DNA from: Chryseobacterium sp. G0186
GTDB taxonomy: Bacteria; Bacteroidota; Bacteroidia; Flavobacteriales; Weeksellaceae
Assembly: GCF_003815675.1 (NCBI RefSeq)
Contig: NZ_CP033918.1
Span: 2,542,001 to 2,606,000 of the forward strand
Direction of reading: 5' to 3'
Length of the DNA: 64,000 nt
Within the stretch, counting starts at the first letter, position 1. Every line of letters begins with the position of its first letter. This document shows positions 1 through 64,000 of the stretch, piece after piece. The notes below the pieces were generated by a model. It saw nothing but the letters and a program-made list of their open reading frames with translations. It had not been told where the DNA came from and ran no database searches. Both the position numbers and the translations under genes were made by a program.

Positions 1-1269
1 GCTATGTGCTGCCGGTAAGGTAACTGTAGCAAAATTAGACTGATTACTATCAACTACCAGTCCAGGATTTTCAACTTTAGGGACTAAAAGTCCTAATAAT
101 CCGCGACCAGAAGTCCACCAGCCTCCTCTGACCCAATCGCCAGATATAGCAGAGCCACTTGTCTGAATTTTATCATCACATTCACAATTTACCACAGACT
201 CTTCGAAGGCATAATACACTCTTAATGTTCCTACATCTACTCCAATGGTCTGGTTAACTCTAAGCCGTATTTCATTAAATGGTTTTGTAGTAGCAATACT
301 TACTTTTTGCTTTCCTGATCCGTAACTGATCAGTTTGATATTCAGTAAACCACCTCCATTGAATAACGTTTGTGAATCCTGAAGCTGGCCAAATAGATAA
401 GTTTCTATTGTAACATTCTTTAAAAGCTCAGCACTTAATAATTTCCCCTGACCATCTGGTGCTATTACAAATCCTGCTTTATTTCCCGAAGGGTATACCT
501 GATTTTTATCCATCACTCCTACAGAAACTGAAGAAAGCACTCCCGCCGGAAAGATTATGGAACCGTAAGAATTCTTATCTCCGTCACCTATTCTTTCTCG
601 GTTCTGAACAAAAGAAAGCGGAGAAAGAAGTGTATTGGTTACTGAAATGTTCCCATCAACTCCACTTCCTGCAATAACATCATCACAAACATTGTTATTA
701 TCCGTAGGAATCTTGGAGGGGTCAAACGCAAATGCATAATACACTCTCATTGAGCTGAAAACAGAAAGTACATTTGTTTGGTAAAGTCTTACTTCATCAA
801 ACTCTTTTGTGGTCTTCAAATGAAGAAAGGTTCTGTTCTTAGATCCCCCCAATAACGGCACCGAAAGCAGCGTATTGGTTGTAGAAGTTTCCTGGCGGAC
901 ACCATTTTTATATGTCTCGATTCTCAATGAACTTAACAGCTCTATAGTAAGCAAACCTGCTCCAAGGTCTACGTTAAATCCTGTAATATATCCTGCAGGA
1001 TATGTTATATTCTTGTTCTTTACAGATATCCCGTTTCCACTTATCAATGAAGCAAAATTCGCCATACTTACATTATTGTCCAGATCTGCATCAATAACCG
1101 GATTCATACTTCCGTTATAACAGGCAAGACAAATCCCTGAATTATTTACAGGGCTGGCTTCTACTCCCATACCACGTATGGGCTCGTAACCTTTTTGTCC
1201 AAATACTACTGATGATATCATAAAAGTCATGAGTATCCCAGCTAATTTCTCGAATAATTTTTTTGTCAT
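1..1269 (-). CDS. Large secreted surface protein, 5' part only (paralogue of 2675-5263)
   Basis: The first 423 codons of a gene whose 3' end lies outside the window. The ATG at 1269 opens MTKKLFEKLAG and a hydrophobic signal peptide, followed by GYEPIRGMGVEA, almost identical to the start of the protein at 2675-5263. The two stay alignable throughout the visible part (NNSGICLACYNGSMNPV; repeated modules ending in an FYAF-like motif). By analogy it should end with calcium-binding repeats and a T9SS C-terminal domain, but that part is not visible. It lies 31 bp downstream of the head-repeat gene 1301-2437 and is probably co-transcribed with it from the promoter near 2545. Role unknown; an exported adhesin-like protein is an inference. 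Confidence 0.85.
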   Translation of the reverse strand, partial: MTKKLFEKLAGILMTFMISSVVFGQKGYEPIRGMGVEASPVNNSGICLACYNGSMNPVIDADLDNNVSMANFASLISGNGISVKNKNITYPAGYITGFNVDLGAGLLTIELLSSLRIETYKNGVRQETSTTNTLLSVPLLGGSKNRTFLHLKTTKEFDEVRLYQTNVLSVFSSMRVYYAFAFDPSKIPTDNNNVCDDVIAGSGVDGNISVTNTLLSPLSFVQNRERIGDGDKNSYGSIIFPAGVLSSVSVGVMDKNQVYPSGNKAGFVIAPDGQGKLLSAELLKNVTIETYLFGQLQDSQTLFNGGGLLNIKLISYGSGKQKVSIATTKPFNEIRLRVNQTIGVDVGTLRVYYAFEESVVNCECDDKIQTSGSAISGDWVRGGWWTSGRGLLGLLVPKVENPGLVVDSNQSNFATVTLPAAHS

Positions 1270-1300
1270 TTTTTTTGTTTTTTATAAGGATTTGTATTTT

Positions 1301-2437
1301 TTAGTATAAAGCTTTCCAATTAGTTCCATTACAACCTTCATGTGCTTTTGTAGCAGAATTATAGCGGATAGCCCCTTCTTCAGCAGAAGTACAGCTTCCA
1401 TTAGCAGTTGCACCTATACCTTTTATCTGAATGGCAGCTCCTGTTGATGTTGCAGCTGTAGGAATCATGTTAACGCCTAATATCGTATCAGATCCATTAT
1501 TCTCATTAAAAAATACATGTTTTGTATTGGCATATATAATCTGCCCAGCATTAGCCGTACCGGTAAATCCTATTGCCATTGCCTTAAGACCTTTTGCCGT
1601 ATTGGCTGATCCTAAAATAATATTATTAGAGGATGCTGTATTTCCGCTTCCAATTACAATTCCACCACTGTTATTGTTACTATTTCCCAAAGTAAGCCCT
1701 AAAGGACCGGGTGACATATTGCTATTACCAAAAACAAAATTGTTGGCTCCATCCGCAGTATTTAAATTTCCAATTGCTTTAGCTCCGTTCGTAGCAGTAT
1801 TCCCCATCCCAATAGCCAGGCCTGGAAAATTCCCTCCTTGGGCAGATACCGTATTATTTCTGCCTAATGCAACACTTGAAGAAGCGTTATTGGACAAAGT
1901 ATTGTTGGATCCCCAGCTAAAAGAGGCATAAGGCCCTGATGTATTACTTGCATTCCCTCCTCGTAAGTTGCCATTAGTATCCAGTATCCCCTTAACATTT
2001 TTTTGAGTGGCAAAAACCAGATTCTGGCCATCATTGGTTCCTAAATAATTTCCGGAAGAAATATCTACACCTAAGTTAGCGGCTGCTGCAGTAGTCCCGG
2101 AATTCCCGACTGTATACCAATCTGTGCTTAAACCACTCCATAGTTTGCCATCAAAATAATAATATCCGGGAGATACCACATTAACGGTTTGTCCAGTTGG
2201 AGCCGATTCAGCCACAGTAACATATACCATAGCTCCGGTTTGGGCATCTGTATAATTTTTAGCATTCAATTCAAGACCTGTAAGTCTTGGAGCAATAATA
2301 CCATCGAATTTATTAGTATCTGCTGCTGAACCTACAACATCTAAAGTTGCCTGGGGGCTATTCGTATTAATACCTATTTGCGCATTGAAAGCGTTCCCTG
2401 CGAATAGAATCGCAAGATAAAATAATTTGATTTTCAT
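1301..2437 (-). CDS. Secreted YadA-head-like repeat surface protein
   Basis: 378 residues. A signal peptide (MKIKLFYLAILFAGNAFNA) is followed by QIGINTNSPQATLDVVG, the usual mature start of many flavobacterial surface proteins. Residues about 160-310 hold short head-type repeats rich in GN/GS/A with the pattern AIGxxNTAxGxxNxxxGNxN, as in the heads of trimeric autotransporters (YadA family). The C-terminus has a conserved EEGAIRYNSATKxHEGCNGTxW motif. No membrane anchor and no T9SS tag are seen, so how it attaches is unclear. It is a close paralogue of 5297-6430 and is followed in the same way by a large multi-module protein, forming a duplicated two-gene cassette. Adhesin function is inferred from the fold only. 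Confidence 0.85.
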   Translation of the reverse strand: MKIKLFYLAILFAGNAFNAQIGINTNSPQATLDVVGSAADTNKFDGIIAPRLTGLELNAKNYTDAQTGAMVYVTVAESAPTGQTVNVVSPGYYYFDGKLWSGLSTDWYTVGNSGTTAAAANLGVDISSGNYLGTNDGQNLVFATQKNVKGILDTNGNLRGGNASNTSGPYASFSWGSNNTLSNNASSSVALGRNNTVSAQGGNFPGLAIGMGNTATNGAKAIGNLNTADGANNFVFGNSNMSPGPLGLTLGNSNNNSGGIVIGSGNTASSNNIILGSANTAKGLKAMAIGFTGTANAGQIIYANTKHVFFNENNGSDTILGVNMIPTAATSTGAAIQIKGIGATANGSCTSAEEGAIRYNSATKAHEGCNGTNWKALY

Positions 2438-2544
2438 TATTTTAAAAATTTATTGTGTTTTTTTTAATGTGGTCTCCTCAAACCGACACCACAATTCTAT
2501 TCAATACATAATACTAATTATAATTATTGATAAAATCTTTTAAG

Positions 2545-2591
2545 CAAAATTAGTCTTAATGAACCTCAAAAAAAATAGTCGATATCTGTCA
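2545..2591 (-). promoter_or_regulatory. Promoter with TGACAGATATC box, spacing 28, copy A
   Basis: Read on the minus strand: TGACAGATATC (2591-2581), then exactly 28 nt, then TAATTTTG (2552-2545), which fits the Bacteroidetes -7 consensus TAnnTTTG. It lies 108 bp before the gene 1301-2437. The same box and spacing occur at 27235-27281 and 59790-59836. The box is probably the site of an unidentified activator or regulator. Confidence 0.7.
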
Positions 2592-2610
2592 ATTATGTGT
2601 CTTTTTTTAC

Positions 2611-2648
2611 AAAAAAAAGGAGGCTGTCTCAAAAGACAGCCTCCTTTA
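2611..2648 (-). terminator. Rho-independent terminator after 2675-5263
   Basis: A 10-bp stem (GGAGGCTGTC, 2619-2628; GACAGCCTCC, 2635-2644) with a 6-nt loop. Eight A residues on the plus strand give a U-tract for minus-strand transcripts. It lies 27 bp past the stop of the large surface protein. Confidence 0.85.
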
Positions 2649-2674
2649 CTTAATCAATCAGATAAGTATCTTAT

Positions 2675-5263
2675 TTATTTTACAATAACCTTATAAGATT
2701 TTACAGTTGATTTAGTTTCAATTTTAATAATATAAATTCCTGCAGGTAATGAAGAGGTATTTACCCCTGTACGTGCATTGAATTTATCCGATTTAACCAC
2801 CTGTCCCTGAGCTGAGAATAACGTATAAATACCCTCTTCTGCGGCAGAAATCATAAGATTTTCTCCTGCTTTTACCGGATTCGGATATACTTTAATATCA
2901 TTCGCAGCTTCTGTTATCTCTGAAGTTTTAGTCATTTTTTCAGAACCCATAGTTGCATTTTTCAGCAAAGTAGCATAAGGTGAAAGCGGAGAACCAGGAG
3001 CACCTCTCTTCACAAGATCTGTATCTACTACGGCCTGAATACCATCTTTGTCCTTATCATCAATAGTAGAAATGAAACCACCTCCTAATGTATCAAGATT
3101 TCCTTTTCCGATCTTATACAAATCAAGATCAGCTCCATTGGAAGTAATATCAAGGAAGTCTGGTTTATCATCACCGTCTGTATTTTTGATTGGATACTTC
3201 ATGACTCCGGAATCAGGATAAGTCTCTAAAATATCAGCAATACCGTTATTACCTACCGGAATATTGCTATCAATAACTCCGTTACGATCTGTATCAATCT
3301 GATTGATTACTGACGTTGGAATTCCGGATTCAAACAGATCTAATATCCCATCGTTATCAGAATCCAGATCAAGATAATTCGGAACCGAATCTCCCAAGAC
3401 TTCTGTTATCAGGATATCCCCTTCATCATCATCATCCTGGAATTTACCATTGTGGTTAAAATCTTCAATAGCATCAGGGATACCATCATTATCCGAGTCT
3501 AAATCACAAGCATCTACAATACCATCACCGTCTGTATCTAACGTTGGAGATTTATCATTAACCACTGTACATCCCTCTGCACAGTCAGGTATGCCATTTC
3601 CGTTGTTATCTATACTGTCATTTCCACCAGGGCAAAGGTCAAAGCAGTTTGGAACACCGTCATTATCATCGTCTTTGCTTGCAAATGCATTATAGATATT
3701 ATATCCCTGAACCAAATTGACTGACAATAAAGAGCTAAAGGTTATTTTTATACGGTTAAAAGGTTTGGTAGATTTACCTCCTATATAAAATTTATTTGAT
3801 CCACTGGTAAATAAGTTTCCTGTAATAAGACTTCCTGAAGTAAATGTATCCGTCAAAGTATTACCATTATAAAATTGAACTTTAACAGCATCAAGAACAC
3901 TCACTCCTATTAGTCCTCCTGTTTTTTCAACAGTATAGCCTGCCACTGTATTGGCAGGAAGTAGGCTATTTGTTCCAACGGTCAAACTTCCTGAGAAAAG
4001 GAATGTTCCTAATAAAGGAAAAGTCAGTCTTGCATAGTTATTAGGATTGTTATCTACCACTGCAACAGCATTAGTCAAGCTAGGAGCAAGAAAACCCAAC
4101 CCAGACTGCGTCCATCCATATCCATTAACGATATCTCCTGGGATTGAAGAACCACTTGTCTGGATTTTATCATCACACTCGCAAGAAGTAAGCTCCTCGA
4201 AAGCATAAAATACCTTAAGAGCTCCAAAATTAACACCCAATGTCTGAGTGATTTTTAATCTTACTTCATTGAAAGGCTTAGTGGCTGTAAGGGTTACTTT
4301 TTGTCTTCCTGAACCATAGCTAAGAACTTTAATGTTGATTAAACCTCCTCCATCTGACAATTGTCTTGAATCCTGAAGCTGACCAAATAAATAAGTTTCT
4401 ATCGTCATATTCTTTAAAAACTCAGCGCTTATTAGCTTTCCTTGGTCGTCCGGCTCTATAACGAACCCTGTTCTGTTACCTGCCGGGTAAACCTGATTTT
4501 TATCTAATACTCCTACAGAATAAGATCCTAATAAACCGACAGGAAGAACTATTGATCCGTATGAATTTTTATCTCCGTCTCCAATTCTTTCTCTATTTTG
4601 AACAAATGAAAGTGGAGCCAAGAAACTGCTGCTTCCTGACACGTTACCATCAACACCACTTCCCGCAATAATATCATCACAAATACCATTGTTATCAGTT
4701 GGTACTTTTGCAGGATCAAATGCAAATGCGTAGTATACATTCATCGCACTAAAAACTGAAAGAACATTAGTCTGATATAATCTTACTTCATCAAACTCTT
4801 TTGAAGTCTTAAGATGTAAAAATATCCTGTTTTTATTTCCTCCAAATGCTGGTACAGATAAAAGAGTACTGCTTGTACTTGTTTCCTGAAGCACACCATT
4901 TTTATAAGTACTGATTCTCAAAGAACTCAAAAGATCTATCGTAATAAAACTTGTTCCAAGATCTACATTAAACCCGGTAATATATCCCGCAGGATAAGTT
5001 GTATTTTTATTTTTAACAGATATTCCGTTTCCACTGAAAAGGGATGCAAAATTCCCCATACTTACGCTGTTATCCAGGTTGGCATCTACCACCGGATTCA
5101 TACTTCCGTTATAACACGCTAAACAAATTCCTGAATTATTGACAGGTTTTGCCTCAACTCCCATCCCTCGGATAGGTTCATAACCTTGCTGAGCAAATGC
5201 TATTGATGACATCACCAATGTCATAAGCATAACAGCAAATTTCTCGAATAATTTTTTTGTCAT
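2675..5263 (-). CDS. Large multi-module secreted protein with T9SS type A sorting domain
   Basis: 862 residues. Signal peptide (1-24), then three related modules of about 165 residues, each closing near an FYAF/YNAF-like motif (roughly 30-185, 190-360, 365-535). Residues about 537-720 carry Asp-rich thrombospondin type-3-like calcium-binding repeats (DxDxDGxxD). The last 70 residues start with VYPNPV and end KSYKVIVK, a typical type A T9SS C-terminal signal, so export through the type IX system and cell-surface attachment are expected. It lies 33 bp downstream of 5297-6430 and has its own terminator. Paralogue of the truncated gene at 1-1269. The modules match no family I can name; ligand unknown. 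Confidence 0.9.
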   Translation of the reverse strand: MTKKLFEKFAVMLMTLVMSSIAFAQQGYEPIRGMGVEAKPVNNSGICLACYNGSMNPVVDANLDNSVSMGNFASLFSGNGISVKNKNTTYPAGYITGFNVDLGTSFITIDLLSSLRISTYKNGVLQETSTSSTLLSVPAFGGNKNRIFLHLKTSKEFDEVRLYQTNVLSVFSAMNVYYAFAFDPAKVPTDNNGICDDIIAGSGVDGNVSGSSSFLAPLSFVQNRERIGDGDKNSYGSIVLPVGLLGSYSVGVLDKNQVYPAGNRTGFVIEPDDQGKLISAEFLKNMTIETYLFGQLQDSRQLSDGGGLINIKVLSYGSGRQKVTLTATKPFNEVRLKITQTLGVNFGALKVFYAFEELTSCECDDKIQTSGSSIPGDIVNGYGWTQSGLGFLAPSLTNAVAVVDNNPNNYARLTFPLLGTFLFSGSLTVGTNSLLPANTVAGYTVEKTGGLIGVSVLDAVKVQFYNGNTLTDTFTSGSLITGNLFTSGSNKFYIGGKSTKPFNRIKITFSSLLSVNLVQGYNIYNAFASKDDDNDGVPNCFDLCPGGNDSIDNNGNGIPDCAEGCTVVNDKSPTLDTDGDGIVDACDLDSDNDGIPDAIEDFNHNGKFQDDDDEGDILITEVLGDSVPNYLDLDSDNDGILDLFESGIPTSVINQIDTDRNGVIDSNIPVGNNGIADILETYPDSGVMKYPIKNTDGDDKPDFLDITSNGADLDLYKIGKGNLDTLGGGFISTIDDKDKDGIQAVVDTDLVKRGAPGSPLSPYATLLKNATMGSEKMTKTSEITEAANDIKVYPNPVKAGENLMISAAEEGIYTLFSAQGQVVKSDKFNARTGVNTSSLPAGIYIIKIETKSTVKSYKVIVK

Positions 5264-5296
5264 TTTTTTTAATTTTATAAGGTTTGTGTTTATTTT

Positions 5297-6430
5297 TTAA
5301 TTGAATGCATTCCATGTAGTACCATTACAGCCTTCATGTTTCTTTGAAGTGGCATTATAACGAATGGCTCCTTCTTCAGCAGGCTTACAGGTACTTGTAG
5401 TAGTAGCAATTCCTTTGATTTGAATAGCAGCTCCTGTAGCTGTATCAGCTGTAGGAACCATATTCACTCCCAGAATAGTATTGGTACCATTTCCTTTATT
5501 AAAGAAGATATGAGATGCATTGGCATATACCATTTGTCCTGCTGTTGCTGTTGCAGCAAATCCTAAAGCCACAGCTTCTGAACCTGAAGCATTGTTTCCT
5601 GTACCAAAGGCAATGTTATTGGATGTTACTGTATTTGAGCCACCAACAACAATCCCACCACCGTTATTATTGCTGTTTCCAAGCGTTAATCCTGTTGTAG
5701 GGCTGGTTGCTGTATTATTATTTCCAAATATAAAATTATTAGCTCCCGCTGCTGTATTGCTATTCCCCATGATTTTCGCTCCATTGGTGGCTGAATTGTT
5801 TGCACCAATTGCTACCGCCGGAAAATTTGCACCTACTGCAGTGGCTGTATTGTTTCTTCCCATCGCAACATTGGAGGATGTTGCATTAGTCGAATTGTTT
5901 GAACCCCAGGCAAAAGCAGCGTAAGGACCCGTTGCATCATTGGAATTTCCACCCTGTAGCGTTCCGTTAATATCTAATATCCCTTTTACACTTTTCTGAG
6001 TGGAAAAGACCAGATTCTGAGCATCATTGGTTCCTAAATAATTACCGGAAGAAATATTTGTTCCTATAGCCGCTGTAGTAGATACAGTGCCAGTATTTCC
6101 GGCTGTACGCCAATCTGCACTTAAACTTCCCCACTTTGTCCCGTCAAAATAATAATAACCGGGTGACAAAACATCTATAGTTTGTCCTGTGGGCGCAGTT
6201 TCGGCTAATGTTACATATACTACTGCTCCTGTTTGAGCTGTTGTATAATTCTTAGCTTTAAGCTGTACACCTGTAAGTCTTGGAGCCATAAAGCCATCCA
6301 GCTTACTCTGATCTGAAGGAAAACCTACCACATCAAAAGTAGTTTGAGCTTGACTAGTATTAATCCCAACCTGTGCGGAAATAGAAAACCCTACGGATAA
6401 GAATGCTAGTGTGAATAATTTGTTTTTCAT
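5297..6430 (-). CDS. Secreted YadA-head-like repeat surface protein (paralogue of 1301-2437)
   Basis: 377 residues from the ATG at 6430. An open frame continues upstream to 6511, but MKNKLFTLAFLSVGFSISAQ is a proper signal peptide and matches the paralogue, so the later start is chosen. The mature protein begins QVGINTSQAQTTFDVVG. Residues about 160-310 are GNN/GNS head-type repeats and the C-terminus has EEGAIRYNATSKKHEGCNGTTW. The chain is alignable with 1301-2437 from end to end, including the aromatic PGYYYFDGxxW stretch. First gene of the second copy of the surface cassette. No promoter of the TGACAGATATC type is present in its short upstream region. Confidence 0.85.
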   Translation of the reverse strand: MKNKLFTLAFLSVGFSISAQVGINTSQAQTTFDVVGFPSDQSKLDGFMAPRLTGVQLKAKNYTTAQTGAVVYVTLAETAPTGQTIDVLSPGYYYFDGTKWGSLSADWRTAGNTGTVSTTAAIGTNISSGNYLGTNDAQNLVFSTQKSVKGILDINGTLQGGNSNDATGPYAAFAWGSNNSTNATSSNVAMGRNNTATAVGANFPAVAIGANNSATNGAKIMGNSNTAAGANNFIFGNNNTATSPTTGLTLGNSNNNGGGIVVGGSNTVTSNNIAFGTGNNASGSEAVALGFAATATAGQMVYANASHIFFNKGNGTNTILGVNMVPTADTATGAAIQIKGIATTTSTCKPAEEGAIRYNATSKKHEGCNGTTWNAFN

Positions 6431-6537
6431 TGTAATTGATATTTGTTGTTTTTTTGTGTAAAGGGCAGTCCTTTGACTTTCCCACTTAAAATTGTAAATG
6501 AAAAAGTTCATAGCCTGATTAAAGAATCGAAAAAATT

Positions 6538-7059
6538 TTAGAATATATTATTGTATGAAAGCGTGGTCCATTTATCTGGAATTTTGATGATAAATCTAAA
6601 AATATCAACAAGCCTAAAAGAAGTCATATGAAACTTCTTGACCTTTTCAAATCTGGCCACAATATTTTCATCATCAACTGAATGCCTTTCCCTCCATTTC
6701 TTCCATGCAGAAATAAATTTCGCCTCTTTCCCAGGAAAGAGAAAAAAATCCATGTCATTGGCAGTAGGCAGATTAGTTAGTAAGATCGTATTATAAAATA
6801 CCACATATTGAACATCATCTCTTTTATGATGATAAGAGTGAGCTACCCTATCCTCCATGGCTTCTGTATTATCAATTGATTGATTTGGAAAAGCAATGGC
6901 TGAATATAAATGTAAATGCGTATTATTTACATCTGTCCAATGTAGCATTTCTGCTTTGTTCATTGTAACAGATATAAATCTATCGCTTAGTTTTCCTACA
7001 GCCGAAATTAGCAACAGAAATGCTATCTGACTATAAGAAAGAAAATAATTTCTATCCAA
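6538..7059 (-). CDS. Hypothetical protein
   Basis: 173 residues; I recognise no family. The N-terminus has one hydrophobic stretch (about residues 10-21) that could be a signal peptide or membrane anchor. The rest is soluble in character, with His-rich (HSYHHKRDD) and basic (KKWRERH) patches. It stands between the surface cassettes and the rplL terminator, about 110 bp upstream of 5297-6430. Base composition resembles the neighbours. The start could also be a later Met (residue 33). A real gene is likely from length and context, but there is no functional evidence. Confidence 0.5.
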   Translation of the reverse strand: MDRNYFLSYSQIAFLLLISAVGKLSDRFISVTMNKAEMLHWTDVNNTHLHLYSAIAFPNQSIDNTEAMEDRVAHSYHHKRDDVQYVVFYNTILLTNLPTANDMDFFLFPGKEAKFISAWKKWRERHSVDDENIVARFEKVKKFHMTSFRLVDIFRFIIKIPDKWTTLSYNNIF

Positions 7060-7280
7060 TTATGTTGTGTTTTTTTCTCATTACAAATGTAATAATTTTT
7101 TAACAAAAACAATATTTTAATAAATAAAATATACCAAAAGCACAAAAATGATTTATTTAAGATGAAATATTATGTTAATTTTAATAAAATAAATAATCAT
7201 AATTAAATATCCCATAATAAGAGATAATAATATCTCAATACGTTTAAAAATTAAAATGAAAAATATAAAAAGGTCATTAC

Positions 7281-7312
7281 AAAAAAAGCCCGGGCAAATG
7301 CCCGGGCTTCTT
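7281..7312 (-). terminator. Rho-independent terminator after rplL
   Basis: 8-bp GC-rich stem GCCCGGGC (7288-7295) / GCCCGGGC (7300-7307), AAAT loop, and seven A residues on the plus strand (U-tract on the minus transcript). It ends the rplKAJL unit directly after rplL, so rpoB is not part of this transcript. Confidence 0.9.
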
Positions 7313-7332
7313 ATATTTATAATAAAATTGAA

Positions 7333-7701
7333 TTATTTCAATTCTACTTCAGCACCAGCTTCTTCTAATTGCTTCTTAAGAGCTTCAGCTTCGTCTTTAG
7401 AGATACCTTCTTTGATTGGAGCAGGAGCACCATCTACGATATCTTTAGCTTCTTTAAGACCAGCACCAGTTAAATCTTTTACTAATTTAACGATAGCTAA
7501 TTTAGAAGCACCTGCAGACTTAAGAATTACGTCGAATTCAGTCTTTTCTTCAGCAGCTTCACCTGCACCTCCTGCAGCAACTACTACAGCAGCAGCAGCT
7601 GGCTCAATTCCGTACTCATCCTTAAGGATAGTAGCTAATTCGTTTACGTCTTTTACTGTTAGGTTTACTAGCGTTTCAGCTAAATTTTTTAAATCTGACA
7701 T
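7333..7701 (-). CDS. rplL: 50S ribosomal protein bL12 (L7/L12)
   Basis: 122 residues, the usual length. N-terminal dimerisation helix region ([19 protein letters not shown]), an Ala-rich hinge (about 36-52) and the C-terminal factor-binding domain with EKTEFDV and [12 protein letters not shown]. It forms the ribosomal stalk with L10 and recruits translation GTPases. It is 45 bp downstream of rplJ and directly followed by a strong terminator. In most bacteria rpoB follows; here an unknown gene and surface proteins do. Confidence 0.97.
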
Positions 7702-7745
7702 TGTTGTAATGTTTTTGTTGATTATTGATTATTTTTTGAGTGTAA

Positions 7746-8339
7746 TTATTCAGCAGCTGGCGTTTCGTCAGTGCTTTCTGCAGCTGGAGCTTCTGGAGCT
7801 TCAACAGCAGGAGTTTCTTCTACAGCAGGTGCAGCTTCTTCAGCTTTAGCTTCTACTGTTTCAGATTTGTTTTGAAGAGCAGAAACAACTCTCTGAATTG
7901 GAGACTGAAGTAATCCGATGATTTCACCGATCATTTCTTCTCTAGACTTGATGCTTACTAAAGTATCAAGGTTATTGTCACCAAGATAGAAAGTTTCCTG
8001 AACGAAAGCAGACTTTAAAGCCGGCTTTTCGTCTTTCTTTCTGAAGTCTTTAATTAATTTTGCAGGAGCGTTCGCAGTCTCAGAAATCATGATCGCTGAG
8101 TTACCTTTGAAAGTTTCGAACATCTCAGAGTAATCTACTCCTTCGATTTGCTCCATTGCTTTTTGTAAAAGTGTATTTTTTACAACTTTCACTTTGATAT
8201 TTTGTTTGAAAGCCTGTCTTCTGAAATCTGAAGCCTTAGCTGCGTTCAAACCTTCTAGATCTGCTACATAAACAACTTTAGCATCCTGAAGCAAATCTTT
8301 GATCTCTTGTATTGCTACAACTTTTTGGTCTTTTGTCAT
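7746..8339 (-). CDS. rplJ: 50S ribosomal protein uL10
   Basis: 197 residues. The N-terminal L10 domain (MTKDQKVVAIQEIKDLL; KNTLLQKAM) binds 23S rRNA, and the helical part after about residue 130 is the platform for bL12 dimers. The last ~35 residues are a low-complexity Glu/Ala/Pro extension (EEAAPAVEETPAVEAPEAP), longer than in E. coli L10. Second-last gene of the rplKAJL transcript, 17 bp after rplA. Confidence 0.96.
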   Translation of the reverse strand: MTKDQKVVAIQEIKDLLQDAKVVYVADLEGLNAAKASDFRRQAFKQNIKVKVVKNTLLQKAMEQIEGVDYSEMFETFKGNSAIMISETANAPAKLIKDFRKKDEKPALKSAFVQETFYLGDNNLDTLVSIKSREEMIGEIIGLLQSPIQRVVSALQNKSETVEAKAEEAAPAVEETPAVEAPEAPAAESTDETPAAE

Positions 8340-8356
8340 TGTCTTAAGGATTTATA

Positions 8357-9049
8357 TTAGTTAACAGATTTAGTATCAATTGCAATACCTGGACTCATTG
8401 TAGAAGACAAATAAATGCTTTTTACATAAGTACCTTTAGCAGCAGTTGGCTTCATTTTGATCAAAGTAGAGATCAATTCCTGAGCATTCTCCTTGATTTT
8501 AGCAGCATCGAAAGATACTTTACCAATACCAGCGTGGATAATACCATACTTGTCTACTTTGAAATCAATTTTACCAGCCTTTACTTCAGTTACTGCTTTA
8601 CCAATTTCCATAGTTACAGTTCCTGATTTAGGGTTAGGCATTAAACCTCTTGGACCTAATACTCTACCTAATGGACCTAATTTACCCATAACAGCTGGCA
8701 TAGTAACGATAACGTCAACATCAGTCCAACCATCTTTAATTTTCTGTAAATATTCGTCAAGACCTACATAGTCAGCACCAGCAGCTTTAGCTTCTGCTTC
8801 TTTATCTGGAGTTACTAAAGCCAAAACTTTAACATCTTTACCAGTTCCGTGAGGAAGAGATACTACACCTCTTACCATTTGGTTTGCTTTTCTTGGGTCT
8901 ACACCTAATCTTACAGCGATATCTACTGAAGCATCAAACTTTGCAGTGTTCACTTCTTTTACAAGAGCTGAACCTTCTTCAAGGTTATAGATTCTTCCTT
9001 TTTCTACTTTGCTTAAAGCTTCCTTTTGCTTTTTAGTCAATTTTGCCAT
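8357..9049 (-). CDS. rplA: 50S ribosomal protein uL1
   Basis: 230 residues, normal length. The core motif [22 protein letters not shown] (about 123-144) is the L1 signature. It binds 23S rRNA at the L1 stalk and helps release E-site tRNA; in many bacteria it also represses its own operon. It lies 12 bp after rplK and 17 bp before rplJ, so it is clearly in the same operon. Confidence 0.97.
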
Positions 9050-9061
9050 TTTCTAATAGTA

Positions 9062-9508
9062 TTAAGCGTTAAAAGTTGGTTTAGTTCCTGTTACTCTTAA
9101 TCCCATAGATCTTGCAGTACCTGCAACCATAGAAACAGCAGAATCCATTGTAAAGCAGTTAAGGTCAGTCATTTTGTCCTCAGCGATCTTTTGAACCTGA
9201 GCCCAAGTTACAGCACCTACTTTGTTTCTGTTTGGTTCACCGGAACCTCCTTTGATCTTAGCTGCATCCATTAACTGGATCGCTGCAGGTGGAGTTTTAA
9301 TAACGAATTCAAAAGATTTGTCTTCGTATACTGTAATTACTACAGGTAAAACTTGCCCTGGCTTATCTTGGGTTCTTCCGTTAAATTGCTTACAAAACTC
9401 CATGATGTTCACACCTGCAGAACCCAATGCTGGACCTACTGGTGGAGAAGGGTTAGCTGCGCCACCTTTCACCTGAAGCTTTACCATTTTAAAGACTTTC
9501 TTAGCCAT
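9062..9508 (-). CDS. rplK: 50S ribosomal protein uL11
   Basis: 148 residues. [29 protein letters not shown] is the standard L11 start, with a C-terminal rRNA-binding domain ([27 protein letters not shown]). It binds the GTPase-associated centre of 23S rRNA. It is first in its transcript: a clean promoter lies about 100 bp upstream, and nusG, its usual upstream neighbour, is separated from it by three secreted-protein genes and a terminator. Confidence 0.97.
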
Positions 9509-9605
9509 TGTTTGTTTTTTAAATTTGAATAATTAATGAGTTTGGAAGCATTTATTATTCAGTAGGTTATGCACTCACATAACAATAAACCTACTTTTTG
9601 GACTG

Positions 9606-9636
9606 CAAAAGTATGAAATATTTTTGAATCCACAAA
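9606..9636 (-). promoter_or_regulatory. Housekeeping promoter for rplKAJL
   Basis: On the minus strand TTTG (9636-9633), 19 nt, then TACTTTTG (9613-9606): an exact match to the Bacteroidetes TTTG-N19-TAnnTTTG consensus, about 100 bp before rplK. It makes rplKAJL independent of nusG transcription. Confidence 0.8.
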
Positions 9637-9639
9637 CGG

Positions 9640-9894
9640 ATATTGCTGATTTTTAAAAAGTTTTACATCTTTTTTATAGTTTTCCCTATTCCTTTTAAAA
9701 AATCAAACTTGAATTAAAATTCTCAAAATAGTGGTGCTTTATACAGAAAAAGAAAGACTTTTATTGATTCTTCTCCCTCACTTTTAATCCTATTTATCAT
9801 TATATCCCGGCAGATTTTTTTTGAGCAAAAACCATTGAATAAGAATATGATCTTTCCTATAATTTCAAAAGGACTAAACCTAGTCATAAAGAAG
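9640..9894. other. Non-coding stretch between rplK promoter and 9957 gene
   Basis: AT-rich sequence in which I see no gene, repeat or promoter. The gap as a whole (9509-9956) is explained only by the rplK leader and promoter at one end and a terminator at the other. Confidence 0.5.
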
Positions 9895-9924
9895 CAACCA
9901 GACTACTTTCAAATAGTCTGGTTG
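9895..9924 (-). terminator. Terminator-like hairpin after 9957-10625
   Basis: 11-bp perfect stem CAACCAGACTA (9895-9905) / TAGTCTGGTTG (9914-9924) with an 8-nt loop, 33 bp past the stop of the last small secreted protein. The following minus-strand sequence is only moderately T-rich. Confidence 0.7.
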
Positions 9925-9956
9925 TTCTAAGAATACATAAATCTTCTTATTTTATA

Positions 9957-10625
9957 TTAAAAGCCCGATGGCTTATTGATCGTTTGCGTAGAACCGTTAG
10001 TTCCTCCCAGATCAGCATTAACATCACCAATATTATGCTTGGTAATAAGTCTTTTATATGCCATCAAGTAAAGATCTACCGTAAAGTTGTTATAAACCCT
10101 GGATGGACCACCAGCAATATTGGCAATAATTCTACTATCTGTAAATCTTGCCTTTATGTGCCAGGTTCCATTGCTCTTGAATGCAATAACATCAGGAGAT
10201 CCCTGTTTATTATCATTATTCCCATTGTCTCCATAGTCAAGCATTACATTTGTATTGCCGTTATCAAGCCTAAATGAATAATTATGAAGAATAACCAAGA
10301 AGTTGTTTGCATCAATTTTAGTATCATAATCAGTAATTCCCAATCCTGACACTCCGGTTAATGAAAGTTTGATATAGTTAAATAGTCCACTGCTTTCCTG
10401 GTTGGGATCATACAACTGCATTGCATTTTCTGAGGTTGCCAAAAAGCTTCCTCCCGTCATGGTAGGTTCTCCCGGATTTCGAAGATATAAAGTGTTTGTA
10501 TATGTCTTTCCGTTTACATCAAGGGTTTCTGTAGGTTTATCTGTTTTGATTCCTACTTTACCAATCTGAGCATTCATCATAATTCCCAGACCTATCATTA
10601 TTGTAATATAAATTTTTCTTCTCAT
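9957..10625 (-). CDS. Small secreted protein with VGIxTxxPTETLDVNG start
   Basis: 222 residues. Signal peptide MRRKIYITIMIGLGIMMNAQ, then IGKVGIKTDKPTETLDVNGKTYTN, the mature start shared by flavobacterial surface proteins. The remainder is beta-rich with patterns such as DTKIDANNFLVILHNY and GTWHIKARF. Closely spaced (6 bp) third gene of a three-gene set with 10632-11273 and 11286-11906, which share the same size and layout (KFLVVI/KYVVAI motif, W-x-L near the C-terminus). Function unknown; structural paralogues probably work together on the surface. Confidence 0.8.
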   Translation of the reverse strand: MRRKIYITIMIGLGIMMNAQIGKVGIKTDKPTETLDVNGKTYTNTLYLRNPGEPTMTGGSFLATSENAMQLYDPNQESSGLFNYIKLSLTGVSGLGITDYDTKIDANNFLVILHNYSFRLDNGNTNVMLDYGDNGNNDNKQGSPDVIAFKSNGTWHIKARFTDSRIIANIAGGPSRVYNNFTVDLYLMAYKRLITKHNIGDVNADLGGTNGSTQTINKPSGF

Positions 10626-10631
10626 ATTTTT

Positions 10632-11273
10632 TTATTGAAGCCCTAGAGGCGTATTGGTTGATACTCCTGAAAAAGAAGACGCAGCAGAAACTGAACCTGT
10701 AAATGTTCCCCAGTCTTTTACCAGTGATTTCTCAAATACATTTAAAGTAAGAGTCCAGGTTCCGTTTTCTCCAGAAGTGGTACCAGCTCCTTTAAAGCTT
10801 AAATTAATTGCCTGATAATTTTTCCCACCATTTGCTATTTTTGTGACTTCTGTAGAATAGGCACCGTAGGATTTGGGATTTGTAGAGGTATTTGCAGCAG
10901 ATATTGCTCCACTAAACACAGCACCTGTAATGGCTACCACATATTTATCTGCATCCAATCCTGTGTTCAGGTTTATTACTTCATCCTGCCTTACATTCTT
11001 CAAAATAACCCTGTACATATTCACCGGTGCTACATTACGAAGAGTAATATCAAGTAACTTAACCTTTCCTACTGGTGAAGTATCTTTTGAACGGGTAAGC
11101 AATAAATAGTTTCCTTTTGCCGTTGTATTTTCGGTATCTATTAAATAAGATTCAACTAATGTTTCTCCTTCTACTTCCAGCGCTCCTTTTGGATTTGCAG
11201 TATTAATTCCAACCTGTGCTTTCATTCCTAAAGAAACAGTAGATAAAAGGAATATCGCGATAATTTTTTTCAT
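10632..11273 (-). CDS. Small secreted protein, middle gene of three-gene set
   Basis: 213 residues. Signal peptide MKKIIAIFLLSTVSLGMKAQ, then VGINTANPKGALEVEGE. Beta-rich body with DADKYVVAITGAVF and GTWTLTLNVFEKSL, which parallel positions in both neighbours. Spacing is 12 bp to the upstream gene and 6 bp to the downstream gene, so one transcript is likely. No anchor or T9SS tag is seen. Family not recognised beyond the common N-terminal motif; role unknown. Confidence 0.8.
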   Translation of the reverse strand: MKKIIAIFLLSTVSLGMKAQVGINTANPKGALEVEGETLVESYLIDTENTTAKGNYLLLTRSKDTSPVGKVKLLDITLRNVAPVNMYRVILKNVRQDEVINLNTGLDADKYVVAITGAVFSGAISAANTSTNPKSYGAYSTEVTKIANGGKNYQAINLSFKGAGTTSGENGTWTLTLNVFEKSLVKDWGTFTGSVSAASSFSGVSTNTPLGLQ

Positions 11274-11285
11274 GACTGTATTTGT

Positions 11286-11906
11286 TTATTGAATTAAAGG
11301 AGCCGCTGCTGCACCTGTTGTAGAAGCTTTAAGATCTTGGGTTGAATTTACTTCCTTGGCATATGATCTGTCATAAACCAGTAAGTTCAGTGTCCACTCT
11401 CCTGTGGGCAATGATGGGGCCGGTGAAAATCCTTCGTAGTCTGCTTTCAACTTCCATGTTCCACCTGAAGAATAGGCAAAAATCTGAGGAACCGGAGTTA
11501 ACCAGTCAGCAGTATTGGTTCTTATAGGTTGGGTAAATCCAAAAGAGGAAATTACCACCAGAAATTTTTGGGAGTTAATCTTAGTATCATACTGGTTTAC
11601 CCAGTCTTTATCTGAAGGATCACAGGTAATTTTAAACTGAATAATATTAATGGGTGCCGGTGAATTAGGTACAAAAGAATCATTGTATGCCGTAATCTTA
11701 TTTTCCGGAGCCGGAGATTTAATAATAAATGTATAGTTCTCATCAGCACCAAGCTTTTCCATCGGCTTCTTGAAAACCATTCCGGAAGTCTTCATCGTAC
11801 CGTTAACCGTAAGTTCCTTTTCAGGTCTTGTTGTATTGATACCAACTTGAGCACTTGCCGATACTGCTGAACCTATTAAAAGGATCATCGAAATAATTTT
11901 TGTCAT
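11286..11906 (-). CDS. Small secreted protein, first gene of three-gene set
   Basis: 206 residues. Signal peptide MTKIISMILLIGSAVSASAQ, then VGINTTRPEKELTVNGTMKTSGM. Later motifs YDTKINSQKFLVVISSFGF and GEWTLNLLVYDRSYAKE align with the two downstream paralogues. The gene opens the set, which is inserted between nusG and rplK. I see no consensus promoter upstream. Function unknown. Confidence 0.8.
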   Translation of the reverse strand: MTKIISMILLIGSAVSASAQVGINTTRPEKELTVNGTMKTSGMVFKKPMEKLGADENYTFIIKSPAPENKITAYNDSFVPNSPAPINIIQFKITCDPSDKDWVNQYDTKINSQKFLVVISSFGFTQPIRTNTADWLTPVPQIFAYSSGGTWKLKADYEGFSPAPSLPTGEWTLNLLVYDRSYAKEVNSTQDLKASTTGAAAAPLIQ

Positions 11907-12392
11907 TGTGTAGGCTATGTGTTTACTTAAAAAAAACTTTATTATCCATAGCTTAGCTATAGCATCTTCAGTTTTTAAAACAAAAACACAAAAATGCTTT
12001 ATACATCTGCAAGCGATGCATTTATTTAGAATAATAAAAAGTTTTTTGGATTAATTGCTAAAGAAGTTACAATAAGCATGCCATGAAAGGCCAATTAGAC
12101 ATTAGAAAAGCCCTTGAATACAGGAAAAACACGCCTTATCCCAAACACGTGATTATTATATGCAAGCTAAGCACTGTCCAGAAGCATGATACGCATGCCC
12201 AATAATTTTATTTTTGATAAAATATTTTTTAAAAATTTATGAAAAATAAAATAACAAGGATAAATAACAAGCTATTTTTTCGATATTCGCATATTTCAAG
12301 AAAAAAAACATCTCTAATATCGGATGATTATTAAAGGTTTTCTACAGGTAATGAAGAATGGTAGTGGATGAGATTCGGAGCTTCCTGTAAAC
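11907..12392. other. Non-coding stretch upstream of the secreted three-gene set
   Basis: About 490 bp of AT-rich DNA. No open frame of interest, no TAnnTTTG promoter and no long repeat was found on either strand. It presumably holds the promoter for 11906-9957, but in a form I cannot recognise. Confidence 0.45.
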
Positions 12393-12424
12393 AAAAAAAG
12401 ACCGCTTTTAAAAAGCGGTCTTTT
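12393..12424 (-). terminator. Terminator after nusG
   Basis: Stem AAAAGACCGCTTTT / AAAAGCGGTCTTTT centred near 12410, with an A-run on one side and a T-run on the other, 20 bp past the nusG stop. It closes the secE-nusG transcript before the secreted genes. Confidence 0.88.
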
Positions 12425-12443
12425 GTATCTTTATAAGTAATTA

Positions 12444-12986
12444 TTATACTTTTTCTACCTGCATATAGCTTAACTCCATTGGAGTTTTTCTACCGAAGAT
12501 CAATACAGAAACTTCAATTTTCTTTTTGTCTTCAAGGATTTTCTCAACTGTACCATTGAAACCGTTGAAAGGACCATCGATCACTTTTACGTTTTCACCT
12601 ACTACATATGGAATCTCAACATCGCTTGCAAATTCTGAAAGTTCATCCATTCTTCCAAGCATTCTGTTCACTTCAGATTTTCTCATTGGAACAGGATCTC
12701 CACCTTTTGTTAAACTTAAGAAAGAAATAACTCCAGGGATGTTTTTGATAGCGTGAGGAATCTCTCCCATCAGATCAGCTTCAATCATTAAGTATCCAGG
12801 ATAGTAAGGCTTTTCCTTAGGAACTTTTTTACCGTTTCTAATTTGGATAACCTTTTCCATAGGAATAACCACTTGAGTAACGTACTGCTCAAACCCTAGA
12901 CGTTTGATTTCTGTCTCAATATAGTTTTTCACTTTATTTTCCTGTCCGCTGATAGCTTTCAGCACATACCATTTCAATTCGCTCAT
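12444..12986 (-). CDS. nusG: Transcription termination/antitermination factor NusG
   Basis: 180 residues. The NGN domain begins MSELKWYVLKAISGQENKVK and carries PYYPGYLMIEADL; the C-terminal KOW domain contains VKVIDGPFNGFNGTVEKI. It binds RNA polymerase and couples it to Rho or the ribosome. It lies 19 bp downstream of secE, the classic pair. Unusually it is not followed by rplK but by a terminator. Confidence 0.97.
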   Translation of the reverse strand: MSELKWYVLKAISGQENKVKNYIETEIKRLGFEQYVTQVVIPMEKVIQIRNGKKVPKEKPYYPGYLMIEADLMGEIPHAIKNIPGVISFLSLTKGGDPVPMRKSEVNRMLGRMDELSEFASDVEIPYVVGENVKVIDGPFNGFNGTVEKILEDKKKIEVSVLIFGRKTPMELSYMQVEKV

Positions 12987-13005
12987 TATGGGAAAATACT
13001 TTTAA

Positions 13006-13212
13006 TTAATTGAACAAGTTGATTAGCATTCCAATGATGTTGCTGATTGCTTTTGAAAACAATTCATCAACTCCAAAAGTAAATAGTGCCAGAATAACTG
13101 TCGCAATAGTCACTACAATTGTAGAAGACTGAAGGTCAGCCCATTTTGGCCATTCAACTTTATGTCTAAATTCGTTATAAGAACCTTTTAAAAAATCGAC
13201 AAATGAACTCAT
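13006..13212 (-). CDS. secE: Preprotein translocase subunit SecE
   Basis: 68 residues, the short single-span form. The cytoplasmic helix has EFRHKVEWPKW (the conserved VxWP motif), followed by one membrane segment (about residues 30-60). It stabilises SecY in the Sec channel. It is placed directly after tRNA-Trp and before nusG, as in most bacteria. Confidence 0.95.
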   Translation of the reverse strand: MSSFVDFLKGSYNEFRHKVEWPKWADLQSSTIVVTIATVILALFTFGVDELFSKAISNIIGMLINLFN

Positions 13213-13224
13213 AATTTATATTTG

Positions 13225-13295
13225 CACGGGCACAAGGATTCGAACCCTGATCAACGGTTTTGGAGACCGGTATCCTACCATTGGACGATGCCCGT
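13225..13295 (-). tRNA. tRNA-Trp (CCA anticodon)
   Basis: 71 nt. Acceptor stem ACGGGCA/TGCCCGT, T-loop GGTTCGAATCC, anticodon loop CTCCAAA giving CCA. The 3' CCA is not encoded. It sits between tuf and secE as in other flavobacteria. Confidence 0.96.
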
Positions 13296-13301
13296 AGATA
13301 A

Positions 13302-13333
13302 AAAGCTTCCGAGAGTTTCCTTTCGGAAGCTTT
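13302..13333 (-). terminator. Hairpin between tuf and tRNA-Trp
   Basis: 11-bp stem AAAGCTTCCGA (13302-13312) / TCGGAAGCTTT (13323-13333). Position and stem suit a tuf terminator, though only a short T-run follows on the minus strand; a processing hairpin is also possible. Confidence 0.65.
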
Positions 13334-13349
13334 ATTTATTTTAAGATGA

Positions 13350-14561
13350 TTAGTCTAAGATTTCAGTAACCTGACCTGAACCAACTGTTCTACCTCCTTC
13401 TCTGATCGCAAATCTAAGACCTACGTTAAGAGCGATTGGTTGTAACAATTCTACAGTGATCTCTAAGTTATCACCAGGCATTACCATTTCTACACCTTCT
13501 GGTAAGAAGATCTCACCTGTAACGTCAGTAGTTCTTACGTAGAACTGAGGACGGTACTTGTTGTGGAATGGAGTGTGACGTCCACCTTCTTCCTTAGAAA
13601 GGATATAAACAGAAGCTTTGAATTTTTTGTGTGGCTTAACAGAATCTTTCTTAGCGATTACCATACCTCTCTTGATGTCAGTTTTTTCAATACCTCTCAA
13701 CAATAGACCTACGTTATCTCCAGCTTCACCTCTGTCAAGGATTTTTCTGAACATCTCAACTCCTGTAATAGTAGAAGTTAATTTTTCTTCACCCATACCG
13801 ATGATATCAACAGGATCACCTGTATTGATAATACCAGCTTCAATTCTACCAGTTGCAACAGTACCTCTACCTGTAATAGAGAATACGTCTTCGATTGGCA
13901 TCAAGAATGGCTTATCAGTATCTCTTGGTGGTTGCTCGATCCAGTTATCAACAGCGTTCATTAATTCTTCAACGCTCTTGAACCACTTGTCTTCAGTATC
14001 AGGAGTAGCTGCTGTAGCTGCTGTAAGAGCACCTAGTGCAGAACCTTGAATTACTGGAGAGTTGTCTCCGTCAAATTCGTAAGTAGATAGTAAGTCTCTA
14101 AGCTCCATTTCAACAAGCTCTAATAACTCAGCATCATCTACCATGTCAACTTTGTTCATGAAAACAACGATTCTAGGTACATTTACCTGACGGCAAAGTA
14201 GGATATGTTCTCTAGTCTGAGGCATAGGACCGTCAGTTGCAGCACATACTACGATAGCTCCATCCATTTGAGCAGCACCAGTTACCATGTTCTTTACGTA
14301 ATCCGCGTGACCTGGACAGTCAACGTGAGCATAGTGTCTTTTTTCAGTTTCGTATTCGATGTGAGCAGTATTGATAGTAATACCTCTTTCTTTTTCTTCT
14401 GGAGCAGAGTCAATTGCAGAGAAGTCTTTTTTCTCAGCAAGACCTTTGCTAGCTAATACAGCAGAAATTGCAGCTGTAAGAGTAGTTTTACCATGGTCAA
14501 CGTGACCAATAGTACCAATGTTCAAGTGTGGTTTGTTACGATTAAACGTTTCCTTTGCCAT
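13350..14561 (-). CDS. tuf: Translation elongation factor EF-Tu
   Basis: 403 residues. The G domain shows GHVDHGKTT (P-loop), the switch [23 protein letters not shown] and SALGAL (G5). Domains 2 and 3 follow, ending [14 protein letters not shown]. It delivers aminoacyl-tRNA to the ribosome. Only one tuf copy is in the window. Upstream is a TAnnTTTG promoter; downstream come tRNA-Trp, secE and nusG on the same strand. Confidence 0.98.
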
Positions 14562-14603
14562 GATTTAAATTATTTATTTATTGTTTTTCAAATTTTCGGT
14601 GTG

Positions 14604-14631
14604 CAAATATAATGATTTTTTAAATACCAAA
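14604..14631 (-). promoter_or_regulatory. Probable tuf promoter
   Basis: On the minus strand TATATTTG (14611-14604) is a full TAnnTTTG -7 match. TTTG occurs 16 nt upstream (14631-14628), shorter than the usual 19-21 spacing, so the -33 assignment is less sure. Leader length is about 40 nt. Confidence 0.6.
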
Positions 14632-14882
14632 ATCTTTTTATTGGAAAAAAATTCAATATTTGCATCCAATGAAACACAAACATTATATTTCAACGTATTG
14701 AGACTGCAAATTTACACATTTTTCTGCATTAAAAAAATCCTTAGAAACGTTTTATTAAAAATATAAACTATCTTACTAATTATGAATGTAATAAGTAGGT
14801 GAAAAAATAAGATGTCAACATTTCAGTAAATCCATTCTCCTTTTTTTCTCGTAAATATAGAATAACAACTAAAATTAGTATT
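14632..14882. other. Divergent intergenic region tuf / 14883
   Basis: AT-rich. Short frames here look random. It should contain the promoter for the plus-strand DUF4394 gene, but no clear consensus is visible. Confidence 0.4.
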
Positions 14883-16382
14883 ATGAGAAAACTATTACAC
14901 ATGTACTTGGCAGTTTTTGCCGTTGTAATCTTGTTTTCGTGTGACAATTCAGACGAAAATAATAGGTCAGAAAACATTCCTCAAGGTCCGGATCTTATGG
15001 TTTATGGAATAACAGCAATGAACGAGCTTGTTTATTTCAATTCCAATAATCCAAAAAACTTTACCTCAAAAACCACTGTAACAGGTATTTTATCAGGAGA
15101 AAAATTATTAAGTATAGATTTCAGACCTGCAACAGGAGAATTGTATGCATTGTCCAATGCCAGTAAATTATATATCATCAATACATCCAATGCTTCAGCA
15201 AGAGCTGTAAGCTCAACAGCTTTTACACCCTCGATCTCGGGGACAATAGCTTCTATTGATTTCAATCCTACCGTTGACAGAATTCGCTTGGTGAGTAATA
15301 CGGGGCAAAACCTACGTTTACATCCTGAAACGGGTGCCATTGCCGCTACTGATTCTAATATTAACGGAGCAGGAAGTCCATCAATAACAGGAGTAGCTTA
15401 TACAAACAGTAAGGCGGGAGCTACCTCAACTATACTCTATGATATTGATCCGACGTTAGGAAAATTATATAAACAAGATCCTCCCAACAACGGAACCTTA
15501 GTGGAAGTAGGCAGCTTGGGAACTACTTTTACAGGACAAACTGCTTTTGATATTAAATATGATAATAGTATCGCTTTATTGACTTTCAATGATAAATTGC
15601 ATGTTCTGGATCTGAATAATGGAAAGGCAACTCCTATAGGATCACTTCAACAGGGTGTTATAGATCTTGCTATTCCTACAGAACCGGTAGCTTATGCTAT
15701 TGACAATTCAAATAATCTTCAAATTTTCAACCCTAATAGTCCGATGCCTGTTTCCAAGACTGTTGGAGGATTACAAAGCGGCGAGAGTATTTTAGGGATA
15801 GATTTTCGCCCTGTAAACGGACAATTGTATGCATTAGGAAGTTCAAGCAGAATTTATACCATCAATTTGGGAACAGGTGCTGCTACTGCTGTCAATTCTT
15901 CGCCTTTTTCAACTTTACTTTCCGGAACTGATTTTGGTTTTGATTTCAATCCTACCGTAGATAGAATAAGGATAGTGAGTAATACAGGGCAGAATCTTCG
16001 ACTCAATCCTAATGACGGAACCATTGCAGCCGTAGATCTCACATTAAATCCGGGAAGTCCTATGATAAGTGCAGCAGCTTATATTAATAATTTTGCAGGA
16101 GCCACCTCTACAACTCTATTTGTAATTGATCATAACACAGATAAATTATATCAGCAAAACCCGCCTAATAACGGCACATTAGTAGAAACAGGTTCTTTAG
16201 GAATTAATATTGCCAATACCAATGGTTTTGATATTGGAAGCATGAGCCAAAAAGCCTATTTAATGGCCTCAGTAGGTTCATCTACAAAAATTTATACTAT
16301 TAATATTACAACAGGAGCTGCCACTCCAGCTTCCGATTATCCTAATGCTGTAAAAGCTTTTACAATGGGATTAGGATTTTAA
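14883..16382 (+). CDS. DUF4394-type lipoprotein, two tandem beta-propeller-like halves
   Basis: 499 residues. The N-terminus MRKLLHMYLAVFAVVILFSCD has a lipobox (LFSC), so a lipoprotein. Two homologous halves (about 40-262 and 268-499) each contain IDFRPxxGxLYAL, FNPTVDRIRxVSNTGQNLRLxP, GATSTxLxxID and QxPPNNGTLVExGSLG, the pattern of DUF4394 proteins. The repeats resemble blade-like beta structure; enzymatic residues are not apparent. It is transcribed alone, convergent to the efflux operon. Exact role unknown. Confidence 0.88.
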   Translation: MRKLLHMYLAVFAVVILFSCDNSDENNRSENIPQGPDLMVYGITAMNELVYFNSNNPKNFTSKTTVTGILSGEKLLSIDFRPATGELYALSNASKLYIINTSNASARAVSSTAFTPSISGTIASIDFNPTVDRIRLVSNTGQNLRLHPETGAIAATDSNINGAGSPSITGVAYTNSKAGATSTILYDIDPTLGKLYKQDPPNNGTLVEVGSLGTTFTGQTAFDIKYDNSIALLTFNDKLHVLDLNNGKATPIGSLQQGVIDLAIPTEPVAYAIDNSNNLQIFNPNSPMPVSKTVGGLQSGESILGIDFRPVNGQLYALGSSSRIYTINLGTGAATAVNSSPFSTLLSGTDFGFDFNPTVDRIRIVSNTGQNLRLNPNDGTIAAVDLTLNPGSPMISAAAYINNFAGATSTTLFVIDHNTDKLYQQNPPNNGTLVETGSLGINIANTNGFDIGSMSQKAYLMASVGSSTKIYTINITTGAATPASDYPNAVKAFTMGLGF

Positions 16383-16415
16383 TCTTCAACTCATCCTATT
16401 TTATTTCAATAATGG

Positions 16416-16448
16416 AGAAGCGCGGAAAACAAAGTTTTCCGCGCTTCT
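16416..16448. terminator. Bidirectional hairpin between convergent genes
   Basis: 15-bp perfect stem AGAAGCGCGGAAAAC (16416-16430) / GTTTTCCGCGCTTCT (16434-16448) with a 3-nt loop. It lies between the stops of the DUF4394 gene (plus) and the RND pump (minus). There is no long T-run on either side. Confidence 0.75.
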
Positions 16449-16471
16449 GACTAATATAAATGAAAGATAAT

Positions 16472-19400
16472 TTAGATCTGACGTAGTTTTTTGGTTCTAT
16501 TGAAGATCCAGAAAATAATTGGAAAAATAAGTAAGGTAAGTACCGTTGCTGTAATAAGTCCACCAATAATGACAATCGCTAAGGGTTTTTGAGATTCTGA
16601 ACCGATTCCTGTAGACAATGCTGCCGGCATTAATCCAATGGACGCCATAAGAGCAGTCATAATAACGGGTCTAGTTCTTGACTTCACCCCATTTAATATG
16701 GCCGTGTCTATATCCATTCCGTCTTTAACATTCTGGTGAAACTCTGTAATCAGTATCACCCCATTCTGTATACAAATTCCCAATAGGGCTATCATTCCTA
16801 CCCCGGCAGAGATACCAAAATTAATTCCCGTAACATGCAGGGCAATGATTCCCCCTATCAATGCAAAAGGAACATTGGCCAAAACAAGAAGAGAGTCTTT
16901 CATATTTCCAAACAGAATAAACAACAGGAAGAAAATCATCAGGATACTCACAGGAACTACCTGTGCTAATCTGTGAGAAGCACGCTGCTGGTTTTCAAAC
17001 TGACCTGTCCAGCCCACGGAATATCCGTCAGGAAGCTCAATGGTTGCTACTTTTTTCTGTGCATCAGCAATGGTACTTCCCAAGTCACGGTCACGAATTG
17101 AGAATTTTACCCCAATATATCTTTTAATATTATCTCTGTAAATAAATGCAGCTCCGTTATCTTTAACGATAGTACTGATCTCTTTTAATGGAATTTTTGC
17201 TCCATCCTGCGTAGGAACCATTAAAGCTGCAATATCATTTTCATTGGTTCTGTATTCCTGGGAATATCGAAGACGGATCGGGAATTTTCTTTCTCCATCA
17301 AACATTTCGGAAGCCGTTTTTCCTCCAAAGGCCATTTCCAATACAGCCTGTGCATCTGCCGGCATTACCCCGTAGGCCGCCATCTTATCTCTATCCAATA
17401 CAACACTTACTTCCGGCTGACCAATATTTTTTATAATTCCGGGATCTTTTACTCCCTTCACATCTTTAATTTTGGCTAAAACTTCCACAGCAAGTTTATC
17501 AAGGGTCTCCAGATTATCTCCATAAATTTTGATCCCGTTTTCAGCTTTAAAGCCTGCTACAGCTTCTGCTACGTTATCAGAAATCGGCTGGGAGTAGTTG
17601 AATGTGATTCCCTGGTAGTTTCTAAGCTTTTTATCAATTTCATTGATTAATTCATCGTAGGTGATCTTACGCTTCCATTCTTCCCTGGGCTTAAGGTTTA
17701 CTGCAAACTGTACAAATCCAAATCCATTCGGGTCTGTTCCGTCATTACTTCTTCCTGTTTGGGCCAAAACATCCGTTACTTCAGAAAAACTCATGATGTC
17801 TTTTTTCAACAGATCCGCAGTTTTTAAGGATTCTTTTAGTGAGGAACTCATTGGCATTTCTGCAGTGATCCAGAGTGAACCTTCGTTAAGCTGTGGCAGG
17901 AATTCTGTTCCCAGAAATTTCCCTGAGAATAATGTAACTGCAAGGAATGAGATAGCCACAATCATACTTGTTTTTTTATGCTTAAATGTAGTATTGAAGC
18001 CTTTTAACACAATCCTATCCCAGAAGTTGACAAACGGGTTATTTTTTTCTCTTACATTTTTATTGAGAAGAATATGGGAGAGTACAGGAACAAGGGTTAA
18101 TGTAAATATCAAAGCTCCTATCAATGCAAATCCTAGCGTAAAGGCTAATGGCGAAAACATTTTCCCCTCGACTTTCTGAAAGGAGAAAATGGGGATCAGG
18201 GAAGTAATGATGATAAGCTTTGAAAAGAAAATCGCTTTCCCCAAACCGGTTCCGGTCTGTTTGATCCAGCCTCCTTTTGCCAGCTTATTGAATTTCTCCA
18301 TTCCATATTTATGTGCTTTGTGGTCGAGCATTACAAAGAGCCCTTCCACCATGACGACGGCACCATCAATAATAATTCCAAAGTCTACCGCTCCTAATGA
18401 AAGTAAATTCGCACTCATCCCTGCCAGTTTTAAACATAAAAAGGCAAACAATAAAGATAGCGGAATGATGATGGAAACAATCAATGTTGTTCTCCAGTCT
18501 GCCATAAAGATCAAAACAATGACCGTTACCAATACAATTCCTTCAATCAGGTTATGCATTACAGTGTGTGTGGTAAAATCCATCAGGTTATCCCTGTCAT
18601 AGAAAGTGACCATTTTCACATCTTTTGGAAGAATTTTCTCGTTCAGTTCTTTAATTTTGGCCTTTACTCCTATCAAAACTTCTCTCGGATTCTCGCCTTT
18701 TCTCATGACGACAATTCCTTCTACCGTATCATCATGATTGTTTAAGGCTGCCTGCCCTACTCTAGGCATAGAGCTTTCGTGAACTTCGGCTACATTTTTA
18801 ACTAAAACCGGATTTCCACTGTCATTCTGAATGGTAATATTTCCGATATCTGTAATGGACTTCACCAAGCCAATACCTCTTACCACATAGGCCTGTCCAT
18901 TTTTTTCAATCACATCTCCTCCTACATTCAGGTTACTCTTGGTAACAGCATCATACACCTGCAGTGGCGTAAGGTTATATTTATCCAATGCTCTTGGATC
19001 AATACTCAATTCAAAAACTTTGTCCTGTCCTCCGAAAACATTAATGTCCGCAACTCCGGGTACTCCTCTTAAAGCACGGTCTATAACCCAGTTTTGCAGG
19101 GTAAGGAGTTTACGTGAATCTTTTGTCTTGCTTTCCAACGTATATCTGAAAATTTCCCCGGTGGGCCCGTAGGGTGGCTGTACTTCTGGATCTACCTCAT
19201 CAGGAAGGCTAATGGTTCTTAATTGGTTATTGACCTGATTTCTGGCAAAAGTATCGTCCACCCCATCATCAAAAAGAATTTTCACAATGGAAAGCCCAAA
19301 CATCGTTGTACTTCTCACACTTGTTTTCTTCTGAACCGGGCTCATTGCCAATTCTATGGGAGTAGTGACAAACCGTTCTACTTCTTCTGCACTACGCCCA

Positions 19401-19570
19401 TTCCATTGGGTAATAATTACAATCTGGGTATTGGTAACATCCGGAAAAGCTTCAATGGGCATATTCTTGAAACTTATAAACCCTGCAATGGCCAAAATAG
19501 CAACCCAGATAAAGGTAAACGCTTTATTTTTTAAGGAGAAAGCGATTATATTTTTTATGAATTTATTCAT
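16472..19570 (-). CDS. Heavy-metal-type RND efflux pump (CusA/CzcA family)
   Basis: 1032 residues, normal for the family. Twelve membrane spans in two groups around two large periplasmic loops. The proton-relay motif of metal RND pumps is intact: DFGIIIDGAVVMVE with Asp396, Asp402 and Glu409. The inner-membrane pump drives metal-ion export by proton antiport together with the adaptor (19631-20716) and outer-membrane channel (20721-21962). Last gene of the operon. Metal specificity (Cu/Ag or Co/Zn/Cd) cannot be set from sequence alone; the neighbouring OmpR-type two-component system recalls cusRS. Confidence 0.95.
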   Translation of the reverse strand: MNKFIKNIIAFSLKNKAFTFIWVAILAIAGFISFKNMPIEAFPDVTNTQIVIITQWNGRSAEEVERFVTTPIELAMSPVQKKTSVRSTTMFGLSIVKILFDDGVDDTFARNQVNNQLRTISLPDEVDPEVQPPYGPTGEIFRYTLESKTKDSRKLLTLQNWVIDRALRGVPGVADINVFGGQDKVFELSIDPRALDKYNLTPLQVYDAVTKSNLNVGGDVIEKNGQAYVVRGIGLVKSITDIGNITIQNDSGNPVLVKNVAEVHESSMPRVGQAALNNHDDTVEGIVVMRKGENPREVLIGVKAKIKELNEKILPKDVKMVTFYDRDNLMDFTTHTVMHNLIEGIVLVTVIVLIFMADWRTTLIVSIIIPLSLLFAFLCLKLAGMSANLLSLGAVDFGIIIDGAVVMVEGLFVMLDHKAHKYGMEKFNKLAKGGWIKQTGTGLGKAIFFSKLIIITSLIPIFSFQKVEGKMFSPLAFTLGFALIGALIFTLTLVPVLSHILLNKNVREKNNPFVNFWDRIVLKGFNTTFKHKKTSMIVAISFLAVTLFSGKFLGTEFLPQLNEGSLWITAEMPMSSSLKESLKTADLLKKDIMSFSEVTDVLAQTGRSNDGTDPNGFGFVQFAVNLKPREEWKRKITYDELINEIDKKLRNYQGITFNYSQPISDNVAEAVAGFKAENGIKIYGDNLETLDKLAVEVLAKIKDVKGVKDPGIIKNIGQPEVSVVLDRDKMAAYGVMPADAQAVLEMAFGGKTASEMFDGERKFPIRLRYSQEYRTNENDIAALMVPTQDGAKIPLKEISTIVKDNGAAFIYRDNIKRYIGVKFSIRDRDLGSTIADAQKKVATIELPDGYSVGWTGQFENQQRASHRLAQVVPVSILMIFFLLFILFGNMKDSLLVLANVPFALIGGIIALHVTGINFGISAGVGMIALLGICIQNGVILITEFHQNVKDGMDIDTAILNGVKSRTRPVIMTALMASIGLMPAALSTGIGSESQKPLAIVIIGGLITATVLTLLIFPIIFWIFNRTKKLRQI

Positions 19571-19630
19571 GATAGATAATTGATGACCTAAAAAAGCCGT
19601 TGAAAGAATTATTTTAAATCGCTACAATTT

Positions 19631-20716
19631 TCAGCTGTTCAAAGAACGATATATCAGGAGCTGGTTATTAGTAATTACTTCTTCCCCATCTTTAAGACCA
19701 TCTGCAATGTAGGTAACATCACCCACCTGTTTTGAGACTTTAACTTCCCGAATTTTCACATCTGTTCTTGATTTAAAGACCACTACAAAGCTTTTGTTAT
19801 CATCAAAAATCACAGACTTGGAAGGAACAGTCAGCATGGCATTACTTTCCAGACTGGAAACTTTTATGGTTGCTTTACTTTCAGGAATCAATAAGCCATT
19901 GGCGTTATCCAGTACTACCCTTGCCTGCATGGCATTGGTTTGCGGATCGATGATTTTAAATATTTTATCAATTTTTCCGTCAAAAAATTTATCCGGATAA
20001 GAAAGTGTGGAAACCTGCGCTCTCATTCCAAGGTGGATCTTATCAATATCTGATTCATTCACATTCATGATCGCCCAGACATTGGTAGTATTCGCAACAT
20101 CAAAGATATTATCGCTTCGGTCACTTCTTAACTGCATATCTTTATTGATACTTTTCTGAACAATATATCCGTTAATTGGGGCTACAACACTGTATATATT
20201 TCCTGTCTTAACATTATAGACCGTACTTACTGCTGTTGCTCTCTGTAACTGATCCTCTGCTTTCTGCAACTGACTCTTTGCCTCCAGAACATCTCTTTCT
20301 GTATTCAGTTTTCCTTCATAAAGCTCCTTGGCAACACGAAGATTATTTTTTGCCACCACCATATCCGTTTTTGCATCGCTTACATCCTTTTGAATTTCCG
20401 CAAGCTCCGTACTTCTGATGGTTGCCAGTACCTGACCCTTTTTCACATAATCCCCCAATTCTACATTTACACTCATTACGTTTCCTCCTACCAATGGATA
20501 AACATCGATATAGCTGTTTTTATCCGCAGAAATTTTTCCGTAAAAGCTGTATTCATCCTCTATATTCTTTTTTTCAACTTTTGCTACAGAAATAGACTTC
20601 AACATGGTATTGCTAAGTTCAAAGCCTTTTTGGGCCTGATTTGTTTTTTCTCCCTCTTTTTTTGAGCAGGCTATTAATGATAAGATTATCAATGCCGGAA
20701 TAATATAAGTTTTCAT
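19631..20716 (-). CDS. RND efflux periplasmic adaptor (membrane fusion protein), lipoprotein
   Basis: 361 residues. Signal with lipobox (LSLIACSKK), so anchored as a lipoprotein. Then the barrel-sandwich/lipoyl half (DVYPLVGGNVMSVNVELGDYVKKGQVLATI), an alpha-helical hairpin (about 110-165), the second lipoyl half (VVAPINGYI) and beta-barrel domains. It bridges pump and channel. It is 4 bp downstream of the TolC-like gene and 60 bp upstream of the pump. No His-rich or Met-rich extension hints at a metal. Confidence 0.93.
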   Translation of the reverse strand: MKTYIIPALIILSLIACSKKEGEKTNQAQKGFELSNTMLKSISVAKVEKKNIEDEYSFYGKISADKNSYIDVYPLVGGNVMSVNVELGDYVKKGQVLATIRSTELAEIQKDVSDAKTDMVVAKNNLRVAKELYEGKLNTERDVLEAKSQLQKAEDQLQRATAVSTVYNVKTGNIYSVVAPINGYIVQKSINKDMQLRSDRSDNIFDVANTTNVWAIMNVNESDIDKIHLGMRAQVSTLSYPDKFFDGKIDKIFKIIDPQTNAMQARVVLDNANGLLIPESKATIKVSSLESNAMLTVPSKSVIFDDNKSFVVVFKSRTDVKIREVKVSKQVGDVTYIADGLKDGEEVITNNQLLIYRSLNS

Positions 20717-20720
20717 TGTT

Positions 20721-21962
20721 TTAATAGAAGATTTTCGTTTGTACTAGTTGATTAAGTTGTTCTGCAGACTGCATGATCTCATTTTTCATATCATAGATCT
20801 GAAGTGCTGTTTCCCGGTAGCTGTCCATAAAATCTGTAAATTCGATAAGGTTTACATTTCCTTTTCTGAAATTGGTCACCATGCCGTTATATACCAGATC
20901 CATATTTTGCAAATCCGTAGTTTTAATATCCAATAACTGATTGTATTGTGCCTTCCATGTTTTGTATGCAGATTGCACCTTGGTTTCAAGGGTTAGTTTT
21001 TGAAAGTCTGCATTTTTTTGATTCTGCTGAATCGCATAGTTAGCTTTTTCTACATTTCCCTGATTAGCCTTCCATAGAGGCAAAGGGATTCCCAAGGTCA
21101 GGTTTGCTTCATTGTGAAAGGTTCCTCCTGCCTGGTCCCATGCTGCTCCTAGATTCAGATCAGGAATATTTAATGACTTTTGCCATTGGGCATACAGCTT
21201 GCTGTTATCGATTAGTTTTAAGTTGTACCGATAATCTGCATTATTCTCCAACGCCTTACTTTTTAGCTCTTCTTCTTCTCCAAAAGGCTGTACTGCCAAT
21301 GCTTCTTTGGCCTCAGCTTCAGACATCAGAGGCTCTATATCTTCTGAGATTCCTGTCAGGACTTTCAGGTTCTGTTCAAATTCAAGAATATTCTTGTTAA
21401 TTTCAAGTTTGTCGTGGTTCAGCTGTATGACAAGACTTTGGAGTCTTACAGCATCTTTAAGAGAGACATTACCTTTTGCCGACTGTACACGATAAGCATT
21501 TAAAAGGTCATTCATATACCCTAGTTGCTTATCCGTATTTTCAAGCTTCAATTTCTCGTAGTAAAGATTGAAGTAAGCAGAATGTAATTGAGTTTTCAAA
21601 TCTACAAGAAGTTGTGAAAATTGAAGTTGCGCTAATTCTTTATTGGATTTTGCAAAAGCAATTTCATTTTTCTTTTTGCCCCCCATATAAATTAACTGAG
21701 TAATCCCTGCTCCCTTGGAATGCCCAACGTCAAAAAACTTTTTACCCTCCGGGTTGTAGGCATTGAACTGGCCGCTCAGCTGTGGGAGTTCCCAGATTTT
21801 AGCCTGCAGAATATCAGCATCGGCCATATTGATGTTGTATTGTTCGGCAAGCAGCTGTAAGTTGTTCTTCTGAAATGCTTCTTCGCAATCCAAAAGAGAC
21901 ATTTGCTGTTGTGCTGCCATGAATGAGGAAATGGCAAGACACAGCACTGCAATTCTGTTCAT
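20721..21962 (-). CDS. TolC-family outer membrane efflux channel
   Basis: 413 residues. Signal peptide MNRIAVLCLAISSFMAAQ, then two repeats of the long helical hairpins typical of outer membrane efflux proteins (Asn-rich turns such as LNIPDLNLGAAWDQ and LGIPLPLWKANQGNVEKA). It forms the exit duct of the tripartite pump. First gene of the operon; the phased repeats at 22000-22038 and a CAATTTTG near-consensus -7 (21989-21982) lie directly upstream. Confidence 0.93.
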   Translation of the reverse strand: MNRIAVLCLAISSFMAAQQQMSLLDCEEAFQKNNLQLLAEQYNINMADADILQAKIWELPQLSGQFNAYNPEGKKFFDVGHSKGAGITQLIYMGGKKKNEIAFAKSNKELAQLQFSQLLVDLKTQLHSAYFNLYYEKLKLENTDKQLGYMNDLLNAYRVQSAKGNVSLKDAVRLQSLVIQLNHDKLEINKNILEFEQNLKVLTGISEDIEPLMSEAEAKEALAVQPFGEEEELKSKALENNADYRYNLKLIDNSKLYAQWQKSLNIPDLNLGAAWDQAGGTFHNEANLTLGIPLPLWKANQGNVEKANYAIQQNQKNADFQKLTLETKVQSAYKTWKAQYNQLLDIKTTDLQNMDLVYNGMVTNFRKGNVNLIEFTDFMDSYRETALQIYDMKNEIMQSAEQLNQLVQTKIFY

Positions 21963-21999
21963 TATTTCTCTTTTTAAAATACAAAATTGCTTGGATGCG

Positions 22000-22038
22000 A
22001 TTAAAAGAAACTTAAATGAGCCTTAAAAAAATATTAAA
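22000..22038 (-). promoter_or_regulatory. Operator: four (A/C)TTAAA repeats at exact 11-bp spacing
   Basis: Plus-strand hexamers ATTAAA (22000), CTTAAA (22011), CTTAAA (22022) and ATTAAA (22033), each separated by 5 nt. Direct repeats with an 11-bp period are the usual binding pattern of OmpR/PhoB-type response regulators. They lie immediately upstream of the likely -7 of the efflux operon, and such a regulator is encoded 1.5 kb away (23550-24233). Confidence 0.65.
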
Positions 22039-22180
22039 ATAGCTTTAGACAGGCGATTTTTTAAACAGGATTAACAAATCAGAAAATTAACATTATTCTC
22101 TAACCTTTGAATTTTTATATAAAATTTAATCAAGAGTTTAACAAAAATGAACCCTGTTAAAAAAAGAGATAGTGCTGAAA

Positions 22181-23545
22181 TTACTTTTTGAAAAATATAG
22201 TAAACTTATTCATGAACTCAGCCGGGGAAGAATATATGATTTCAGCATCATGATACTCCAGAATTCTTTTCACAATTCTAAGTCCTAACCCAGATCCGGA
22301 AATATTCTGTGCATTATTTCCCCGGGTAAAGGCTTCAAACAGTTTAGCCTGTTCTTCCTCAGAAATCGTATCACCATGAGAAATAACCTCTACATTCAGG
22401 TTATCATTGGTCTCCGTTATCAAGACCTTTACTTCTGTGTTATCAGAATACACTGCTGCATTTTTGAATAAATTGATAAAAACAATCACCAGCAATGATG
22501 GGATTCCTCTTATTGTCAGAAAGGCATTTTCTGAAGTATCTTCTGTAATAAGAAAATCCAGTTTAAGGTTAGGATAGCTTTTTTCCACCGCATCAAAGGC
22601 TTCAAAAATGGCTTCATCAACCCTTACTTCTTCATAAATACTCTGAATATTTTCTTTATCAAATTTTGTAAGCAGCAATAGTGAATTCGTTAAGTCGGAC
22701 AACTGATAAACATCTCTTTGGATCTGTTGCAGAGAAGAAAGAGTTTCTGGGGAATGTTCCTCGAACTTAATCAGATTTTCCAACTGAAAGGCCATTCTTG
22801 TGATAGGTGTTCTGATTTCGTGTGATGCACTGGCCGTAAAATCTTTTTGGGATTGAAAGACATCATCCAGCCTTCCAATCATAGTATTGAAAGATTTCGC
22901 AAGAACACTTATTTCATCATTAGAATGCTGAACAGGAATCTGAGTTGTCAGTTTATGAGCAGTAACCTCTGAAATCTCCTTGTTCAAATCCTCCAAAGGA
23001 CGAAGAAATTTCTCAACAAAATAATAACTGAAAAAGCCAATAAGAAGAGTACTCATTACATACGCCGTAATCAATAGGTATTTAAGATAGCTTAATTTTG
23101 ATTTTCCGTTGGTATCAAAGGCACTCGTTAGGATATAATAGTTTTCTCCATTAATATTCCTGAGTGCAGCATAAATTTCCGGAACCGTTTTTTCGGTGTA
23201 AATGATCTTCTTTTTATCAAGTTCCCGCAGCATGGCACTGTCCCAGGTCACATTACGATCCTTTATGGTACTATAAATAAGTTCTTTCTGCTCGTTGAAA
23301 ATTAAAATCGTTTCATTCAAAAGAATATTATCCGAGTTTTCATTGAAAAATATAGGGGCCTCCTCTTCAAAATCTTTTGACTTTGAAATGAAATGAGTTG
23401 TAAACTCCAATCGCTGCCTGAATCTTTCCTTAAATTCGTCTCTTCTAAAATCATTGAAAGATAAATAAATGACAGCCATCACCATTCCAAAAAGTAATGA
23501 AAAGGCGATACTGATCGTTAATGCTATCTTTCTTTTTAAAGACAT
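22181..23545 (-). CDS. Sensor histidine kinase (CusS-like)
   Basis: 454 residues. TM1 about 8-30, periplasmic sensor loop about 31-152, TM2 about 153-176, HAMP about 177-232. Dimerisation box SHEIRTP with the phospho-accepting His242, N-box FINLFKNA, G-box GSGLGLRIV. It probably senses periplasmic metal or envelope stress and phosphorylates the neighbouring regulator. It starts 4 bp after the regulator stop, and both point the same way as the efflux operon downstream. Confidence 0.93.
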   Translation of the reverse strand: MSLKRKIALTISIAFSLLFGMVMAVIYLSFNDFRRDEFKERFRQRLEFTTHFISKSKDFEEEAPIFFNENSDNILLNETILIFNEQKELIYSTIKDRNVTWDSAMLRELDKKKIIYTEKTVPEIYAALRNINGENYYILTSAFDTNGKSKLSYLKYLLITAYVMSTLLIGFFSYYFVEKFLRPLEDLNKEISEVTAHKLTTQIPVQHSNDEISVLAKSFNTMIGRLDDVFQSQKDFTASASHEIRTPITRMAFQLENLIKFEEHSPETLSSLQQIQRDVYQLSDLTNSLLLLTKFDKENIQSIYEEVRVDEAIFEAFDAVEKSYPNLKLDFLITEDTSENAFLTIRGIPSLLVIVFINLFKNAAVYSDNTEVKVLITETNDNLNVEVISHGDTISEEEQAKLFEAFTRGNNAQNISGSGLGLRIVKRILEYHDAEIIYSSPAEFMNKFTIFFKK

Positions 23546-23549
23546 TTAT

Positions 23550-24233
23550 CTATAATGGGCTTAGGTAATATCCGAAACCGGAACGGGTATGAATTAATTT
23601 TATTTTAAAATCCTTATCAATCTTTTTTCTGAGAAAGTTGATGTAAACTTCCACAGTATTGGTATTCGTATTAAAATTATGCTCCCATACATGCTCTGTG
23701 ATCTGCTGCTTAGAAACCGTTCTCCCCTGCGCTTCTGCAAGATAAACCAACAACTGAAATTCCTTTAAGGTAAGAGTGATTTCATTTCCACCACGATAGA
23801 CTTTCTGTTCCGTTTTATTGATAATAAGATCATCCACTCTAAGAATATCCTGATCGGAAGTATCTGACGGCATTTTTCTTCTTAACAATGAATTGATCCT
23901 TAAAAGGAGTTCTTCAAACTGAAAAGGCTTTACCAGATAATCATCCGCAAGCCTATTGAAGGCATCTTTTTTATCAGAAAGATCTCCGTAGGCCGAAATA
24001 ATAATGATGGGGGTATTTTTATCAAAAGAACGAATCGTCTGGCATACATCCAACCCGTTTATCTTCGGAACATTGATGTCCAGCAGATACAAGTCATAGG
24101 TATTGCTTTTAATCTGCCGAAGAAACGTTTCTCCGTCATAGATCTTATCACAGACAAAGTTATTGGATTCTAAAAATCTGCAAAGTTCTGCAGAAAGAAT
24201 GAGATCGTCTTCTAATAAAAGAATATTCATCAA
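23550..24233 (-). CDS. OmpR/PhoB-family response regulator (CusR-like)
   Basis: 227 residues. Receiver domain with the acidic pair Asp9/Asp10, phospho-acceptor Asp52 (LYLLDINVP), SAYGD switch region and KPF lysine. The C-terminal winged helix has LTLKEFQLLVYLAEAQGRTVSKQ and NTVEVYINFLRKKID. It probably binds the four 11-bp-phased hexamers at 22000-22038 to control the efflux genes. The start at 24233 (Met-Met) could equally be the second Met. Confidence 0.94.
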   Translation of the reverse strand: MMNILLLEDDLILSAELCRFLESNNFVCDKIYDGETFLRQIKSNTYDLYLLDINVPKINGLDVCQTIRSFDKNTPIIIISAYGDLSDKKDAFNRLADDYLVKPFQFEELLLRINSLLRRKMPSDTSDQDILRVDDLIINKTEQKVYRGGNEITLTLKEFQLLVYLAEAQGRTVSKQQITEHVWEHNFNTNTNTVEVYINFLRKKIDKDFKIKLIHTRSGFGYYLSPL

Positions 24234-24369
24234 AATTTATTTTACACGAATTTAACGAAAATTTTTAGGATTGCAGTTCCAAAAGATGAGTAAAAAGTTG
24301 TAAACAATCTGTTTATTCTTTTTAAGTTTTGGGTAAAAAAAATCCCGAAAGAAATTCGGGAGATTCGAG

Positions 24370-24441
24370 AGCCAACTACGGGACTTGAACCCGTGACCTC
24401 TTCCTTACCAAGGAAGCACTCTACCGCTGAGCTAAGTCGGC
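24370..24441 (-). tRNA. tRNA-Thr (GGT anticodon)
   Basis: 72 nt. Acceptor GCCGACT/AGTTGGC, anticodon loop TTGGTAA (GGT), T-loop GGTTCAAGTCC. CCA is not encoded. Last tRNA of the minus-strand cluster. Confidence 0.95.
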
Positions 24442-24448
24442 ACTAATT

Positions 24449-24480
24449 AAAAAAATCACACTAATTAGCGTGATTTTTTT
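24449..24480 (-). terminator. Hairpin between tRNA-Gly and tRNA-Thr(GGT)
   Basis: AAAAAAATCAC (24449-24459) pairs with GTGATTTTTTT (24470-24480); a further short pairing closes the loop. A related, less perfect hairpin occupies the equivalent place after the other tRNA-Gly copy (24875-24905). Confidence 0.6.
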
Positions 24481-24481
24481 G

Positions 24482-24554
24482 AGCGGAAGACGGGGGTCGA
24501 ACCCGCGACATTCAGCTTGGAAGGCTGACGCTCTACCAACTGAGCTACTTCCGC
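24482..24554 (-). tRNA. tRNA-Gly (TCC anticodon), copy 1
   Basis: 73 nt. Acceptor GCGGAAG/CTTCCGC, anticodon loop CTTCCAA (TCC), T-loop GGTTCGACCCC. Identical to copy 2 at 24907-24979. A promoter lies 35 bp upstream. Confidence 0.96.
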
Positions 24555-24588
24555 AATTTTGTTTCCAAAACTATTGGTAAACGCTGTG

Positions 24589-24619
24589 CAAAACTAAGAA
24601 AATTAATCTAATCTTGCAA
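24589..24619 (-). promoter_or_regulatory. Promoter for tRNA-Gly copy 1
   Basis: Minus strand TTG (24619-24617), 20 nt, TAGTTTTG (24596-24589). It matches the Bacteroidetes consensus and is conserved before copy 2. Confidence 0.7.
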
Positions 24620-24641
24620 GTTTTTTTTCTAATATAAAATG

Positions 24642-24722
24642 TGGGGAGAGCAGGATTCGAACCTACGAAGCCGAAGCAACTGAGTTACAGTCAGTCCCAT
24701 TTAGCCACTCTGGAATCTCCCC
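24642..24722 (-). tRNA. tRNA-Tyr (GTA anticodon), copy 1
   Basis: 81 nt with the long variable arm of class II tRNAs. Acceptor GGGGAGA/TCTCCCC, anticodon loop CTGTAAC (GTA), T-loop GGTTCGAATCC. It differs from copy 2 in the T-stem region (CCTACG versus CCTGCG on the plus strand). Confidence 0.95.
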
Positions 24723-24740
24723 AGATATTTTATATTAAAA

Positions 24741-24817
24741 TGGAGCCTCCAGAGGGATTCGAACCCACGACCCCGAGATTACAAATCACGTGCTCTGGCC
24801 AACTGAGCTATGGAGGC
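24741..24817 (-). tRNA. tRNA-Thr (TGT anticodon), copy 1, CCA encoded
   Basis: 74-nt body (24744-24817) plus an encoded CCA (24743-24741). Acceptor GCCTCCA/TGGAGGC, anticodon loop TTTGTAA (TGT), T-loop GGTTCGAATCC. The duplicate at 25167-25240 lacks the encoded CCA, so the two copies differ just past the gene body. Confidence 0.95.
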
Positions 24818-24874
24818 ATTTTAATATTTAGACTGAAAGTGATAGAGAAACTCTACTCTACACTTTTCAGTGTT

Positions 24875-24905
24875 AAAAAAATCACTTTTTAAAGTGTGAT
24901 TTTTT
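24875..24905 (-). terminator. Hairpin after tRNA-Gly copy 2
   Basis: AAAAAATCA...TGATTTTTT stem with an imperfect CTTT/AAAG inner part, ending in a U-run on the minus strand. It separates the two duplicated tRNA blocks. Confidence 0.55.
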
Positions 24906-24906
24906 G

Positions 24907-24979
24907 AGCGGAAGACGGGGGTCGAACCCGCGACATTCAGCTTGGAAGGCTGACGCTCTACCAACTGAGCTACTTCCGC
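24907..24979 (-). tRNA. tRNA-Gly (TCC anticodon), copy 2
   Basis: 73 nt, identical in sequence to copy 1 at 24482-24554, including the flanking AATTTTGTTTCC. Confidence 0.96.
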
Positions 24980-25013
24980 AATTTTGTTTCCAAAACCATT
25001 GGTAAACGCTGTG

Positions 25014-25044
25014 CAAAACTAAGAAAACTTATTTAATCTTGCAA
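25014..25044 (-). promoter_or_regulatory. Promoter for tRNA-Gly copy 2
   Basis: Minus strand TTG (25044-25042), 20 nt, TAGTTTTG (25021-25014): same elements and spacing as the promoter of copy 1. Confidence 0.7.
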
Positions 25045-25067
25045 GTTTTTTTTATAAAAATATAAAG

Positions 25068-25148
25068 TGGGGAGAGCAGGATTCGAACCTGCGAAGCCGA
25101 AGCAACTGAGTTACAGTCAGTCCCATTTAGCCACTCTGGAATCTCCCC
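25068..25148 (-). tRNA. tRNA-Tyr (GTA anticodon), copy 2
   Basis: 81 nt, class II, GTA anticodon. Nearly identical to copy 1. Confidence 0.95.
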
Positions 25149-25166
25149 AGATATTTTATATTAAAG

Positions 25167-25240
25167 AGCCTCCAGAGGGATTCGAACCCACGACCCCGAG
25201 ATTACAAATCACGTGCTCTGGCCAACTGAGCTATGGAGGC
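25167..25240 (-). tRNA. tRNA-Thr (TGT anticodon), copy 2
   Basis: 74 nt, body identical to copy 1. The sequence after the discriminator base is CTTT instead of CCA, so CCA must be added enzymatically. Confidence 0.95.
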
Positions 25241-25348
25241 AAAATAAAAAAGAATTCAAAAGATCGCTGTTCCTTTTTTGCGAGTGCAAATATAGAACGG
25301 ATTTTTTGAATTCTCAAATATTTTATAAACTTTTTTTAACTTTTTTTT

Positions 25349-25639
25349 CTAAGCCATTTCTTTTTTCTTGATTAGTAGCTTTTTAGCAGTATCAACACAA
25401 AGATCTAAACTTTCTTCAAAACTTGCAGATGTCTTCTTTACTACAATATCGTCTCCCGGAACCGCCAAAATAATCTCAGCTGTTTTATTCGCTTTATCAG
25501 CGTTATTTTCTACCTTCAAGAAAACTTTACACTCATGAATTTTATCATAAAAGGTGTCTAGTTTGCTTACTTTTTTGTCGATGTGTGATTCTAATGGTTC
25601 GTGTGGAGTTAAACCAATTGATTGAACTGAAATCTTCAT
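25349..25639 (-). CDS. hpf: Ribosome hibernation-promoting factor (HPF/YfiA family)
   Basis: 96 residues, the short HPF type without the C-terminal dimerisation domain of long HPF. MKISVQSIGLTPHEPLESHIDKKVSKLDTFY is the beta-alpha start of the S30AE fold, followed by KTAEIILAVPGDDIVV and a basic tail (KKLLIKKKE). It binds the 30S subunit in stationary phase. It overlaps the xerC stop (ATGA) and is co-transcribed with it; the tRNA cluster follows. Confidence 0.92.
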   Translation of the reverse strand: MKISVQSIGLTPHEPLESHIDKKVSKLDTFYDKIHECKVFLKVENNADKANKTAEIILAVPGDDIVVKKTSASFEESLDLCVDTAKKLLIKKKEMA

Positions 25640-26523
25640 AATTCTTCTTTTTTTGATGCTCGAGGGTGAGCCTGATTAAACACTTTTTTCAATTGTTCAA
25701 TATTAGCATTCGTATAGACTTGAGTACTGGCAAGACTGGAATGCCCTAATATTTTTTTTACTTTGGAGATCTCCGCCCCATTATCCAAAACGTGAGTAGC
25801 AAAGCTATGACGAAGGATGTGAGGACTTTTTTTTTCTTTCGTTGTTACAAGACTAAGGTACTTATTAACTACCACATAAACAAATTTTTCATTGAGTTTT
25901 TTCCCTTTCTTATTTACAAAAAAATATGATGTATATTCTGTCTGTGGTTTTCTAATTTCCAGATAACTGGTAAGAAGTTCAGACAGCTCATTGGAAATGG
26001 GAACTACCCTTTCTTTATTTCCTTTTCCAATGATTCTTACTTCATTTTCATTTAAATCAACATGTTCAAATACCAGGCCACAAAGTTCCGCTTTTCTCAT
26101 ACCAGTCTGATAAAGCACCTCCATAATACATTTTTCAAGCACATCCTGTACCTCCTCGAAGATCCGGTCATTCAGATCCGTCATTTCCTCCTTAGACATA
26201 GGAATCTGCTTCTCTGCATAAAATTTTAGGGAAGTGATACCCTCTGTAGGAGAAACCTTAATTTCCCCTATCTTTAAAAGGAAAAGATAAAAACTTCGAA
26301 GAGAGGACAGTTTTCTATTGATACTTCTTTTGGAAATATTGTTTTCGCTTAATTCAACAATAAAGTTTCTGATTATTTTTTTATCCGCCTGCTTAATATC
26401 ATCAGAGGATTCTGTTCGGAGATAGAAATGAGAAAAGTCGGCAAGATCTTTTTTATAGCTTGTAATGGTATGAGGAGAATACCTCTTTTCGAATTGTAAG
26501 TAGTCTATAAATTTATCCAACAT
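25636..26523 (-). CDS. xerC: Tyrosine recombinase XerC/XerD type
   Basis: 295 residues, the length of XerC/D. N-terminal SAM-like core-binding domain (MLDKFIDYLQFEKRYSPHTITSYKKDL). Catalytic residues visible: Arg in TGMRKAELCGL, Lys in GKGNKERVVPI, HILRHSFATH (HxxR), LGHSSLASTQVYT (His and Tyr nucleophile). Chromosome-dimer resolution is the expected role. It sits between rpsU and hpf, a usual flavobacterial arrangement; whether it is the XerC or XerD partner cannot be decided here. Confidence 0.92.
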   Translation of the reverse strand: MLDKFIDYLQFEKRYSPHTITSYKKDLADFSHFYLRTESSDDIKQADKKIIRNFIVELSENNISKRSINRKLSSLRSFYLFLLKIGEIKVSPTEGITSLKFYAEKQIPMSKEEMTDLNDRIFEEVQDVLEKCIMEVLYQTGMRKAELCGLVFEHVDLNENEVRIIGKGNKERVVPISNELSELLTSYLEIRKPQTEYTSYFFVNKKGKKLNEKFVYVVVNKYLSLVTTKEKKSPHILRHSFATHVLDNGAEISKVKKILGHSSLASTQVYTNANIEQLKKVFNQAHPRASKKEEL

Positions 26524-26540
26524 GAGCTAGGGCATAAAAT

Positions 26541-26582
26541 AAAAAATTCACTCCTCAAATATAATATTTAAGAAGTGAATTT
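26541..26582 (-). terminator. Terminator after rpsU
   Basis: Long hairpin: AAATTCACT (26544-26552) pairs with AGTGAATTT (26574-26582), and the inner arms also pair through G-U wobbles. Six A residues at 26541-26546 give the U-tract on the minus strand. It separates rpsU from xerC. Confidence 0.75.
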
Positions 26583-26606
26583 AATATGTGTTTAAGAAAA
26601 AAATTC

Positions 26607-26804
26607 TTAAGCCTGCTCTTCCTTGCTAAGTGCTCTTTGCTTGTAAGCAGCTTTTAACTTAGATTGTCTCAAAGTTACAGAAGGCTTGATAAACGCTTGT
26701 CTAGATCTTAATTGACGAACTGTACCTGTTTTATCAAATTTTCTCTTGTATTTTTTTAAAGCTCTGTCGATGGATTCACCATCTTTTACTGGAATTATTA
26801 ACAT
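26607..26804 (-). CDS. rpsU: 30S ribosomal protein bS21
   Basis: 65 residues. MLIIPVKDGESIDRALKKYKRKFDKTG is the bS21 signature, followed by a basic helical tail. It acts in 30S initiation near the mRNA 3'-end pairing site. Own promoter and terminator are both visible. Confidence 0.96.
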   Translation of the reverse strand: MLIIPVKDGESIDRALKKYKRKFDKTGTVRQLRSRQAFIKPSVTLRQSKLKAAYKQRALSKEEQA

Positions 26805-26827
26805 ATTTTACATCTCATTTTGGATTG

Positions 26828-26858
26828 CAAAACTAGACTTTTTTTCTTAAAGTACAAA
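26828..26858 (-). promoter_or_regulatory. Housekeeping promoter for rpsU
   Basis: Minus strand TTTG (26858-26855), 19 nt, TAGTTTTG (26835-26828): full consensus, 24 bp before the start codon. Confidence 0.8.
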
Positions 26859-27083
26859 ATATATTACAACAAACAATTATTTCCCAATATGAAATTCATT
26901 TAAAAAACCAGGATTAAAGACGGTTAACGCATGATAATATTTTTATCCACAATGATCAAAAAAAACTGCAAACTCATCTCTTCAGCATGTTTATTATTTG
27001 CTATATCTTCATCAGGCTAATCATGGCAATAAAGAACTCTATTTTCAAAGTAATTTAGGTAAGATCAAAAACATTTGCCATTT

Positions 27084-27112
27084 CCTCTTTACCTCTTTAC
27101 CTCTTTACCTCT
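27084..27112 (+). repeat. 8-bp tandem repeat (CCTCTTTA x3.6)
   Basis: CCTCTTTA at 27084, 27092 and 27100, then a partial copy. It lies 123 bp upstream of the copy B regulatory box. Copy number may vary by slippage. Confidence 0.8.
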
Positions 27113-27234
27113 ATAATAGGCTATACTGATTTTTTTTAATCAATATAAAAAATCTGCACACAATTTATTACTTCAAATTCAATTTTAACAGCATTATTTA
27201 AATAGCAAGCATGAAATTAATTGCATTAAAAAAA

Positions 27235-27281
27235 TGACAGATATCCGTCATATGTAATTACTTTTCAGTCAATTAACTTTG
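27235..27281 (+). promoter_or_regulatory. Promoter with TGACAGATATC box, spacing 28, copy B
   Basis: TGACAGATATC (27235-27245), 28 nt, TAACTTTG (27274-27281). Here the box extends to an imperfect 16-bp palindrome (TGACAGATATCCGTCA). It drives the surface-protein genes from 27674 through a long leader. Confidence 0.7.
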
Positions 27282-27673
27282 CTGTTAAAATAATTCTTCA
27301 ATTATCTCTAAAACAAAAACAAAAGATATACACTACGCATATTGGACCAGGCTGACATCAACATCGTCATTCTGGATAATAATGTTTTAAGAGTTAGAAA
27401 TAAAAATTTTCAACCATAAAAAACCAAATAATAAAAAAACAATATTTCCATGAGACAAAATATTTACTATTAAATACTTCACATTCATTTCAACACCGCC
27501 TTCCTGTTACAGCCATTAAATTAGGGTATAATGTTCTCTCATCCCAAATTTAATGTTTATCCTATTTTAATAAGGATATGATAAGCACTACCAATAAAAA
27601 CAAATTAATTAATACAGAATTATTATGAAAAAGAATATTTAATTAAAAAAACAGCTTAAAAACAAAAAAAATA

Positions 27674-29497
27674 ATGAAAAAAAAATTATTATTGCTTGTG
27701 TGTATTTTTTTGCTATCAAAAATACACAGTCAAGTAGGAATAGATACGTCTACTCCTCATCAAAAAACAGTATTAGATGTTGTTTCTAAAACAAATAATA
27801 CCGGAGTATTATTTCCCAGGCTTACAACCTCCGAAATCGCTTCCATTAATCCCACTGTTGGAGATATTACTGTAAACGGATTATGGGTTTATAATACGGA
27901 TACGAAGTGTTATAACTACTGGGGAGCAGCTTCTCAAAATCAATGGATGCAGATTTGCGGAACGCCAGTTACTGCCGGCTCTGCAGTATTAAACTGTACC
28001 GGAGCCACTTCCACGGGGACTTTGGTGAGCGGACAGGCTGCCAATGGTGTTTCTGTTACAGTTCCTTACACAACCGGAAATGGAGGTCCATATGCACCGC
28101 AAAGTATCAGCTCTACCGGTGTGACAGGCTTAACCGCGAATATTACTGCCGGAAATTTCAACAACGGATCCGGAAATCTTGTATTTAATGTATCTGGTCT
28201 ACCGTCCGGTAGCGGTACGGCAATTTTTGCCATTAATATGGGAGGCTCTGCCTGTTCCGTAAGCGTAAATGTGGATCCAACTCCGGGGCAGGCAGTATTG
28301 AATTGTAATGGTACAACCACTTCAGGAACATTGGTTGCAAATATGGCAGCAAACGCAGTATCCTTTACCATACCATATACAGCAGGTAATGGCGGTCCTT
28401 ACACGGCACAAAATATTGCATCTTCTGGGGTAACAGGCTTGACTGCGAGCTTACCTGCGGGAAACTTCAATAATGGATCCGGAAATCTTGTATTCAGTGT
28501 ATCCGGTGCGCCGTCCGGTAGTGGTACGGCTGTTTTTAGTATTGTAATTGCGGGGCAGACCTGTAATGTGTCAATGACAGTACAGGCTGCCATAGGAACC
28601 TTCAACAATCCTGCACCAAGTTGCCAGGCTATATTTGATAAGTACAACTCATCAAGTGTTCTTGTTGCTAATGATGGCGAATATTGGATAGGAACCAGTT
28701 TCATTGATAAGTATAAGACCAGATGTGATATGGTAGATACAACAGAAGCGCTGGCATTAAAGAAAATAGTGGGAGGATACACCTTATTATGGTCCTATTC
28801 TGAAGCAACGGCCACAGCAGACGGAGCATGGGGAACCAATGGATTGCTTAACTGGAGTAATACAGCACTTGATAACAGGAATGTGGTAACAGCACCCAAT
28901 GGCACCATAAATTATAATGATTTCAGGATTACAAGTATGGAAAAATCAAGATGGGCCAACAATGCTGTAAGACAGACGTTTACAGATGAGCCAACCAATT
29001 CAAACAAGAGTCTACAAACCTACCTCAACTATCCTCAATCAGGTATTATTGATGGCGGACAGGACTTCCGTAATGTAGGGATAGGGACTGTTTCCGGTAA
29101 ATATCTTGGCGGTGATTTCTTCGTTATGAAAAATACATCCGGAGACCGGGCAACGCTATATATAGATGGGATAATGATACAGAATAATATTTATTTCTAC
29201 AATTCGTCCTATAATACCCACTGGGATAATACAACATACAGGTATTCACCAACGATTAACGGAGGAAATGGGGCTGTTATTTCAAACTTCCCTTTATGGG
29301 TAGTTAATGAATGGTCCAGTGAAATGCCTTTTGGAAAGTGCAGAACCACTTCAAGCTATACTGCGCCAGCACCGCTGGGAGGAGGTTATCCTTCTAAAAC
29401 ATTCACGGATGCCTGTCAGCCCAATAATTCAACAATGAACCGACATTTTGGTATAAACGGTACACAGGGATATGTAATGCAGTGGTGGGCAAAATAA
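27674..29497 (+). CDS. Modular secreted protein with fibrinogen-like C-terminal half
   Basis: 607 residues. Signal peptide MKKKLLLLVCIFLLSKIHSQ, then VGIDTSTPHQKTVLDVVSKTNNTGVLFPRL, a conserved surface-protein start. Two 85-90-residue repeats follow (about 110-200 and 205-300) with the pattern L-N-C-x-G-x-T-x-S-G-T-L and AGNFNNGSGNLVF. The C-terminal half opens SCQAIFDKYNSS, DGEYWIG and TRCDMVDT, which recalls fibrinogen-related domains (GxYWI ... YCDM). No T9SS tag is seen. The gene at 29560 shares the N-terminal half and the repeats but has a different C-terminal domain. Surface role inferred. Confidence 0.82.
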   Translation: MKKKLLLLVCIFLLSKIHSQVGIDTSTPHQKTVLDVVSKTNNTGVLFPRLTTSEIASINPTVGDITVNGLWVYNTDTKCYNYWGAASQNQWMQICGTPVTAGSAVLNCTGATSTGTLVSGQAANGVSVTVPYTTGNGGPYAPQSISSTGVTGLTANITAGNFNNGSGNLVFNVSGLPSGSGTAIFAINMGGSACSVSVNVDPTPGQAVLNCNGTTTSGTLVANMAANAVSFTIPYTAGNGGPYTAQNIASSGVTGLTASLPAGNFNNGSGNLVFSVSGAPSGSGTAVFSIVIAGQTCNVSMTVQAAIGTFNNPAPSCQAIFDKYNSSSVLVANDGEYWIGTSFIDKYKTRCDMVDTTEALALKKIVGGYTLLWSYSEATATADGAWGTNGLLNWSNTALDNRNVVTAPNGTINYNDFRITSMEKSRWANNAVRQTFTDEPTNSNKSLQTYLNYPQSGIIDGGQDFRNVGIGTVSGKYLGGDFFVMKNTSGDRATLYIDGIMIQNNIYFYNSSYNTHWDNTTYRYSPTINGGNGAVISNFPLWVVNEWSSEMPFGKCRTTSSYTAPAPLGGGYPSKTFTDACQPNNSTMNRHFGINGTQGYVMQWWAK

Positions 29498-29559
29498 AAT
29501 AGTAATGTTTAAAACCTCAATACAAAAGATATTCTTAAAAACAGCTAAAAACAAAAATA

Positions 29560-31281
29560 ATGAGTAAAAAAAAATTATTATTACTCCTGTGTATTTTTTT
29601 GTTATCAAAACTATACAGTCAGGGAGGAAAAGTAGGAATAGATACTTCTACTCCTCATCAAAAAACAGTTTTGGATATTGTTTCCAAAACCAATAATACC
29701 GGGGTATTGTTCCCCAGGCTTACAACCTCCAATATTGCATCAGTTAACCCAACCATAGGGGATGCCCTTGTTGATGGATTATGGGTGTACAATACGGATA
29801 CCAAATGTTATAACTATTGGGCTGCTGCTCCTCAAAACCAATGGCTGCAGATTTGTGGAACACCGCTTACCATAATTTCTACGGGAGCAGCTACATTAAA
29901 CTGTACAGGGGCCACTTCCACAGGGACCCTGGTGAGCGGTCAGGCAGCAAGCGGGGTATCGGTTACTGTTCCTTACACTGCCGGAAATGGAGGGCCATAT
30001 TCGGCGCAAAGTATTGCATCAACAGGAGTGGCTGGCCTTACAGCCAATATTGGGGCCGGAAACTTCAACAACGGATCCGGAAATCTTGTATTCAATATAT
30101 CCGGAGCTCCGACAACAAGCGGTACGGCAACCTTTGCCATTAATATGGGAGGGTCCACCTGTTCTGTAAGCGTAAATGTAAATACAAACCAAGGTCAGGC
30201 AACATTGACGTGTAACGGTACCACAACTTCCGGAACATTGGTTGCAAATACAACTGCAAGCGGAGTGTCCTTTACCATCCCATATACTGCAGGTAACGGA
30301 GGTCCTTATGCTGCGCAAAGTATTACTCCAACAGGGGTGGCGGGCTTAACGGCCTCTATTGCTGCCGGGAACTTCAACAATGGATCGGGAAGCCTTACCT
30401 ATACGGTGAGTGGACAACCTACATCAGCAGGAACGGCAAGCTTTGCAGTAAACATAGGAGGTTCTACATGTACCGTTAACCTTACCGTAATTGCAGGATA
30501 TAATTTATCCAAGCTGAAAATACTTTCTGTGGGACTAGCTCCTTGGGGGATAGATAGTAGTGTTAATAGTGGATTAGGTGTTGTGATGGAAAATCCATAT
30601 ATTTTCAGCTCTTATTATCCCGGCGGCAGTAATACTGCTGCGCCGTTCCAGACAATCGGTAATTGGGATATAACAAGGCGTTCTGTAGCCAGCGGTGGTA
30701 TTAATGATTTAAATAATAGTGGCTATAAATTACTACTGGTGGGTTATACGTATGATATTACTGCCTCGGAAATAGCTTCTGTTCAGGCGTTTGTGAATAA
30801 TGGGGGAACTGTTATCTGGTATAGCGAAGTTAATTCTGTAAATACAGCCAACCTTGTAAGAACCTATGTGGGACAAGGGGCTACAATGAGTGCCCTAGGT
30901 GATTGCTATGCAAACAATACAGGATCTAGTATTTTGGTTGGTGACTTTGGAGATGCAAGACTTATGAAGTATGGTAATGATGCCTGTAATCCCAAATCCT
31001 GGAGCGGAGTCAATTTTAATCTAATTGAGCCATTATCTTTTTCTCCGACTAACCAGAATATTGTTGGATTCAAATCTAAAACCAGTGAATTCTATTGGTT
31101 TGGTGACGGTGGGATGACTTTTTACAGCGGAGGTGTACCTCCTGTAAGCGGCAATAGATATCCATGGCTGTTGGATGGCGGTCAGAGACCTGTCATTGGT
31201 ACATGGAATAACCAGACTAATATATCCAATTCTGTTATGATGATGAATATTATTGTAAAAGCAATGAAAGCTGCACAATAA
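29560..31281 (+). CDS. Modular secreted protein, same N-terminal half, different C-terminal domain
   Basis: 573 residues. The signal peptide, the VGIDTSTPHQKTVLDIVSKTNN segment and both L-N-C repeats are nearly identical to 27674-29497. From about residue 315 the chain diverges fully: KLKILSVGLAPWG, YKLLLVGYTYDIT and VQAFVNNGGTVIWY resemble a Rossmann/GATase1-like alpha-beta fold used in some extracellular proteins. It lies 62 bp downstream of its paralogue and is followed by a terminator, so the two form one unit. Binding partner unknown. Confidence 0.82.
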   Translation: MSKKKLLLLLCIFLLSKLYSQGGKVGIDTSTPHQKTVLDIVSKTNNTGVLFPRLTTSNIASVNPTIGDALVDGLWVYNTDTKCYNYWAAAPQNQWLQICGTPLTIISTGAATLNCTGATSTGTLVSGQAASGVSVTVPYTAGNGGPYSAQSIASTGVAGLTANIGAGNFNNGSGNLVFNISGAPTTSGTATFAINMGGSTCSVSVNVNTNQGQATLTCNGTTTSGTLVANTTASGVSFTIPYTAGNGGPYAAQSITPTGVAGLTASIAAGNFNNGSGSLTYTVSGQPTSAGTASFAVNIGGSTCTVNLTVIAGYNLSKLKILSVGLAPWGIDSSVNSGLGVVMENPYIFSSYYPGGSNTAAPFQTIGNWDITRRSVASGGINDLNNSGYKLLLVGYTYDITASEIASVQAFVNNGGTVIWYSEVNSVNTANLVRTYVGQGATMSALGDCYANNTGSSILVGDFGDARLMKYGNDACNPKSWSGVNFNLIEPLSFSPTNQNIVGFKSKTSEFYWFGDGGMTFYSGGVPPVSGNRYPWLLDGGQRPVIGTWNNQTNISNSVMMMNIIVKAMKAAQ

Positions 31282-31307
31282 GTAAACAGATTTAATTTTA
31301 TATGATT

Positions 31308-31335
31308 AGAGACAGCTTTCCGGCTGTCTCTTTTT
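31308..31335 (+). terminator. Terminator after 29560-31281
   Basis: 9-bp stem AGAGACAGC (31308-31316) / GCTGTCTCT (31323-31331), 6-nt loop, then T5. Confidence 0.88.
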
Positions 31336-31809
31336 ATAGGTATACCCTCATTGAAAAAGAGGATTGAGATCCTTCGGTGAACTATTCAGGACATAGGCAG
31401 CCTTATAGCCATTGCGGATATTTTTATTGTGAAATTGATAGATTTCTGCTATTTCCAAAGATTTATTATGTTGATAAATTTGATATAAAATAAAATAGCT
31501 TCAAAAAAAAGGTTTGTTACTGAGTGTATGAATGCTTGGTTAAAAAGATTCAAAGCCATACTAATACACTTTGAAATTTGTGCTTTACATTGAAAATGTA
31601 ATCAGCCCGTGGTTTTTTCTGTATTCTAATCAGGAAAGTTTAGACAGGTTCAATATTTATAATTATTACCCAAAGAAAATTAAAAAAAACAAAGTTGGGA
31701 TGATTGATATATCCCAAAAAAAGGCAGAGTATTAAAAGCACCTATCTCCTATTCTTCTTCTCCCTATTTAAATATAAAATTACAGTTAACAGTTTATCAA
31801 AAAATTAAA
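31336..31809. other. Non-coding region before 31810
   Basis: About 470 bp, AT-rich, no gene seen. TAAATTTG at 31475-31482 fits a plus-strand -7 element but lacks a clear -33 and would leave a leader of about 320 nt. No TGACAGATATC box occurs here. Confidence 0.4.
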
Positions 31810-34755
31810 ATGAAAAAATATCATTTACTTATTGTGCTTTTTGCAGCCAATGCTGTGGCACAACAGTCTCCAGGCGGAGTTTCCCTCAATTTGCAGGTTT
31901 GGATGAAAGCTGATGCAGGGCTTAGTAAAACCGGTAATAATATCACCGCATGGAAAGATCAGTCTCCCAATGCATTTTCTCCTACTGTTGTAGGTGGACC
32001 GCCACAAGCGGGAAGTTTTGTAAACTTCAACCCGGTGGTTAAAATTACAGGATCCGGAATTAATGGAGGATATTTTAGAATTCCTACCACAGCTACTAAT
32101 TTTGCCAACCTTAATGTTACGGTAGGCAGCGCGCAAACCGAAGTTTTTTCCTCTGTCTTTGCGACCAGAACTAACAACTATTCTTCCATTGTTGCAAAGA
32201 ATAACGGAGGAATCTGGGATGGGATTACTTTAGCCAACGTCACACCTTCAGGCACTGTTTACCAAACCGGCTATGCGGTCTCAGATTGGTTTGATAATGG
32301 TGCCAACACTTCTGCACAGCAGAACATAGACCACAGTACGGCTAAAATATTTTTACTGCATGGCGGCAATACACAATCCGGATCTACCAACACCAACAGA
32401 TTTAGTGTAAACGGAAACACAAACACCATCAACAATACTGCATTCTTTAATCCCAATCCTTATGATTTCACCATTGGTAATAATTCTGCTAGCGGTACAC
32501 AATATGGGTTTGAAGGATTAATAGGAGATGTTATTTATTATAACAAAAATTTAAACACTACAGAAACCCAGAAAGTCAATTCTTATCTTGCCATAAAATA
32601 CGGGGTAACATTAGCCAGTAACCAAAGCTATATTTCCAGTGCAGGTACGGATTTTTGGACAGGAGGTGTAGTACCAACCTCTACCTATAACAATAATATT
32701 TTTGGTATTGCAAGGGATGATTCCGGAAGTACTGACCAAAGACAGAGCCAAAGCCAAAACACAGGAATTCAGCCAATTTTAACCAATGGCTCTGCGGGTT
32801 TAGTAACTACCAACAGCGCCGCCCCTACCCTGAGTGATCTATCCTCCTCCATAATAGGTTCCGATACCGGATCAACAGGCTATGCTACTCCTATTACAGG
32901 ACCATCCGGTGTTGTTGTCAACAATAGAACAGATAGAATTTGGCTGGTGCGGGAGCAAACAGGAACAGTGGGAAACGTTACCATAAGTTTTCCTGCAAGT
33001 GCCAAGAAGGTTTATGTCGTAAGATCTGCTAATCAAGACACCACTTTTGATGCTACAGACACCTGGATAGAACTCACCAATCCTACCGTAATAAATGGGG
33101 TTACCTACGTGAGTGCTACGATAGATTTTGCCAACAATGACCTGTTTACCTTTGCAACCTTTAAACCTAGCCCGGGAGGTGTTGCAAGCGGCATCTCTTT
33201 ATGGAACAGAGCAGATGTAGGAGTATCTCCTACTTCCGGAACCATCAATACATGGACAGATCAGGCCTCAGGCCATATTGCCACACAATTAGGGACCGAT
33301 GGCACCCCATCCAGTATTGCCGGTAGCAAAACCAATCTAAACTTCAATCCAGGTATTAACTTTACAACAGTTCTTCAAAGAATTGGTAATATTTCAGTAC
33401 AAACCGTAAACAGTCTGGATTATGATATTTTTAATGTCACGAAACACGGAATGTCTGGTAATGATTTCTTTGGTATAGCCAGGAATAACACAACTATGGA
33501 TGGCACCAATTATGATTCACCGCATTTTGAAGTGAGTGGATTGATCTACATGAGAAACAGCGTCGGAACACTATATTCCATCAATATTGGAGCGTATGAT
33601 AATACCATACCTACAATTAGCTACACTCAGGTTAAAGACTTAAGTATAGCAGCTGCCAAAAATGGAAACAATACATTTACCTCTACCAACTATCCGGCAA
33701 AAGGAGCAATCACGGGAGGCTATATCTTCGGAAGGAATGCAGATGCAGGGACTGGTGGTGACGATTCCGGCATCACAGGAGTGATTGGAGAAAACATCGT
33801 TTATTCCAGAACCCTTACTCCTATTGAGAGACAAAAAGTAGATTCCTATCTGGCCATAAAATACGGTTTAACTCTCAGCACTTCTGCGACACCGTTAAAC
33901 TATCTGAACAGTGCAAGTACTACCACTACAGATAATGTAGTATGGACCGGAGTAGGAAATACAACCTACTACAACAGGGTATTTGGCATTGGCAGAGATG
34001 ATTCTGGTGGTTTGGATCAAAGAATTTCAATCTCAGCAGATCCCGCTGCTATTGTTACCCTTAGTACCGACAACGATTTTACCAGCCAAAATGCACCTAC
34101 CACCAGCCATCCTGCAATTGGAGCAGACAAACAATTTACCATGGTCGGAGATAATAACTTACCACTACCACCACAACCCTATAATCAGACTGTAACTATA
34201 GGAGGCAAAACATTAAACAGGCTCTCTAGAGTATGGAGAGCACAGGATACAGGTGATATGGGATGTGTTAACGTAAGAATCGCCACCAATGTTGCAGGTA
34301 ACAGTATACCAGCGCCTACAGGAGGAGGTAGCTTGTATGCAATATTGGCAGATGACCCCGGTTTCACCACGAATGTATCTGTAAGGAAAGTTACCTATAG
34401 TGCCACTAATATAGACCTTGCCATTAACTTTAATGCCAATAGCAATAATAATTATTTTACACTTGCTGTTCTACCTGCCGGTTCTATCTCTGCACCAGTT
34501 ACCGGTAAGATTGTAGGTATTAGTACAGTAGATGATACCTGGAAGCCTACAAGCAACAACACTTACCTAGATTTACATTCTCAGAAAACAGGATTTGTTA
34601 TCTCACGCGTTACTACTGCCAACAGATTGGCTATGATTCAACAACCTGGGCTCATGGTATATGATATAGAATTGGCAAAATTCTATGTAAGTAATGGAAG
34701 TGCCTGGAGAGAGTTAGGTGTTTCAGCAAATGTAAAATCTAATTTTTGTAATTAA
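31810..34755 (+). CDS. Large secreted protein with two LamG-like (DUF8202-type) units
   Basis: 981 residues. Signal peptide (MKKYHLLIVLFAANAVAQ). Two parallel units: SPGGVSLNLQVWMKADAG ... and SPGGVASGISLWNRADVG ..., each followed by a concanavalin/LamG-like jelly-roll region, a QKVNSYLAIKYGxTL motif and an NxxFGIxRDDSGxxDQR segment. I recall this combination from flavobacterial surface proteins with DUF8202. The end (MIQQPGLMVYDIELAKFYVSNGSAWREL) matches the short VYN-G-W ending of the next gene product. No T9SS tag is seen. Likely carbohydrate or protein binding on the surface, by fold only. Confidence 0.8.
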   Translation: MKKYHLLIVLFAANAVAQQSPGGVSLNLQVWMKADAGLSKTGNNITAWKDQSPNAFSPTVVGGPPQAGSFVNFNPVVKITGSGINGGYFRIPTTATNFANLNVTVGSAQTEVFSSVFATRTNNYSSIVAKNNGGIWDGITLANVTPSGTVYQTGYAVSDWFDNGANTSAQQNIDHSTAKIFLLHGGNTQSGSTNTNRFSVNGNTNTINNTAFFNPNPYDFTIGNNSASGTQYGFEGLIGDVIYYNKNLNTTETQKVNSYLAIKYGVTLASNQSYISSAGTDFWTGGVVPTSTYNNNIFGIARDDSGSTDQRQSQSQNTGIQPILTNGSAGLVTTNSAAPTLSDLSSSIIGSDTGSTGYATPITGPSGVVVNNRTDRIWLVREQTGTVGNVTISFPASAKKVYVVRSANQDTTFDATDTWIELTNPTVINGVTYVSATIDFANNDLFTFATFKPSPGGVASGISLWNRADVGVSPTSGTINTWTDQASGHIATQLGTDGTPSSIAGSKTNLNFNPGINFTTVLQRIGNISVQTVNSLDYDIFNVTKHGMSGNDFFGIARNNTTMDGTNYDSPHFEVSGLIYMRNSVGTLYSINIGAYDNTIPTISYTQVKDLSIAAAKNGNNTFTSTNYPAKGAITGGYIFGRNADAGTGGDDSGITGVIGENIVYSRTLTPIERQKVDSYLAIKYGLTLSTSATPLNYLNSASTTTTDNVVWTGVGNTTYYNRVFGIGRDDSGGLDQRISISADPAAIVTLSTDNDFTSQNAPTTSHPAIGADKQFTMVGDNNLPLPPQPYNQTVTIGGKTLNRLSRVWRAQDTGDMGCVNVRIATNVAGNSIPAPTGGGSLYAILADDPGFTTNVSVRKVTYSATNIDLAINFNANSNNNYFTLAVLPAGSISAPVTGKIVGISTVDDTWKPTSNNTYLDLHSQKTGFVISRVTTANRLAMIQQPGLMVYDIELAKFYVSNGSAWRELGVSANVKSNFCN

Positions 34756-34826
34756 TATTCTACTACAATATTTTATAAGTTAACATTCATTTGTAAATAA
34801 AAAATATAACACACAAAAAAAATAGA

Positions 34827-35333
34827 ATGAAAAAATCAATATTTATCCTTAGTCTGCTATCCAGTATATTTACAATAGCACAAACAGGTATAGACAAAAC
34901 CTCCGGCTTTGGTGCTTCATCTTTATTAGAATTTGGTTCTGCAAATAATAGAGGGATACTTATAGAACCTGTAACAGATGTAACTGTACTCAATGCAACT
35001 CCTGGCACTATAGCTTTTGATGGGGCTACGGGAAGCTTCAGATATTACACCGGAAGTTGGAGCACTACAGTTTCCGGAGGAATCACCGGGGGAGTCTCTA
35101 CTAATGCAGACCGAACCACTCAAGGAGCCATCATCAATGCAAATCCAAGTACCTCAACCGCAGAAGGGGTATTAATTCTAGGAAAAGATACTGGTGAAAC
35201 CAAGGCACTGGTCTTACCCCTGGTTTCAGTACCGGAATTTAATGTGGGAAGCCCTCCCAGAGGATTAATGGTTTATGATACTTCAAATGGAGCCATCAAA
35301 GTTTATAATGGAAATACCTGGACCAGTTTTTAA
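34827..35333 (+). CDS. Small secreted protein, tail of the surface cluster
   Basis: 168 residues. Signal peptide MKKSIFILSLLSSIFTIAQ, then TGIDKTSGFGASSLLEFGSANNRGILIEP, a variant of the GIN/GID start of the neighbours. The C-terminus GLMVYDTSNGAIKVYNGNTWTSF repeats the motif that ends the 981-residue protein. It is 71 bp downstream of that gene and is followed by a terminator, so probably the last gene of the unit. No enzyme motifs. Confidence 0.78.
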   Translation: MKKSIFILSLLSSIFTIAQTGIDKTSGFGASSLLEFGSANNRGILIEPVTDVTVLNATPGTIAFDGATGSFRYYTGSWSTTVSGGITGGVSTNADRTTQGAIINANPSTSTAEGVLILGKDTGETKALVLPLVSVPEFNVGSPPRGLMVYDTSNGAIKVYNGNTWTSF

Positions 35334-35427
35334 ACAACGAAAAAATATCTCAACCTCTGTTAAAAATGACAACAGTTGGCAAAAAAGATGATTAAAAAAA
35401 TCTCAAAGAATGAATGCTTAAAGAATG

Positions 35428-35460
35428 AAAAATGCCGGAAAGTTTATTTTCGGCATTTTT
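35428..35460 (+). terminator. Terminator after the surface cluster
   Basis: 10-bp stem AAAAATGCCG (35428-35437) / CGGCATTTTT (35451-35460), ending in T5. It isolates the surface cluster from ssrA. Confidence 0.82.
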
Positions 35461-35522
35461 ATGTGAAAAAATCTCTAATCCACTAATTTCAATAAGATTT
35501 ACCGTATTTAAACAAAAAGTAC

Positions 35523-35530
35523 TACCTTTG
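35523..35530 (+). promoter_or_regulatory. -7 element of the ssrA promoter
   Basis: TACCTTTG fits TAnnTTTG and lies 16 bp before the mature tmRNA 5' end. The -33 region (TTTA near 35498) is weak. Confidence 0.6.
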
Positions 35531-35546
35531 CATTCACTTTATTCAT

Positions 35547-35942
35547 GGGGTTGACTGGTTTCGACAGCAAGATCAATGGGTAAGTAAGCATGCAGAGAAC
35601 CGTAGCGCGATCTCTTTAATCCCTTGCTACACAACTTTAACTGGCAACGAAGAGTTCGCTCTTGCAGCTTAATATCGAATCATAGTAGATACAAGCGTTT
35701 TCCTGAAGATAGTAAGGAAGCAAGATATCTCACAAATGCTCTGTTCTGCGGCGTTTGATCCTGAGATATAGGAATGCGGAAATAAGGTTGTAAAAACTTC
35801 GGTTACAACACGAAAATTTAGAAGATAAGCTGGAAGTTGGGTGTCTATCCTCTGTTTTCAGTCGAAAACCAATGGTAGAATAAGCATGTAGAAGGCTTAT
35901 GTATTGCTTGTTTGGACGAGGGTTCGAATCCCTCCAACTCCA
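35547..35942 (+). ncRNA. ssrA: tmRNA (ssrA), single-piece
   Basis: Starts GGGGTTGACTGGTTTCGACAG and ends with the T-arm GGTTCGAATCC and acceptor strand CAACTCC, which pairs with the 5' GGGGTTG. The tag reading frame ends GNEEFALAA followed by TAA (35643-35672), a good proteolysis tag. The 3' CCA is not encoded. Its 3' end is the attachment site of the island that follows, and the gene stays intact after integration. Confidence 0.97.
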
Positions 35943-35944
35943 CT
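35931..35944 (+). repeat. Left attachment site (attL core, 14 bp)
   Basis: CCTCCAACTCCACT in the acceptor/T-arm end of ssrA is repeated exactly and in the same orientation at 55475-55488. A tmRNA 3' end is a common target of tyrosine integrases. Confidence 0.9.
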
Positions 35945-35975
35945 AACATGAAAGGTTATAAAACCTTTTGATATT

Positions 35976-36010
35976 AAAAAAACTCTATATCAATGATATA
36001 GAGTTTTTTT
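35976..36010 (+). terminator. Strong hairpin just inside the left island end
   Basis: 16-bp stem AAAAAAACTCTATATC (35976-35991) / GATATAGAGTTTTTTT (35995-36010), 3-nt loop. It replaces the terminator of ssrA that was displaced by integration and also faces the end of the Z1 operon. Confidence 0.85.
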
Positions 36011-36055
36011 TAATTTATCATAAAATGGTAATAAACTTTATTAAGTTTCAAATTA

Positions 36056-36079
36056 GTGGTGGCAATAGTGGTAGCAAAT
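36056..36079 (+). promoter_or_regulatory. Island end repeat, left (putative integrase arm site)
   Basis: GTGGTGGCAA-N6-TAGCAAAT. The direct-orientation partner is at 55404-55427 with 21 of 24 bases identical. Each lies close inside its island end (112 bp and 48 bp from the att cores). Confidence 0.65.
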
Positions 36080-36086
36080 ATTTAAA

Positions 36087-37952
36087 CTATTTAACATCAT
36101 AAAAGCCTAAATTATTGGGAAATTTAATATTAGGGATCCAAAATGATTTATCATTCCATCCTTTATTTTTACCACCTTGTATTTTATACATTGTCAATAC
36201 TATTGAATCACCTAATTTATCTCCTAAAATTCTATCAGTGGGTGATAATAGAGTTCCAGTACCTTTAGAAATATCTCGATTCCTCCTAACAATTAGGTAG
36301 CATTTTGTTTGTGGGCGTTTGAGAGATAGAGAATTTACACAATTTAAAAATTTATTTTTGTCCCAGTCATCATTAGTATTACTGCCTACGTATTTTAAAA
36401 TTTGTTGAATATGTGTAATATCAACAATATTTTTCTCATCAATCCCGAATTCGTTTAATAAAGCATCAATTTCAACAGTATAATCCTGTATAGGATCATT
36501 AGGGAAAAAATTAACACCACCAGAAATCAAATTAAGATCATTTTTATCAAGAACAGTCTTTCTCGTAGGATTAATTCCTTTAGTATAAATTAATTGAATA
36601 CCATCTAAACCATTTTCAAGAATCTGTTTAATCATCATACTGTTTGAACCATTAAGTTCTTTGAACAATTTATGTAATGATTGTGGTATAAATACTCGCA
36701 AAACACCTGCTTCCCTATCATATCCAAACATCCTAGAATGCTGCCAAAATGTATCTGCTTGAGGTGACTTTGATTTACGACAATAATAGACAGTCTGAAG
36801 TTTAGGAATTGTAACTCCCCTTCCTAAACTATTACCTCCAATGATAATATTAAATCCAGAATTATAGTCAATATCAATAGGACTTTTAGAGTTCACAACA
36901 ATAATAGTAATAATCTCTAAAATAGAAGCAATCTCACTTTTAATATCATCAAAATTTGTTATATCTGGCTTAGTTTTTTGTAAATCTTTCCATGATTCAT
37001 ATAAACTTTCTTCAAACCATCCTTCTTCAGATTCAGACAATAAAAAATTTAAATGTTCTCCTATTTTATCAGCAAATGATTCTTGATCAGCTATTCTAAC
37101 ACTTGGATGAATCAAAAAGTTACATGTATCTTTATTAGTTGCTCTAAAATGTGATGCTGTTATCAAAAAAGACATTACACTATCAATTAAACCTTGTGGT
37201 GCAAATCCACTTTCATCTTTTATATCATCTAATTCAGATTCACCAGTTATTCTAATACAATAAGATTGAGGATCGGAATATACAAACTCCCCTCCAATAT
37301 AGTTAGCTCCTGGAGAAAAATATGTTACAAAGTCAGATTTCCATCCTGAAATTTGACTTTGTAATAAAATTGCTTGAGGGGTTGCTGTTACTTGAATATA
37401 AATACTACTACTACTCAAACTTTTAATTGAAGAAAGATGCCTATTTATAGTACTAGTACTCTTTTTATTAACTAAATTATTTAAACTTGCAGAGTCTGCT
37501 TCATCATCAATAATAACGATGGATTGACCAGAACACAATTGTGAAGATGATAAATTATTTCTCCATTTTCTTAAAATATTAGTATTTTTCTTTAAAACAA
37601 TGACAATCGGCTTATCTTGTCTTGCTGTTGAAAATGTTACATCATCATATTCTCCAAAAACTTGAAATGTTGGTAAATTAATACATGTTCTCTCAAATGT
37701 TTGTTTTTGCAGATAGACGTTATCGGTGGTAAGAAATAAAAATATATTAAATCCATTATCAGCCATCTTGGCTATTACACCTAAAGTCTGAATAGTTTTA
37801 CCACTTTGAACATTGCCTAGCAATAATCCGTTAAGATGATTATTATATGTAAAATATTGTCTAATTTTTTCTACCACAGAATCAGATGTATCTATAGTAC
37901 TTTTACTTAAAGATACATCTTGTAGTGTTTTTTCATATGCACTAAAATTCAT
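36087..37952 (-). CDS. Z1-domain SF2 helicase-like protein of a restriction-type operon
   Basis: 621 residues. Walker A GNVQSGKT (46-53), Walker B DDEAD (149-153), motif III-like VTATPQA (188-194), then the Z1 domain with GGNSLGRGVTIPKLQ (372-386) and the motif VI-like QADTFWQHSRMFGYD (398-412). Z1 proteins are known from restriction-modification-like operons with DNA methyltransferases. Here it is the last gene of a three-gene minus-strand operon, 7 bp after the PLD-type nuclease and downstream of the m5C methyltransferase. Probably the ATP-driven motor of the restriction complex. The usual GHKL/MutL-like partner is absent. Confidence 0.87.
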   Translation of the reverse strand: MNFSAYEKTLQDVSLSKSTIDTSDSVVEKIRQYFTYNNHLNGLLLGNVQSGKTIQTLGVIAKMADNGFNIFLFLTTDNVYLQKQTFERTCINLPTFQVFGEYDDVTFSTARQDKPIVIVLKKNTNILRKWRNNLSSSQLCSGQSIVIIDDEADSASLNNLVNKKSTSTINRHLSSIKSLSSSSIYIQVTATPQAILLQSQISGWKSDFVTYFSPGANYIGGEFVYSDPQSYCIRITGESELDDIKDESGFAPQGLIDSVMSFLITASHFRATNKDTCNFLIHPSVRIADQESFADKIGEHLNFLLSESEEGWFEESLYESWKDLQKTKPDITNFDDIKSEIASILEIITIIVVNSKSPIDIDYNSGFNIIIGGNSLGRGVTIPKLQTVYYCRKSKSPQADTFWQHSRMFGYDREAGVLRVFIPQSLHKLFKELNGSNSMMIKQILENGLDGIQLIYTKGINPTRKTVLDKNDLNLISGGVNFFPNDPIQDYTVEIDALLNEFGIDEKNIVDITHIQQILKYVGSNTNDDWDKNKFLNCVNSLSLKRPQTKCYLIVRRNRDISKGTGTLLSPTDRILGDKLGDSIVLTMYKIQGGKNKGWNDKSFWIPNIKFPNNLGFYDVK

Positions 37953-37959
37953 TGTAATT

Positions 37960-38994
37960 TTATTTTGCTCTAAAATCTAACAACCAAATATTAGGATCAG
38001 TTGTACCCATTAACTTAATAATATTGTTTCCATAATGTTCTAACACCTCTTCAGTAACAAGATTGCCAACTTTTAGTGAATCATTACTTTCTAATCTTCC
38101 TTTTATCCATTTACCTAAGATTTGTAAATCGTTTTGTGAACGTAGATTTTTACTATTCTGACCATTGGTTTCGCACATAAAAGACCATCCATCATCAGTA
38201 TAAACTTTGAACGCCCTATTCTTAGGATATCCATCTAAATCAGTAATACTTTTTGAAACGATAATTTCAGCCTCATACCAAGGTCTTGGCACTTCAAAAT
38301 TCCGTTGATTAATACGTCCTTTTCCAAAGTAAATATTGAGATTACTCTTTAATTCTGTCTTAACTGGAATATTAAATACAACTTCATTTTTGGTATCCCA
38401 AATATCTGTCATTTCAGTTGCTGGAACCTGAATAACACCATAATGATTTTTTAACAAATCATTTGTACCTACGAAAGTTGTAATTACTGGTAAATCATTC
38501 ATATTAGTACCCAAACTATTAAATAAATCTAAAATAGTTTTATTGATTTGTTCAGCATTTTCATCCTTCAATAAATAATCTACTTCATAAAGTTTATTTG
38601 ATGTTCCAGCTATACTATTAAGATTTGATGATCCAACGATTGCCCCAAAACATCTCGCATCACTTGTAAAAGAATATAGTTTTCCGTGAAACTTTAATTT
38701 ATCCGATATATATATATTTCCTCTATTCTTCTCAGTCAAAATTTTATTTAACGCAACCGCTGCTTCATATTGTTGCTTAGTGAAACCTTCGAAAAAATGC
38801 ATCCCAATTAAAAGTTCTAGTTGCGGACTAGTATTTATTTCAATAATTTTCTGCAATTCAATTAAAGATTCCGACGAAACATAACCAGTCGCTATTCTAA
38901 CAGTATCAGATTTTGATAAATAATCACTCCAAATTTTTTGTGAATTATATGTTGCAAATTTTGCAGGCGGATAATTTGACATTAAAAGTTCCAT
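37960..38994 (-). CDS. PLD-family restriction endonuclease (NgoFVII-like)
   Basis: 344 residues. The phospholipase-D-type catalytic motif is present once: H103-G-K105 (KFHGKLYSF) followed by GSSNLNS (121-127), as in NgoFVII-type restriction enzymes that dimerise to build the active site. N-terminal ATGYVSSESLIEL and LLIGMHFFEGF fit the PLD fold. The C-terminal ~170 residues are probably DNA-recognising. It lies between the methyltransferase (12 bp) and the Z1 helicase (7 bp). The start could be the Met at residue 5. NgoFVII kinship is from memory of the motif pattern. Confidence 0.82.
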   Translation of the reverse strand: MELLMSNYPPAKFATYNSQKIWSDYLSKSDTVRIATGYVSSESLIELQKIIEINTSPQLELLIGMHFFEGFTKQQYEAAVALNKILTEKNRGNIYISDKLKFHGKLYSFTSDARCFGAIVGSSNLNSIAGTSNKLYEVDYLLKDENAEQINKTILDLFNSLGTNMNDLPVITTFVGTNDLLKNHYGVIQVPATEMTDIWDTKNEVVFNIPVKTELKSNLNIYFGKGRINQRNFEVPRPWYEAEIIVSKSITDLDGYPKNRAFKVYTDDGWSFMCETNGQNSKNLRSQNDLQILGKWIKGRLESNDSLKVGNLVTEEVLEHYGNNIIKLMGTTDPNIWLLDFRAK

Positions 38995-39006
38995 TCACTT
39001 GTTTCT

Positions 39007-40098
39007 TTAGTTAGTAATCGAAGTCAATCTATCCTTAAATGACATTTTCAAAAGATTATCTCTTACCTCATTTAGATTTACAGCTTCATAGTCTTTACTA
39101 AAAAGTGGTAATAATGTCTTAGCTAATTCCTCAACTCCAACAGGTGGAACAGCATTACCAATTTGTCTTCTAACTTCAGTTGTAGATCCTTCAAATATAA
39201 AATCATCAGGAAATGATTGTATCCTTGCTCTTTCTCGATTTGTCAAGGCACGTGGCTCTGGGTAGTGATATCCCCAAGTTCCACCTCCTCCAGCTGCAAT
39301 TATAGTCTTAGATGGTTCGTTTAAATTTAAACGTCTATACACATGGCTAATCATCCCCTTAACATAATATGGGCTATCTTTAGGAATATCTGTAAAATTA
39401 CCACCTTCCGGAATCATACTTAGCATTGTTTTCGTTTTTTCAGAAATTTTCAATAGTTCATTATTGTGAATGACCTCTTTTACGTTTTTCAATGCATCTC
39501 CTGCAGTTACAAACGGTCTTCCCGTACTAGCCCCATGTGTTGGTTTAGGATGTTCAAAATCGAATCCCGTGTCTACCCTTATCCCAACAATTAGTACCCG
39601 TTCTCTAACTTGAGGCACTCCATATTCTGCAAAATTGTATAATTTTGCTTTTACGACATATCCTGGAGTTATATTTTCAAAATCCTCTATAATTTGCTGA
39701 ATTGCCTTTTTTTTATTTGCAGTTAATAATCCCTTTACATTTTCTGCAACAAATGCTTTAGGCTTTTTTGCATCAACAAAACGTAAAAAACTTTTATACA
39801 AATTTCCGCGATCTCCATTAAGCCCTGGCTGTTTCCATATCATAGAAAAATCTTGACATGGAAACCCTCCTAAAATTAGATCACAATCTGGAATTGAACT
39901 ATCAGTGTAAGGATCTATTTTTTCAATATCTCCTTCTACTATTACGTCTCCTAAGTTTTTTTTAAAAGTTTCACATGCCCAATGAGCATAATCATTCGCC
40001 CAAATAGTTTCATATCCTTGATTATGGAACCCTAAATCTAAACCTCCACAACCGGAAAACAGTGAAATCACTTTTGGTTTCTTCATCTTTTTACTCAT
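39007..40098 (-). CDS. DNA (cytosine-5) methyltransferase
   Basis: 363 residues. All main m5C motifs are visible: FSGCGG (I, 14-19), GGFPCQ with catalytic Cys81 (IV), ENVKG (VI, 119-123), VRERV (VIII), and RRQIGNAVPP (X). The target-recognition stretch between VIII and IX is short, so a single specificity is expected. First gene of the operon. A TACTTTTG -7 element (40120-40113) lies 15 bp upstream of the start codon, giving a very short leader. It protects host DNA from the PLD nuclease/Z1 pair. Recognition sequence unknown. Confidence 0.95.
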   Translation of the reverse strand: MSKKMKKPKVISLFSGCGGLDLGFHNQGYETIWANDYAHWACETFKKNLGDVIVEGDIEKIDPYTDSSIPDCDLILGGFPCQDFSMIWKQPGLNGDRGNLYKSFLRFVDAKKPKAFVAENVKGLLTANKKKAIQQIIEDFENITPGYVVKAKLYNFAEYGVPQVRERVLIVGIRVDTGFDFEHPKPTHGASTGRPFVTAGDALKNVKEVIHNNELLKISEKTKTMLSMIPEGGNFTDIPKDSPYYVKGMISHVYRRLNLNEPSKTIIAAGGGGTWGYHYPEPRALTNRERARIQSFPDDFIFEGSTTEVRRQIGNAVPPVGVEELAKTLLPLFSKDYEAVNLNEVRDNLLKMSFKDRLTSITN

Positions 40099-40314
40099 TT
40101 TTATAATATAAACAAAAGTACAAATTTTCTATCACTACGATATATTAGATTATAAATCTCATGTTTATAATTGTTATTTGGAAAACAAAATTATTCCATT
40201 AATACGACAAAACTTGTCGCATTTTATTAGAATTTAAATTTCTTAATTTTTATTCATATTTTATATTGTAAAATCATATTTTTTGCCCGAAATTAGCATA
40301 AAAACAGACATTTA

Positions 40315-41607
40315 ATGAGTATTAAATTTTATATGAGAAAGAAGATTGGAGTTGCAAAAATTAACTTTAGATACCATCCAAATAGAAAAACAGATATTAC
40401 TCTTGCCACCCCTTTCTCTATTAATGTTGAACATTGGGATTCAAAGAATGAAAAATATTCTGAAATATTTAAAAGGAGAAATCCCAAAAACGAAATTGAT
40501 AAGAACAATAACAAATATATTGATGAATTTAATTTAAAACTAAATGAATTTAAAATATCAATGAATAGTTTTATCATATCTAATAATTATCAAATAGACA
40601 GCAGCAAATTAAAAAATTTTATTAGTAAAAATTATTCCACTGACAAAGTAAAAAATGTTCAACGATCTTCACAATCTTCTATAATAATTTCAGAACTGAT
40701 TGATAACTACATTGAAGAAAAAAGTGTTTTGGCATTGGGAAAACATAAACCTCTTACTCAGGCCTCAATAAATAAGTTTAATGTTATCAAGAATAAACTT
40801 AATAAAATAAATTCTAAACTTCAGGTAAAAGAGATTAATGATCATTTTAGAGATAAATTTACAAAGTGGAGTGAAAATGAAAAATATTCAGAAATAACCA
40901 TTGTAAAAGAACTTAAAATAATCAAAACGTTTATTAAGTACGCTAAATCAAAAAAACATAAGGTAAGTGATGATGTTTCCGAATGGATATTTTATGTTAC
41001 TCCCAAAAAGTATAAATATCCAACTCTAAATTTAGCTGAACTAAAAAAAATTGAACTAGTTAATCTGGAACATGATTACTTAGATAATGCAAGAGATTGG
41101 TTACTTATAGGATGTTATACTGGCCTCAGGGTTTCTGACTTGTTAAATACAAATCATACAGAAATATTAGAAGAAGATCTTTTATCATTTACACAGAAGA
41201 AAACAAAAGATAAAGTAACAATGATTTTACTTCCCCCAATAAAAAAAATATTGGAAAAAAGAAATGGCCTATTCCCAAGAAAAATATCAGATCAAAAATT
41301 TAATGATTATATTAAAAAAGTTTGTAAAAATGCAGGTTTAACAGAAATAATACTAGGGGGAAAAATGATTGATAAACGCAAAGTAGTAGGAAATTATCAG
41401 AAGTGGGAACTTGTTTCATCACATATATGCAGAAGGTCTTATGTTACTATTTTTAGACCTTATTTTGGAGATGAAGGTGTAATGCTAAATACAGGTCATA
41501 AAACTCAAGCCATGGTAGCAATATATGATCAAAATTCAGAGTTAGATAAGGCAAAAAAAATGAAAAATAAGATCTTAAATATTTTTGAGACATTAAATAT
41601 TGATTAA
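40315..41607 (+). CDS. int: Island tyrosine integrase
   Basis: 430 residues. N-terminal arm-binding domain of the Bacteroidetes type (MSIKFYMRKKIGVAKINFRY, NVEHWDSKN), SAM-like core-binding domain (about 125-215), then the catalytic domain with Arg272 (CYTGLRVSDL), HICR (His370, Arg373), GHKTQ (His395) and Tyr404. It should catalyse recombination between the 14-bp ssrA cores. It lies 4.4 kb from attL, not at the end of the island, with the m5C restriction operon between. Convergent to the excisionase-like gene 41660-41911. Confidence 0.93.
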   Translation: MSIKFYMRKKIGVAKINFRYHPNRKTDITLATPFSINVEHWDSKNEKYSEIFKRRNPKNEIDKNNNKYIDEFNLKLNEFKISMNSFIISNNYQIDSSKLKNFISKNYSTDKVKNVQRSSQSSIIISELIDNYIEEKSVLALGKHKPLTQASINKFNVIKNKLNKINSKLQVKEINDHFRDKFTKWSENEKYSEITIVKELKIIKTFIKYAKSKKHKVSDDVSEWIFYVTPKKYKYPTLNLAELKKIELVNLEHDYLDNARDWLLIGCYTGLRVSDLLNTNHTEILEEDLLSFTQKKTKDKVTMILLPPIKKILEKRNGLFPRKISDQKFNDYIKKVCKNAGLTEIILGGKMIDKRKVVGNYQKWELVSSHICRRSYVTIFRPYFGDEGVMLNTGHKTQAMVAIYDQNSELDKAKKMKNKILNIFETLNID

Positions 41608-41620
41608 TTCAAAAACAAAA

Positions 41621-41650
41621 AAAGGAACCGTTAAAAATAACGGTTCCTTT
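41621..41650. terminator. Bidirectional terminator, integrase / HTH gene
   Basis: 12-bp stem AAAGGAACCGTT (41621-41632) / AACGGTTCCTTT (41639-41650) with A-run and T-run flanks. It serves both convergent genes. Confidence 0.9.
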
Positions 41651-41659
41651 TTATTATAA

Positions 41660-41911
41660 TTAAAGAGGTATTTCAGATCTTTTAAAATACACCTTACTTC
41701 CCAGATAATGTGGAGTTAATTTTCCCGATTTCACCCACCTGTTTAATGTTGATTCATTGATTTTAAGTAATTCCCAAGTTTCTCTTCTACTCAACAAAAA
41801 ATCCTTACCATCTTCTTTACTTATAATCTTTTTAAGTTCTACAATAATACTTATCTTAATCTCTTCAACTAGTTCATCCTTTGTTATATTCTGTAAATAT
41901 ATTTGATCCAT
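41660..41911 (-). CDS. Excisionase-like MerR-type HTH protein
   Basis: 83 residues. The C-terminal half LLSRRETWELLKINESTLNRWVKSGKLTPHYLGSKVYF is the helix-turn-helix of excisionase-family (HTH_17) proteins; the N-terminus is a short amphipathic helix. It could be the directionality factor for the integrase, its convergent neighbour, or a regulator of the downstream-facing methyltransferase/nuclease pair. It follows 41935-43656 by 23 bp and may be in one transcript with it. Confidence 0.8.
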   Translation of the reverse strand: MDQIYLQNITKDELVEEIKISIIVELKKIISKEDGKDFLLSRRETWELLKINESTLNRWVKSGKLTPHYLGSKVYFKRSEIPL

Positions 41912-41934
41912 TTTTTTATTTTAAAATTTAAATA

Positions 41935-43656
41935 TTATGCTGCATATTCGATATTATTGTCTATAGATAAAAAATCTTGTTTTAATGTAATATAATCCTG
42001 TTCATTATATTCAGAAGCACCTTTTTCAAGAATCTCACATATCTTCACTATATTCTTTTCATATAGTTCACTGATAATTACTTTACGATTAAGCATTAAC
42101 GCTGCTCTTCCAGTAGTTCCAGTTCCACCGAATGGGTCCCATACAGTACCGTTTTCAGGGATAAAAGATAGAAGAAATGGCACAGGAAGTAATGTTGGGA
42201 AAGATCCGAAAAATCCGTTTTGTAAACCGTCTTGTTGAGATCTTTCTTTTGAAATATTTAATTTTAATATCTGCTCAATATCATTATCACAAAGAAAATT
42301 TCTGATTGTTTTATAATGATTGGATATATGATAAGATGATACTTTATCCGCTCCTTTGTTGCCTTGTTCGGAACAACCTTTTTTAACTGTTGCAGATTTC
42401 TCCGGGTCAAATATTCTTAACTGATCGTAATAATAATCTTTAGATTTAGAGAAAATAAGAATTGATTCGTATCCATTTGTAAATCTCTTGGTGTTATTCC
42501 CTTGTGGCTTATTGTTAGATTTCTGCCAGATTACCTGATCGATATAGAAAAATCCGGCTTTCTGCATTTCTGTTACTAAAAGAGCAACTATACCTACACA
42601 GATCCCTCCTTGGTAGGAATCATGAAGATTTATTATTATAACCCCATTATCTTTCATATTTTCAGATCCAAGTTTCATAACATCCACGATATTTTTGATG
42701 AATTCTAGAGGTTTTTTTTCACGACCAATTTCAAATTCTTGCCCTTGTGTATTCTTATCTGAATACTCAATTTGATTATAATAAGGAATTGAGGTGAAAA
42801 TACCATTTAGTAATGTATCTTTTGGAAATTGAGCATCAAGGCAATTACCTGGTAATATGGAATATCTTTCTGAATTGATTTCAGTTATCGGATTTATATT
42901 TGTAATCCTTTTATCCTTTTTCGTATGATATTGATTAACTAGTAATTTAGCCTTTCTAAAATCATAATTTTTGTTTAGGAATCCATCAAGTATTTTAGCC
43001 TCTTTTTCTTTTTCAAGACTATAATTCAATTCTTTATTAGTCAATAAATCTAATGCTTGCTTTACCCTATCACATGAGATTTCATTTTCCAAAATTTTTG
43101 TCGAGAGATCCAAATTGTTACTTGGATTTTCTTTCTCAAAAATTAAAGATTTTTTAAAAGTAATCACATTATTTCTTCCCCATCCTTTACCATATTGTTC
43201 AGAAATAAATCTGTATTTTTCGTTATAAGAACTCTCATCCAATTCACTTTGGCAATCAAATATTCGAAGATAATGAGATAAAAGTCTTTTACGTTCCTCT
43301 ATTGTTGGAACGGATTTTAAGTTGTATTCGATTATCCTGTCTTTAAATTCCTCCTTTGATTCAGGAACATTGTCTAATACTATGCAGTCTATTTGGTTTA
43401 AATTTAAATTTAACAACGCCCAAAACCTTAACACTCCATCTACAATAACATATTTATTATCAATCCTAAAAACAACTATTGGCGAATAATATCCAGTTTT
43501 TTTTATTTGATCTTCAAGGTTTTTAATGAATAACGATTTTCCTTTTTTATCAAACAATTCTTCCCATCCTTCTGAGGTTTGAATTTGTGATGTAGGTATT
43601 GTCGTAATATTGTTTACTACTGGTAATACAAATGATGAATTTTCTATTTTTTTCAT
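41935..43656 (-). CDS. ParB-domain DNA methyltransferase (N4/N6 type)
   Basis: 573 residues from the ATG at 43656. An open frame reaches a TTG at 43680, but that overlaps the likely promoter. The N-terminal ~100 residues resemble a ParB/Srx-like domain (PIVVFRIDNKYVIVDGVLRFWALL). The C-terminal part is a beta-class methyltransferase: catalytic motif TSIPYY (about 288-293) and SAM-binding DPFGGTGTT (about 507-515). The catalytic motif is normally SPPY; here an Ile replaces the first Pro. Together with 43770-44459 it makes a two-gene restriction-modification system in which each gene carries its own copy of a 27-bp upstream box. Confidence 0.85.
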   Translation of the reverse strand: MKKIENSSFVLPVVNNITTIPTSQIQTSEGWEELFDKKGKSLFIKNLEDQIKKTGYYSPIVVFRIDNKYVIVDGVLRFWALLNLNLNQIDCIVLDNVPESKEEFKDRIIEYNLKSVPTIEERKRLLSHYLRIFDCQSELDESSYNEKYRFISEQYGKGWGRNNVITFKKSLIFEKENPSNNLDLSTKILENEISCDRVKQALDLLTNKELNYSLEKEKEAKILDGFLNKNYDFRKAKLLVNQYHTKKDKRITNINPITEINSERYSILPGNCLDAQFPKDTLLNGIFTSIPYYNQIEYSDKNTQGQEFEIGREKKPLEFIKNIVDVMKLGSENMKDNGVIIINLHDSYQGGICVGIVALLVTEMQKAGFFYIDQVIWQKSNNKPQGNNTKRFTNGYESILIFSKSKDYYYDQLRIFDPEKSATVKKGCSEQGNKGADKVSSYHISNHYKTIRNFLCDNDIEQILKLNISKERSQQDGLQNGFFGSFPTLLPVPFLLSFIPENGTVWDPFGGTGTTGRAALMLNRKVIISELYEKNIVKICEILEKGASEYNEQDYITLKQDFLSIDNNIEYAA

Positions 43657-43690
43657 AATGATATTATTTTTTAATTCCAAAGTAGGTTAT

Positions 43691-43717
43691 TTTTAATTTG
43701 GGTAACTATTGTTTTTT
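43691..43717 (+). repeat. 27-bp inverted repeat, left copy
   Basis: Reads TTTTAATTTGGGTAACTA then TTGTTTTTT on the plus strand. The reverse complement occurs at 44491-44517 with 26 of 27 bases identical. The pair encloses the gene 43770-44459. It also lies 35 bp upstream of the methyltransferase start. Confidence 0.9.
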
Positions 43718-43769
43718 TTATAAAAAAAAGGGAATTATCCCTCTATCTCCTGATTTAAATCAAAGACAT

Positions 43770-44459
43770 TTACAAGCTGTATTCTTTTTTATATAACTCC
43801 CATATTTCCTTTCTTACTGCTTCTTGTATATAGTCGTCTTTGGTTGCCATTTTAAATTCAAATATCCAATCTTCTTTGTCAATTTCAACAATTAGATCTG
43901 ACCTAAAAAAACCATCATCAACTTTAATCTGTTCTTCTTCTCGAGGGTTTCTTGCATTCTCATTAGTTACTAGAAATTTTTTCATTATTTCTTTTAAACT
44001 TTCTTCACCAATTTGACCAAATGTTCGTGTCGTATTTTTATCTTTAATTCCATTGGAGTCTATCCAAACAATCTTCACTTTATCATACTTTAAACCTGAA
44101 CCTTTTTTCTCGAAAACAGATCTGTAATATTTAGGTTCATAAATCAAAATTAATTTCTCAATACGGATTATCCATTCGTTTATTCTTCCTATAATATCAA
44201 TCACATTGAGAGAATCAATTTTTTCATGTAGAAACTTATTGAAATTTTGGATCGCCCTGTTTTTCTCTTCCTCAATATCCTCAAAATAACTATCTGTAGA
44301 CTTTTTATATAGGTTTTTATCTGGATTCCTCAGTTCATGCATAACTTCCTTTTTATTCATTTTTTTTATTTGAATTATCGGAAATCCAACATAAAATGTC
44401 CTAGGTTTAATCGTCATTTGATTAAGTTTTTGAACGATGTTACTTATATCAATTTTCAT
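43770..44459 (-). CDS. Putative PD-(D/E)XK restriction nuclease
   Basis: 229 residues. The C-terminal third has SDLIVEIDKEDWIFEFK, a D-x(n)-E-x-K arrangement (Asp188, Glu201, Lys203) on consecutive beta strands, typical of PD-(D/E)XK nucleases. A conserved-looking Glu152 in GEESLKE may complete the site. The N-terminal ~110 residues are helical and basic. It lies upstream of the ParB-type methyltransferase with its own promoter and a weak hairpin terminator (43730-43741 plus a U-run), and is framed by 27-bp inverted repeats. No family is recognised for the whole protein; restriction function is inferred from motif and partner. Confidence 0.68.
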   Translation of the reverse strand: MKIDISNIVQKLNQMTIKPRTFYVGFPIIQIKKMNKKEVMHELRNPDKNLYKKSTDSYFEDIEEEKNRAIQNFNKFLHEKIDSLNVIDIIGRINEWIIRIEKLILIYEPKYYRSVFEKKGSGLKYDKVKIVWIDSNGIKDKNTTRTFGQIGEESLKEIMKKFLVTNENARNPREEEQIKVDDGFFRSDLIVEIDKEDWIFEFKMATKDDYIQEAVRKEIWELYKKEYSL

Positions 44460-44478
44460 ATTATCTATTTTAATGGGA

Positions 44479-44511
44479 CAAAGGTATGGAAAAAAACATT
44501 AGTTACCCAAA
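44479..44511 (-). promoter_or_regulatory. Promoter of the nuclease gene, overlapping the inverted repeat
   Basis: Minus strand TTTG (44511-44508), 21 nt, TACCTTTG (44486-44479), 20 bp before the start codon. The -33 element lies inside the right 27-bp repeat (44491-44517), so anything binding or recombining that repeat would affect this promoter. Confidence 0.75.
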
Positions 44512-44517
44512 TTAAAA
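44491..44517 (-). repeat. 27-bp inverted repeat, right copy
   Basis: On the minus strand it reads TTTTAATTTGGGTAACTA then ATGTTTTTT; one mismatch to the left copy. Both copies read inward towards the nuclease gene in the manner of terminal inverted repeats. No target-site duplication is visible outside them. Confidence 0.9.
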
Positions 44518-44598
44518 GTGGTAATTATTTAATTAAAATGTAATATACTGTATATCAATTAAAAAAAATATTGTAAGTATAAATTAATACTACGATGA

Positions 44599-44618
44599 TA
44601 CGCTAAAATATGCTAAAA
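44599..44618 (+). repeat. Two 10-bp direct repeats TA(C/T)GCTAAAA
   Basis: TACGCTAAAA and TATGCTAAAA in direct succession, 92 bp before the primase-helicase gene. A related pair is downstream of that gene (47447-47466). They may be iterons or operator half-sites. Confidence 0.6.
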
Positions 44619-44709
44619 TTAACTTTCTCATTTTGTTTTCTCAAAAAATACACTTACATATTAATGGGATGATTAATCATTCAATAAACTTCCAAATAAA
44701 ATTAATAAT

Positions 44710-47118
44710 ATGGAAGAAAAGTTATTCAAATATTCTGTAAGTGAGAGAATATTTAACGAAAAGTTGGAAGATGGTAAATTTTGGGAAGTTAACCAATCCA
44801 TTATTCCAACAGAAACAACAATCATAGATTTTGCGACATTAATTACCAGACCAAAGGCACATTCTTGGAGTGGTGGTATTTTTAAAAAATCGATAAGTAA
44901 TAATGAATGGGTTCAGTCATCTATTATCGGATTGGATTTTGATAAAGGAGAAATTTCATTAAAAGAAGTTTATCAAAAATTTGAAGAATTTGGGATATGT
45001 CCTAATCTTCATTATGATACATTTGGAACTTCGGCAGAACTTCATAAATTCCGGGTAGTTTTTTTCTTTGATAGTACTATTGATAACATTAGTATTTATG
45101 ATAAGATTATGATTGCCTTAGAAAAAATATTTTTTATAGACCCTAAATGTAAAAATCCTTCCAGAATATTCTATGGTGGAACCAATGTAAAAATAACTAG
45201 TACTGTACCTGTATCACTATTGAAATTCATTGAATTTATTGATATTAATAAAATATCTAGAGATAATTATCTTACAAGAAATATTATTGGTACAAATTCA
45301 ATTACTGCTAATTTCTGTAATAATCTATATAATGATTATAAGGATAAACACTTTTTAGCACATAACAATAATTTTAATTGTACTTCTTTAAAAGGGGGGA
45401 AAATCGTTGATTGGGATATGGCAAGAAAAAAGGTGAAAATTCTGGATAGTTTTTTTAATGGAGAATGGCTAGATCATAATCAACTTTTTGGACTGGTCAC
45501 CAATATTATATATATAAGAGGTGGTGAGAAGAAAATAAAAGAAATAATGAAAAAATTTAATTTAGAAGGTAAGACAAAATATAATTCTAACAATTTCGCC
45601 ATTATACCTTATGTCAAAAAGATGAAATATTATTCAATGCCTGTTTATAAGTTTTCCCCTCATATTGAAGATAGTGAAATTCATGATATAATTACTGAAG
45701 TTAATAATATTAGAGGACATGTAGAAATATTAGAGCCGATTAATAAGATAAGTCTTAAAGAGGCAGAAGAAAAGATGATCTCAAGTTTTAATAAAGTTCT
45801 CGACAATGATGAGACGAATAAAACTTATATATTTTCATTACCAACTGCCATAGGAAAAACAAGATTATTAACTAATGTTGAAAAATGTGTTATTGCATTA
45901 CCAACTAATAATCTTAAGAATGAGGTGAAAGAGAGGATGGTTATAGATCATACTTTTTCACCGGATACTATTAAGTTTTTTGGTAATTCTCTTAATAAAA
46001 AAATAGAATATTATTATCAAATAGGTTTACCAAAGAAATCAATGGGATTAATTGGACAAATCTCCGAATTTAAATATCCAAGTAATTGGGATGATATTAA
46101 ACTGGCTGCAGATTATATAACTCAACTTGAAGAATGTAAGAACCCAAATAAAACTGTTTTAACTACCCATAAAAGAGTTTTAAATTCAGATTCTTTCATA
46201 CATAAAACTATTATTTTTGATGAAGACCCTCTAAATTCACTGGTAGAAATAAAATCTATGTCAATTAAAGATATCATTGGAACTCAATACTTACACGATC
46301 CATTGAAAGAAGTTGCAAATTTTTTCTTACCACTTGAAGCTGGTATTTATGAAACCCCAAACTTTAAAATCAATCATGATAATCTTGCTGACTTCATCCA
46401 TGATAAAAACATTTTTCAAACTAATGTTTTCGATTTTTTTAATAGTAAGTTCTTCATTAAAAATGAGGATATGGTCTATTACATAATAAAGAAGGAGCTT
46501 CCTATTGACTCAAAAAATATAATTATGTCCGCAACTATTCCGGTTGAATTTTATAAGAAATTATATCCTGAAATGGAATTTGAAGTTTTTGATATCAAAC
46601 ATGTTGAACAAAAAGGGGAAATAATACAATATACAGGTCGATCATGTTCTAGAAAAGGATTGAACATCTATGGTAAACAAATTAGTGATGAAGTTGGAGG
46701 TAAAACTGTAATTACATTTATTGATCACAAAGAAATTTTTCAAAACTCACCAAAAGAAGTTCATTTTGGTAATTGTTCTGGCTATGATAATCTTAATGGA
46801 CAAAATATTACGATTGTTGGTACTCCGCACCGAAATAATGTTGAATATTTTCTAATGGCAAAATTGATGGGAGTTAATTTTGACATAAAAAATTCGTCAA
46901 TGACCTATCAAAAAATACAGTATAATGGATTTGAGTTTATGTTTAATGCATTTGATAATGAAGATTTAAGAAATATTCAATTATCCTTAATAGAATCTGA
47001 TTTAATACAGGCGGTAGGACGAGCAAGAACATTAAGAAATGATTGTAAAGTGGAAGTATATTCAAATTTCCCTTTGTATGTATCAGATCAATTTATTATT
47101 AAGAAGAAAATAGCATAG
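44710..47118 (+). CDS. Primase-helicase-like replication protein (AEP-like + SF2 helicase)
   Basis: 802 residues. N-terminal part resembles an archaeo-eukaryotic primase/prim-pol: IIGLDFD (74-78, two-Asp motif), HKFRVVFFF (112-120) and NPSRIFYGG (149-157). The C-terminal part is a degenerate SF2 helicase: PTAIGKT (378-384), FDEDP (503-507), MSAT (606-609), QAVGRAR (767-773). Such fusions serve replication of mobile elements. The gene stands alone on the plus strand between the nuclease gene and the serine recombinase, flanked on both sides by GCTAAA-type repeats. The helicase part is firm; the primase part is an inference. Confidence 0.72.
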   Translation: MEEKLFKYSVSERIFNEKLEDGKFWEVNQSIIPTETTIIDFATLITRPKAHSWSGGIFKKSISNNEWVQSSIIGLDFDKGEISLKEVYQKFEEFGICPNLHYDTFGTSAELHKFRVVFFFDSTIDNISIYDKIMIALEKIFFIDPKCKNPSRIFYGGTNVKITSTVPVSLLKFIEFIDINKISRDNYLTRNIIGTNSITANFCNNLYNDYKDKHFLAHNNNFNCTSLKGGKIVDWDMARKKVKILDSFFNGEWLDHNQLFGLVTNIIYIRGGEKKIKEIMKKFNLEGKTKYNSNNFAIIPYVKKMKYYSMPVYKFSPHIEDSEIHDIITEVNNIRGHVEILEPINKISLKEAEEKMISSFNKVLDNDETNKTYIFSLPTAIGKTRLLTNVEKCVIALPTNNLKNEVKERMVIDHTFSPDTIKFFGNSLNKKIEYYYQIGLPKKSMGLIGQISEFKYPSNWDDIKLAADYITQLEECKNPNKTVLTTHKRVLNSDSFIHKTIIFDEDPLNSLVEIKSMSIKDIIGTQYLHDPLKEVANFFLPLEAGIYETPNFKINHDNLADFIHDKNIFQTNVFDFFNSKFFIKNEDMVYYIIKKELPIDSKNIIMSATIPVEFYKKLYPEMEFEVFDIKHVEQKGEIIQYTGRSCSRKGLNIYGKQISDEVGGKTVITFIDHKEIFQNSPKEVHFGNCSGYDNLNGQNITIVGTPHRNNVEYFLMAKLMGVNFDIKNSSMTYQKIQYNGFEFMFNAFDNEDLRNIQLSLIESDLIQAVGRARTLRNDCKVEVYSNFPLYVSDQFIIKKKIA

Positions 47119-47274
47119 GCTGTTAAATAAGTAAATCATGATTTCATAGAAAAATGATAAATTACTTCAATTTTTAGATTTTTTTCCAGAAATTTTTTTA
47201 TTGAGATTTCAGTTAAATTATTGAACCCAGGTTTTTTTATCAAAATACCATAGGGGGAGGAGGGAGGATTTGAG

Positions 47275-47292
47275 CCCCCCTCTAGAGGGGGG
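47275..47292. repeat. 18-bp perfect palindrome (C6-TCTAGA-G6)
   Basis: Strikingly GC-rich inside very AT-rich DNA and directly preceded by a G-rich, C-poor stretch. It could form a hairpin in either strand. Confidence 0.85.
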
Positions 47293-47317
47293 ATAATGAT
47301 GATTTTTAGAATATTAT

Positions 47318-47344
47318 AAGAAGGGAGAGATTGACTCCCTTCTT
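47318..47344 (+). terminator. Hairpin, possible terminator
   Basis: 10-bp stem AAGAAGGGAG (47318-47327) / CTCCCTTCTT (47335-47344), 7-nt loop, followed by a short AT-rich tail. It is 200 bp past the primase-helicase stop. Confidence 0.55.
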
Positions 47345-47446
47345 TATTATATAAAAGGTATTTATTATTATTTTGTCCCTATAGTAATCTTCCGTAGACT
47401 TATAGTGTTTTCCTTTATATTACAATAAAAGGTAACGCATTCTGAA

Positions 47447-47466
47447 AGTGCTAAATAGTGCTAAAT
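47447..47466 (+). repeat. Two perfect 10-bp direct repeats AGTGCTAAAT
   Basis: Adjacent copies, followed by a partial GCT, 58 bp before the serine recombinase start. Related to the TA(C/T)GCTAAAA pair upstream of the primase-helicase gene. Confidence 0.75.
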
Positions 47467-47524
47467 GCTTAGGCTTAAAGGTATTTTCGCTTTAAATTTA
47501 ATCTGTGATTAAAACAACCACAAA

Positions 47525-48136
47525 ATGAGAATAAAATACAATAGAGTTTCTACATTACTTCAAACAGGAAATCGTTTTGAAGCAGACAAAGAAAAATATG
47601 ATATGGTTTTTCTTGATAAAATATCCGGATCGGTAAGTTTTAAAGACCGTCCCAAATCTAAAGAACTCATTAAACTGATTGAAGAAGGGAAAATTTCAGA
47701 AATCGTGGTAGAAGAATTTTCAAGACTCGGAAGAAACACTGGAGATGTAATCCAAACACTGGAATGGTTGGAAGATGAAAAGATTAATGTGGTTGTAAGA
47801 AATATAGGTCTTCAGTCCAGACCTAACGGTAAGAAAAACGCAATATGGAAAATGATTTCTTCTGTAATGTCTTCACTATATGAAATGGAACTTGAGAATA
47901 TTTTGGAAAGAACTAGTGTTGGGAGAATGGTTTATCTTCAGAATGGTGGAATTTTAGGAAGACCAATTGGAACCAATGAAGGTGATTCCAACTTTATTAA
48001 CAAACCAAAAAATAAGAAGGCATTAGAATATCTTAAGAAAGGAAGAACCCTGAGAGAGATAGGTAAAATTCTTGAAATGTCAACAAAGACGGTTATGAAA
48101 GTAAAAAAAGTGGCAATAAAACTTGAAATGATTTAA
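47525..48136 (+). CDS. Serine recombinase (resolvase/invertase family)
   Basis: 203 residues, the size of small resolvases and invertases. Catalytic Ser9 in YNRVST, VVEEFSRLGRN with Arg67 and Arg70, the long E helix (MISSVMSSLYEMELENILERTSVG), then a C-terminal HTH (LREIGKILEMSTKTVMKVKK). The N-terminus is a little short, starting directly at the first beta strand. It could resolve island multimers or invert a DNA segment; the only obvious candidate for inversion nearby is the segment between the 27-bp inverted repeats 3 kb away. Confidence 0.92.
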   Translation: MRIKYNRVSTLLQTGNRFEADKEKYDMVFLDKISGSVSFKDRPKSKELIKLIEEGKISEIVVEEFSRLGRNTGDVIQTLEWLEDEKINVVVRNIGLQSRPNGKKNAIWKMISSVMSSLYEMELENILERTSVGRMVYLQNGGILGRPIGTNEGDSNFINKPKNKKALEYLKKGRTLREIGKILEMSTKTVMKVKKVAIKLEMI

Positions 48137-48449
48137 TTAAAAAATTGTATCCTAAGATATATAATACTAGTTGTTTCCTCCGGCAAAACAATATTTTAAG
48201 AATTTTTAAAAAAATATTATGAATTTGAAATAGATATCGATGTTTTTAAGTGTAATAAAATTAATATTTCCCCTAACTAAAGAGTGAAAAAACTCTATGT
48301 ACCCCACTATAAATGGGATTTTGTTTTTAGTTTAAATTTAAACCGGGTATTATAATTTCAGGCAAAAAAGGTTTAAAATGATAGTGTAAAAGTTCTTAAA
48401 TATGAAAAAATGGCTAATAAAATCACTAAAATAAATATACTTTAAATAC
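48137..48449. other. Non-coding gap between recombinase and repressor gene
   Basis: AT-rich DNA of about 310 bp between two converging genes; I see no gene and no convincing hairpin with a T-run. Confidence 0.4.
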
Positions 48450-48761
48450 TTATTTTGCAGTTTGTTTTTTCAAGATTTCTAATAAATCTTCTTGAGATTT
48501 TATTATTTTTTTCCAATTAACTTCTGAAGAAGAAAATATTTGATCCTCAATTATCATATTCCCTTCACCTCTAAATAACCAGTTGGCATTCAAATCAGGA
48601 TAATTATATAGTATTTTTGCTATATTCTCCTGAGATAATCCTCCTCTTTTTCTTCCTTTTCCGATTAAACCTACAGAAATACCAGCCTCAACGGTAAGTT
48701 TATTATCGTTTAAACCCTTGTATTCCATGTATTTATCTAATCTCTCAAAAAAATCACTCAT
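48450..48761 (-). CDS. XRE/CI-like helix-turn-helix repressor
   Basis: 103 residues from the Met at 48761 (MSDFFERLDKYMEYKGLNDNKLTVEAGIS). The frame is open further upstream, but that part overlaps the promoter region and is unlike a protein. The HTH covers about residues 5-60, followed by the LNANWLFRGEGNM motif common in Bacteroidetes phage and island regulators, and a short C-terminal helix. It lies 75 bp from the divergent gene 48837-49043; GTTT-N8-AAAC (48811-48826) in between is a possible operator. Likely controls island genes. Confidence 0.85.
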   Translation of the reverse strand: MSDFFERLDKYMEYKGLNDNKLTVEAGISVGLIGKGRKRGGLSQENIAKILYNYPDLNANWLFRGEGNMIIEDQIFSSSEVNWKKIIKSQEDLLEILKKQTAK

Positions 48762-48836
48762 TATTACTATATATTCCTTGATTTTTATTGTAATATTGAT
48801 ATATTTGTCTGTTTTGTATTTGAAACAAACTAAACA

Positions 48837-49043
48837 ATGGATAAAAGTACACAAAAAAGACTGACTTACAATACTCAAATAGTCAAAGTTCTCTCATCAT
48901 CTTTTGAGGTTTCTGAATATTTCGTTCGTGAAAGTATTAAAGGAAACAAGAGTAGTTTCACTGCGGATGAAATAAAGAAAAAATATAATGAACTTAATAA
49001 CCCAACTCTTGAAAAAATAGAGGAATATAAAAAAGGAAAATAA
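48837..49043 (+). CDS. Small putative DNA-binding protein (Cro-like position)
   Basis: 68 residues. VSEYFVRESIKGNKSSFTADEIKKKYNEL resembles short helical proteins that stand opposite XRE repressors in flavobacterial elements; the first half (TYNTQIVKVLSSSFEVSEYFV) may be an HTH. It is transcribed away from the repressor and ends 2 bp before the lipoprotein gene, so it is the first gene of that operon. Function by position only. Confidence 0.65.
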   Translation: MDKSTQKRLTYNTQIVKVLSSSFEVSEYFVRESIKGNKSSFTADEIKKKYNELNNPTLEKIEEYKKGK

Positions 49044-49045
49044 CT

Positions 49046-49504
49046 ATGAAAAAAACTCAATTAATCATCGGAATCAGTATTCTATTATCTTCATGCGGAA
49101 ACCACAATGATGAACCTATAGAAGAAAAGAATACAACTCATCAACTTACAGGGATCTGGCACAAATACAAAACAGTTATTATTAGCGGAAAGGATAATAC
49201 AATCCTACAATCTTATGAACACTCCAAATGTGAAAAGGAGTCAATTCATGAGTTTAAGAACAACAATAAGTATTATCTAACAACCTTTGTCATGAACTTT
49301 TCAACAAATCAATGTAAACAATCCGGTACTACAGAACAATTACCATATAACTACATTCCCACCAATAAGTTACTTGACATTGATGGGGAAAAATATTACT
49401 TAAATAAATTAACCAACCAAGATATGGAACTTCAGGAATATGATTATTACGATCAAAACGGAGATGGTCAAAAAGACAAAAAGATTGACTACTACAGAAA
49501 ATAA
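49046..49504 (+). CDS. Lipocalin-like lipoprotein
   Basis: 152 residues. Lipobox LLSSCGN after a short signal peptide. TGIWHKYKTVII near the mature start and YYLNKLTNQDMELQEYDYYDQNG near the end fit small lipocalin-like lipoproteins of Bacteroidetes. DQNGDGQKDKK near the C-terminus resembles a single calcium-binding loop. It starts 2 bp after the small gene 48837-49043. Cargo of the island; role unknown. Confidence 0.7.
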   Translation: MKKTQLIIGISILLSSCGNHNDEPIEEKNTTHQLTGIWHKYKTVIISGKDNTILQSYEHSKCEKESIHEFKNNNKYYLTTFVMNFSTNQCKQSGTTEQLPYNYIPTNKLLDIDGEKYYLNKLTNQDMELQEYDYYDQNGDGQKDKKIDYYRK

Positions 49505-49527
49505 TATATACATTAAAATATAACCGG

Positions 49528-50325
49528 ATGTACTATAATGATTACCTAAACCTCTTTGACCCCGAATCCTTATTATCTCACAAGTTTATTATTTCATTTC
49601 TTATCTGTTTTGGATTCTTTTTGTTTCTGTCCCATTTAATTTTTGGAAAACGTTCTGGTAAAGATCATACATCTATTATTTTGAACAAAACTTTAAACAT
49701 TGTAGGATATATAGTCTATTCTTTTTTACTGATTACAATCATTGATTATAATTACAATTTCGACAAAACAGAATTTTGGTTCTCTGAATTTGAACCTGTA
49801 CCTGATATAATAAAGCAACATATCAATGAAAAGTACTCTGATAATAATGAATCATATCAAGAAAATAATATTGAATCGACTTATACAGGCTTTAATTGGT
49901 CAGAAATAAGTATCACTCCTGAAGCGGAAAAACTTATTAATACTTCAAAAGTAATTAGTCAATATAATCTTAATGATGAACAGATATTACAATTAAAAAA
50001 AATATTGAGTGATCCCAACCCAGACCCAAAAGATTTATCCGGAAAACCATGTAATTCTGAATCAAAGAATTGTAAATGGTGCGGAAAGGAATTCATTCTT
50101 GAAAGCAAATACTACTCCTCTAAACAATTGTTGAGTAATATCGTAGAACCTGTCGAAGATCCGCTTCAATTAATAGGACTTTTAATAAACATTGGTTATG
50201 TTGATCCGGTTAAATGTATTGACAGTTACGAAAATGGAAATAAATACCAGTGTATTGTTATTGAGGATAAAGAATTTTGTTCTTTAAAATGTGAAAGAGA
50301 GTTTAAAAATTCAAAAAGATATTAA
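49528..50325 (+). CDS. Membrane protein with Cys-rich zinc-ribbon-like C-terminus
   Basis: 265 residues. Two membrane spans (about 18-38 and 55-75), an acidic linker (about 80-160), then CNSESKNCKWCGKEF and later CIVIEDKEFCSLKCEREF: pairs of cysteines placed as in zinc ribbons. It lies 23 bp after the lipoprotein gene. The layout (two spans plus a cytosolic metal-binding module) suggests a sensor or membrane effector, but I recognise no family. Confidence 0.65.
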   Translation: MYYNDYLNLFDPESLLSHKFIISFLICFGFFLFLSHLIFGKRSGKDHTSIILNKTLNIVGYIVYSFLLITIIDYNYNFDKTEFWFSEFEPVPDIIKQHINEKYSDNNESYQENNIESTYTGFNWSEISITPEAEKLINTSKVISQYNLNDEQILQLKKILSDPNPDPKDLSGKPCNSESKNCKWCGKEFILESKYYSSKQLLSNIVEPVEDPLQLIGLLINIGYVDPVKCIDSYENGNKYQCIVIEDKEFCSLKCEREFKNSKRY

Positions 50326-50777
50326 AATAAAGTCCAAATTATCTTGCCAATGTCGCTCCTAATAAGTATCTCAAATTTCTAATAGAGTAAGCTCAATATA
50401 AAATTATATTAAAGTAAAAGAATAATAGTTTAAATTTAAACCAAGTAATATTAAATTTAACTAGACAACTAAATTTGAAAGAGTAGCCTATTTTAATACT
50501 TCGCAAATGAAAATTCGAAGTTTTAAAATATTTTAGTAAATTTATGAATAATCAAAACATTTAATGAACATACATGATAAAAACATCAAATTCTTATTAA
50601 TAACCCCCTAATACTTATCAGTATATTGCCAAACACTTTTGATGAATATTAATTACGATTTATATTTATTGGTGATTCTAATTTTTCACATATGATTTAA
50701 CCCAATCATCTTTAATCTATTAAAAATTTAGCTAGCTATATTTACTATAGTTAAAATTATATAAAAAAAATAAAACC
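50326..50777. other. Non-coding gap in the island
   Basis: About 450 bp of very AT-rich DNA. No open frame, long repeat or strong hairpin seen. It should carry the promoter of 50778-51209, perhaps also of mcrBC. Confidence 0.4.
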
Positions 50778-51209
50778 ATGAAAGAATTTAACAGAATCTT
50801 AGCAATTGAAATGTTAGAAAAAGCAAAAGAAATCTACAATGACATAATGATAAATTATTCTAATGTCCTACCAAAAAACATTACTGACGCAGCCGAAAGA
50901 ACAATCTACCAAGATATACCAAATCATATTAATAATTTAATAGATATATTGAATTTATCAGAAAAAAAACAAACGTTTCATAAAATTCAAAGCATAGATG
51001 AGGCAATAATATTTTTACAAAATAATGAATTAGATGATTCTATTAAATATGCATTACTAAATAAAGATCTATCAGGTTATAGTTTATTAAGAGATGAAAA
51101 TCTTTCTCTTAAAGATATATTAAATAATATCTCATTTATGATTGACAATAACATTCAGTATTTATCCATCCAAAGAGCAACAGGAAAACTTGCAAAAGGT
51201 GAGTTTTAA
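50778..51209 (+). CDS. Hypothetical small helical protein upstream of mcrB
   Basis: 143 residues, no signal peptide or membrane span, mostly predicted helical (KEFNRILAIEMLEKAKEIYNDIM ...). No recognisable motif. It is separated from mcrB by a terminator-like hairpin (51233-51259) only 18 bp before the mcrB start, so the two may share a promoter with attenuation between them. It might be an accessory of the McrBC system. Confidence 0.55.
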   Translation: MKEFNRILAIEMLEKAKEIYNDIMINYSNVLPKNITDAAERTIYQDIPNHINNLIDILNLSEKKQTFHKIQSIDEAIIFLQNNELDDSIKYALLNKDLSGYSLLRDENLSLKDILNNISFMIDNNIQYLSIQRATGKLAKGEF

Positions 51210-51232
51210 TCAAGTTAAGCATAATTACAATG

Positions 51233-51259
51233 AATCCCGAATTGTATTCGGGATTTTTT
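51233..51259 (+). terminator. Terminator or attenuator just before mcrB
   Basis: 9-bp stem AATCCCGAA (51233-51241) / TTCGGGATT (51247-51255), 5-nt loop, T-run. Only about 20 nt remain before mcrB, too little for a separate promoter in my view, so partial read-through is likely. Confidence 0.8.
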
Positions 51260-51276
51260 AATTAAAATAATAATGA

Positions 51277-52959
51277 ATGGAAAAATACAAAAATTTCAAA
51301 TCTTTATTAGAATATTTCATAGCCCATCTCGAATGGCTCACCACAAAAGATATTAAGGGACGCGGGTATAAAATCTATATTAGAGATCTAATAGATGGAT
51401 CAAATTTTTACGAGACTGGCCAGGGTTATAGAAATGGAAACATTCAAAATCAGGTCCAAAATTGGAGTCAGTATGAAGATGGATTTATATATATCAATAT
51501 CCAACCAAATTATGGTAAATATAACACAGTAAAATGTTATTTAAATTGGGCTGAAACAGGATTAAATATAACTACAATCTGGAACAAAAATAAAATTAAT
51601 TCACTAGAGTTACAGGAATATCAATGGTGGACAAAACCACCTAAAAGAATTAAGTTAAATACATCTAAAACGGTAAATGAACTTGGATTATTTGATAATA
51701 AGCTCCCAAACGATAATTTAATTTTTTTCTTTAATAATTTTAAAACACTTCTAATTGATTGGAATAAATTAGAAAAAAAACAACAGAAAATGAAAAATAT
51801 TCAATTATATGTTAACCTCCTTGAACAAAATAAAAACATAATTTTAACAGGTGCTCCAGGGACAGGAAAAACATATTTAGCAAAACAAATTGCTAAAAGT
51901 ATGATAGGTGTTGAAACTGATGAAGACCTTGAAAAAAGTGGACAATTTTACTTTGTTCAATTCCATCCATCTTACGATTACACTGATTTTATAGAAGGAC
52001 TAAGACCAACGAAGCCTGATATAAATGGTAATATTGGTTTTGAATTAAAAAATGGGATATTTAAGGAGTTTTGTAAAAAAGCTATTGATGTTATGGCAAT
52101 TACAAGTGGCCAAATAACAGAATTTACATTGGATGGTTATTTAAAATATTTAGAAGTACTAGAGTTAAACATAAGAACAATTAATAATTATAAACTAAGA
52201 ATAGAACAATTATTAGGAGAAAAAGAAATAACTTCAAAAACTGATAGAAAAATCATTGACAAAAGTACATACCAATCATTGGAAGAAATTTGTGATAACT
52301 TTGATAATATAAAAGACTTTGATGATAGTAATAAGTTTCACCGTCAATACTCTTCCGCTGTCTATAATTTGATTAATTTCAAAGATAATTTATTAACTAA
52401 ACAGTCTAAAAAACTGGACACTCCACCGCCCTTTATTTTTATAATAGATGAGATTAATAGAGGTGAAATATCAAAAATTTTTGGAGAATTATTCTTTTCA
52501 CTAGATCCTAGCTATAGAGGGAAAAGTGGAGCCGTAAAAACTCAATATTCAAACTTACATGACGATGAAAAAGATCTTTTATATATTCCTGAAAATGTAT
52601 TTATAATTGGCTCAATGAATGATATTGATAGAAGTGTTGAAAGTTTCGACTTTGCAATGCGTAGAAGATTTATGTGGAAAGAAATTACGAGTGAACAAAG
52701 TGCTGAGAATATGAATTTACCTGAAGATATAAAAACTAGGATGAACTCTTTAAATCAAAAAATTTCAGATATAGAAGGACTAAACAACTCTTACCATATT
52801 GGTGGAGCCTATTTTCTTGACATAAACGGAACACCGCAACAAGATTTTGATTCTATTTGGGAACTTCGTTTAGAACCTCTGCTAAAAGAATATTTAAGAG
52901 GCATTCCTGATAATGAAGAAAAAATAGAAGATTTAAAAAATGCTTATAACTCGTTATGA
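51277..52959 (+). CDS. mcrB: McrB-like AAA+ GTPase subunit
   Basis: 560 residues. The N-terminal ~165 residues are a recognition domain unlike that of E. coli McrB (motifs such as RDLIDGSNFYETGQGY and LNWAETGLNI). AAA+ core: Walker A GAPGTGKT (192-199), Walker B IIDEINR (389-395), McrB signature MNDIDRS (447-453), MRRR (461-464). A long helical insertion (about 270-385) lies between Walker A and B. It should assemble as a hexameric GTP-driven motor that recruits McrC. It overlaps mcrC by 4 bp (ATGA). Confidence 0.92.
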   Translation: MEKYKNFKSLLEYFIAHLEWLTTKDIKGRGYKIYIRDLIDGSNFYETGQGYRNGNIQNQVQNWSQYEDGFIYINIQPNYGKYNTVKCYLNWAETGLNITTIWNKNKINSLELQEYQWWTKPPKRIKLNTSKTVNELGLFDNKLPNDNLIFFFNNFKTLLIDWNKLEKKQQKMKNIQLYVNLLEQNKNIILTGAPGTGKTYLAKQIAKSMIGVETDEDLEKSGQFYFVQFHPSYDYTDFIEGLRPTKPDINGNIGFELKNGIFKEFCKKAIDVMAITSGQITEFTLDGYLKYLEVLELNIRTINNYKLRIEQLLGEKEITSKTDRKIIDKSTYQSLEEICDNFDNIKDFDDSNKFHRQYSSAVYNLINFKDNLLTKQSKKLDTPPPFIFIIDEINRGEISKIFGELFFSLDPSYRGKSGAVKTQYSNLHDDEKDLLYIPENVFIIGSMNDIDRSVESFDFAMRRRFMWKEITSEQSAENMNLPEDIKTRMNSLNQKISDIEGLNNSYHIGGAYFLDINGTPQQDFDSIWELRLEPLLKEYLRGIPDNEEKIEDLKNAYNSL

Positions 52960-54278
52960 GAACAACAGATAATAACGGGGGGCAATCTATAGAATATCTT
53001 TCGGAACAAAATATTAGAGATCTGTATTCTATAGGCAATAAAAATTTAATTGATCTTAAAAAAGATAATCCTGATCTACTTATATTTCCTCAAATTTTAG
53101 GAAAATATAATGATGATATTGAAAAATCATCAATCTTTTCCATTGATGAAGAAAAATTAACAACAAATAATTTAATGGGATTTATTGGAAGAAACTCGAG
53201 CCAACTCACGATTTCCTCCCGCTTTGCTAAAGATGATAAAAATGATTTCTTTTTACATTATATGCTACAAAAAGTATTTTCGATAAATATTCTAAAATTT
53301 GACCAAACCACAAATAAAGAAAATATTTGGGATTTTTTGTTATACATGTTTCCACATTTTTTAAAAAAAGCATATTCACAAGGTCTATATAAGACATACA
53401 AAAAAAAGGATTATAATGATGCCAACGTAAAAGGTTCAATTAATATAAAAAAACACCTTAATAAGAATATTCCATTTACCGGAAAAATTTCATATAGTAC
53501 AAGAGAACATAGCTTTAATAATAATATAACTCAACTTATTAGACATACAATTGAGTATATTAAAACTCATCCTTATGGCATTGGAATTTTGACAAATGAC
53601 ATTGAAATAAGAAACATAATTCGTGAAATTAATTTTGCAACACAAAACACTTACAAAACAAGCTTTCGCGATAGAATTATTTCTGATAATCTCAGACCTA
53701 TTTCCCATCCATATTTTACTAAATATAAAATATTACAAAAAATATGTTTAAAAATTTTAAAACATAATAAAATTACTTTTGGTACAGAAAGAGATAAAGT
53801 GTACGGTTTATTATTTGATGGCGCATGGCTTTGGGAGGAGTATTTAAATATTTTATTAAAAGAATACTTTTTACATCCTGAAAATAAAACAGGAAAAAAT
53901 AGACAATATCTTTTTGAAGATTTTCAACCGATTTACCCCGATTTCATAAGTAAATCAGATCCTAAAATTGTAGCAGACGCCAAATACATACCATTGAATA
54001 AACAACATTCTTACTTAGATAACTCTGAAAGAGCCATAAGTATTTATTATAAAACAATTACCTATATGTATCGCTTTAGTTCAAATCACGGCATTTTAAT
54101 ATTCCCTCATCAAGAAATATCATATTTCAAAATAAATAAGATAAAGAATACAAAAGGAGTAATAAAAAAGATAGGTTTAGCTATTCCTCAGAATTCGGCT
54201 AATCTTAAAGAATTCATATATTTAATGGCTCAAAATGAAAAAGAAATGATGTGTAACCTATTTAATATGAATGTATAA
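52956..54278 (+). CDS. mcrC: McrC-like nuclease subunit
   Basis: 440 residues, longer than the E. coli protein (about 350). The N-terminal domain that contacts McrB (LTISSRFAKDD) is followed by the nuclease: YPDF with Asp329, then ADAKY with Asp341 and Lys343, the PD-(D/E)XK pattern of McrC. It cuts DNA bound by the McrB motor. Overlaps mcrB by 4 bp; the PIN gene starts 42 bp later on the same strand. Confidence 0.93.
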   Translation: MRTTDNNGGQSIEYLSEQNIRDLYSIGNKNLIDLKKDNPDLLIFPQILGKYNDDIEKSSIFSIDEEKLTTNNLMGFIGRNSSQLTISSRFAKDDKNDFFLHYMLQKVFSINILKFDQTTNKENIWDFLLYMFPHFLKKAYSQGLYKTYKKKDYNDANVKGSINIKKHLNKNIPFTGKISYSTREHSFNNNITQLIRHTIEYIKTHPYGIGILTNDIEIRNIIREINFATQNTYKTSFRDRIISDNLRPISHPYFTKYKILQKICLKILKHNKITFGTERDKVYGLLFDGAWLWEEYLNILLKEYFLHPENKTGKNRQYLFEDFQPIYPDFISKSDPKIVADAKYIPLNKQHSYLDNSERAISIYYKTITYMYRFSSNHGILIFPHQEISYFKINKIKNTKGVIKKIGLAIPQNSANLKEFIYLMAQNEKEMMCNLFNMNV

Positions 54279-54320
54279 ATATATTTCCAAACTATAACTC
54301 TAATTATACCAAAAACTATT

Positions 54321-55394
54321 ATGCCTAAAAAATTAAACAAGTGTGAAGTCCCTCCCACATATGCTGAAAAGAAAAAAGAAAAAGAATTTGACACCTTAAT
54401 TTTTATTGACACAAATATATTTTTAGATTTCTATCGCATAAGAAATAATGTTTCAATTAAATATCTAAATGAAATTAGTCAACATGAAGATTTGATAATT
54501 ATTTCTAATCAAATTGAAATGGAATTTAAGAAAAATAGACAAAGTGCTATTCGTGAATCTATTTTTGAAACAACAAAAAAACCCGTAATCGGACTAAGTT
54601 ATCCAGCTATTGTTAGTGATCATGAATCGCTGGAAAAGATAAAAAACTCTAAAAAAGATATTGAAACTGAGCAATCAAAAATAAAAGAAACTATTGAACA
54701 GATATTAAAAAAACCTAGTAAATATGATAGAGTTTATATATTATTAGAAAAAATTTTTAAAACTCCAAGGAAAATTAATCTAACTCGCAGCGATGAGAAA
54801 ATGTTTGAAATAAGAGATCTTGCTAGTAAAAGATTTACTTTAGGATATCCTCCTCGCAAAAAAGATGATAATTCTATAGGTGATGCTATAAATTGGGAAT
54901 GGATAATAGATTGTGCAATTAGAGAAGATAAAAACATTATTATTGTTACCCGCGATGGGGATTATGGCACTATCGACAAGGATGATTGTTATTTGAACGA
55001 TTGGTTATTAGAAGAATTTAAAGATCGTGTTGGAAATACAAAAAATATTAGGTTAACTGATAAACTTTCAGAAGCTTTTAAATGGGTACAAATTCCTGTA
55101 ACTCCAGATATGATTGAAGAGGAACAAAAAGTAATTAACATAAACAATGCATGGGATTATATGACAACAAGAAGAATGCAAGAAGATATATCAAATATCA
55201 GAACATTAATTGATAGAAGTAGCTGGGACTCTATTTTGATGGACCGTATATCCAACATTCATCTGCCATCATGGACAGAACGTTTAAATATGGAAAAACC
55301 GGAGTTAAATCAACATATACTTAATCCTTTATATGCTCCTTTAGAATACTTATATAAGAAACCTGTAGCAAACTCTGATTCCAGAAATGAATAA
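54321..55394 (+). CDS. PIN-domain protein (DUF4935-like) linked to mcrBC
   Basis: 357 residues. PIN nuclease residues: Asp30 and Asp36 (IFIDTNIFLDFY), Glu66/Glu68 (NQIEMEF), Asp188 (SIGDAINW), Asp212/Asp214 (TRDGDYG). The block RKKDDNSIGDAINWEW is typical of DUF4935-type PIN domains. The C-terminal ~130 residues are an uncharacterised helical extension. It follows mcrC by 42 bp on the same strand and is the last gene before attR, so it is probably a third component of the McrBC operon, for instance an RNase effector. No antitoxin-like gene is adjacent. Confidence 0.85.
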   Translation: MPKKLNKCEVPPTYAEKKKEKEFDTLIFIDTNIFLDFYRIRNNVSIKYLNEISQHEDLIIISNQIEMEFKKNRQSAIRESIFETTKKPVIGLSYPAIVSDHESLEKIKNSKKDIETEQSKIKETIEQILKKPSKYDRVYILLEKIFKTPRKINLTRSDEKMFEIRDLASKRFTLGYPPRKKDDNSIGDAINWEWIIDCAIREDKNIIIVTRDGDYGTIDKDDCYLNDWLLEEFKDRVGNTKNIRLTDKLSEAFKWVQIPVTPDMIEEEQKVININNAWDYMTTRRMQEDISNIRTLIDRSSWDSILMDRISNIHLPSWTERLNMEKPELNQHILNPLYAPLEYLYKKPVANSDSRNE

Positions 55395-55403
55395 ATATTT
55401 ATG

Positions 55404-55427
55404 GTGGTGGCAAATGTAGTAGCAAAT
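55404..55427 (+). promoter_or_regulatory. Island end repeat, right (putative integrase arm site)
   Basis: GTGGTGGCAA-N6-TAGCAAAT, 21 of 24 identical to 36056-36079, same orientation, 48 bp inside attR. Confidence 0.65.
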
Positions 55428-55474
55428 TCTAAAGACCACTTTAAAACATCAATGGATAAGAGAAAGTTCTGTAT

Positions 55475-55488
55475 CCTCCAACTCCACT
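55475..55488 (+). repeat. Right attachment site (attR core, 14 bp)
   Basis: Exact copy of the CCTCCAACTCCACT at the ssrA 3' end, marking the right boundary of the island. Confidence 0.9.
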
Positions 55489-55501
55489 CAATATTACTAT
55501 T

Positions 55502-55534
55502 AAAAAAACACTGTAGTCTTTACAGTGTTTTTTT
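55502..55534. terminator. Terminator next to attR (probable original ssrA terminator)
   Basis: 14-bp stem AAAAAAACACTGTA (55502-55515) / TACAGTGTTTTTTT (55521-55534), 5-nt loop. Before integration it would have followed ssrA directly; it also ends the minus-strand luxR gene. Confidence 0.88.
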
Positions 55535-55568
55535 AATAGTAATATTTACTTATTTCGTTAATTTTATT

Positions 55569-56363
55569 TTAAAGTATAAGCAGGCTATGATTCATAGTGT
55601 ACGCAATCAGTTCTGCTGAAGTTTTAGTATTCGTTTTATTTCTAAGGTTACGTTTATGGTTTTCAACTGTATGATAAGATAGAAAAAGTTTTTCAGCAAT
55701 TTCTGGGCTATTTGAACCTTGCGCCATAAGATTCAGCACCTCTTTTTCACGTTTTGTAATAGTGGGCTTTTCAGCATCTATTTTAAGTAACCCCTGATCA
55801 ACGTGCTTAAAGTATTGAACTTCATTATCATTAAAATCTAATATCGAAAGCAAAGGCAGGTTTTTAATAACGAAATGAGAAAGATCATAAATCATAATTA
55901 TAGATGCTTTTACTTCGTAATTAATAATAATTTGATGGGGAGATTGCAGTAATATCCAACGATATTCTCCATTTCTACCTATCATTCTGCCGTAATAATT
56001 GAATATCACATTAGTTTTCCCTTCCGTAAAAAACTTTACAAGTATATCTCTAGTAAAAGCAAATGCCGCCATTATATATTGCCTGTCTTCGGGATGAAAT
56101 AAATTAATAAAAAAATCATTCCCTGGAGTAATCCAATCTTCTTTGTTAAGAGGAGTAAATTGTTCAATATTTACACTGGTTCTTTCAATTCTCAAATTTG
56201 TAGCATTATGAATAAACCAAAAATAAGGTGCTATAGCAAAGCGTTTAGCATTTTTAATTGAATCGTCAAAAGAATCAAGATAATTAGCAGGTAACTCTCC
56301 ATCTTTTTTATCAAAATAATCATTAAATTGATTTATATCGATTGGATGAATTTTTTTTCCCAT
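55569..56363 (-). CDS. PAS-like/LuxR-type transcriptional regulator, copy 1
   Basis: 264 residues. The N-terminal ~190 residues resemble a PAS fold (FINLFHPEDRQYIMAA, GEYRWILLQSPHQII). The C-terminus is a LuxR/GerE HTH: TKREKEVLNLMAQGSNSPEIAEKLFLSYHTVENHKRN. No receiver domain or membrane span, so it probably senses a cytosolic ligand. Very similar to the gene at 56634-57407. It lies just outside the island's right end. Confidence 0.88.
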   Translation of the reverse strand: MGKKIHPIDINQFNDYFDKKDGELPANYLDSFDDSIKNAKRFAIAPYFWFIHNATNLRIERTSVNIEQFTPLNKEDWITPGNDFFINLFHPEDRQYIMAAFAFTRDILVKFFTEGKTNVIFNYYGRMIGRNGEYRWILLQSPHQIIINYEVKASIIMIYDLSHFVIKNLPLLSILDFNDNEVQYFKHVDQGLLKIDAEKPTITKREKEVLNLMAQGSNSPEIAEKLFLSYHTVENHKRNLRNKTNTKTSAELIAYTMNHSLLIL

Positions 56364-56633
56364 AATACGTGTTTCTTCCTTTACAACTATAACTATGCCA
56401 ATGATAAATGATATTTTTTAAAGAATACAAGCTCTTAATTTATGGAATAGAAGAATAAGGTTTTAAAAGCTTTCAGATAAAACAAGAAAACCTCCAAAGT
56501 TAAGGAATACGTGCACCTTTCCTTTTCAATTGTTTTCAATTGAAAAGCCGAGTATATGGAAAAAATTATCTATTGATTTTTTTGAATTAGAAATAATTTA
56601 AGCAAAAATATGGTAGAGATATAAAGCTTTTAT

Positions 56634-57407
56634 TTAAAGTATAAGCAGACTATGATTCATAGTATAAGCAATCAACTCTGCTGAAGTTTTAGTATTTGTT
56701 TTTTTTCTAAGATTACGCTTATGGTTTTCTACTGTATGATAGGACAGAAAAAGCTTTTCTGCAATTTCCGGACTATTAAAACCTTGTGCCATAAGATTTA
56801 GTACTTCTTTTTCACGTTTTGTGATAGTGGGTTTTTCAGTATCTATTTTAAGTAAGTCCTGATCAACATGTTTAAAGTATTGAACCTCATTATCATTAAA
56901 ATCTATTATGGAAAGTAAAGGCAGATTTTTAATAACAAAATGGGAAAGATCATAAATAATAACTATAGATGCTTTTATTTCGTAATTAATAATAATTTGA
57001 CGCGGAGATTGCAGTAATATCCAACGGTACTCTCCATTTCGGTCTATCATTCTTCCATAATGATTGAACACCACATCAGTTTTTCCCTCTCTTAGAAACT
57101 GCATTCGTAGGTTTGTAGAAAAAACAATTGCGGCCATTATATATTGCCTGTCTTCCGGATGGAACAGATTAATAAAAAAATCATTCTTTGAATTAGTCCA
57201 ATCTTTACTCCTAAATGAAGTAAATTTTTCAATATTTTTACTGGTTCTTTCAATTCTCCAATTTATTGCATTATGAATTAGCCAGAAATAGGGCGCTATA
57301 GCGAATCTTTTAGCATTCTTAATTGAATCCTCAAAAAAATCAAAATAGTCAGCAGTCAGCTCACCTACTTTTTTATCAAAATAATTATTAAATTCTAGTT
57401 CATCCAT
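56634..57407 (-). CDS. PAS-like/LuxR-type transcriptional regulator, copy 2
   Basis: 257 residues, alignable end to end with copy 1; the HTH differs at only a few positions (NSPEIAEKLFLSYHTVENHKRNLRKK). The N-terminus lacks the first few residues of copy 1 and starts MDELEFNNYFDKK. Tandem duplication with a 270-bp spacer. TAGTTTTG (57591-57584) lies about 180 bp upstream and could be a -7 element. Confidence 0.88.
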   Translation of the reverse strand: MDELEFNNYFDKKVGELTADYFDFFEDSIKNAKRFAIAPYFWLIHNAINWRIERTSKNIEKFTSFRSKDWTNSKNDFFINLFHPEDRQYIMAAIVFSTNLRMQFLREGKTDVVFNHYGRMIDRNGEYRWILLQSPRQIIINYEIKASIVIIYDLSHFVIKNLPLLSIIDFNDNEVQYFKHVDQDLLKIDTEKPTITKREKEVLNLMAQGFNSPEIAEKLFLSYHTVENHKRNLRKKTNTKTSAELIAYTMNHSLLIL

Positions 57408-57684
57408 TTGATCAATGTTTTTCTAATAAAATAGTTATTAGATGAGGTATGACAGCTATATTCTTAGATAACGACTATTACATCAATAACCACTGATTAA
57501 AGCAACACCACAGTCAGCAATAATATATTATCTAATGAACGGCATTGATAATCAAAACATAGGGTCTGTAAATTTTTAAACAGCAAAACTAAATAAAACA
57601 CCGGTATGTTTAAAAATGATAAAAGATGATAAAACACAAACACTATTATAGAATCAATAAAGAAACAATACCGATGTTAAAAAT

Positions 57685-57942
57685 TTAATTTTTAATACTG
57701 TAATCATATACTGTATCCTCAGTAAGATATAAGTATAGTTTCAAGGTAAATATTCCGAAAAATGATTTCTTCAATATAAAAACGCGTTCATTAGTATGCA
57801 ACTTACCTATCTGATAATCAGTAAAAAAACTTTCCAGATCACTCATTTTTTTGCCAATCAATTCATCTTCTGCCATGATGATGTTTTGATGCCTGTCATA
57901 GAAATAATATTTTTTGTTGAAGTAAAATTTTTTATTATCCAT
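57685..57942 (-). CDS. Hypothetical small protein
   Basis: 85 residues, aromatic-rich start (KKFYFNKKYYFYDRHQN), no signal peptide. No family recognised. It lies 17 bp downstream of the HTH gene 57960-58274 and probably shares its transcript. Confidence 0.5.
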   Translation of the reverse strand: MDNKKFYFNKKYYFYDRHQNIIMAEDELIGKKMSDLESFFTDYQIGKLHTNERVFILKKSFFGIFTLKLYLYLTEDTVYDYSIKN

Positions 57943-57959
57943 CCTAAAAAGTACTTTTA

Positions 57960-58274
57960 TCAGTTATTTTTTATCTTTTTTTTCCAGGCTGCTATTGTAT
58001 TCCGACTTACCTTAAATACTTCAGCCGTATTCTTGTTAGTCATCTTATTTTTTTTCTGGTATTCCAATATTTGAGCTATACTTTCATCATCATAAGACTT
58101 ATGCTTATTATTTGTTTCAGAATCATAAAATAAAATACGGGTAAGGATTATAACATCCAATGATGACAATCTTTCTTTTTCCAAAAAATATTGACAAGTT
58201 GAAAGCTTTTCTGGTTTTTTTTTTGAAATAATATCTGAAAAAATTTTCACATAATCCGGTTCTCTCTTTTCCAT
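57960..58274 (-). CDS. Small HTH protein
   Basis: 104 residues. The C-terminal NKMTNKNTAEVFKVSRNTIAAWKKKI is a homeodomain-like or transposase-type HTH; the helical N-terminal part is unassigned. It may be a regulator or a domesticated transposase DNA-binding part. Neighbour genes on the same strand show related HTH proteins (58602-59024) and a decayed copy. Confidence 0.65.
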   Translation of the reverse strand: MEKREPDYVKIFSDIISKKKPEKLSTCQYFLEKERLSSLDVIILTRILFYDSETNNKHKSYDDESIAQILEYQKKNKMTNKNTAEVFKVSRNTIAAWKKKIKNN

Positions 58275-58302
58275 AATAATTTTACGACATATATATTTCA
58301 GT

Positions 58303-58434
58303 CCATTTATATACTATAGTTTTTGAAGTTCTATAATCTTGCATAACCTAGACTTTAGTTTTTCCCTCTCTTTTCTATAAGGTTTAGAATAAAATCAATA
58401 AATTTTCCCGCATAGTTTTCACATAAGATGGGCT
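58303..58434 (-). pseudogene. Decayed 3' part of an HTH gene like 58602-59024
   Basis: DNA on the minus strand matches the 3' part of the intact gene 58602-59024. Translated pieces read GKFIDFILNLIEK (compare KEIIDFIIDLIEN) and, in another frame, VMQDYRTSKTIVYKW (compare QVIEDYRIPKTTLYKW). A frameshift and a TAG stop interrupt it. The 5' part is not recognisable. Confidence 0.75.
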
Positions 58435-58601
58435 TCATTTACAATACTATGATCTAGTTTTTCTTTTTTATTTGATTACAAACCTCTAAGAGGCCTGCAA
58501 CCAAAATAAAATATATAAAAATGTGTTTTTTTGATGAATAGCTTAATGACAAGTTTGAATTACTTTTTTTCCAAATAATATCTTGGTATTAATAGGTAAT
58601 C

Positions 58602-59024
58602 TTAAGGCTTATATTTTCCAAGCCATTTGTATAGTGTTGTTTTTGGGATTCTATAATCTTCAATAACCTGAGTTTTTGTTTTTTCTCCATTTTCTATCAG
58701 ATCTATAATGAAATCAATAATTTCTTTTGTATAAATATTTTTTCTGAACTTTGGCAGGGCCGATTTTTGTTTTACCCCTGATTGCTTTTTTGTAAGCACG
58801 GGAGCATACAAAATCAAATGCTGAGTATAAATTCTAAAAAAATCATACTCTAAAAGTTTACTCCACCTTAATATAATTTCACAATCCACACTTTTTAAAG
58901 TATACATTTCATTGACTTCATCTTCAGAGCAATTCATGAATTTACAAATGCGGGAAATTTCAATTCCAGATTCTACTACTTCATTCTTAATCATCTGGCC
59001 TATATGTATATTTTTAAAATCCAT
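58602..59024 (-). CDS. HTH protein (transposase-like DNA-binding family)
   Basis: 140 residues. KWSKLLEYDFFRIYTQHLILYAP-type block near the middle (LLEYDFFRIYTQHLIL) is one I recall from a Chryseobacterium/Elizabethkingia family often labelled transposase or HTH protein. The C-terminal KTKTQVIEDYRIPKTTLYKWLGKYK is a clear HTH. No catalytic transposase domain is present. A broken relative lies just downstream (58303-58434). Confidence 0.7.
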   Translation of the reverse strand: MDFKNIHIGQMIKNEVVESGIEISRICKFMNCSEDEVNEMYTLKSVDCEIILRWSKLLEYDFFRIYTQHLILYAPVLTKKQSGVKQKSALPKFRKNIYTKEIIDFIIDLIENGEKTKTQVIEDYRIPKTTLYKWLGKYKP

Positions 59025-59468
59025 TCATTATTTATTTAAGATTAAATTATGAGGTAGCATACAACAGAAGAGTACGAGTTGGCAACTGTAATTTTCTCTC
59101 TTTTCAAACTACAACCCCTTAAAAACATTCATAACCAAATAGTATATATGTTTTACTATGCTATGACTTTATATTAAAATCATTTAAACTCAACAAACAA
59201 ATAACTATATAACAGTTATATAAAAATTTTAAGCTTCTCTATAATGTAATTACATTAATGAAGACTTTTGTAGGACCTCAAACTTGCTGAGATATTCGAA
59301 GCTGCAATACCTATCCCAACTTGTCATTTGATAAAATCACATCTTTTATAAACAGTGCTTCAACACTTAATATTTTTTTATACAATTAATTTAAATATTG
59401 GAGTTAGTACACTCCCTCTAAGAACTATCTATATTAATTTTTAAACATTCTGCATTAATATCATAACC
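59025..59468. other. Non-coding, AT-rich region
   Basis: Part of a 1.2-kb stretch (59025-60222) without an intact gene. No open frame, repeat or strong promoter is visible in this first third. Confidence 0.4.
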
Positions 59469-59494
59469 TATCAAAACTTGAGTTGGTTTTGATA
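59469..59494 (-). terminator. Terminator-like hairpin after the decayed surface gene
   Basis: 9-bp stem TATCAAAAC (59469-59477) / GTTTTGATA (59486-59494), 8-nt loop, immediately past the pseudogene. Confidence 0.6.
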
Positions 59495-59496
59495 TA

Positions 59497-59675
59497 TTAT
59501 TCATCTATCTTATTACCATTAGACTCCAAAGAGTTCCTTGGTACTTCATTTTTAGGTTTGTGGAAATTATCTTAGGAATAATTAAGGGACATGTAGTTTT
59601 TAAATTAATACCTATCCGTCCGAATACATGTGAGGTATATAAAAACATATCCATCAAAATCATTATTTTTTTCAT
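59497..59675 (-). pseudogene. Remnant of a secreted surface-protein gene
   Basis: From the Met at 59675 it reads MKKIMILMDMFLYTSHVFG then RIGINLKT, a degraded form of the signal peptide + QVGINTKT start of the surface proteins. About 20 codons later the natural frame seems to shift: the frame that ends at 59497 reads DNFHKPKNEVPRNSLES. The body is missing. It still has a copy of the TGACAGATATC promoter 115 bp upstream and a terminator, so the transcription unit outlived the gene. Pseudogene status is an inference. Confidence 0.5.
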
Positions 59676-59789
59676 TATTTTCATTTTATAATTAATCACA
59701 ATTTTCAACATTTAATAAAAGCTGTAATTTAATTTAAGTAAAAGGTTTGTGTTTTTTTTTACCGAATTGCTTCAGTATTATCTTGAGCC

Positions 59790-59836
59790 CAAAGTTATTA
59801 GACCGCAAAATCAAAACCTATAGTAGATATCTGTCA
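59790..59836 (-). promoter_or_regulatory. Promoter with TGACAGATATC box, spacing 28, copy C
   Basis: Minus strand TGACAGATATC (59836-59826), 28 nt, TAACTTTG (59797-59790). Same box, same spacing, same -7 type as copies A and B, here before the decayed surface gene. Confidence 0.7.
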
Positions 59837-60183
59837 TTTTTGTTTTAATGAGCTATACTCAAAGATATTAGCAGTTAATATATAATGAAAATCAACAAAT
59901 GCTATTTGGAGAATTATGGTATAAGAGAGACTAATAATGATCTATAAATTTTGAAAAATAAACCTTTTTTGGGCCTTAATGAGTTTGATAAAATCCAAAT
60001 ACAGTTCTATATCACAACAACTTAATATATAAAACAGATCAATTTAACATAATTTAAATCCTTACCTAATACACACGAAATTATAAATGTCTGAAAACTA
60101 AAACACTAAAACACTCCTATCTAAAATGAGAGGTCTCCCACCACAAAAAAGACTAAAAAAATGTTTTATCGTAAAGAATTTTA
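59837..60183. other. Non-coding region before acpP
   Basis: About 350 bp, AT-rich, without a gene. The acpP promoter lies at its right end. Confidence 0.45.
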
Positions 60184-60191
60184 TATATTTG
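60184..60191 (+). promoter_or_regulatory. -7 element of the acpP promoter
   Basis: TATATTTG fits TAnnTTTG, 31 bp before the acpP start codon. The -33 region (GTTTT near 60163) is weak. Confidence 0.65.
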
Positions 60192-60222
60192 CACCATCTA
60201 ACAATTAAAAAAATAATTTACT

Positions 60223-60462
60223 ATGTCAGACATTGCATCAAGAGTAAAAGCTATCATCGCTGATAAGCTTGACGTTGAAGAAACAGAAGTAACTCCTGAA
60301 GCTAGCTTCACTAACGATTTAGGAGCTGATTCACTAGATACAGTTGAACTAATCATGGAATTTGAAAAAGAATTTAACATTCAAATCCCTGATGATCAAG
60401 CTGAAAAAATTACTACTGTAGGACACGCTATCGCTTACATCGAAGAAGTAGTAAATAAATAA
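60223..60462 (+). CDS. acpP: Acyl carrier protein
   Basis: 79 residues. The phosphopantetheine site DSLDTVEL has Ser37; acidic helix II follows. It carries growing acyl chains in fatty-acid synthesis. Followed by fabF with a 34-bp gap, the common acpP-fabF-rnc order. Confidence 0.98.
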
Positions 60463-60496
60463 TATTCTTCAACAAAAAAGAAATTAAACAAAGTTT

Positions 60497-61741
60497 ATGG
60501 AATTAAAAAGAGTAGTTGTAACAGGATTTGGAGCAATAACACCAATAGGAAATAATGCAAAAGAATACTGGGAAAATCTTGTAAAAGGTGAGAGCGGTGC
60601 CGCTCCGATTACTCTTTTTGATGCCACAAACTTTAAGACAAAGTTCGCTTGCGAAGTGAAAAATTTCGATCCATTGCAACATTTCGATAAGAAAGAAGCA
60701 AAAAAAATGGACCGAAATACTCAATTGGGGCTTGTTGCTGCTAGAGAAGCAGTAACACATTCCAGAATTATGGAAGACAATGTAGATAAGAACAGAGTCG
60801 GTGTAATTTGGGGCTCCGGAATCGGTGGTTTAGAGACTTTTGAAACAGAGGTTTTAGGATGGGCCAATACGGAAATTCCTAGATTCAATCCGTTCTTTAT
60901 TCCAAAAATGATTGCGGATATCACTCCAGGACACATCTCTATTGAGTATGGATTCCATGGACCGAATTATACTACTGTGTCTGCATGTGCTTCTTCGGCA
61001 AATGCTATAATTGATTCCAAGATGCTGATCCAATTAGGAAAAGCAGACGTGATTGTGTGCGGAGGCTCAGAAGCAGCCGTTACAGCAAGTGGTGTTGGTG
61101 GATTTAATGCAATGATGGCACTTTCTACAAGAAATGATGATCCAAAAACAGCTTCAAGACCTTTTGACAAAGACAGAGATGGATTTGTACTAGGAGAAGG
61201 AGCAGGTTCTATTATTCTTGAAGAATATGAACACGCAGTAAAGCGTGGTGCAACAATTTATGCAGAATTACTAGGAGGAGGTTTAAGTGCAGATGCACAT
61301 CATATGACCGCTCCACACCCTGAAGGTCTTGGTGCTTATCTTGTAATGAAAAGTTGTATGGAAGATGCAGGTTTAACTGCTGATGAAGTAGATCATATCA
61401 ATATGCATGGTACTTCTACTCCATTAGGAGACATCGCAGAATCCAATGCAATTTCAAGATTATTAGGCGAGCATGCCTTTGACATTCAGATTAATTCTAC
61501 AAAATCAATGACTGGCCACCTTTTAGGTGCTGCAGGTGTTATTGAAGCTATTGCTGCATTGGGAACTATTATTCATGGTACTGTTCCTCCTACCATCAAC
61601 CATTTTACTGATGATGAAAATATTGACAGCAGACTAAACTTTACGTTTAATACAGCTGTGAAGAAAGATGTAAAAGTAGCCATGAGCAATACTTTTGGAT
61701 TTGGTGGGCATAATGCTTGCGTTCTATTTAAGAAAATCTAA
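60497..61741 (+). CDS. fabF: Beta-ketoacyl-ACP synthase II
   Basis: 414 residues. Catalytic Cys in SACASSANAI, His in HGTSTPLGD and His in KSMTGHLLGAAG, and the C-terminal FGFGGHNA. It condenses malonyl-ACP with acyl-ACP in chain elongation. Second gene of the operon. Confidence 0.98.
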   Translation: MELKRVVVTGFGAITPIGNNAKEYWENLVKGESGAAPITLFDATNFKTKFACEVKNFDPLQHFDKKEAKKMDRNTQLGLVAAREAVTHSRIMEDNVDKNRVGVIWGSGIGGLETFETEVLGWANTEIPRFNPFFIPKMIADITPGHISIEYGFHGPNYTTVSACASSANAIIDSKMLIQLGKADVIVCGGSEAAVTASGVGGFNAMMALSTRNDDPKTASRPFDKDRDGFVLGEGAGSIILEEYEHAVKRGATIYAELLGGGLSADAHHMTAPHPEGLGAYLVMKSCMEDAGLTADEVDHINMHGTSTPLGDIAESNAISRLLGEHAFDIQINSTKSMTGHLLGAAGVIEAIAALGTIIHGTVPPTINHFTDDENIDSRLNFTFNTAVKKDVKVAMSNTFGFGGHNACVLFKKI

Positions 61742-61750
61742 ATTCAATGA

Positions 61751-62515
61751 ATGGAGTTACAGAAATACTTTTCTAAATTCCTTCTCAAAAAAAGAAAAAG
61801 ACAATTAACGGAGAGAGAACATTTTCTCAGTACTGAGCTTCATAAAGTTCTAGGTACCGAGGTACAAAATATTGCTCTTTACCGTGAAGCTTTTTCTTTA
61901 AAAAATTCTTCTAAAAATCAAGACAGCAACTACGAAAGACTTGAATTTTTGGGAGATTCTGTTTTGGGTACAATTATTTCTTGTCATTTGTTCCAGACCT
62001 ATCCTCAAGCCAATGAAGGATATCTGACACAGATGAAATCTAAGATTGTTAATAGGAAAAACCTTAATAAATTAGGAGAAGACCTTAAGCTTACAGATCT
62101 ACTGCAAAAGCAGAATAATTCTTCAGCTCTAGGTGAAAATATCTCCGGAAACTTATTTGAAGCCTTAATTGGTGCCGTATATTTAGACTTCCATTATGAT
62201 ACTTGCAGAAGAATCATTTTGGAAAAACTCTTGACCCCTTCTGAGATTAATAAGCTTGAAAACAAAATTGTAAGCTATAAAGGTCTCCTGCTCGAATGGA
62301 GCCAGAAAAAGAAAGTCAATATAAAGTACGAAACCTGCGAGGAAATACAGGTAAATAAAGCTATTGTATTCCGATGCCATGTATGGTTGGGAGATGAAAA
62401 AATTGCTAATGCAACAGAAACTTCCAAGAAAAAAGCAGAAGAAAAAGCAGCACAAAGGGCTTTTTATATTTTAAATAAAAAAGAAAATATACTTGGAAAT
62501 TCAAAAACTTTATGA
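61751..62515 (+). CDS. rnc: Ribonuclease III
   Basis: 254 residues. Signature ERLEFLGDSVL (62-72) with Glu65 and Asp69; second catalytic stretch GNLFEALIGAVYLD. C-terminal dsRNA-binding domain ends ATETSKKKAEEKAAQRAFYIL. It processes rRNA precursors and other dsRNA. Starts 9 bp after fabF and overlaps the next gene. Confidence 0.97.
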   Translation: MELQKYFSKFLLKKRKRQLTEREHFLSTELHKVLGTEVQNIALYREAFSLKNSSKNQDSNYERLEFLGDSVLGTIISCHLFQTYPQANEGYLTQMKSKIVNRKNLNKLGEDLKLTDLLQKQNNSSALGENISGNLFEALIGAVYLDFHYDTCRRIILEKLLTPSEINKLENKIVSYKGLLLEWSQKKKVNIKYETCEEIQVNKAIVFRCHVWLGDEKIANATETSKKKAEEKAAQRAFYILNKKENILGNSKTL

Positions 62516-62966
62516 TCTTGATGATATAGAATTTGAAGATATTGCCATAGGATTGGTAAGATTAGCAAAAGATGTACCCGCTCATGAGTTTTTCTACAAA
62601 ATAAATCAAAATAACAACCTCAATTTTTCAAGAAAAAAAGATCTTGTTTTTCATGGGGGGTATTATGACTATTTTTTTCCGAGATTTGAAGCCTACCACA
62701 AGTATTCAAAGACTTGTTTTACCTTTATTTCTAACAAATCTTCAGAAAGTAAGCAAAAAAAAGTTCAAACCGAGCTCTTTACAGAAGAAGAAAACATTAA
62801 ATTTTTATTAAATAATCAGGTAGATGTGGAATATATTCTACATAGTTCGGAACAGTTTCCTGATTTTTCCGTAATTTTGCTCCCTGAAAATCTTGTGTTT
62901 CCAATTCAAGATTATACACTGAGTTCTGATGAGGAACTTTATCAAATTATCCAATATTATGAATAA
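62493..62966 (+). CDS. IPExxxVDY family protein
   Basis: 157 residues from a TTG start; no ATG in frame nearby, and the start overlaps the rnc end by 23 bp. Conserved features: LYDLDDIEFEDIAIGLVRLA near the N-terminus, an NFSRKKDLVF block, and the eponymous region replaced by loosely similar residues. Bacteroidetes-specific family of unknown function, usually between rnc and pyk, as here. The last 8 bp overlap pyk. Confidence 0.8.
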   Translation: MEIQKLYDLDDIEFEDIAIGLVRLAKDVPAHEFFYKINQNNNLNFSRKKDLVFHGGYYDYFFPRFEAYHKYSKTCFTFISNKSSESKQKKVQTELFTEEENIKFLLNNQVDVEYILHSSEQFPDFSVILLPENLVFPIQDYTLSSDEELYQIIQYYE

Positions 62967-64000
62967 GTATTTAAAGAAGACAAAAATTATCGCAACACTA
63001 GGACCTGCTTCTTCATCGAAGGAGGTGATGTTAGATTTAATGAAAGCGGGTGTTGATATTTTCAGAATAAATTTTTCACATGCAGATTACGACTTAGTTC
63101 GAAAAAATATTGAAATAATTAGAGAGCTCAATAATGAGTATGGTTATTCAGTGGGTATTTTGGGAGACCTTCAGGGGCCTAAGCTAAGAGTAGGTGTTGT
63201 AAAGGAAGGTTCTTATCTAAATCCTGGAGATATTCTTACCTTCACCAATGAAAAGATAGAAGGGGATTCTACCAGAGTATATATGACTTATCAACAGTTT
63301 CCACAAGACGTAAAAGTAGGAGAAAGAATCCTTATTGACGATGGGAAACTAATGTTGGAGGTTATCGAAACCAATGAAATAGATACTGTAAAGGCTAAAA
63401 CCATTCAGGGAGGTCCATTAAGTTCTAAAAAAGGAGTTAATCTACCTAACACAAATGTTTCTCTTCCTGCATTGACGGAAAAGGATATTCAGGATGCTAA
63501 TTTCATGCTTGACATGGAAGTTGACTGGATTGCCTTATCATTTGTTCGTCATGCTCAGGATATTATCGATTTAAAGGAGCTTATCAATGCGCATCCAAAC
63601 GGTAAGTTCAAGACTCCAATTATTGCGAAGATTGAAAAGCCTGAAGGGGTTAAAAATATTGAGGAAATTCTAATGGAATGTGACGGATTAATGGTTGCCC
63701 GTGGTGATCTGGGTGTTGAAGTTCCAATGGAAGAAGTTCCGGCTATCCAGAAAAACCTGGTAGAGAAAGCAAGATTCTACTCTAAACCGGTAATTATTGC
63801 TACTCAGATGATGGAAACCATGATCAACAGCTTAACACCAACCAGAGCGGAGGTAAACGACGTTGCCAACTCTGTATTGGATGGTGCTGATGCCGTAATG
63901 CTTTCTGGAGAAACCTCTGTGGGTAGATATCCGGTACAGGTTGTGGAAAACATGGCTAAAATTGTAAAGAATATTGAGACGACTCATTTCTACCAACACA
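62959..64000 (+). CDS. pyk: Pyruvate kinase, 5' part
   Basis: The first 347 codons; the gene runs off the window. MNKYLKKTKIIATLGPASSSKEVM, RINFSHAD, GDLQGPKLRVG and the active-site region IIAKIEKPEG followed by VARGDLGVEVPMEEVP are standard. It converts phosphoenolpyruvate and ADP to pyruvate and ATP. It overlaps the previous gene by 8 bp and is probably co-transcribed. Confidence 0.97.
   Translation, partial: MNKYLKKTKIIATLGPASSSKEVMLDLMKAGVDIFRINFSHADYDLVRKNIEIIRELNNEYGYSVGILGDLQGPKLRVGVVKEGSYLNPGDILTFTNEKIEGDSTRVYMTYQQFPQDVKVGERILIDDGKLMLEVIETNEIDTVKAKTIQGGPLSSKKGVNLPNTNVSLPALTEKDIQDANFMLDMEVDWIALSFVRHAQDIIDLKELINAHPNGKFKTPIIAKIEKPEGVKNIEEILMECDGLMVARGDLGVEVPMEEVPAIQKNLVEKARFYSKPVIIATQMMETMINSLTPTRAEVNDVANSVLDGADAVMLSGETSVGRYPVQVVENMAKIVKNIETTHFYQH

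What the first reader, a model, noticed from the sequence alone, without database searches (positions are those of the whole stretch)
27235..27281. Shared promoter design TGACAGATATC-N28-TAnnTTTG at three places
The 11-bp box TGACAGATATC occurs at 2591-2581 (minus), 27235-27245 (plus) and 59836-59826 (minus). In each case exactly 28 nt separate it from a perfect Bacteroidetes -7 element (TAATTTTG, TAACTTTG, TAACTTTG), while the 28 nt themselves differ. The first two precede surface-protein genes and the third precedes a decayed surface gene. Identical box and identical spacing in unrelated surroundings point to a real regulator-dependent promoter class, centred near -45, and a surface-protein regulon. 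I know of no described regulator for it.
Basis: seen in the sequence. Interest (0 to 1): 0.78.

Follow-up and report, generated by a model that had tools for sequence, protein, structure and literature searches.

The report
PAS-LuxR operator of surface-gene promoters
The repeated DNA box is very probably the landing site of a sensor-type transcription activator whose genes lie in the same window, and it seems to switch on secreted, surface-type protein genes in Chryseobacterium and related bacteria.

Summary
With 8-38 nt allowed, 35 of 37 distinct sites had exactly 23. The window holds a fourth site, at 31436.

A regulator can be proposed with good confidence: a PAS-LuxR (PAS_3 + GerE) family with two genes in the window (56634-57407, 55569-56363). 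In 173 genomes of the genus, box promoter and protein co-occur (13 both, 2 box only, 6 protein only, 152 neither). A 22-bp operator pattern occurs in 16 of 19 protein-positive and 0 of 20 protein-negative genomes. In Pedobacter, Lacihabitans, Flavobacterium, one Kaistella and two MAGs a perfect box lies 25-97 bp from the PAS-LuxR start. Recognition-helix residues change with the box: Glu234/Gln with base 6, Arg238/Ser with bases 4 and 13; independent changes are too few for significance and there are exceptions.

The predicted operator centre, -43.5, suits a class II activator. Binding, activation, signal and surface display are inferred. My paper searches showed no description of this operator.

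The parts
2576..2591 (-). operator 1, TGACAGATATCGACTA (left half perfect, right half degenerate)
2545..2552 (-). -7 element TAATTTTG; predicted start near 2540
   Evidence: position
1301..2437 (-). target 1: 378-aa signal-peptide-like protein with AQIGINT start, no Pfam or NCBIfam match
27235..27250 (+). operator 2, TGACAGATATCCGTCA (15 of 16 letters of a perfect inverted repeat TGACNGATATCNGTCA, the A5/C12 pair broken)
27274..27281 (+). -7 element TAACTTTG; predicted start near 27286
   Evidence: position
27674..29497 (+). target 2: 607-aa signal-peptide-like SQVGIDT protein; a related 573-aa gene follows at 29560-31281
   Evidence: perfect box before the orthologue in L071
31810..34755 (+). 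target 4: 981-aa signal-peptide-like protein
59821..59836 (-). operator 3, TGACAGATATCTACTA
59790..59797 (-). -7 element TAACTTTG; predicted start near 59785
   Evidence: position
59025..59713 (-). remains of a short QVGIN-type surface gene, frame broken; intact relatives lie after the box in L036, L038, L053
58602..59024 (-). 140-aa protein with C-terminal resolvase-type HTH (HTH_7)
57960..58274 (-). 104-aa protein with weak HTH matches
56634..57407 (-). PAS-LuxR regulator, 257 aa (GerE above cut-off, PAS_3 above cut-off)
55569..56363 (-). PAS-LuxR regulator, 264 aa (GerE above cut-off, PAS_3 just below cut-off)

Best explanation
The box is the operator of a PAS-LuxR one-component activator. 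A dimer binds the inverted repeat TGAYAGATATCTRYYA, centred about -43.5, just upstream of the -33/-7 region, and recruits sigma-A RNA polymerase to a TAnnTTTG promoter (class II activation). The PAS domain presumably makes this depend on an unknown signal. Targets are secreted, surface-type genes and, at the third site, perhaps the run of genes that includes the regulators. Shown by computation: operator, fixed spacing, type of targets, co-occurrence and adjacency with PAS-LuxR genes, and joint variation of helix and box. Inferred: binding, activation rather than repression, signal, autoregulation, surface display.
For: Spacing: 35 of 37 distinct sites at gap 23, 19 groups; 1 of 395 phylum genomes by chance or otherwise, this one. 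Adjacency: 17 of 23 20-kb stretches around sites hold a PAS-LuxR gene, with the box between divergent genes in L073, L074, L085, L089. Genus co-occurrence 13/2/6/152, p = 2e-13; 22-bp operator in 16 of 19 protein-positive and 0 of 20 protein-negative genomes, and the other 3 (G052, G122, G156) have variant boxes at gap 23. Distant loci: perfect 16-mer 25-97 bp before the PAS-LuxR start in 5 Pedobacter, 2 Lacihabitans, 1 Flavobacterium, 1 Kaistella and 2 MAG loci; about 30-35 bp after the gene in G088, G093, G097. Helix and box: Gln234 with C6 4 of 4, Glu234 with G6 48 of 49; Ser238 with T4/A13 10 of 10, Arg238 3 of 39. Fold: PAS plus LuxR-type HTH. Streptomyces PAS-LuxR activators bind a 16-bp inverted repeat with central GAWWTC in the -35 region (passages of PMC9774167).
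Against: No binding or expression data. 6 of 23 stretches (L067, L069, L071, L078, L081, L082) have no PAS-LuxR gene nearby, and G006 and G065 have the box without the protein at E <= 1e-40. In several of the 43 loci L131-L173 no box was found near the gene (15 have one with 0-1 mismatch within 400 bp). Ser238/base 4-13 is a preference: Pedobacter Arg proteins have mixed bases, L077 has an Arg protein and a second T4/A13 site that I left out of the table, and L122 has a Ser protein (8426) and a C4/A13 box; the box of each locus was picked by hand, and paralogues of one locus count twice. Independent pairs on the tree are 4 (Ser) and 2 (Gln), none the other way, not significant. The site position fits activation but does not exclude repression.
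Confidence: 0.85

Rival explanations
1. The box is bound by one of the small HTH proteins (140 or 104 aa) encoded between the surface genes and the PAS-LuxR genes.
For: They accompany most of the Chryseobacterium clusters, and one box (L048/L089) directly precedes a 104-aa-type gene.
Against: tblastn finds them in 4 of 33 loci L141-L173 (L143, L144, L149, L152), none outside Chryseobacterium, while box and PAS-LuxR stay together there.
Confidence: 0.04
2. Another regulator that was not looked for (for example a CRP/FNR-type protein, whose sites are also 16-bp dyads near -41.5) binds the box, and PAS-LuxR is only a linked neighbour.
For: Architecture alone fits several families; some sites lie far from any PAS-LuxR gene. 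No CRP-family search was run.
Against: Box tracks PAS-LuxR across genera and orders and varies with its recognition helix.
Confidence: 0.08
3. The sites are only copies of one promoter spread with duplicated gene clusters, with no selected operator.
For: Eleven of the 35 gap-23 sites form one group with similar spacers, and clusters are duplicated within genomes.
Against: 19 groups differ outside box and -7 while box, gap and close flanks are kept; the same design stands before unlike genes in Pedobacter and MAG loci.
Confidence: 0.02
4. PAS-LuxR binds the box as a repressor, or does both depending on its ligand.
For: Direction of control was not tested; the box lies close to the regulator's own start in divergent loci.
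Against: A centre at -43.5 leaves the promoter free and is typical of class II activators (general knowledge); several sites have poor -7 elements such as GAACTTTA.
Confidence: 0.12

Closest known systems
Streptomyces PAS-LuxR activators (PimM, PteF) and their operator CTVGGGAWWTCCCBAG
   Same: PAS + LuxR HTH; 16-bp inverted repeat with central GAWWTC in the same register, placed in the -35 region (passages of PMC9774167).
   Different: Outer bases differ (TGAYA instead of CTVGG); targets are secreted proteins and not antibiotic clusters; Bacteroidota promoters (TAnnTTTG).
VqmA of Vibrio and phage (PAS + LuxR-type HTH)
   Same: Foldseek matches over about 230-245 columns, E 5e-8 and weaker, one of them with DNA.
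   Different: 15-17% identity and low TM-scores (0.2-0.3, domains arranged otherwise); ligand and operator not compared.
3clo, putative LuxR-type regulator, record named NP_811094.1 from Bacter... (title cut)
   Same: Closest solved chain over the full length by fold (E 8e-11) and by profile among full-length chains (E 3e-11).
   Different: 17% identity; no operator or function known from these results.
Bacteroidota sigma-A promoters (TAnnTTTG)
   Same: The same -7 element, at -12 to -5 (passages of PMC9723704).
   Different: Here an operator at a fixed 23-nt distance is added; that paper's passages mention no LuxR or palindrome (0 occurrences).

Membership tests
PAS-LuxR transcription regulators | N-terminal PAS and C-terminal LuxR-type HTH | tested here: met
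   GerE above cut-off in both window proteins, PAS_3 above cut-off in one and just below in the other; model and fold matches
PAS-LuxR of the PimM type | operator CTVGGGAWWTCCCBAG | tested here: not met
   Length, symmetry and central GAWWTC agree, the outer bases do not
PAS-LuxR of the PimM type | gene within an antibiotic biosynthesis cluster | tested here: not met
   Neighbours are secreted-protein and small HTH genes
class II activator promoter | operator next to the -35/-33 region at fixed distance | tested here: met
   gap 23 in 35 of 37 sites, centre -43.5 by position
class II activator promoter | transcription rises when the regulator binds | not testable with these tools
   no expression or binding data
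VqmA | binding of DPO in the PAS domain | not testable with these tools
   fold resemblance only

The most novel reading that the evidence does not exclude
A system of signal-controlled surface display found across Bacteroidota, in which each surface-gene cassette carries its own PAS-LuxR activator and operator code. Regulator and operator change in step (residue 234 with base 6, residue 238 with bases 4 and 13), so that paralogous cassettes in one genome (C. oleae L079/L080; strain OV279 L086/L087) are addressed separately.
Probability: 0.4. Interest if true: 0.75.

Novelty: new variant of a known kind. Interest (0 to 1): 0.62.

Why it matters
By my general knowledge few Bacteroidota transcription factors have a known binding site. 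Here a three-copy pattern in one window leads to a regulator family, its operator, its promoter geometry, a class of targets and two residue-base relations that simple swaps can test. It gives a handle on when Chryseobacterium and relatives make these uncharacterised secreted proteins, and a route to the signal sensed by the PAS domain.

Tried and rejected
First thought: a CRP/FNR-type operator, because of the 16-bp dyad near -41.5. I left it when PAS-LuxR genes turned up beside the boxes; no CRP-family search was run, so this is a judgement, not a test. Small HTH proteins as regulator: disfavoured. Descent alone: disfavoured.

A scan for any inverted repeat before TAnnTTTG in 31 distant loci, without using the box, gave no clear peak (3 at gap 23, 2 at gap 24, up to 3 at other gaps). 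A C6 version of the pattern in 296 family genomes gave 4 genomes and 5 sites: G017, G216 and G242 (4 sites, gap 23) carry Gln234 PAS-LuxR proteins (handles matched to named contigs by coordinates), and G281 (gap 22) has no PAS-LuxR at E <= 1e-30. The 394 other phylum genomes were not searched for PAS-LuxR.

Rows dropped: in the helix/box table 9 of 62 proteins had no assigned box (boxes for two of them, L128 and L129, were seen only later), and where a locus has several boxes I used one.

Literature: searches (LuxR/PAS regulators in Bacteroidota; the box letters; 18 papers, 15 listed) were seen as listings; no title or abstract start describes this operator. One search returned nothing. sought NarL contact residues and gave nothing useful; that residues 234 and 238 match base-contact positions of NarL is recalled. 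Of PMC9774167, PMC9723704 and PMC5930380 I saw passages only. LytTR, SusC/TonB-receptor, IS3 and GcvH labels are from my reading of sequence, not from a family search.

Full report
WHAT IS THERE. The three sites are as described: TGACAGATATC, 28 nt, TAnnTTTG. A fourth exact site lies elsewhere in the genome (C1:4640584). Allowing mismatches I credit three more: C1:757043, C1:3632958 and C1:2573436. The last is window 31436, TGATAGATTTCTGCTA-N23-TAAATTTG, before the 981-aa gene; the 78%-identical gene in G084 has TGACAGATATCTGCTA-N23-TAACTTTG before it (L071). Four other two-mismatch hits were set aside.

THE BOX IS AN INVERTED REPEAT. In related genomes the sites continue to TGAYAGATATCTRYYA. 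In 19 non-redundant groups, chosen with that 16-mer as the pattern, the flanks are also kept: A in 17-19 of 19 just before the box, and T, W, T just after it. With TAnnTTTG at -12 to -5 (PMC9723704 passage) the box spans -51 to -36, the centre is at -43.5, and the T's after the box fall at -35 to -33. Two of the four window operators keep only the left half well (2591 and, in part, 59836).

CHANCE AND SPACING. The 11-mer with gaps 13-43 in 118 genomes gives 30 places: 19 at gap 28, one at 29, 10 at other gaps that lack the right half and look like chance. The 16-mer with gaps 8-38 in 173 genomes gives 30 sites in 15 genomes: 29 at gap 23, one at 24, control 0. Over all loci fetched, 35 of 37 distinct sites have gap 23. 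In 395 genomes drawn from the phylum only this genome matches.

TARGETS. Of 23 distinct sites, the first downstream ORF of 60 aa or more is a signal-peptide-like QVGIN/QVAIN/QIGIN-type protein in 13, some short or broken. The other ten: the 981-aa protein; a short ORF before its orthologue; another secreted protein; a TonB-receptor-like gene; a small HTH gene; two fragments; a GcvH-like gene at a two-mismatch site; and no clear gene at L004 and L005. The four intact target-type proteins of the window tested have no Pfam or NCBIfam match. 'Surface' is inferred from the signal-peptide-like starts.

THE REGULATOR. Of 23 stretches of about 20 kb around sites, 17 hold a PAS-LuxR gene and 6 do not. 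In L073, L074, L085 and L089 the gene is divergent and the box lies between. The window has two such genes downstream of the third site on the same strand, after the decayed surface gene and the small HTH genes; the genome has a third at C1:757938, about 850 nt after the box at 757043. In the genus, PAS-LuxR (E <= 1e-40) is in 19 of 173 genomes and the box promoter in 15; 13 have both (p = 2e-13). Box only: G006, G065. Protein only: G052, G088, G093, G097, G122, G156. The 22-bp pattern WWWTGAYAGATATCTRYYAWWW, without -7, is in 16 of 19 protein-positive genomes and 0 of 20 of the 154 protein-negative ones, which I picked by handle number (p = 3e-8). In G088, G093 and G097 it lies about 30-35 bp after the PAS-LuxR gene and heads the next gene, with GAACTTTA or GAGCTTTA at the place of the -7. 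G052, G122 and G156 have TAATGGATATCTACTA or TAGCAGATATCTACTA at gap 23 in the PAS-LuxR locus. Closely related genomes are not independent, so these p-values are too small.

DISTANT RELATIVES. A scan of named genomes gave 51 loci. In 5 Pedobacter, 2 Lacihabitans, 1 Flavobacterium, 1 Kaistella (L162) and 2 Bacteroidota MAG loci (L163, L164) a perfect 16-mer stands 25-97 bp before the PAS-LuxR start and points to the divergent gene; TAnnTTTG is exact at gap 23 in the five Pedobacter loci and changed at one or two letters in the other six. Of the 43 loci L131-L173, 15 have a box with 0-1 mismatch within 400 bp upstream of the gene; in others the box heads a gene farther off or follows the regulator gene, and in several none was found. 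Random 420-bp stretches of the same loci reach 0-1 mismatch in 34 of 2000 draws, a number raised by the true boxes. Downstream genes there are again mostly signal-peptide-like, several of QVGIGT type. The small HTH genes were found in 4 of 33 loci, all Chryseobacterium.

HELIX AND BOX. Over 53 protein-box rows, Gln234 goes with C6 in 4 of 4 and Glu234 with G6 in 48 of 49; the exception is a Glu protein beside a Gln protein in one Elizabethkingia locus. Ser238 goes with T4/A13 in 10 of 10 and Arg238 in 3 of 39. On a tree built without the helix, Ser needs at least 5 changes and Gln 3; independent pairs on well-supported branches are 4 and 2, none goes the other way, but such numbers cannot reach significance. 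Against it: Pedobacter Arg proteins have mixed bases; L077 has an Arg protein and a second T4/A13 site not used in the table; L122 has a Ser protein and a C4/A13 box; boxes were assigned by hand. C. oleae and strain OV279 each hold clusters of both codes. In the model (pLDDT 85, pTM 0.66) residues 234 and 238 lie one turn apart in helix 230-244.

HOW IT LIKELY WORKS. A PAS-LuxR dimer, perhaps with a ligand, binds the operator at -43.5 and helps sigma-A polymerase at the TAnnTTTG promoter, the geometry of class II activators (general knowledge). Streptomyces PAS-LuxR activators bind a 16-bp inverted repeat with the same central GAWWTC in the -35 region (PMC9774167 passages). The nearest solved folds over the whole length are 3clo and VqmA, with low TM-scores. 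Binding, direction of control, signal and autoregulation remain to be tested.

VERDICT. The promoter class is real, and its regulator can be proposed with good confidence: a new variant of a known kind, PAS-LuxR one-component control, here of secreted surface-type genes in Bacteroidota with its own operator.

Noticed in passing
window 57960-58274 and 58602-59024: A pair of small HTH proteins (104 and 140 aa) recurs in the surface-gene clusters of Chryseobacterium; what they do is unknown.
   Followed up: partly
L067, box at 9984 (G000:C1:4640584): A perfect box promoter of this genome with no ORF of 60 aa or more within 1 kb downstream on its strand; transposase-like genes lie beyond on the other strand. 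Possibly a decayed target or an RNA gene.
   Followed up: no
L069, box at 9958 (G000:C1:3632958): Box promoter before a TonB-receptor-like gene (978 aa) and a 497-aa gene, so the regulon may reach beyond the QVGIN-type proteins.
   Followed up: no
window 24481-25240 (-): tRNA-Gly, tRNA-Tyr and tRNA-Thr genes occur twice in tandem.
   Followed up: no
L033 and L142 at 4480: Two sites in different genomes have a 24-nt gap and TATATTTG, so one extra base may be tolerated.
   Followed up: no
L215 (G281): TGACACATATGCGTCA with gap 22 in a genome without a PAS-LuxR protein at E <= 1e-30: chance or another regulator.
   Followed up: no
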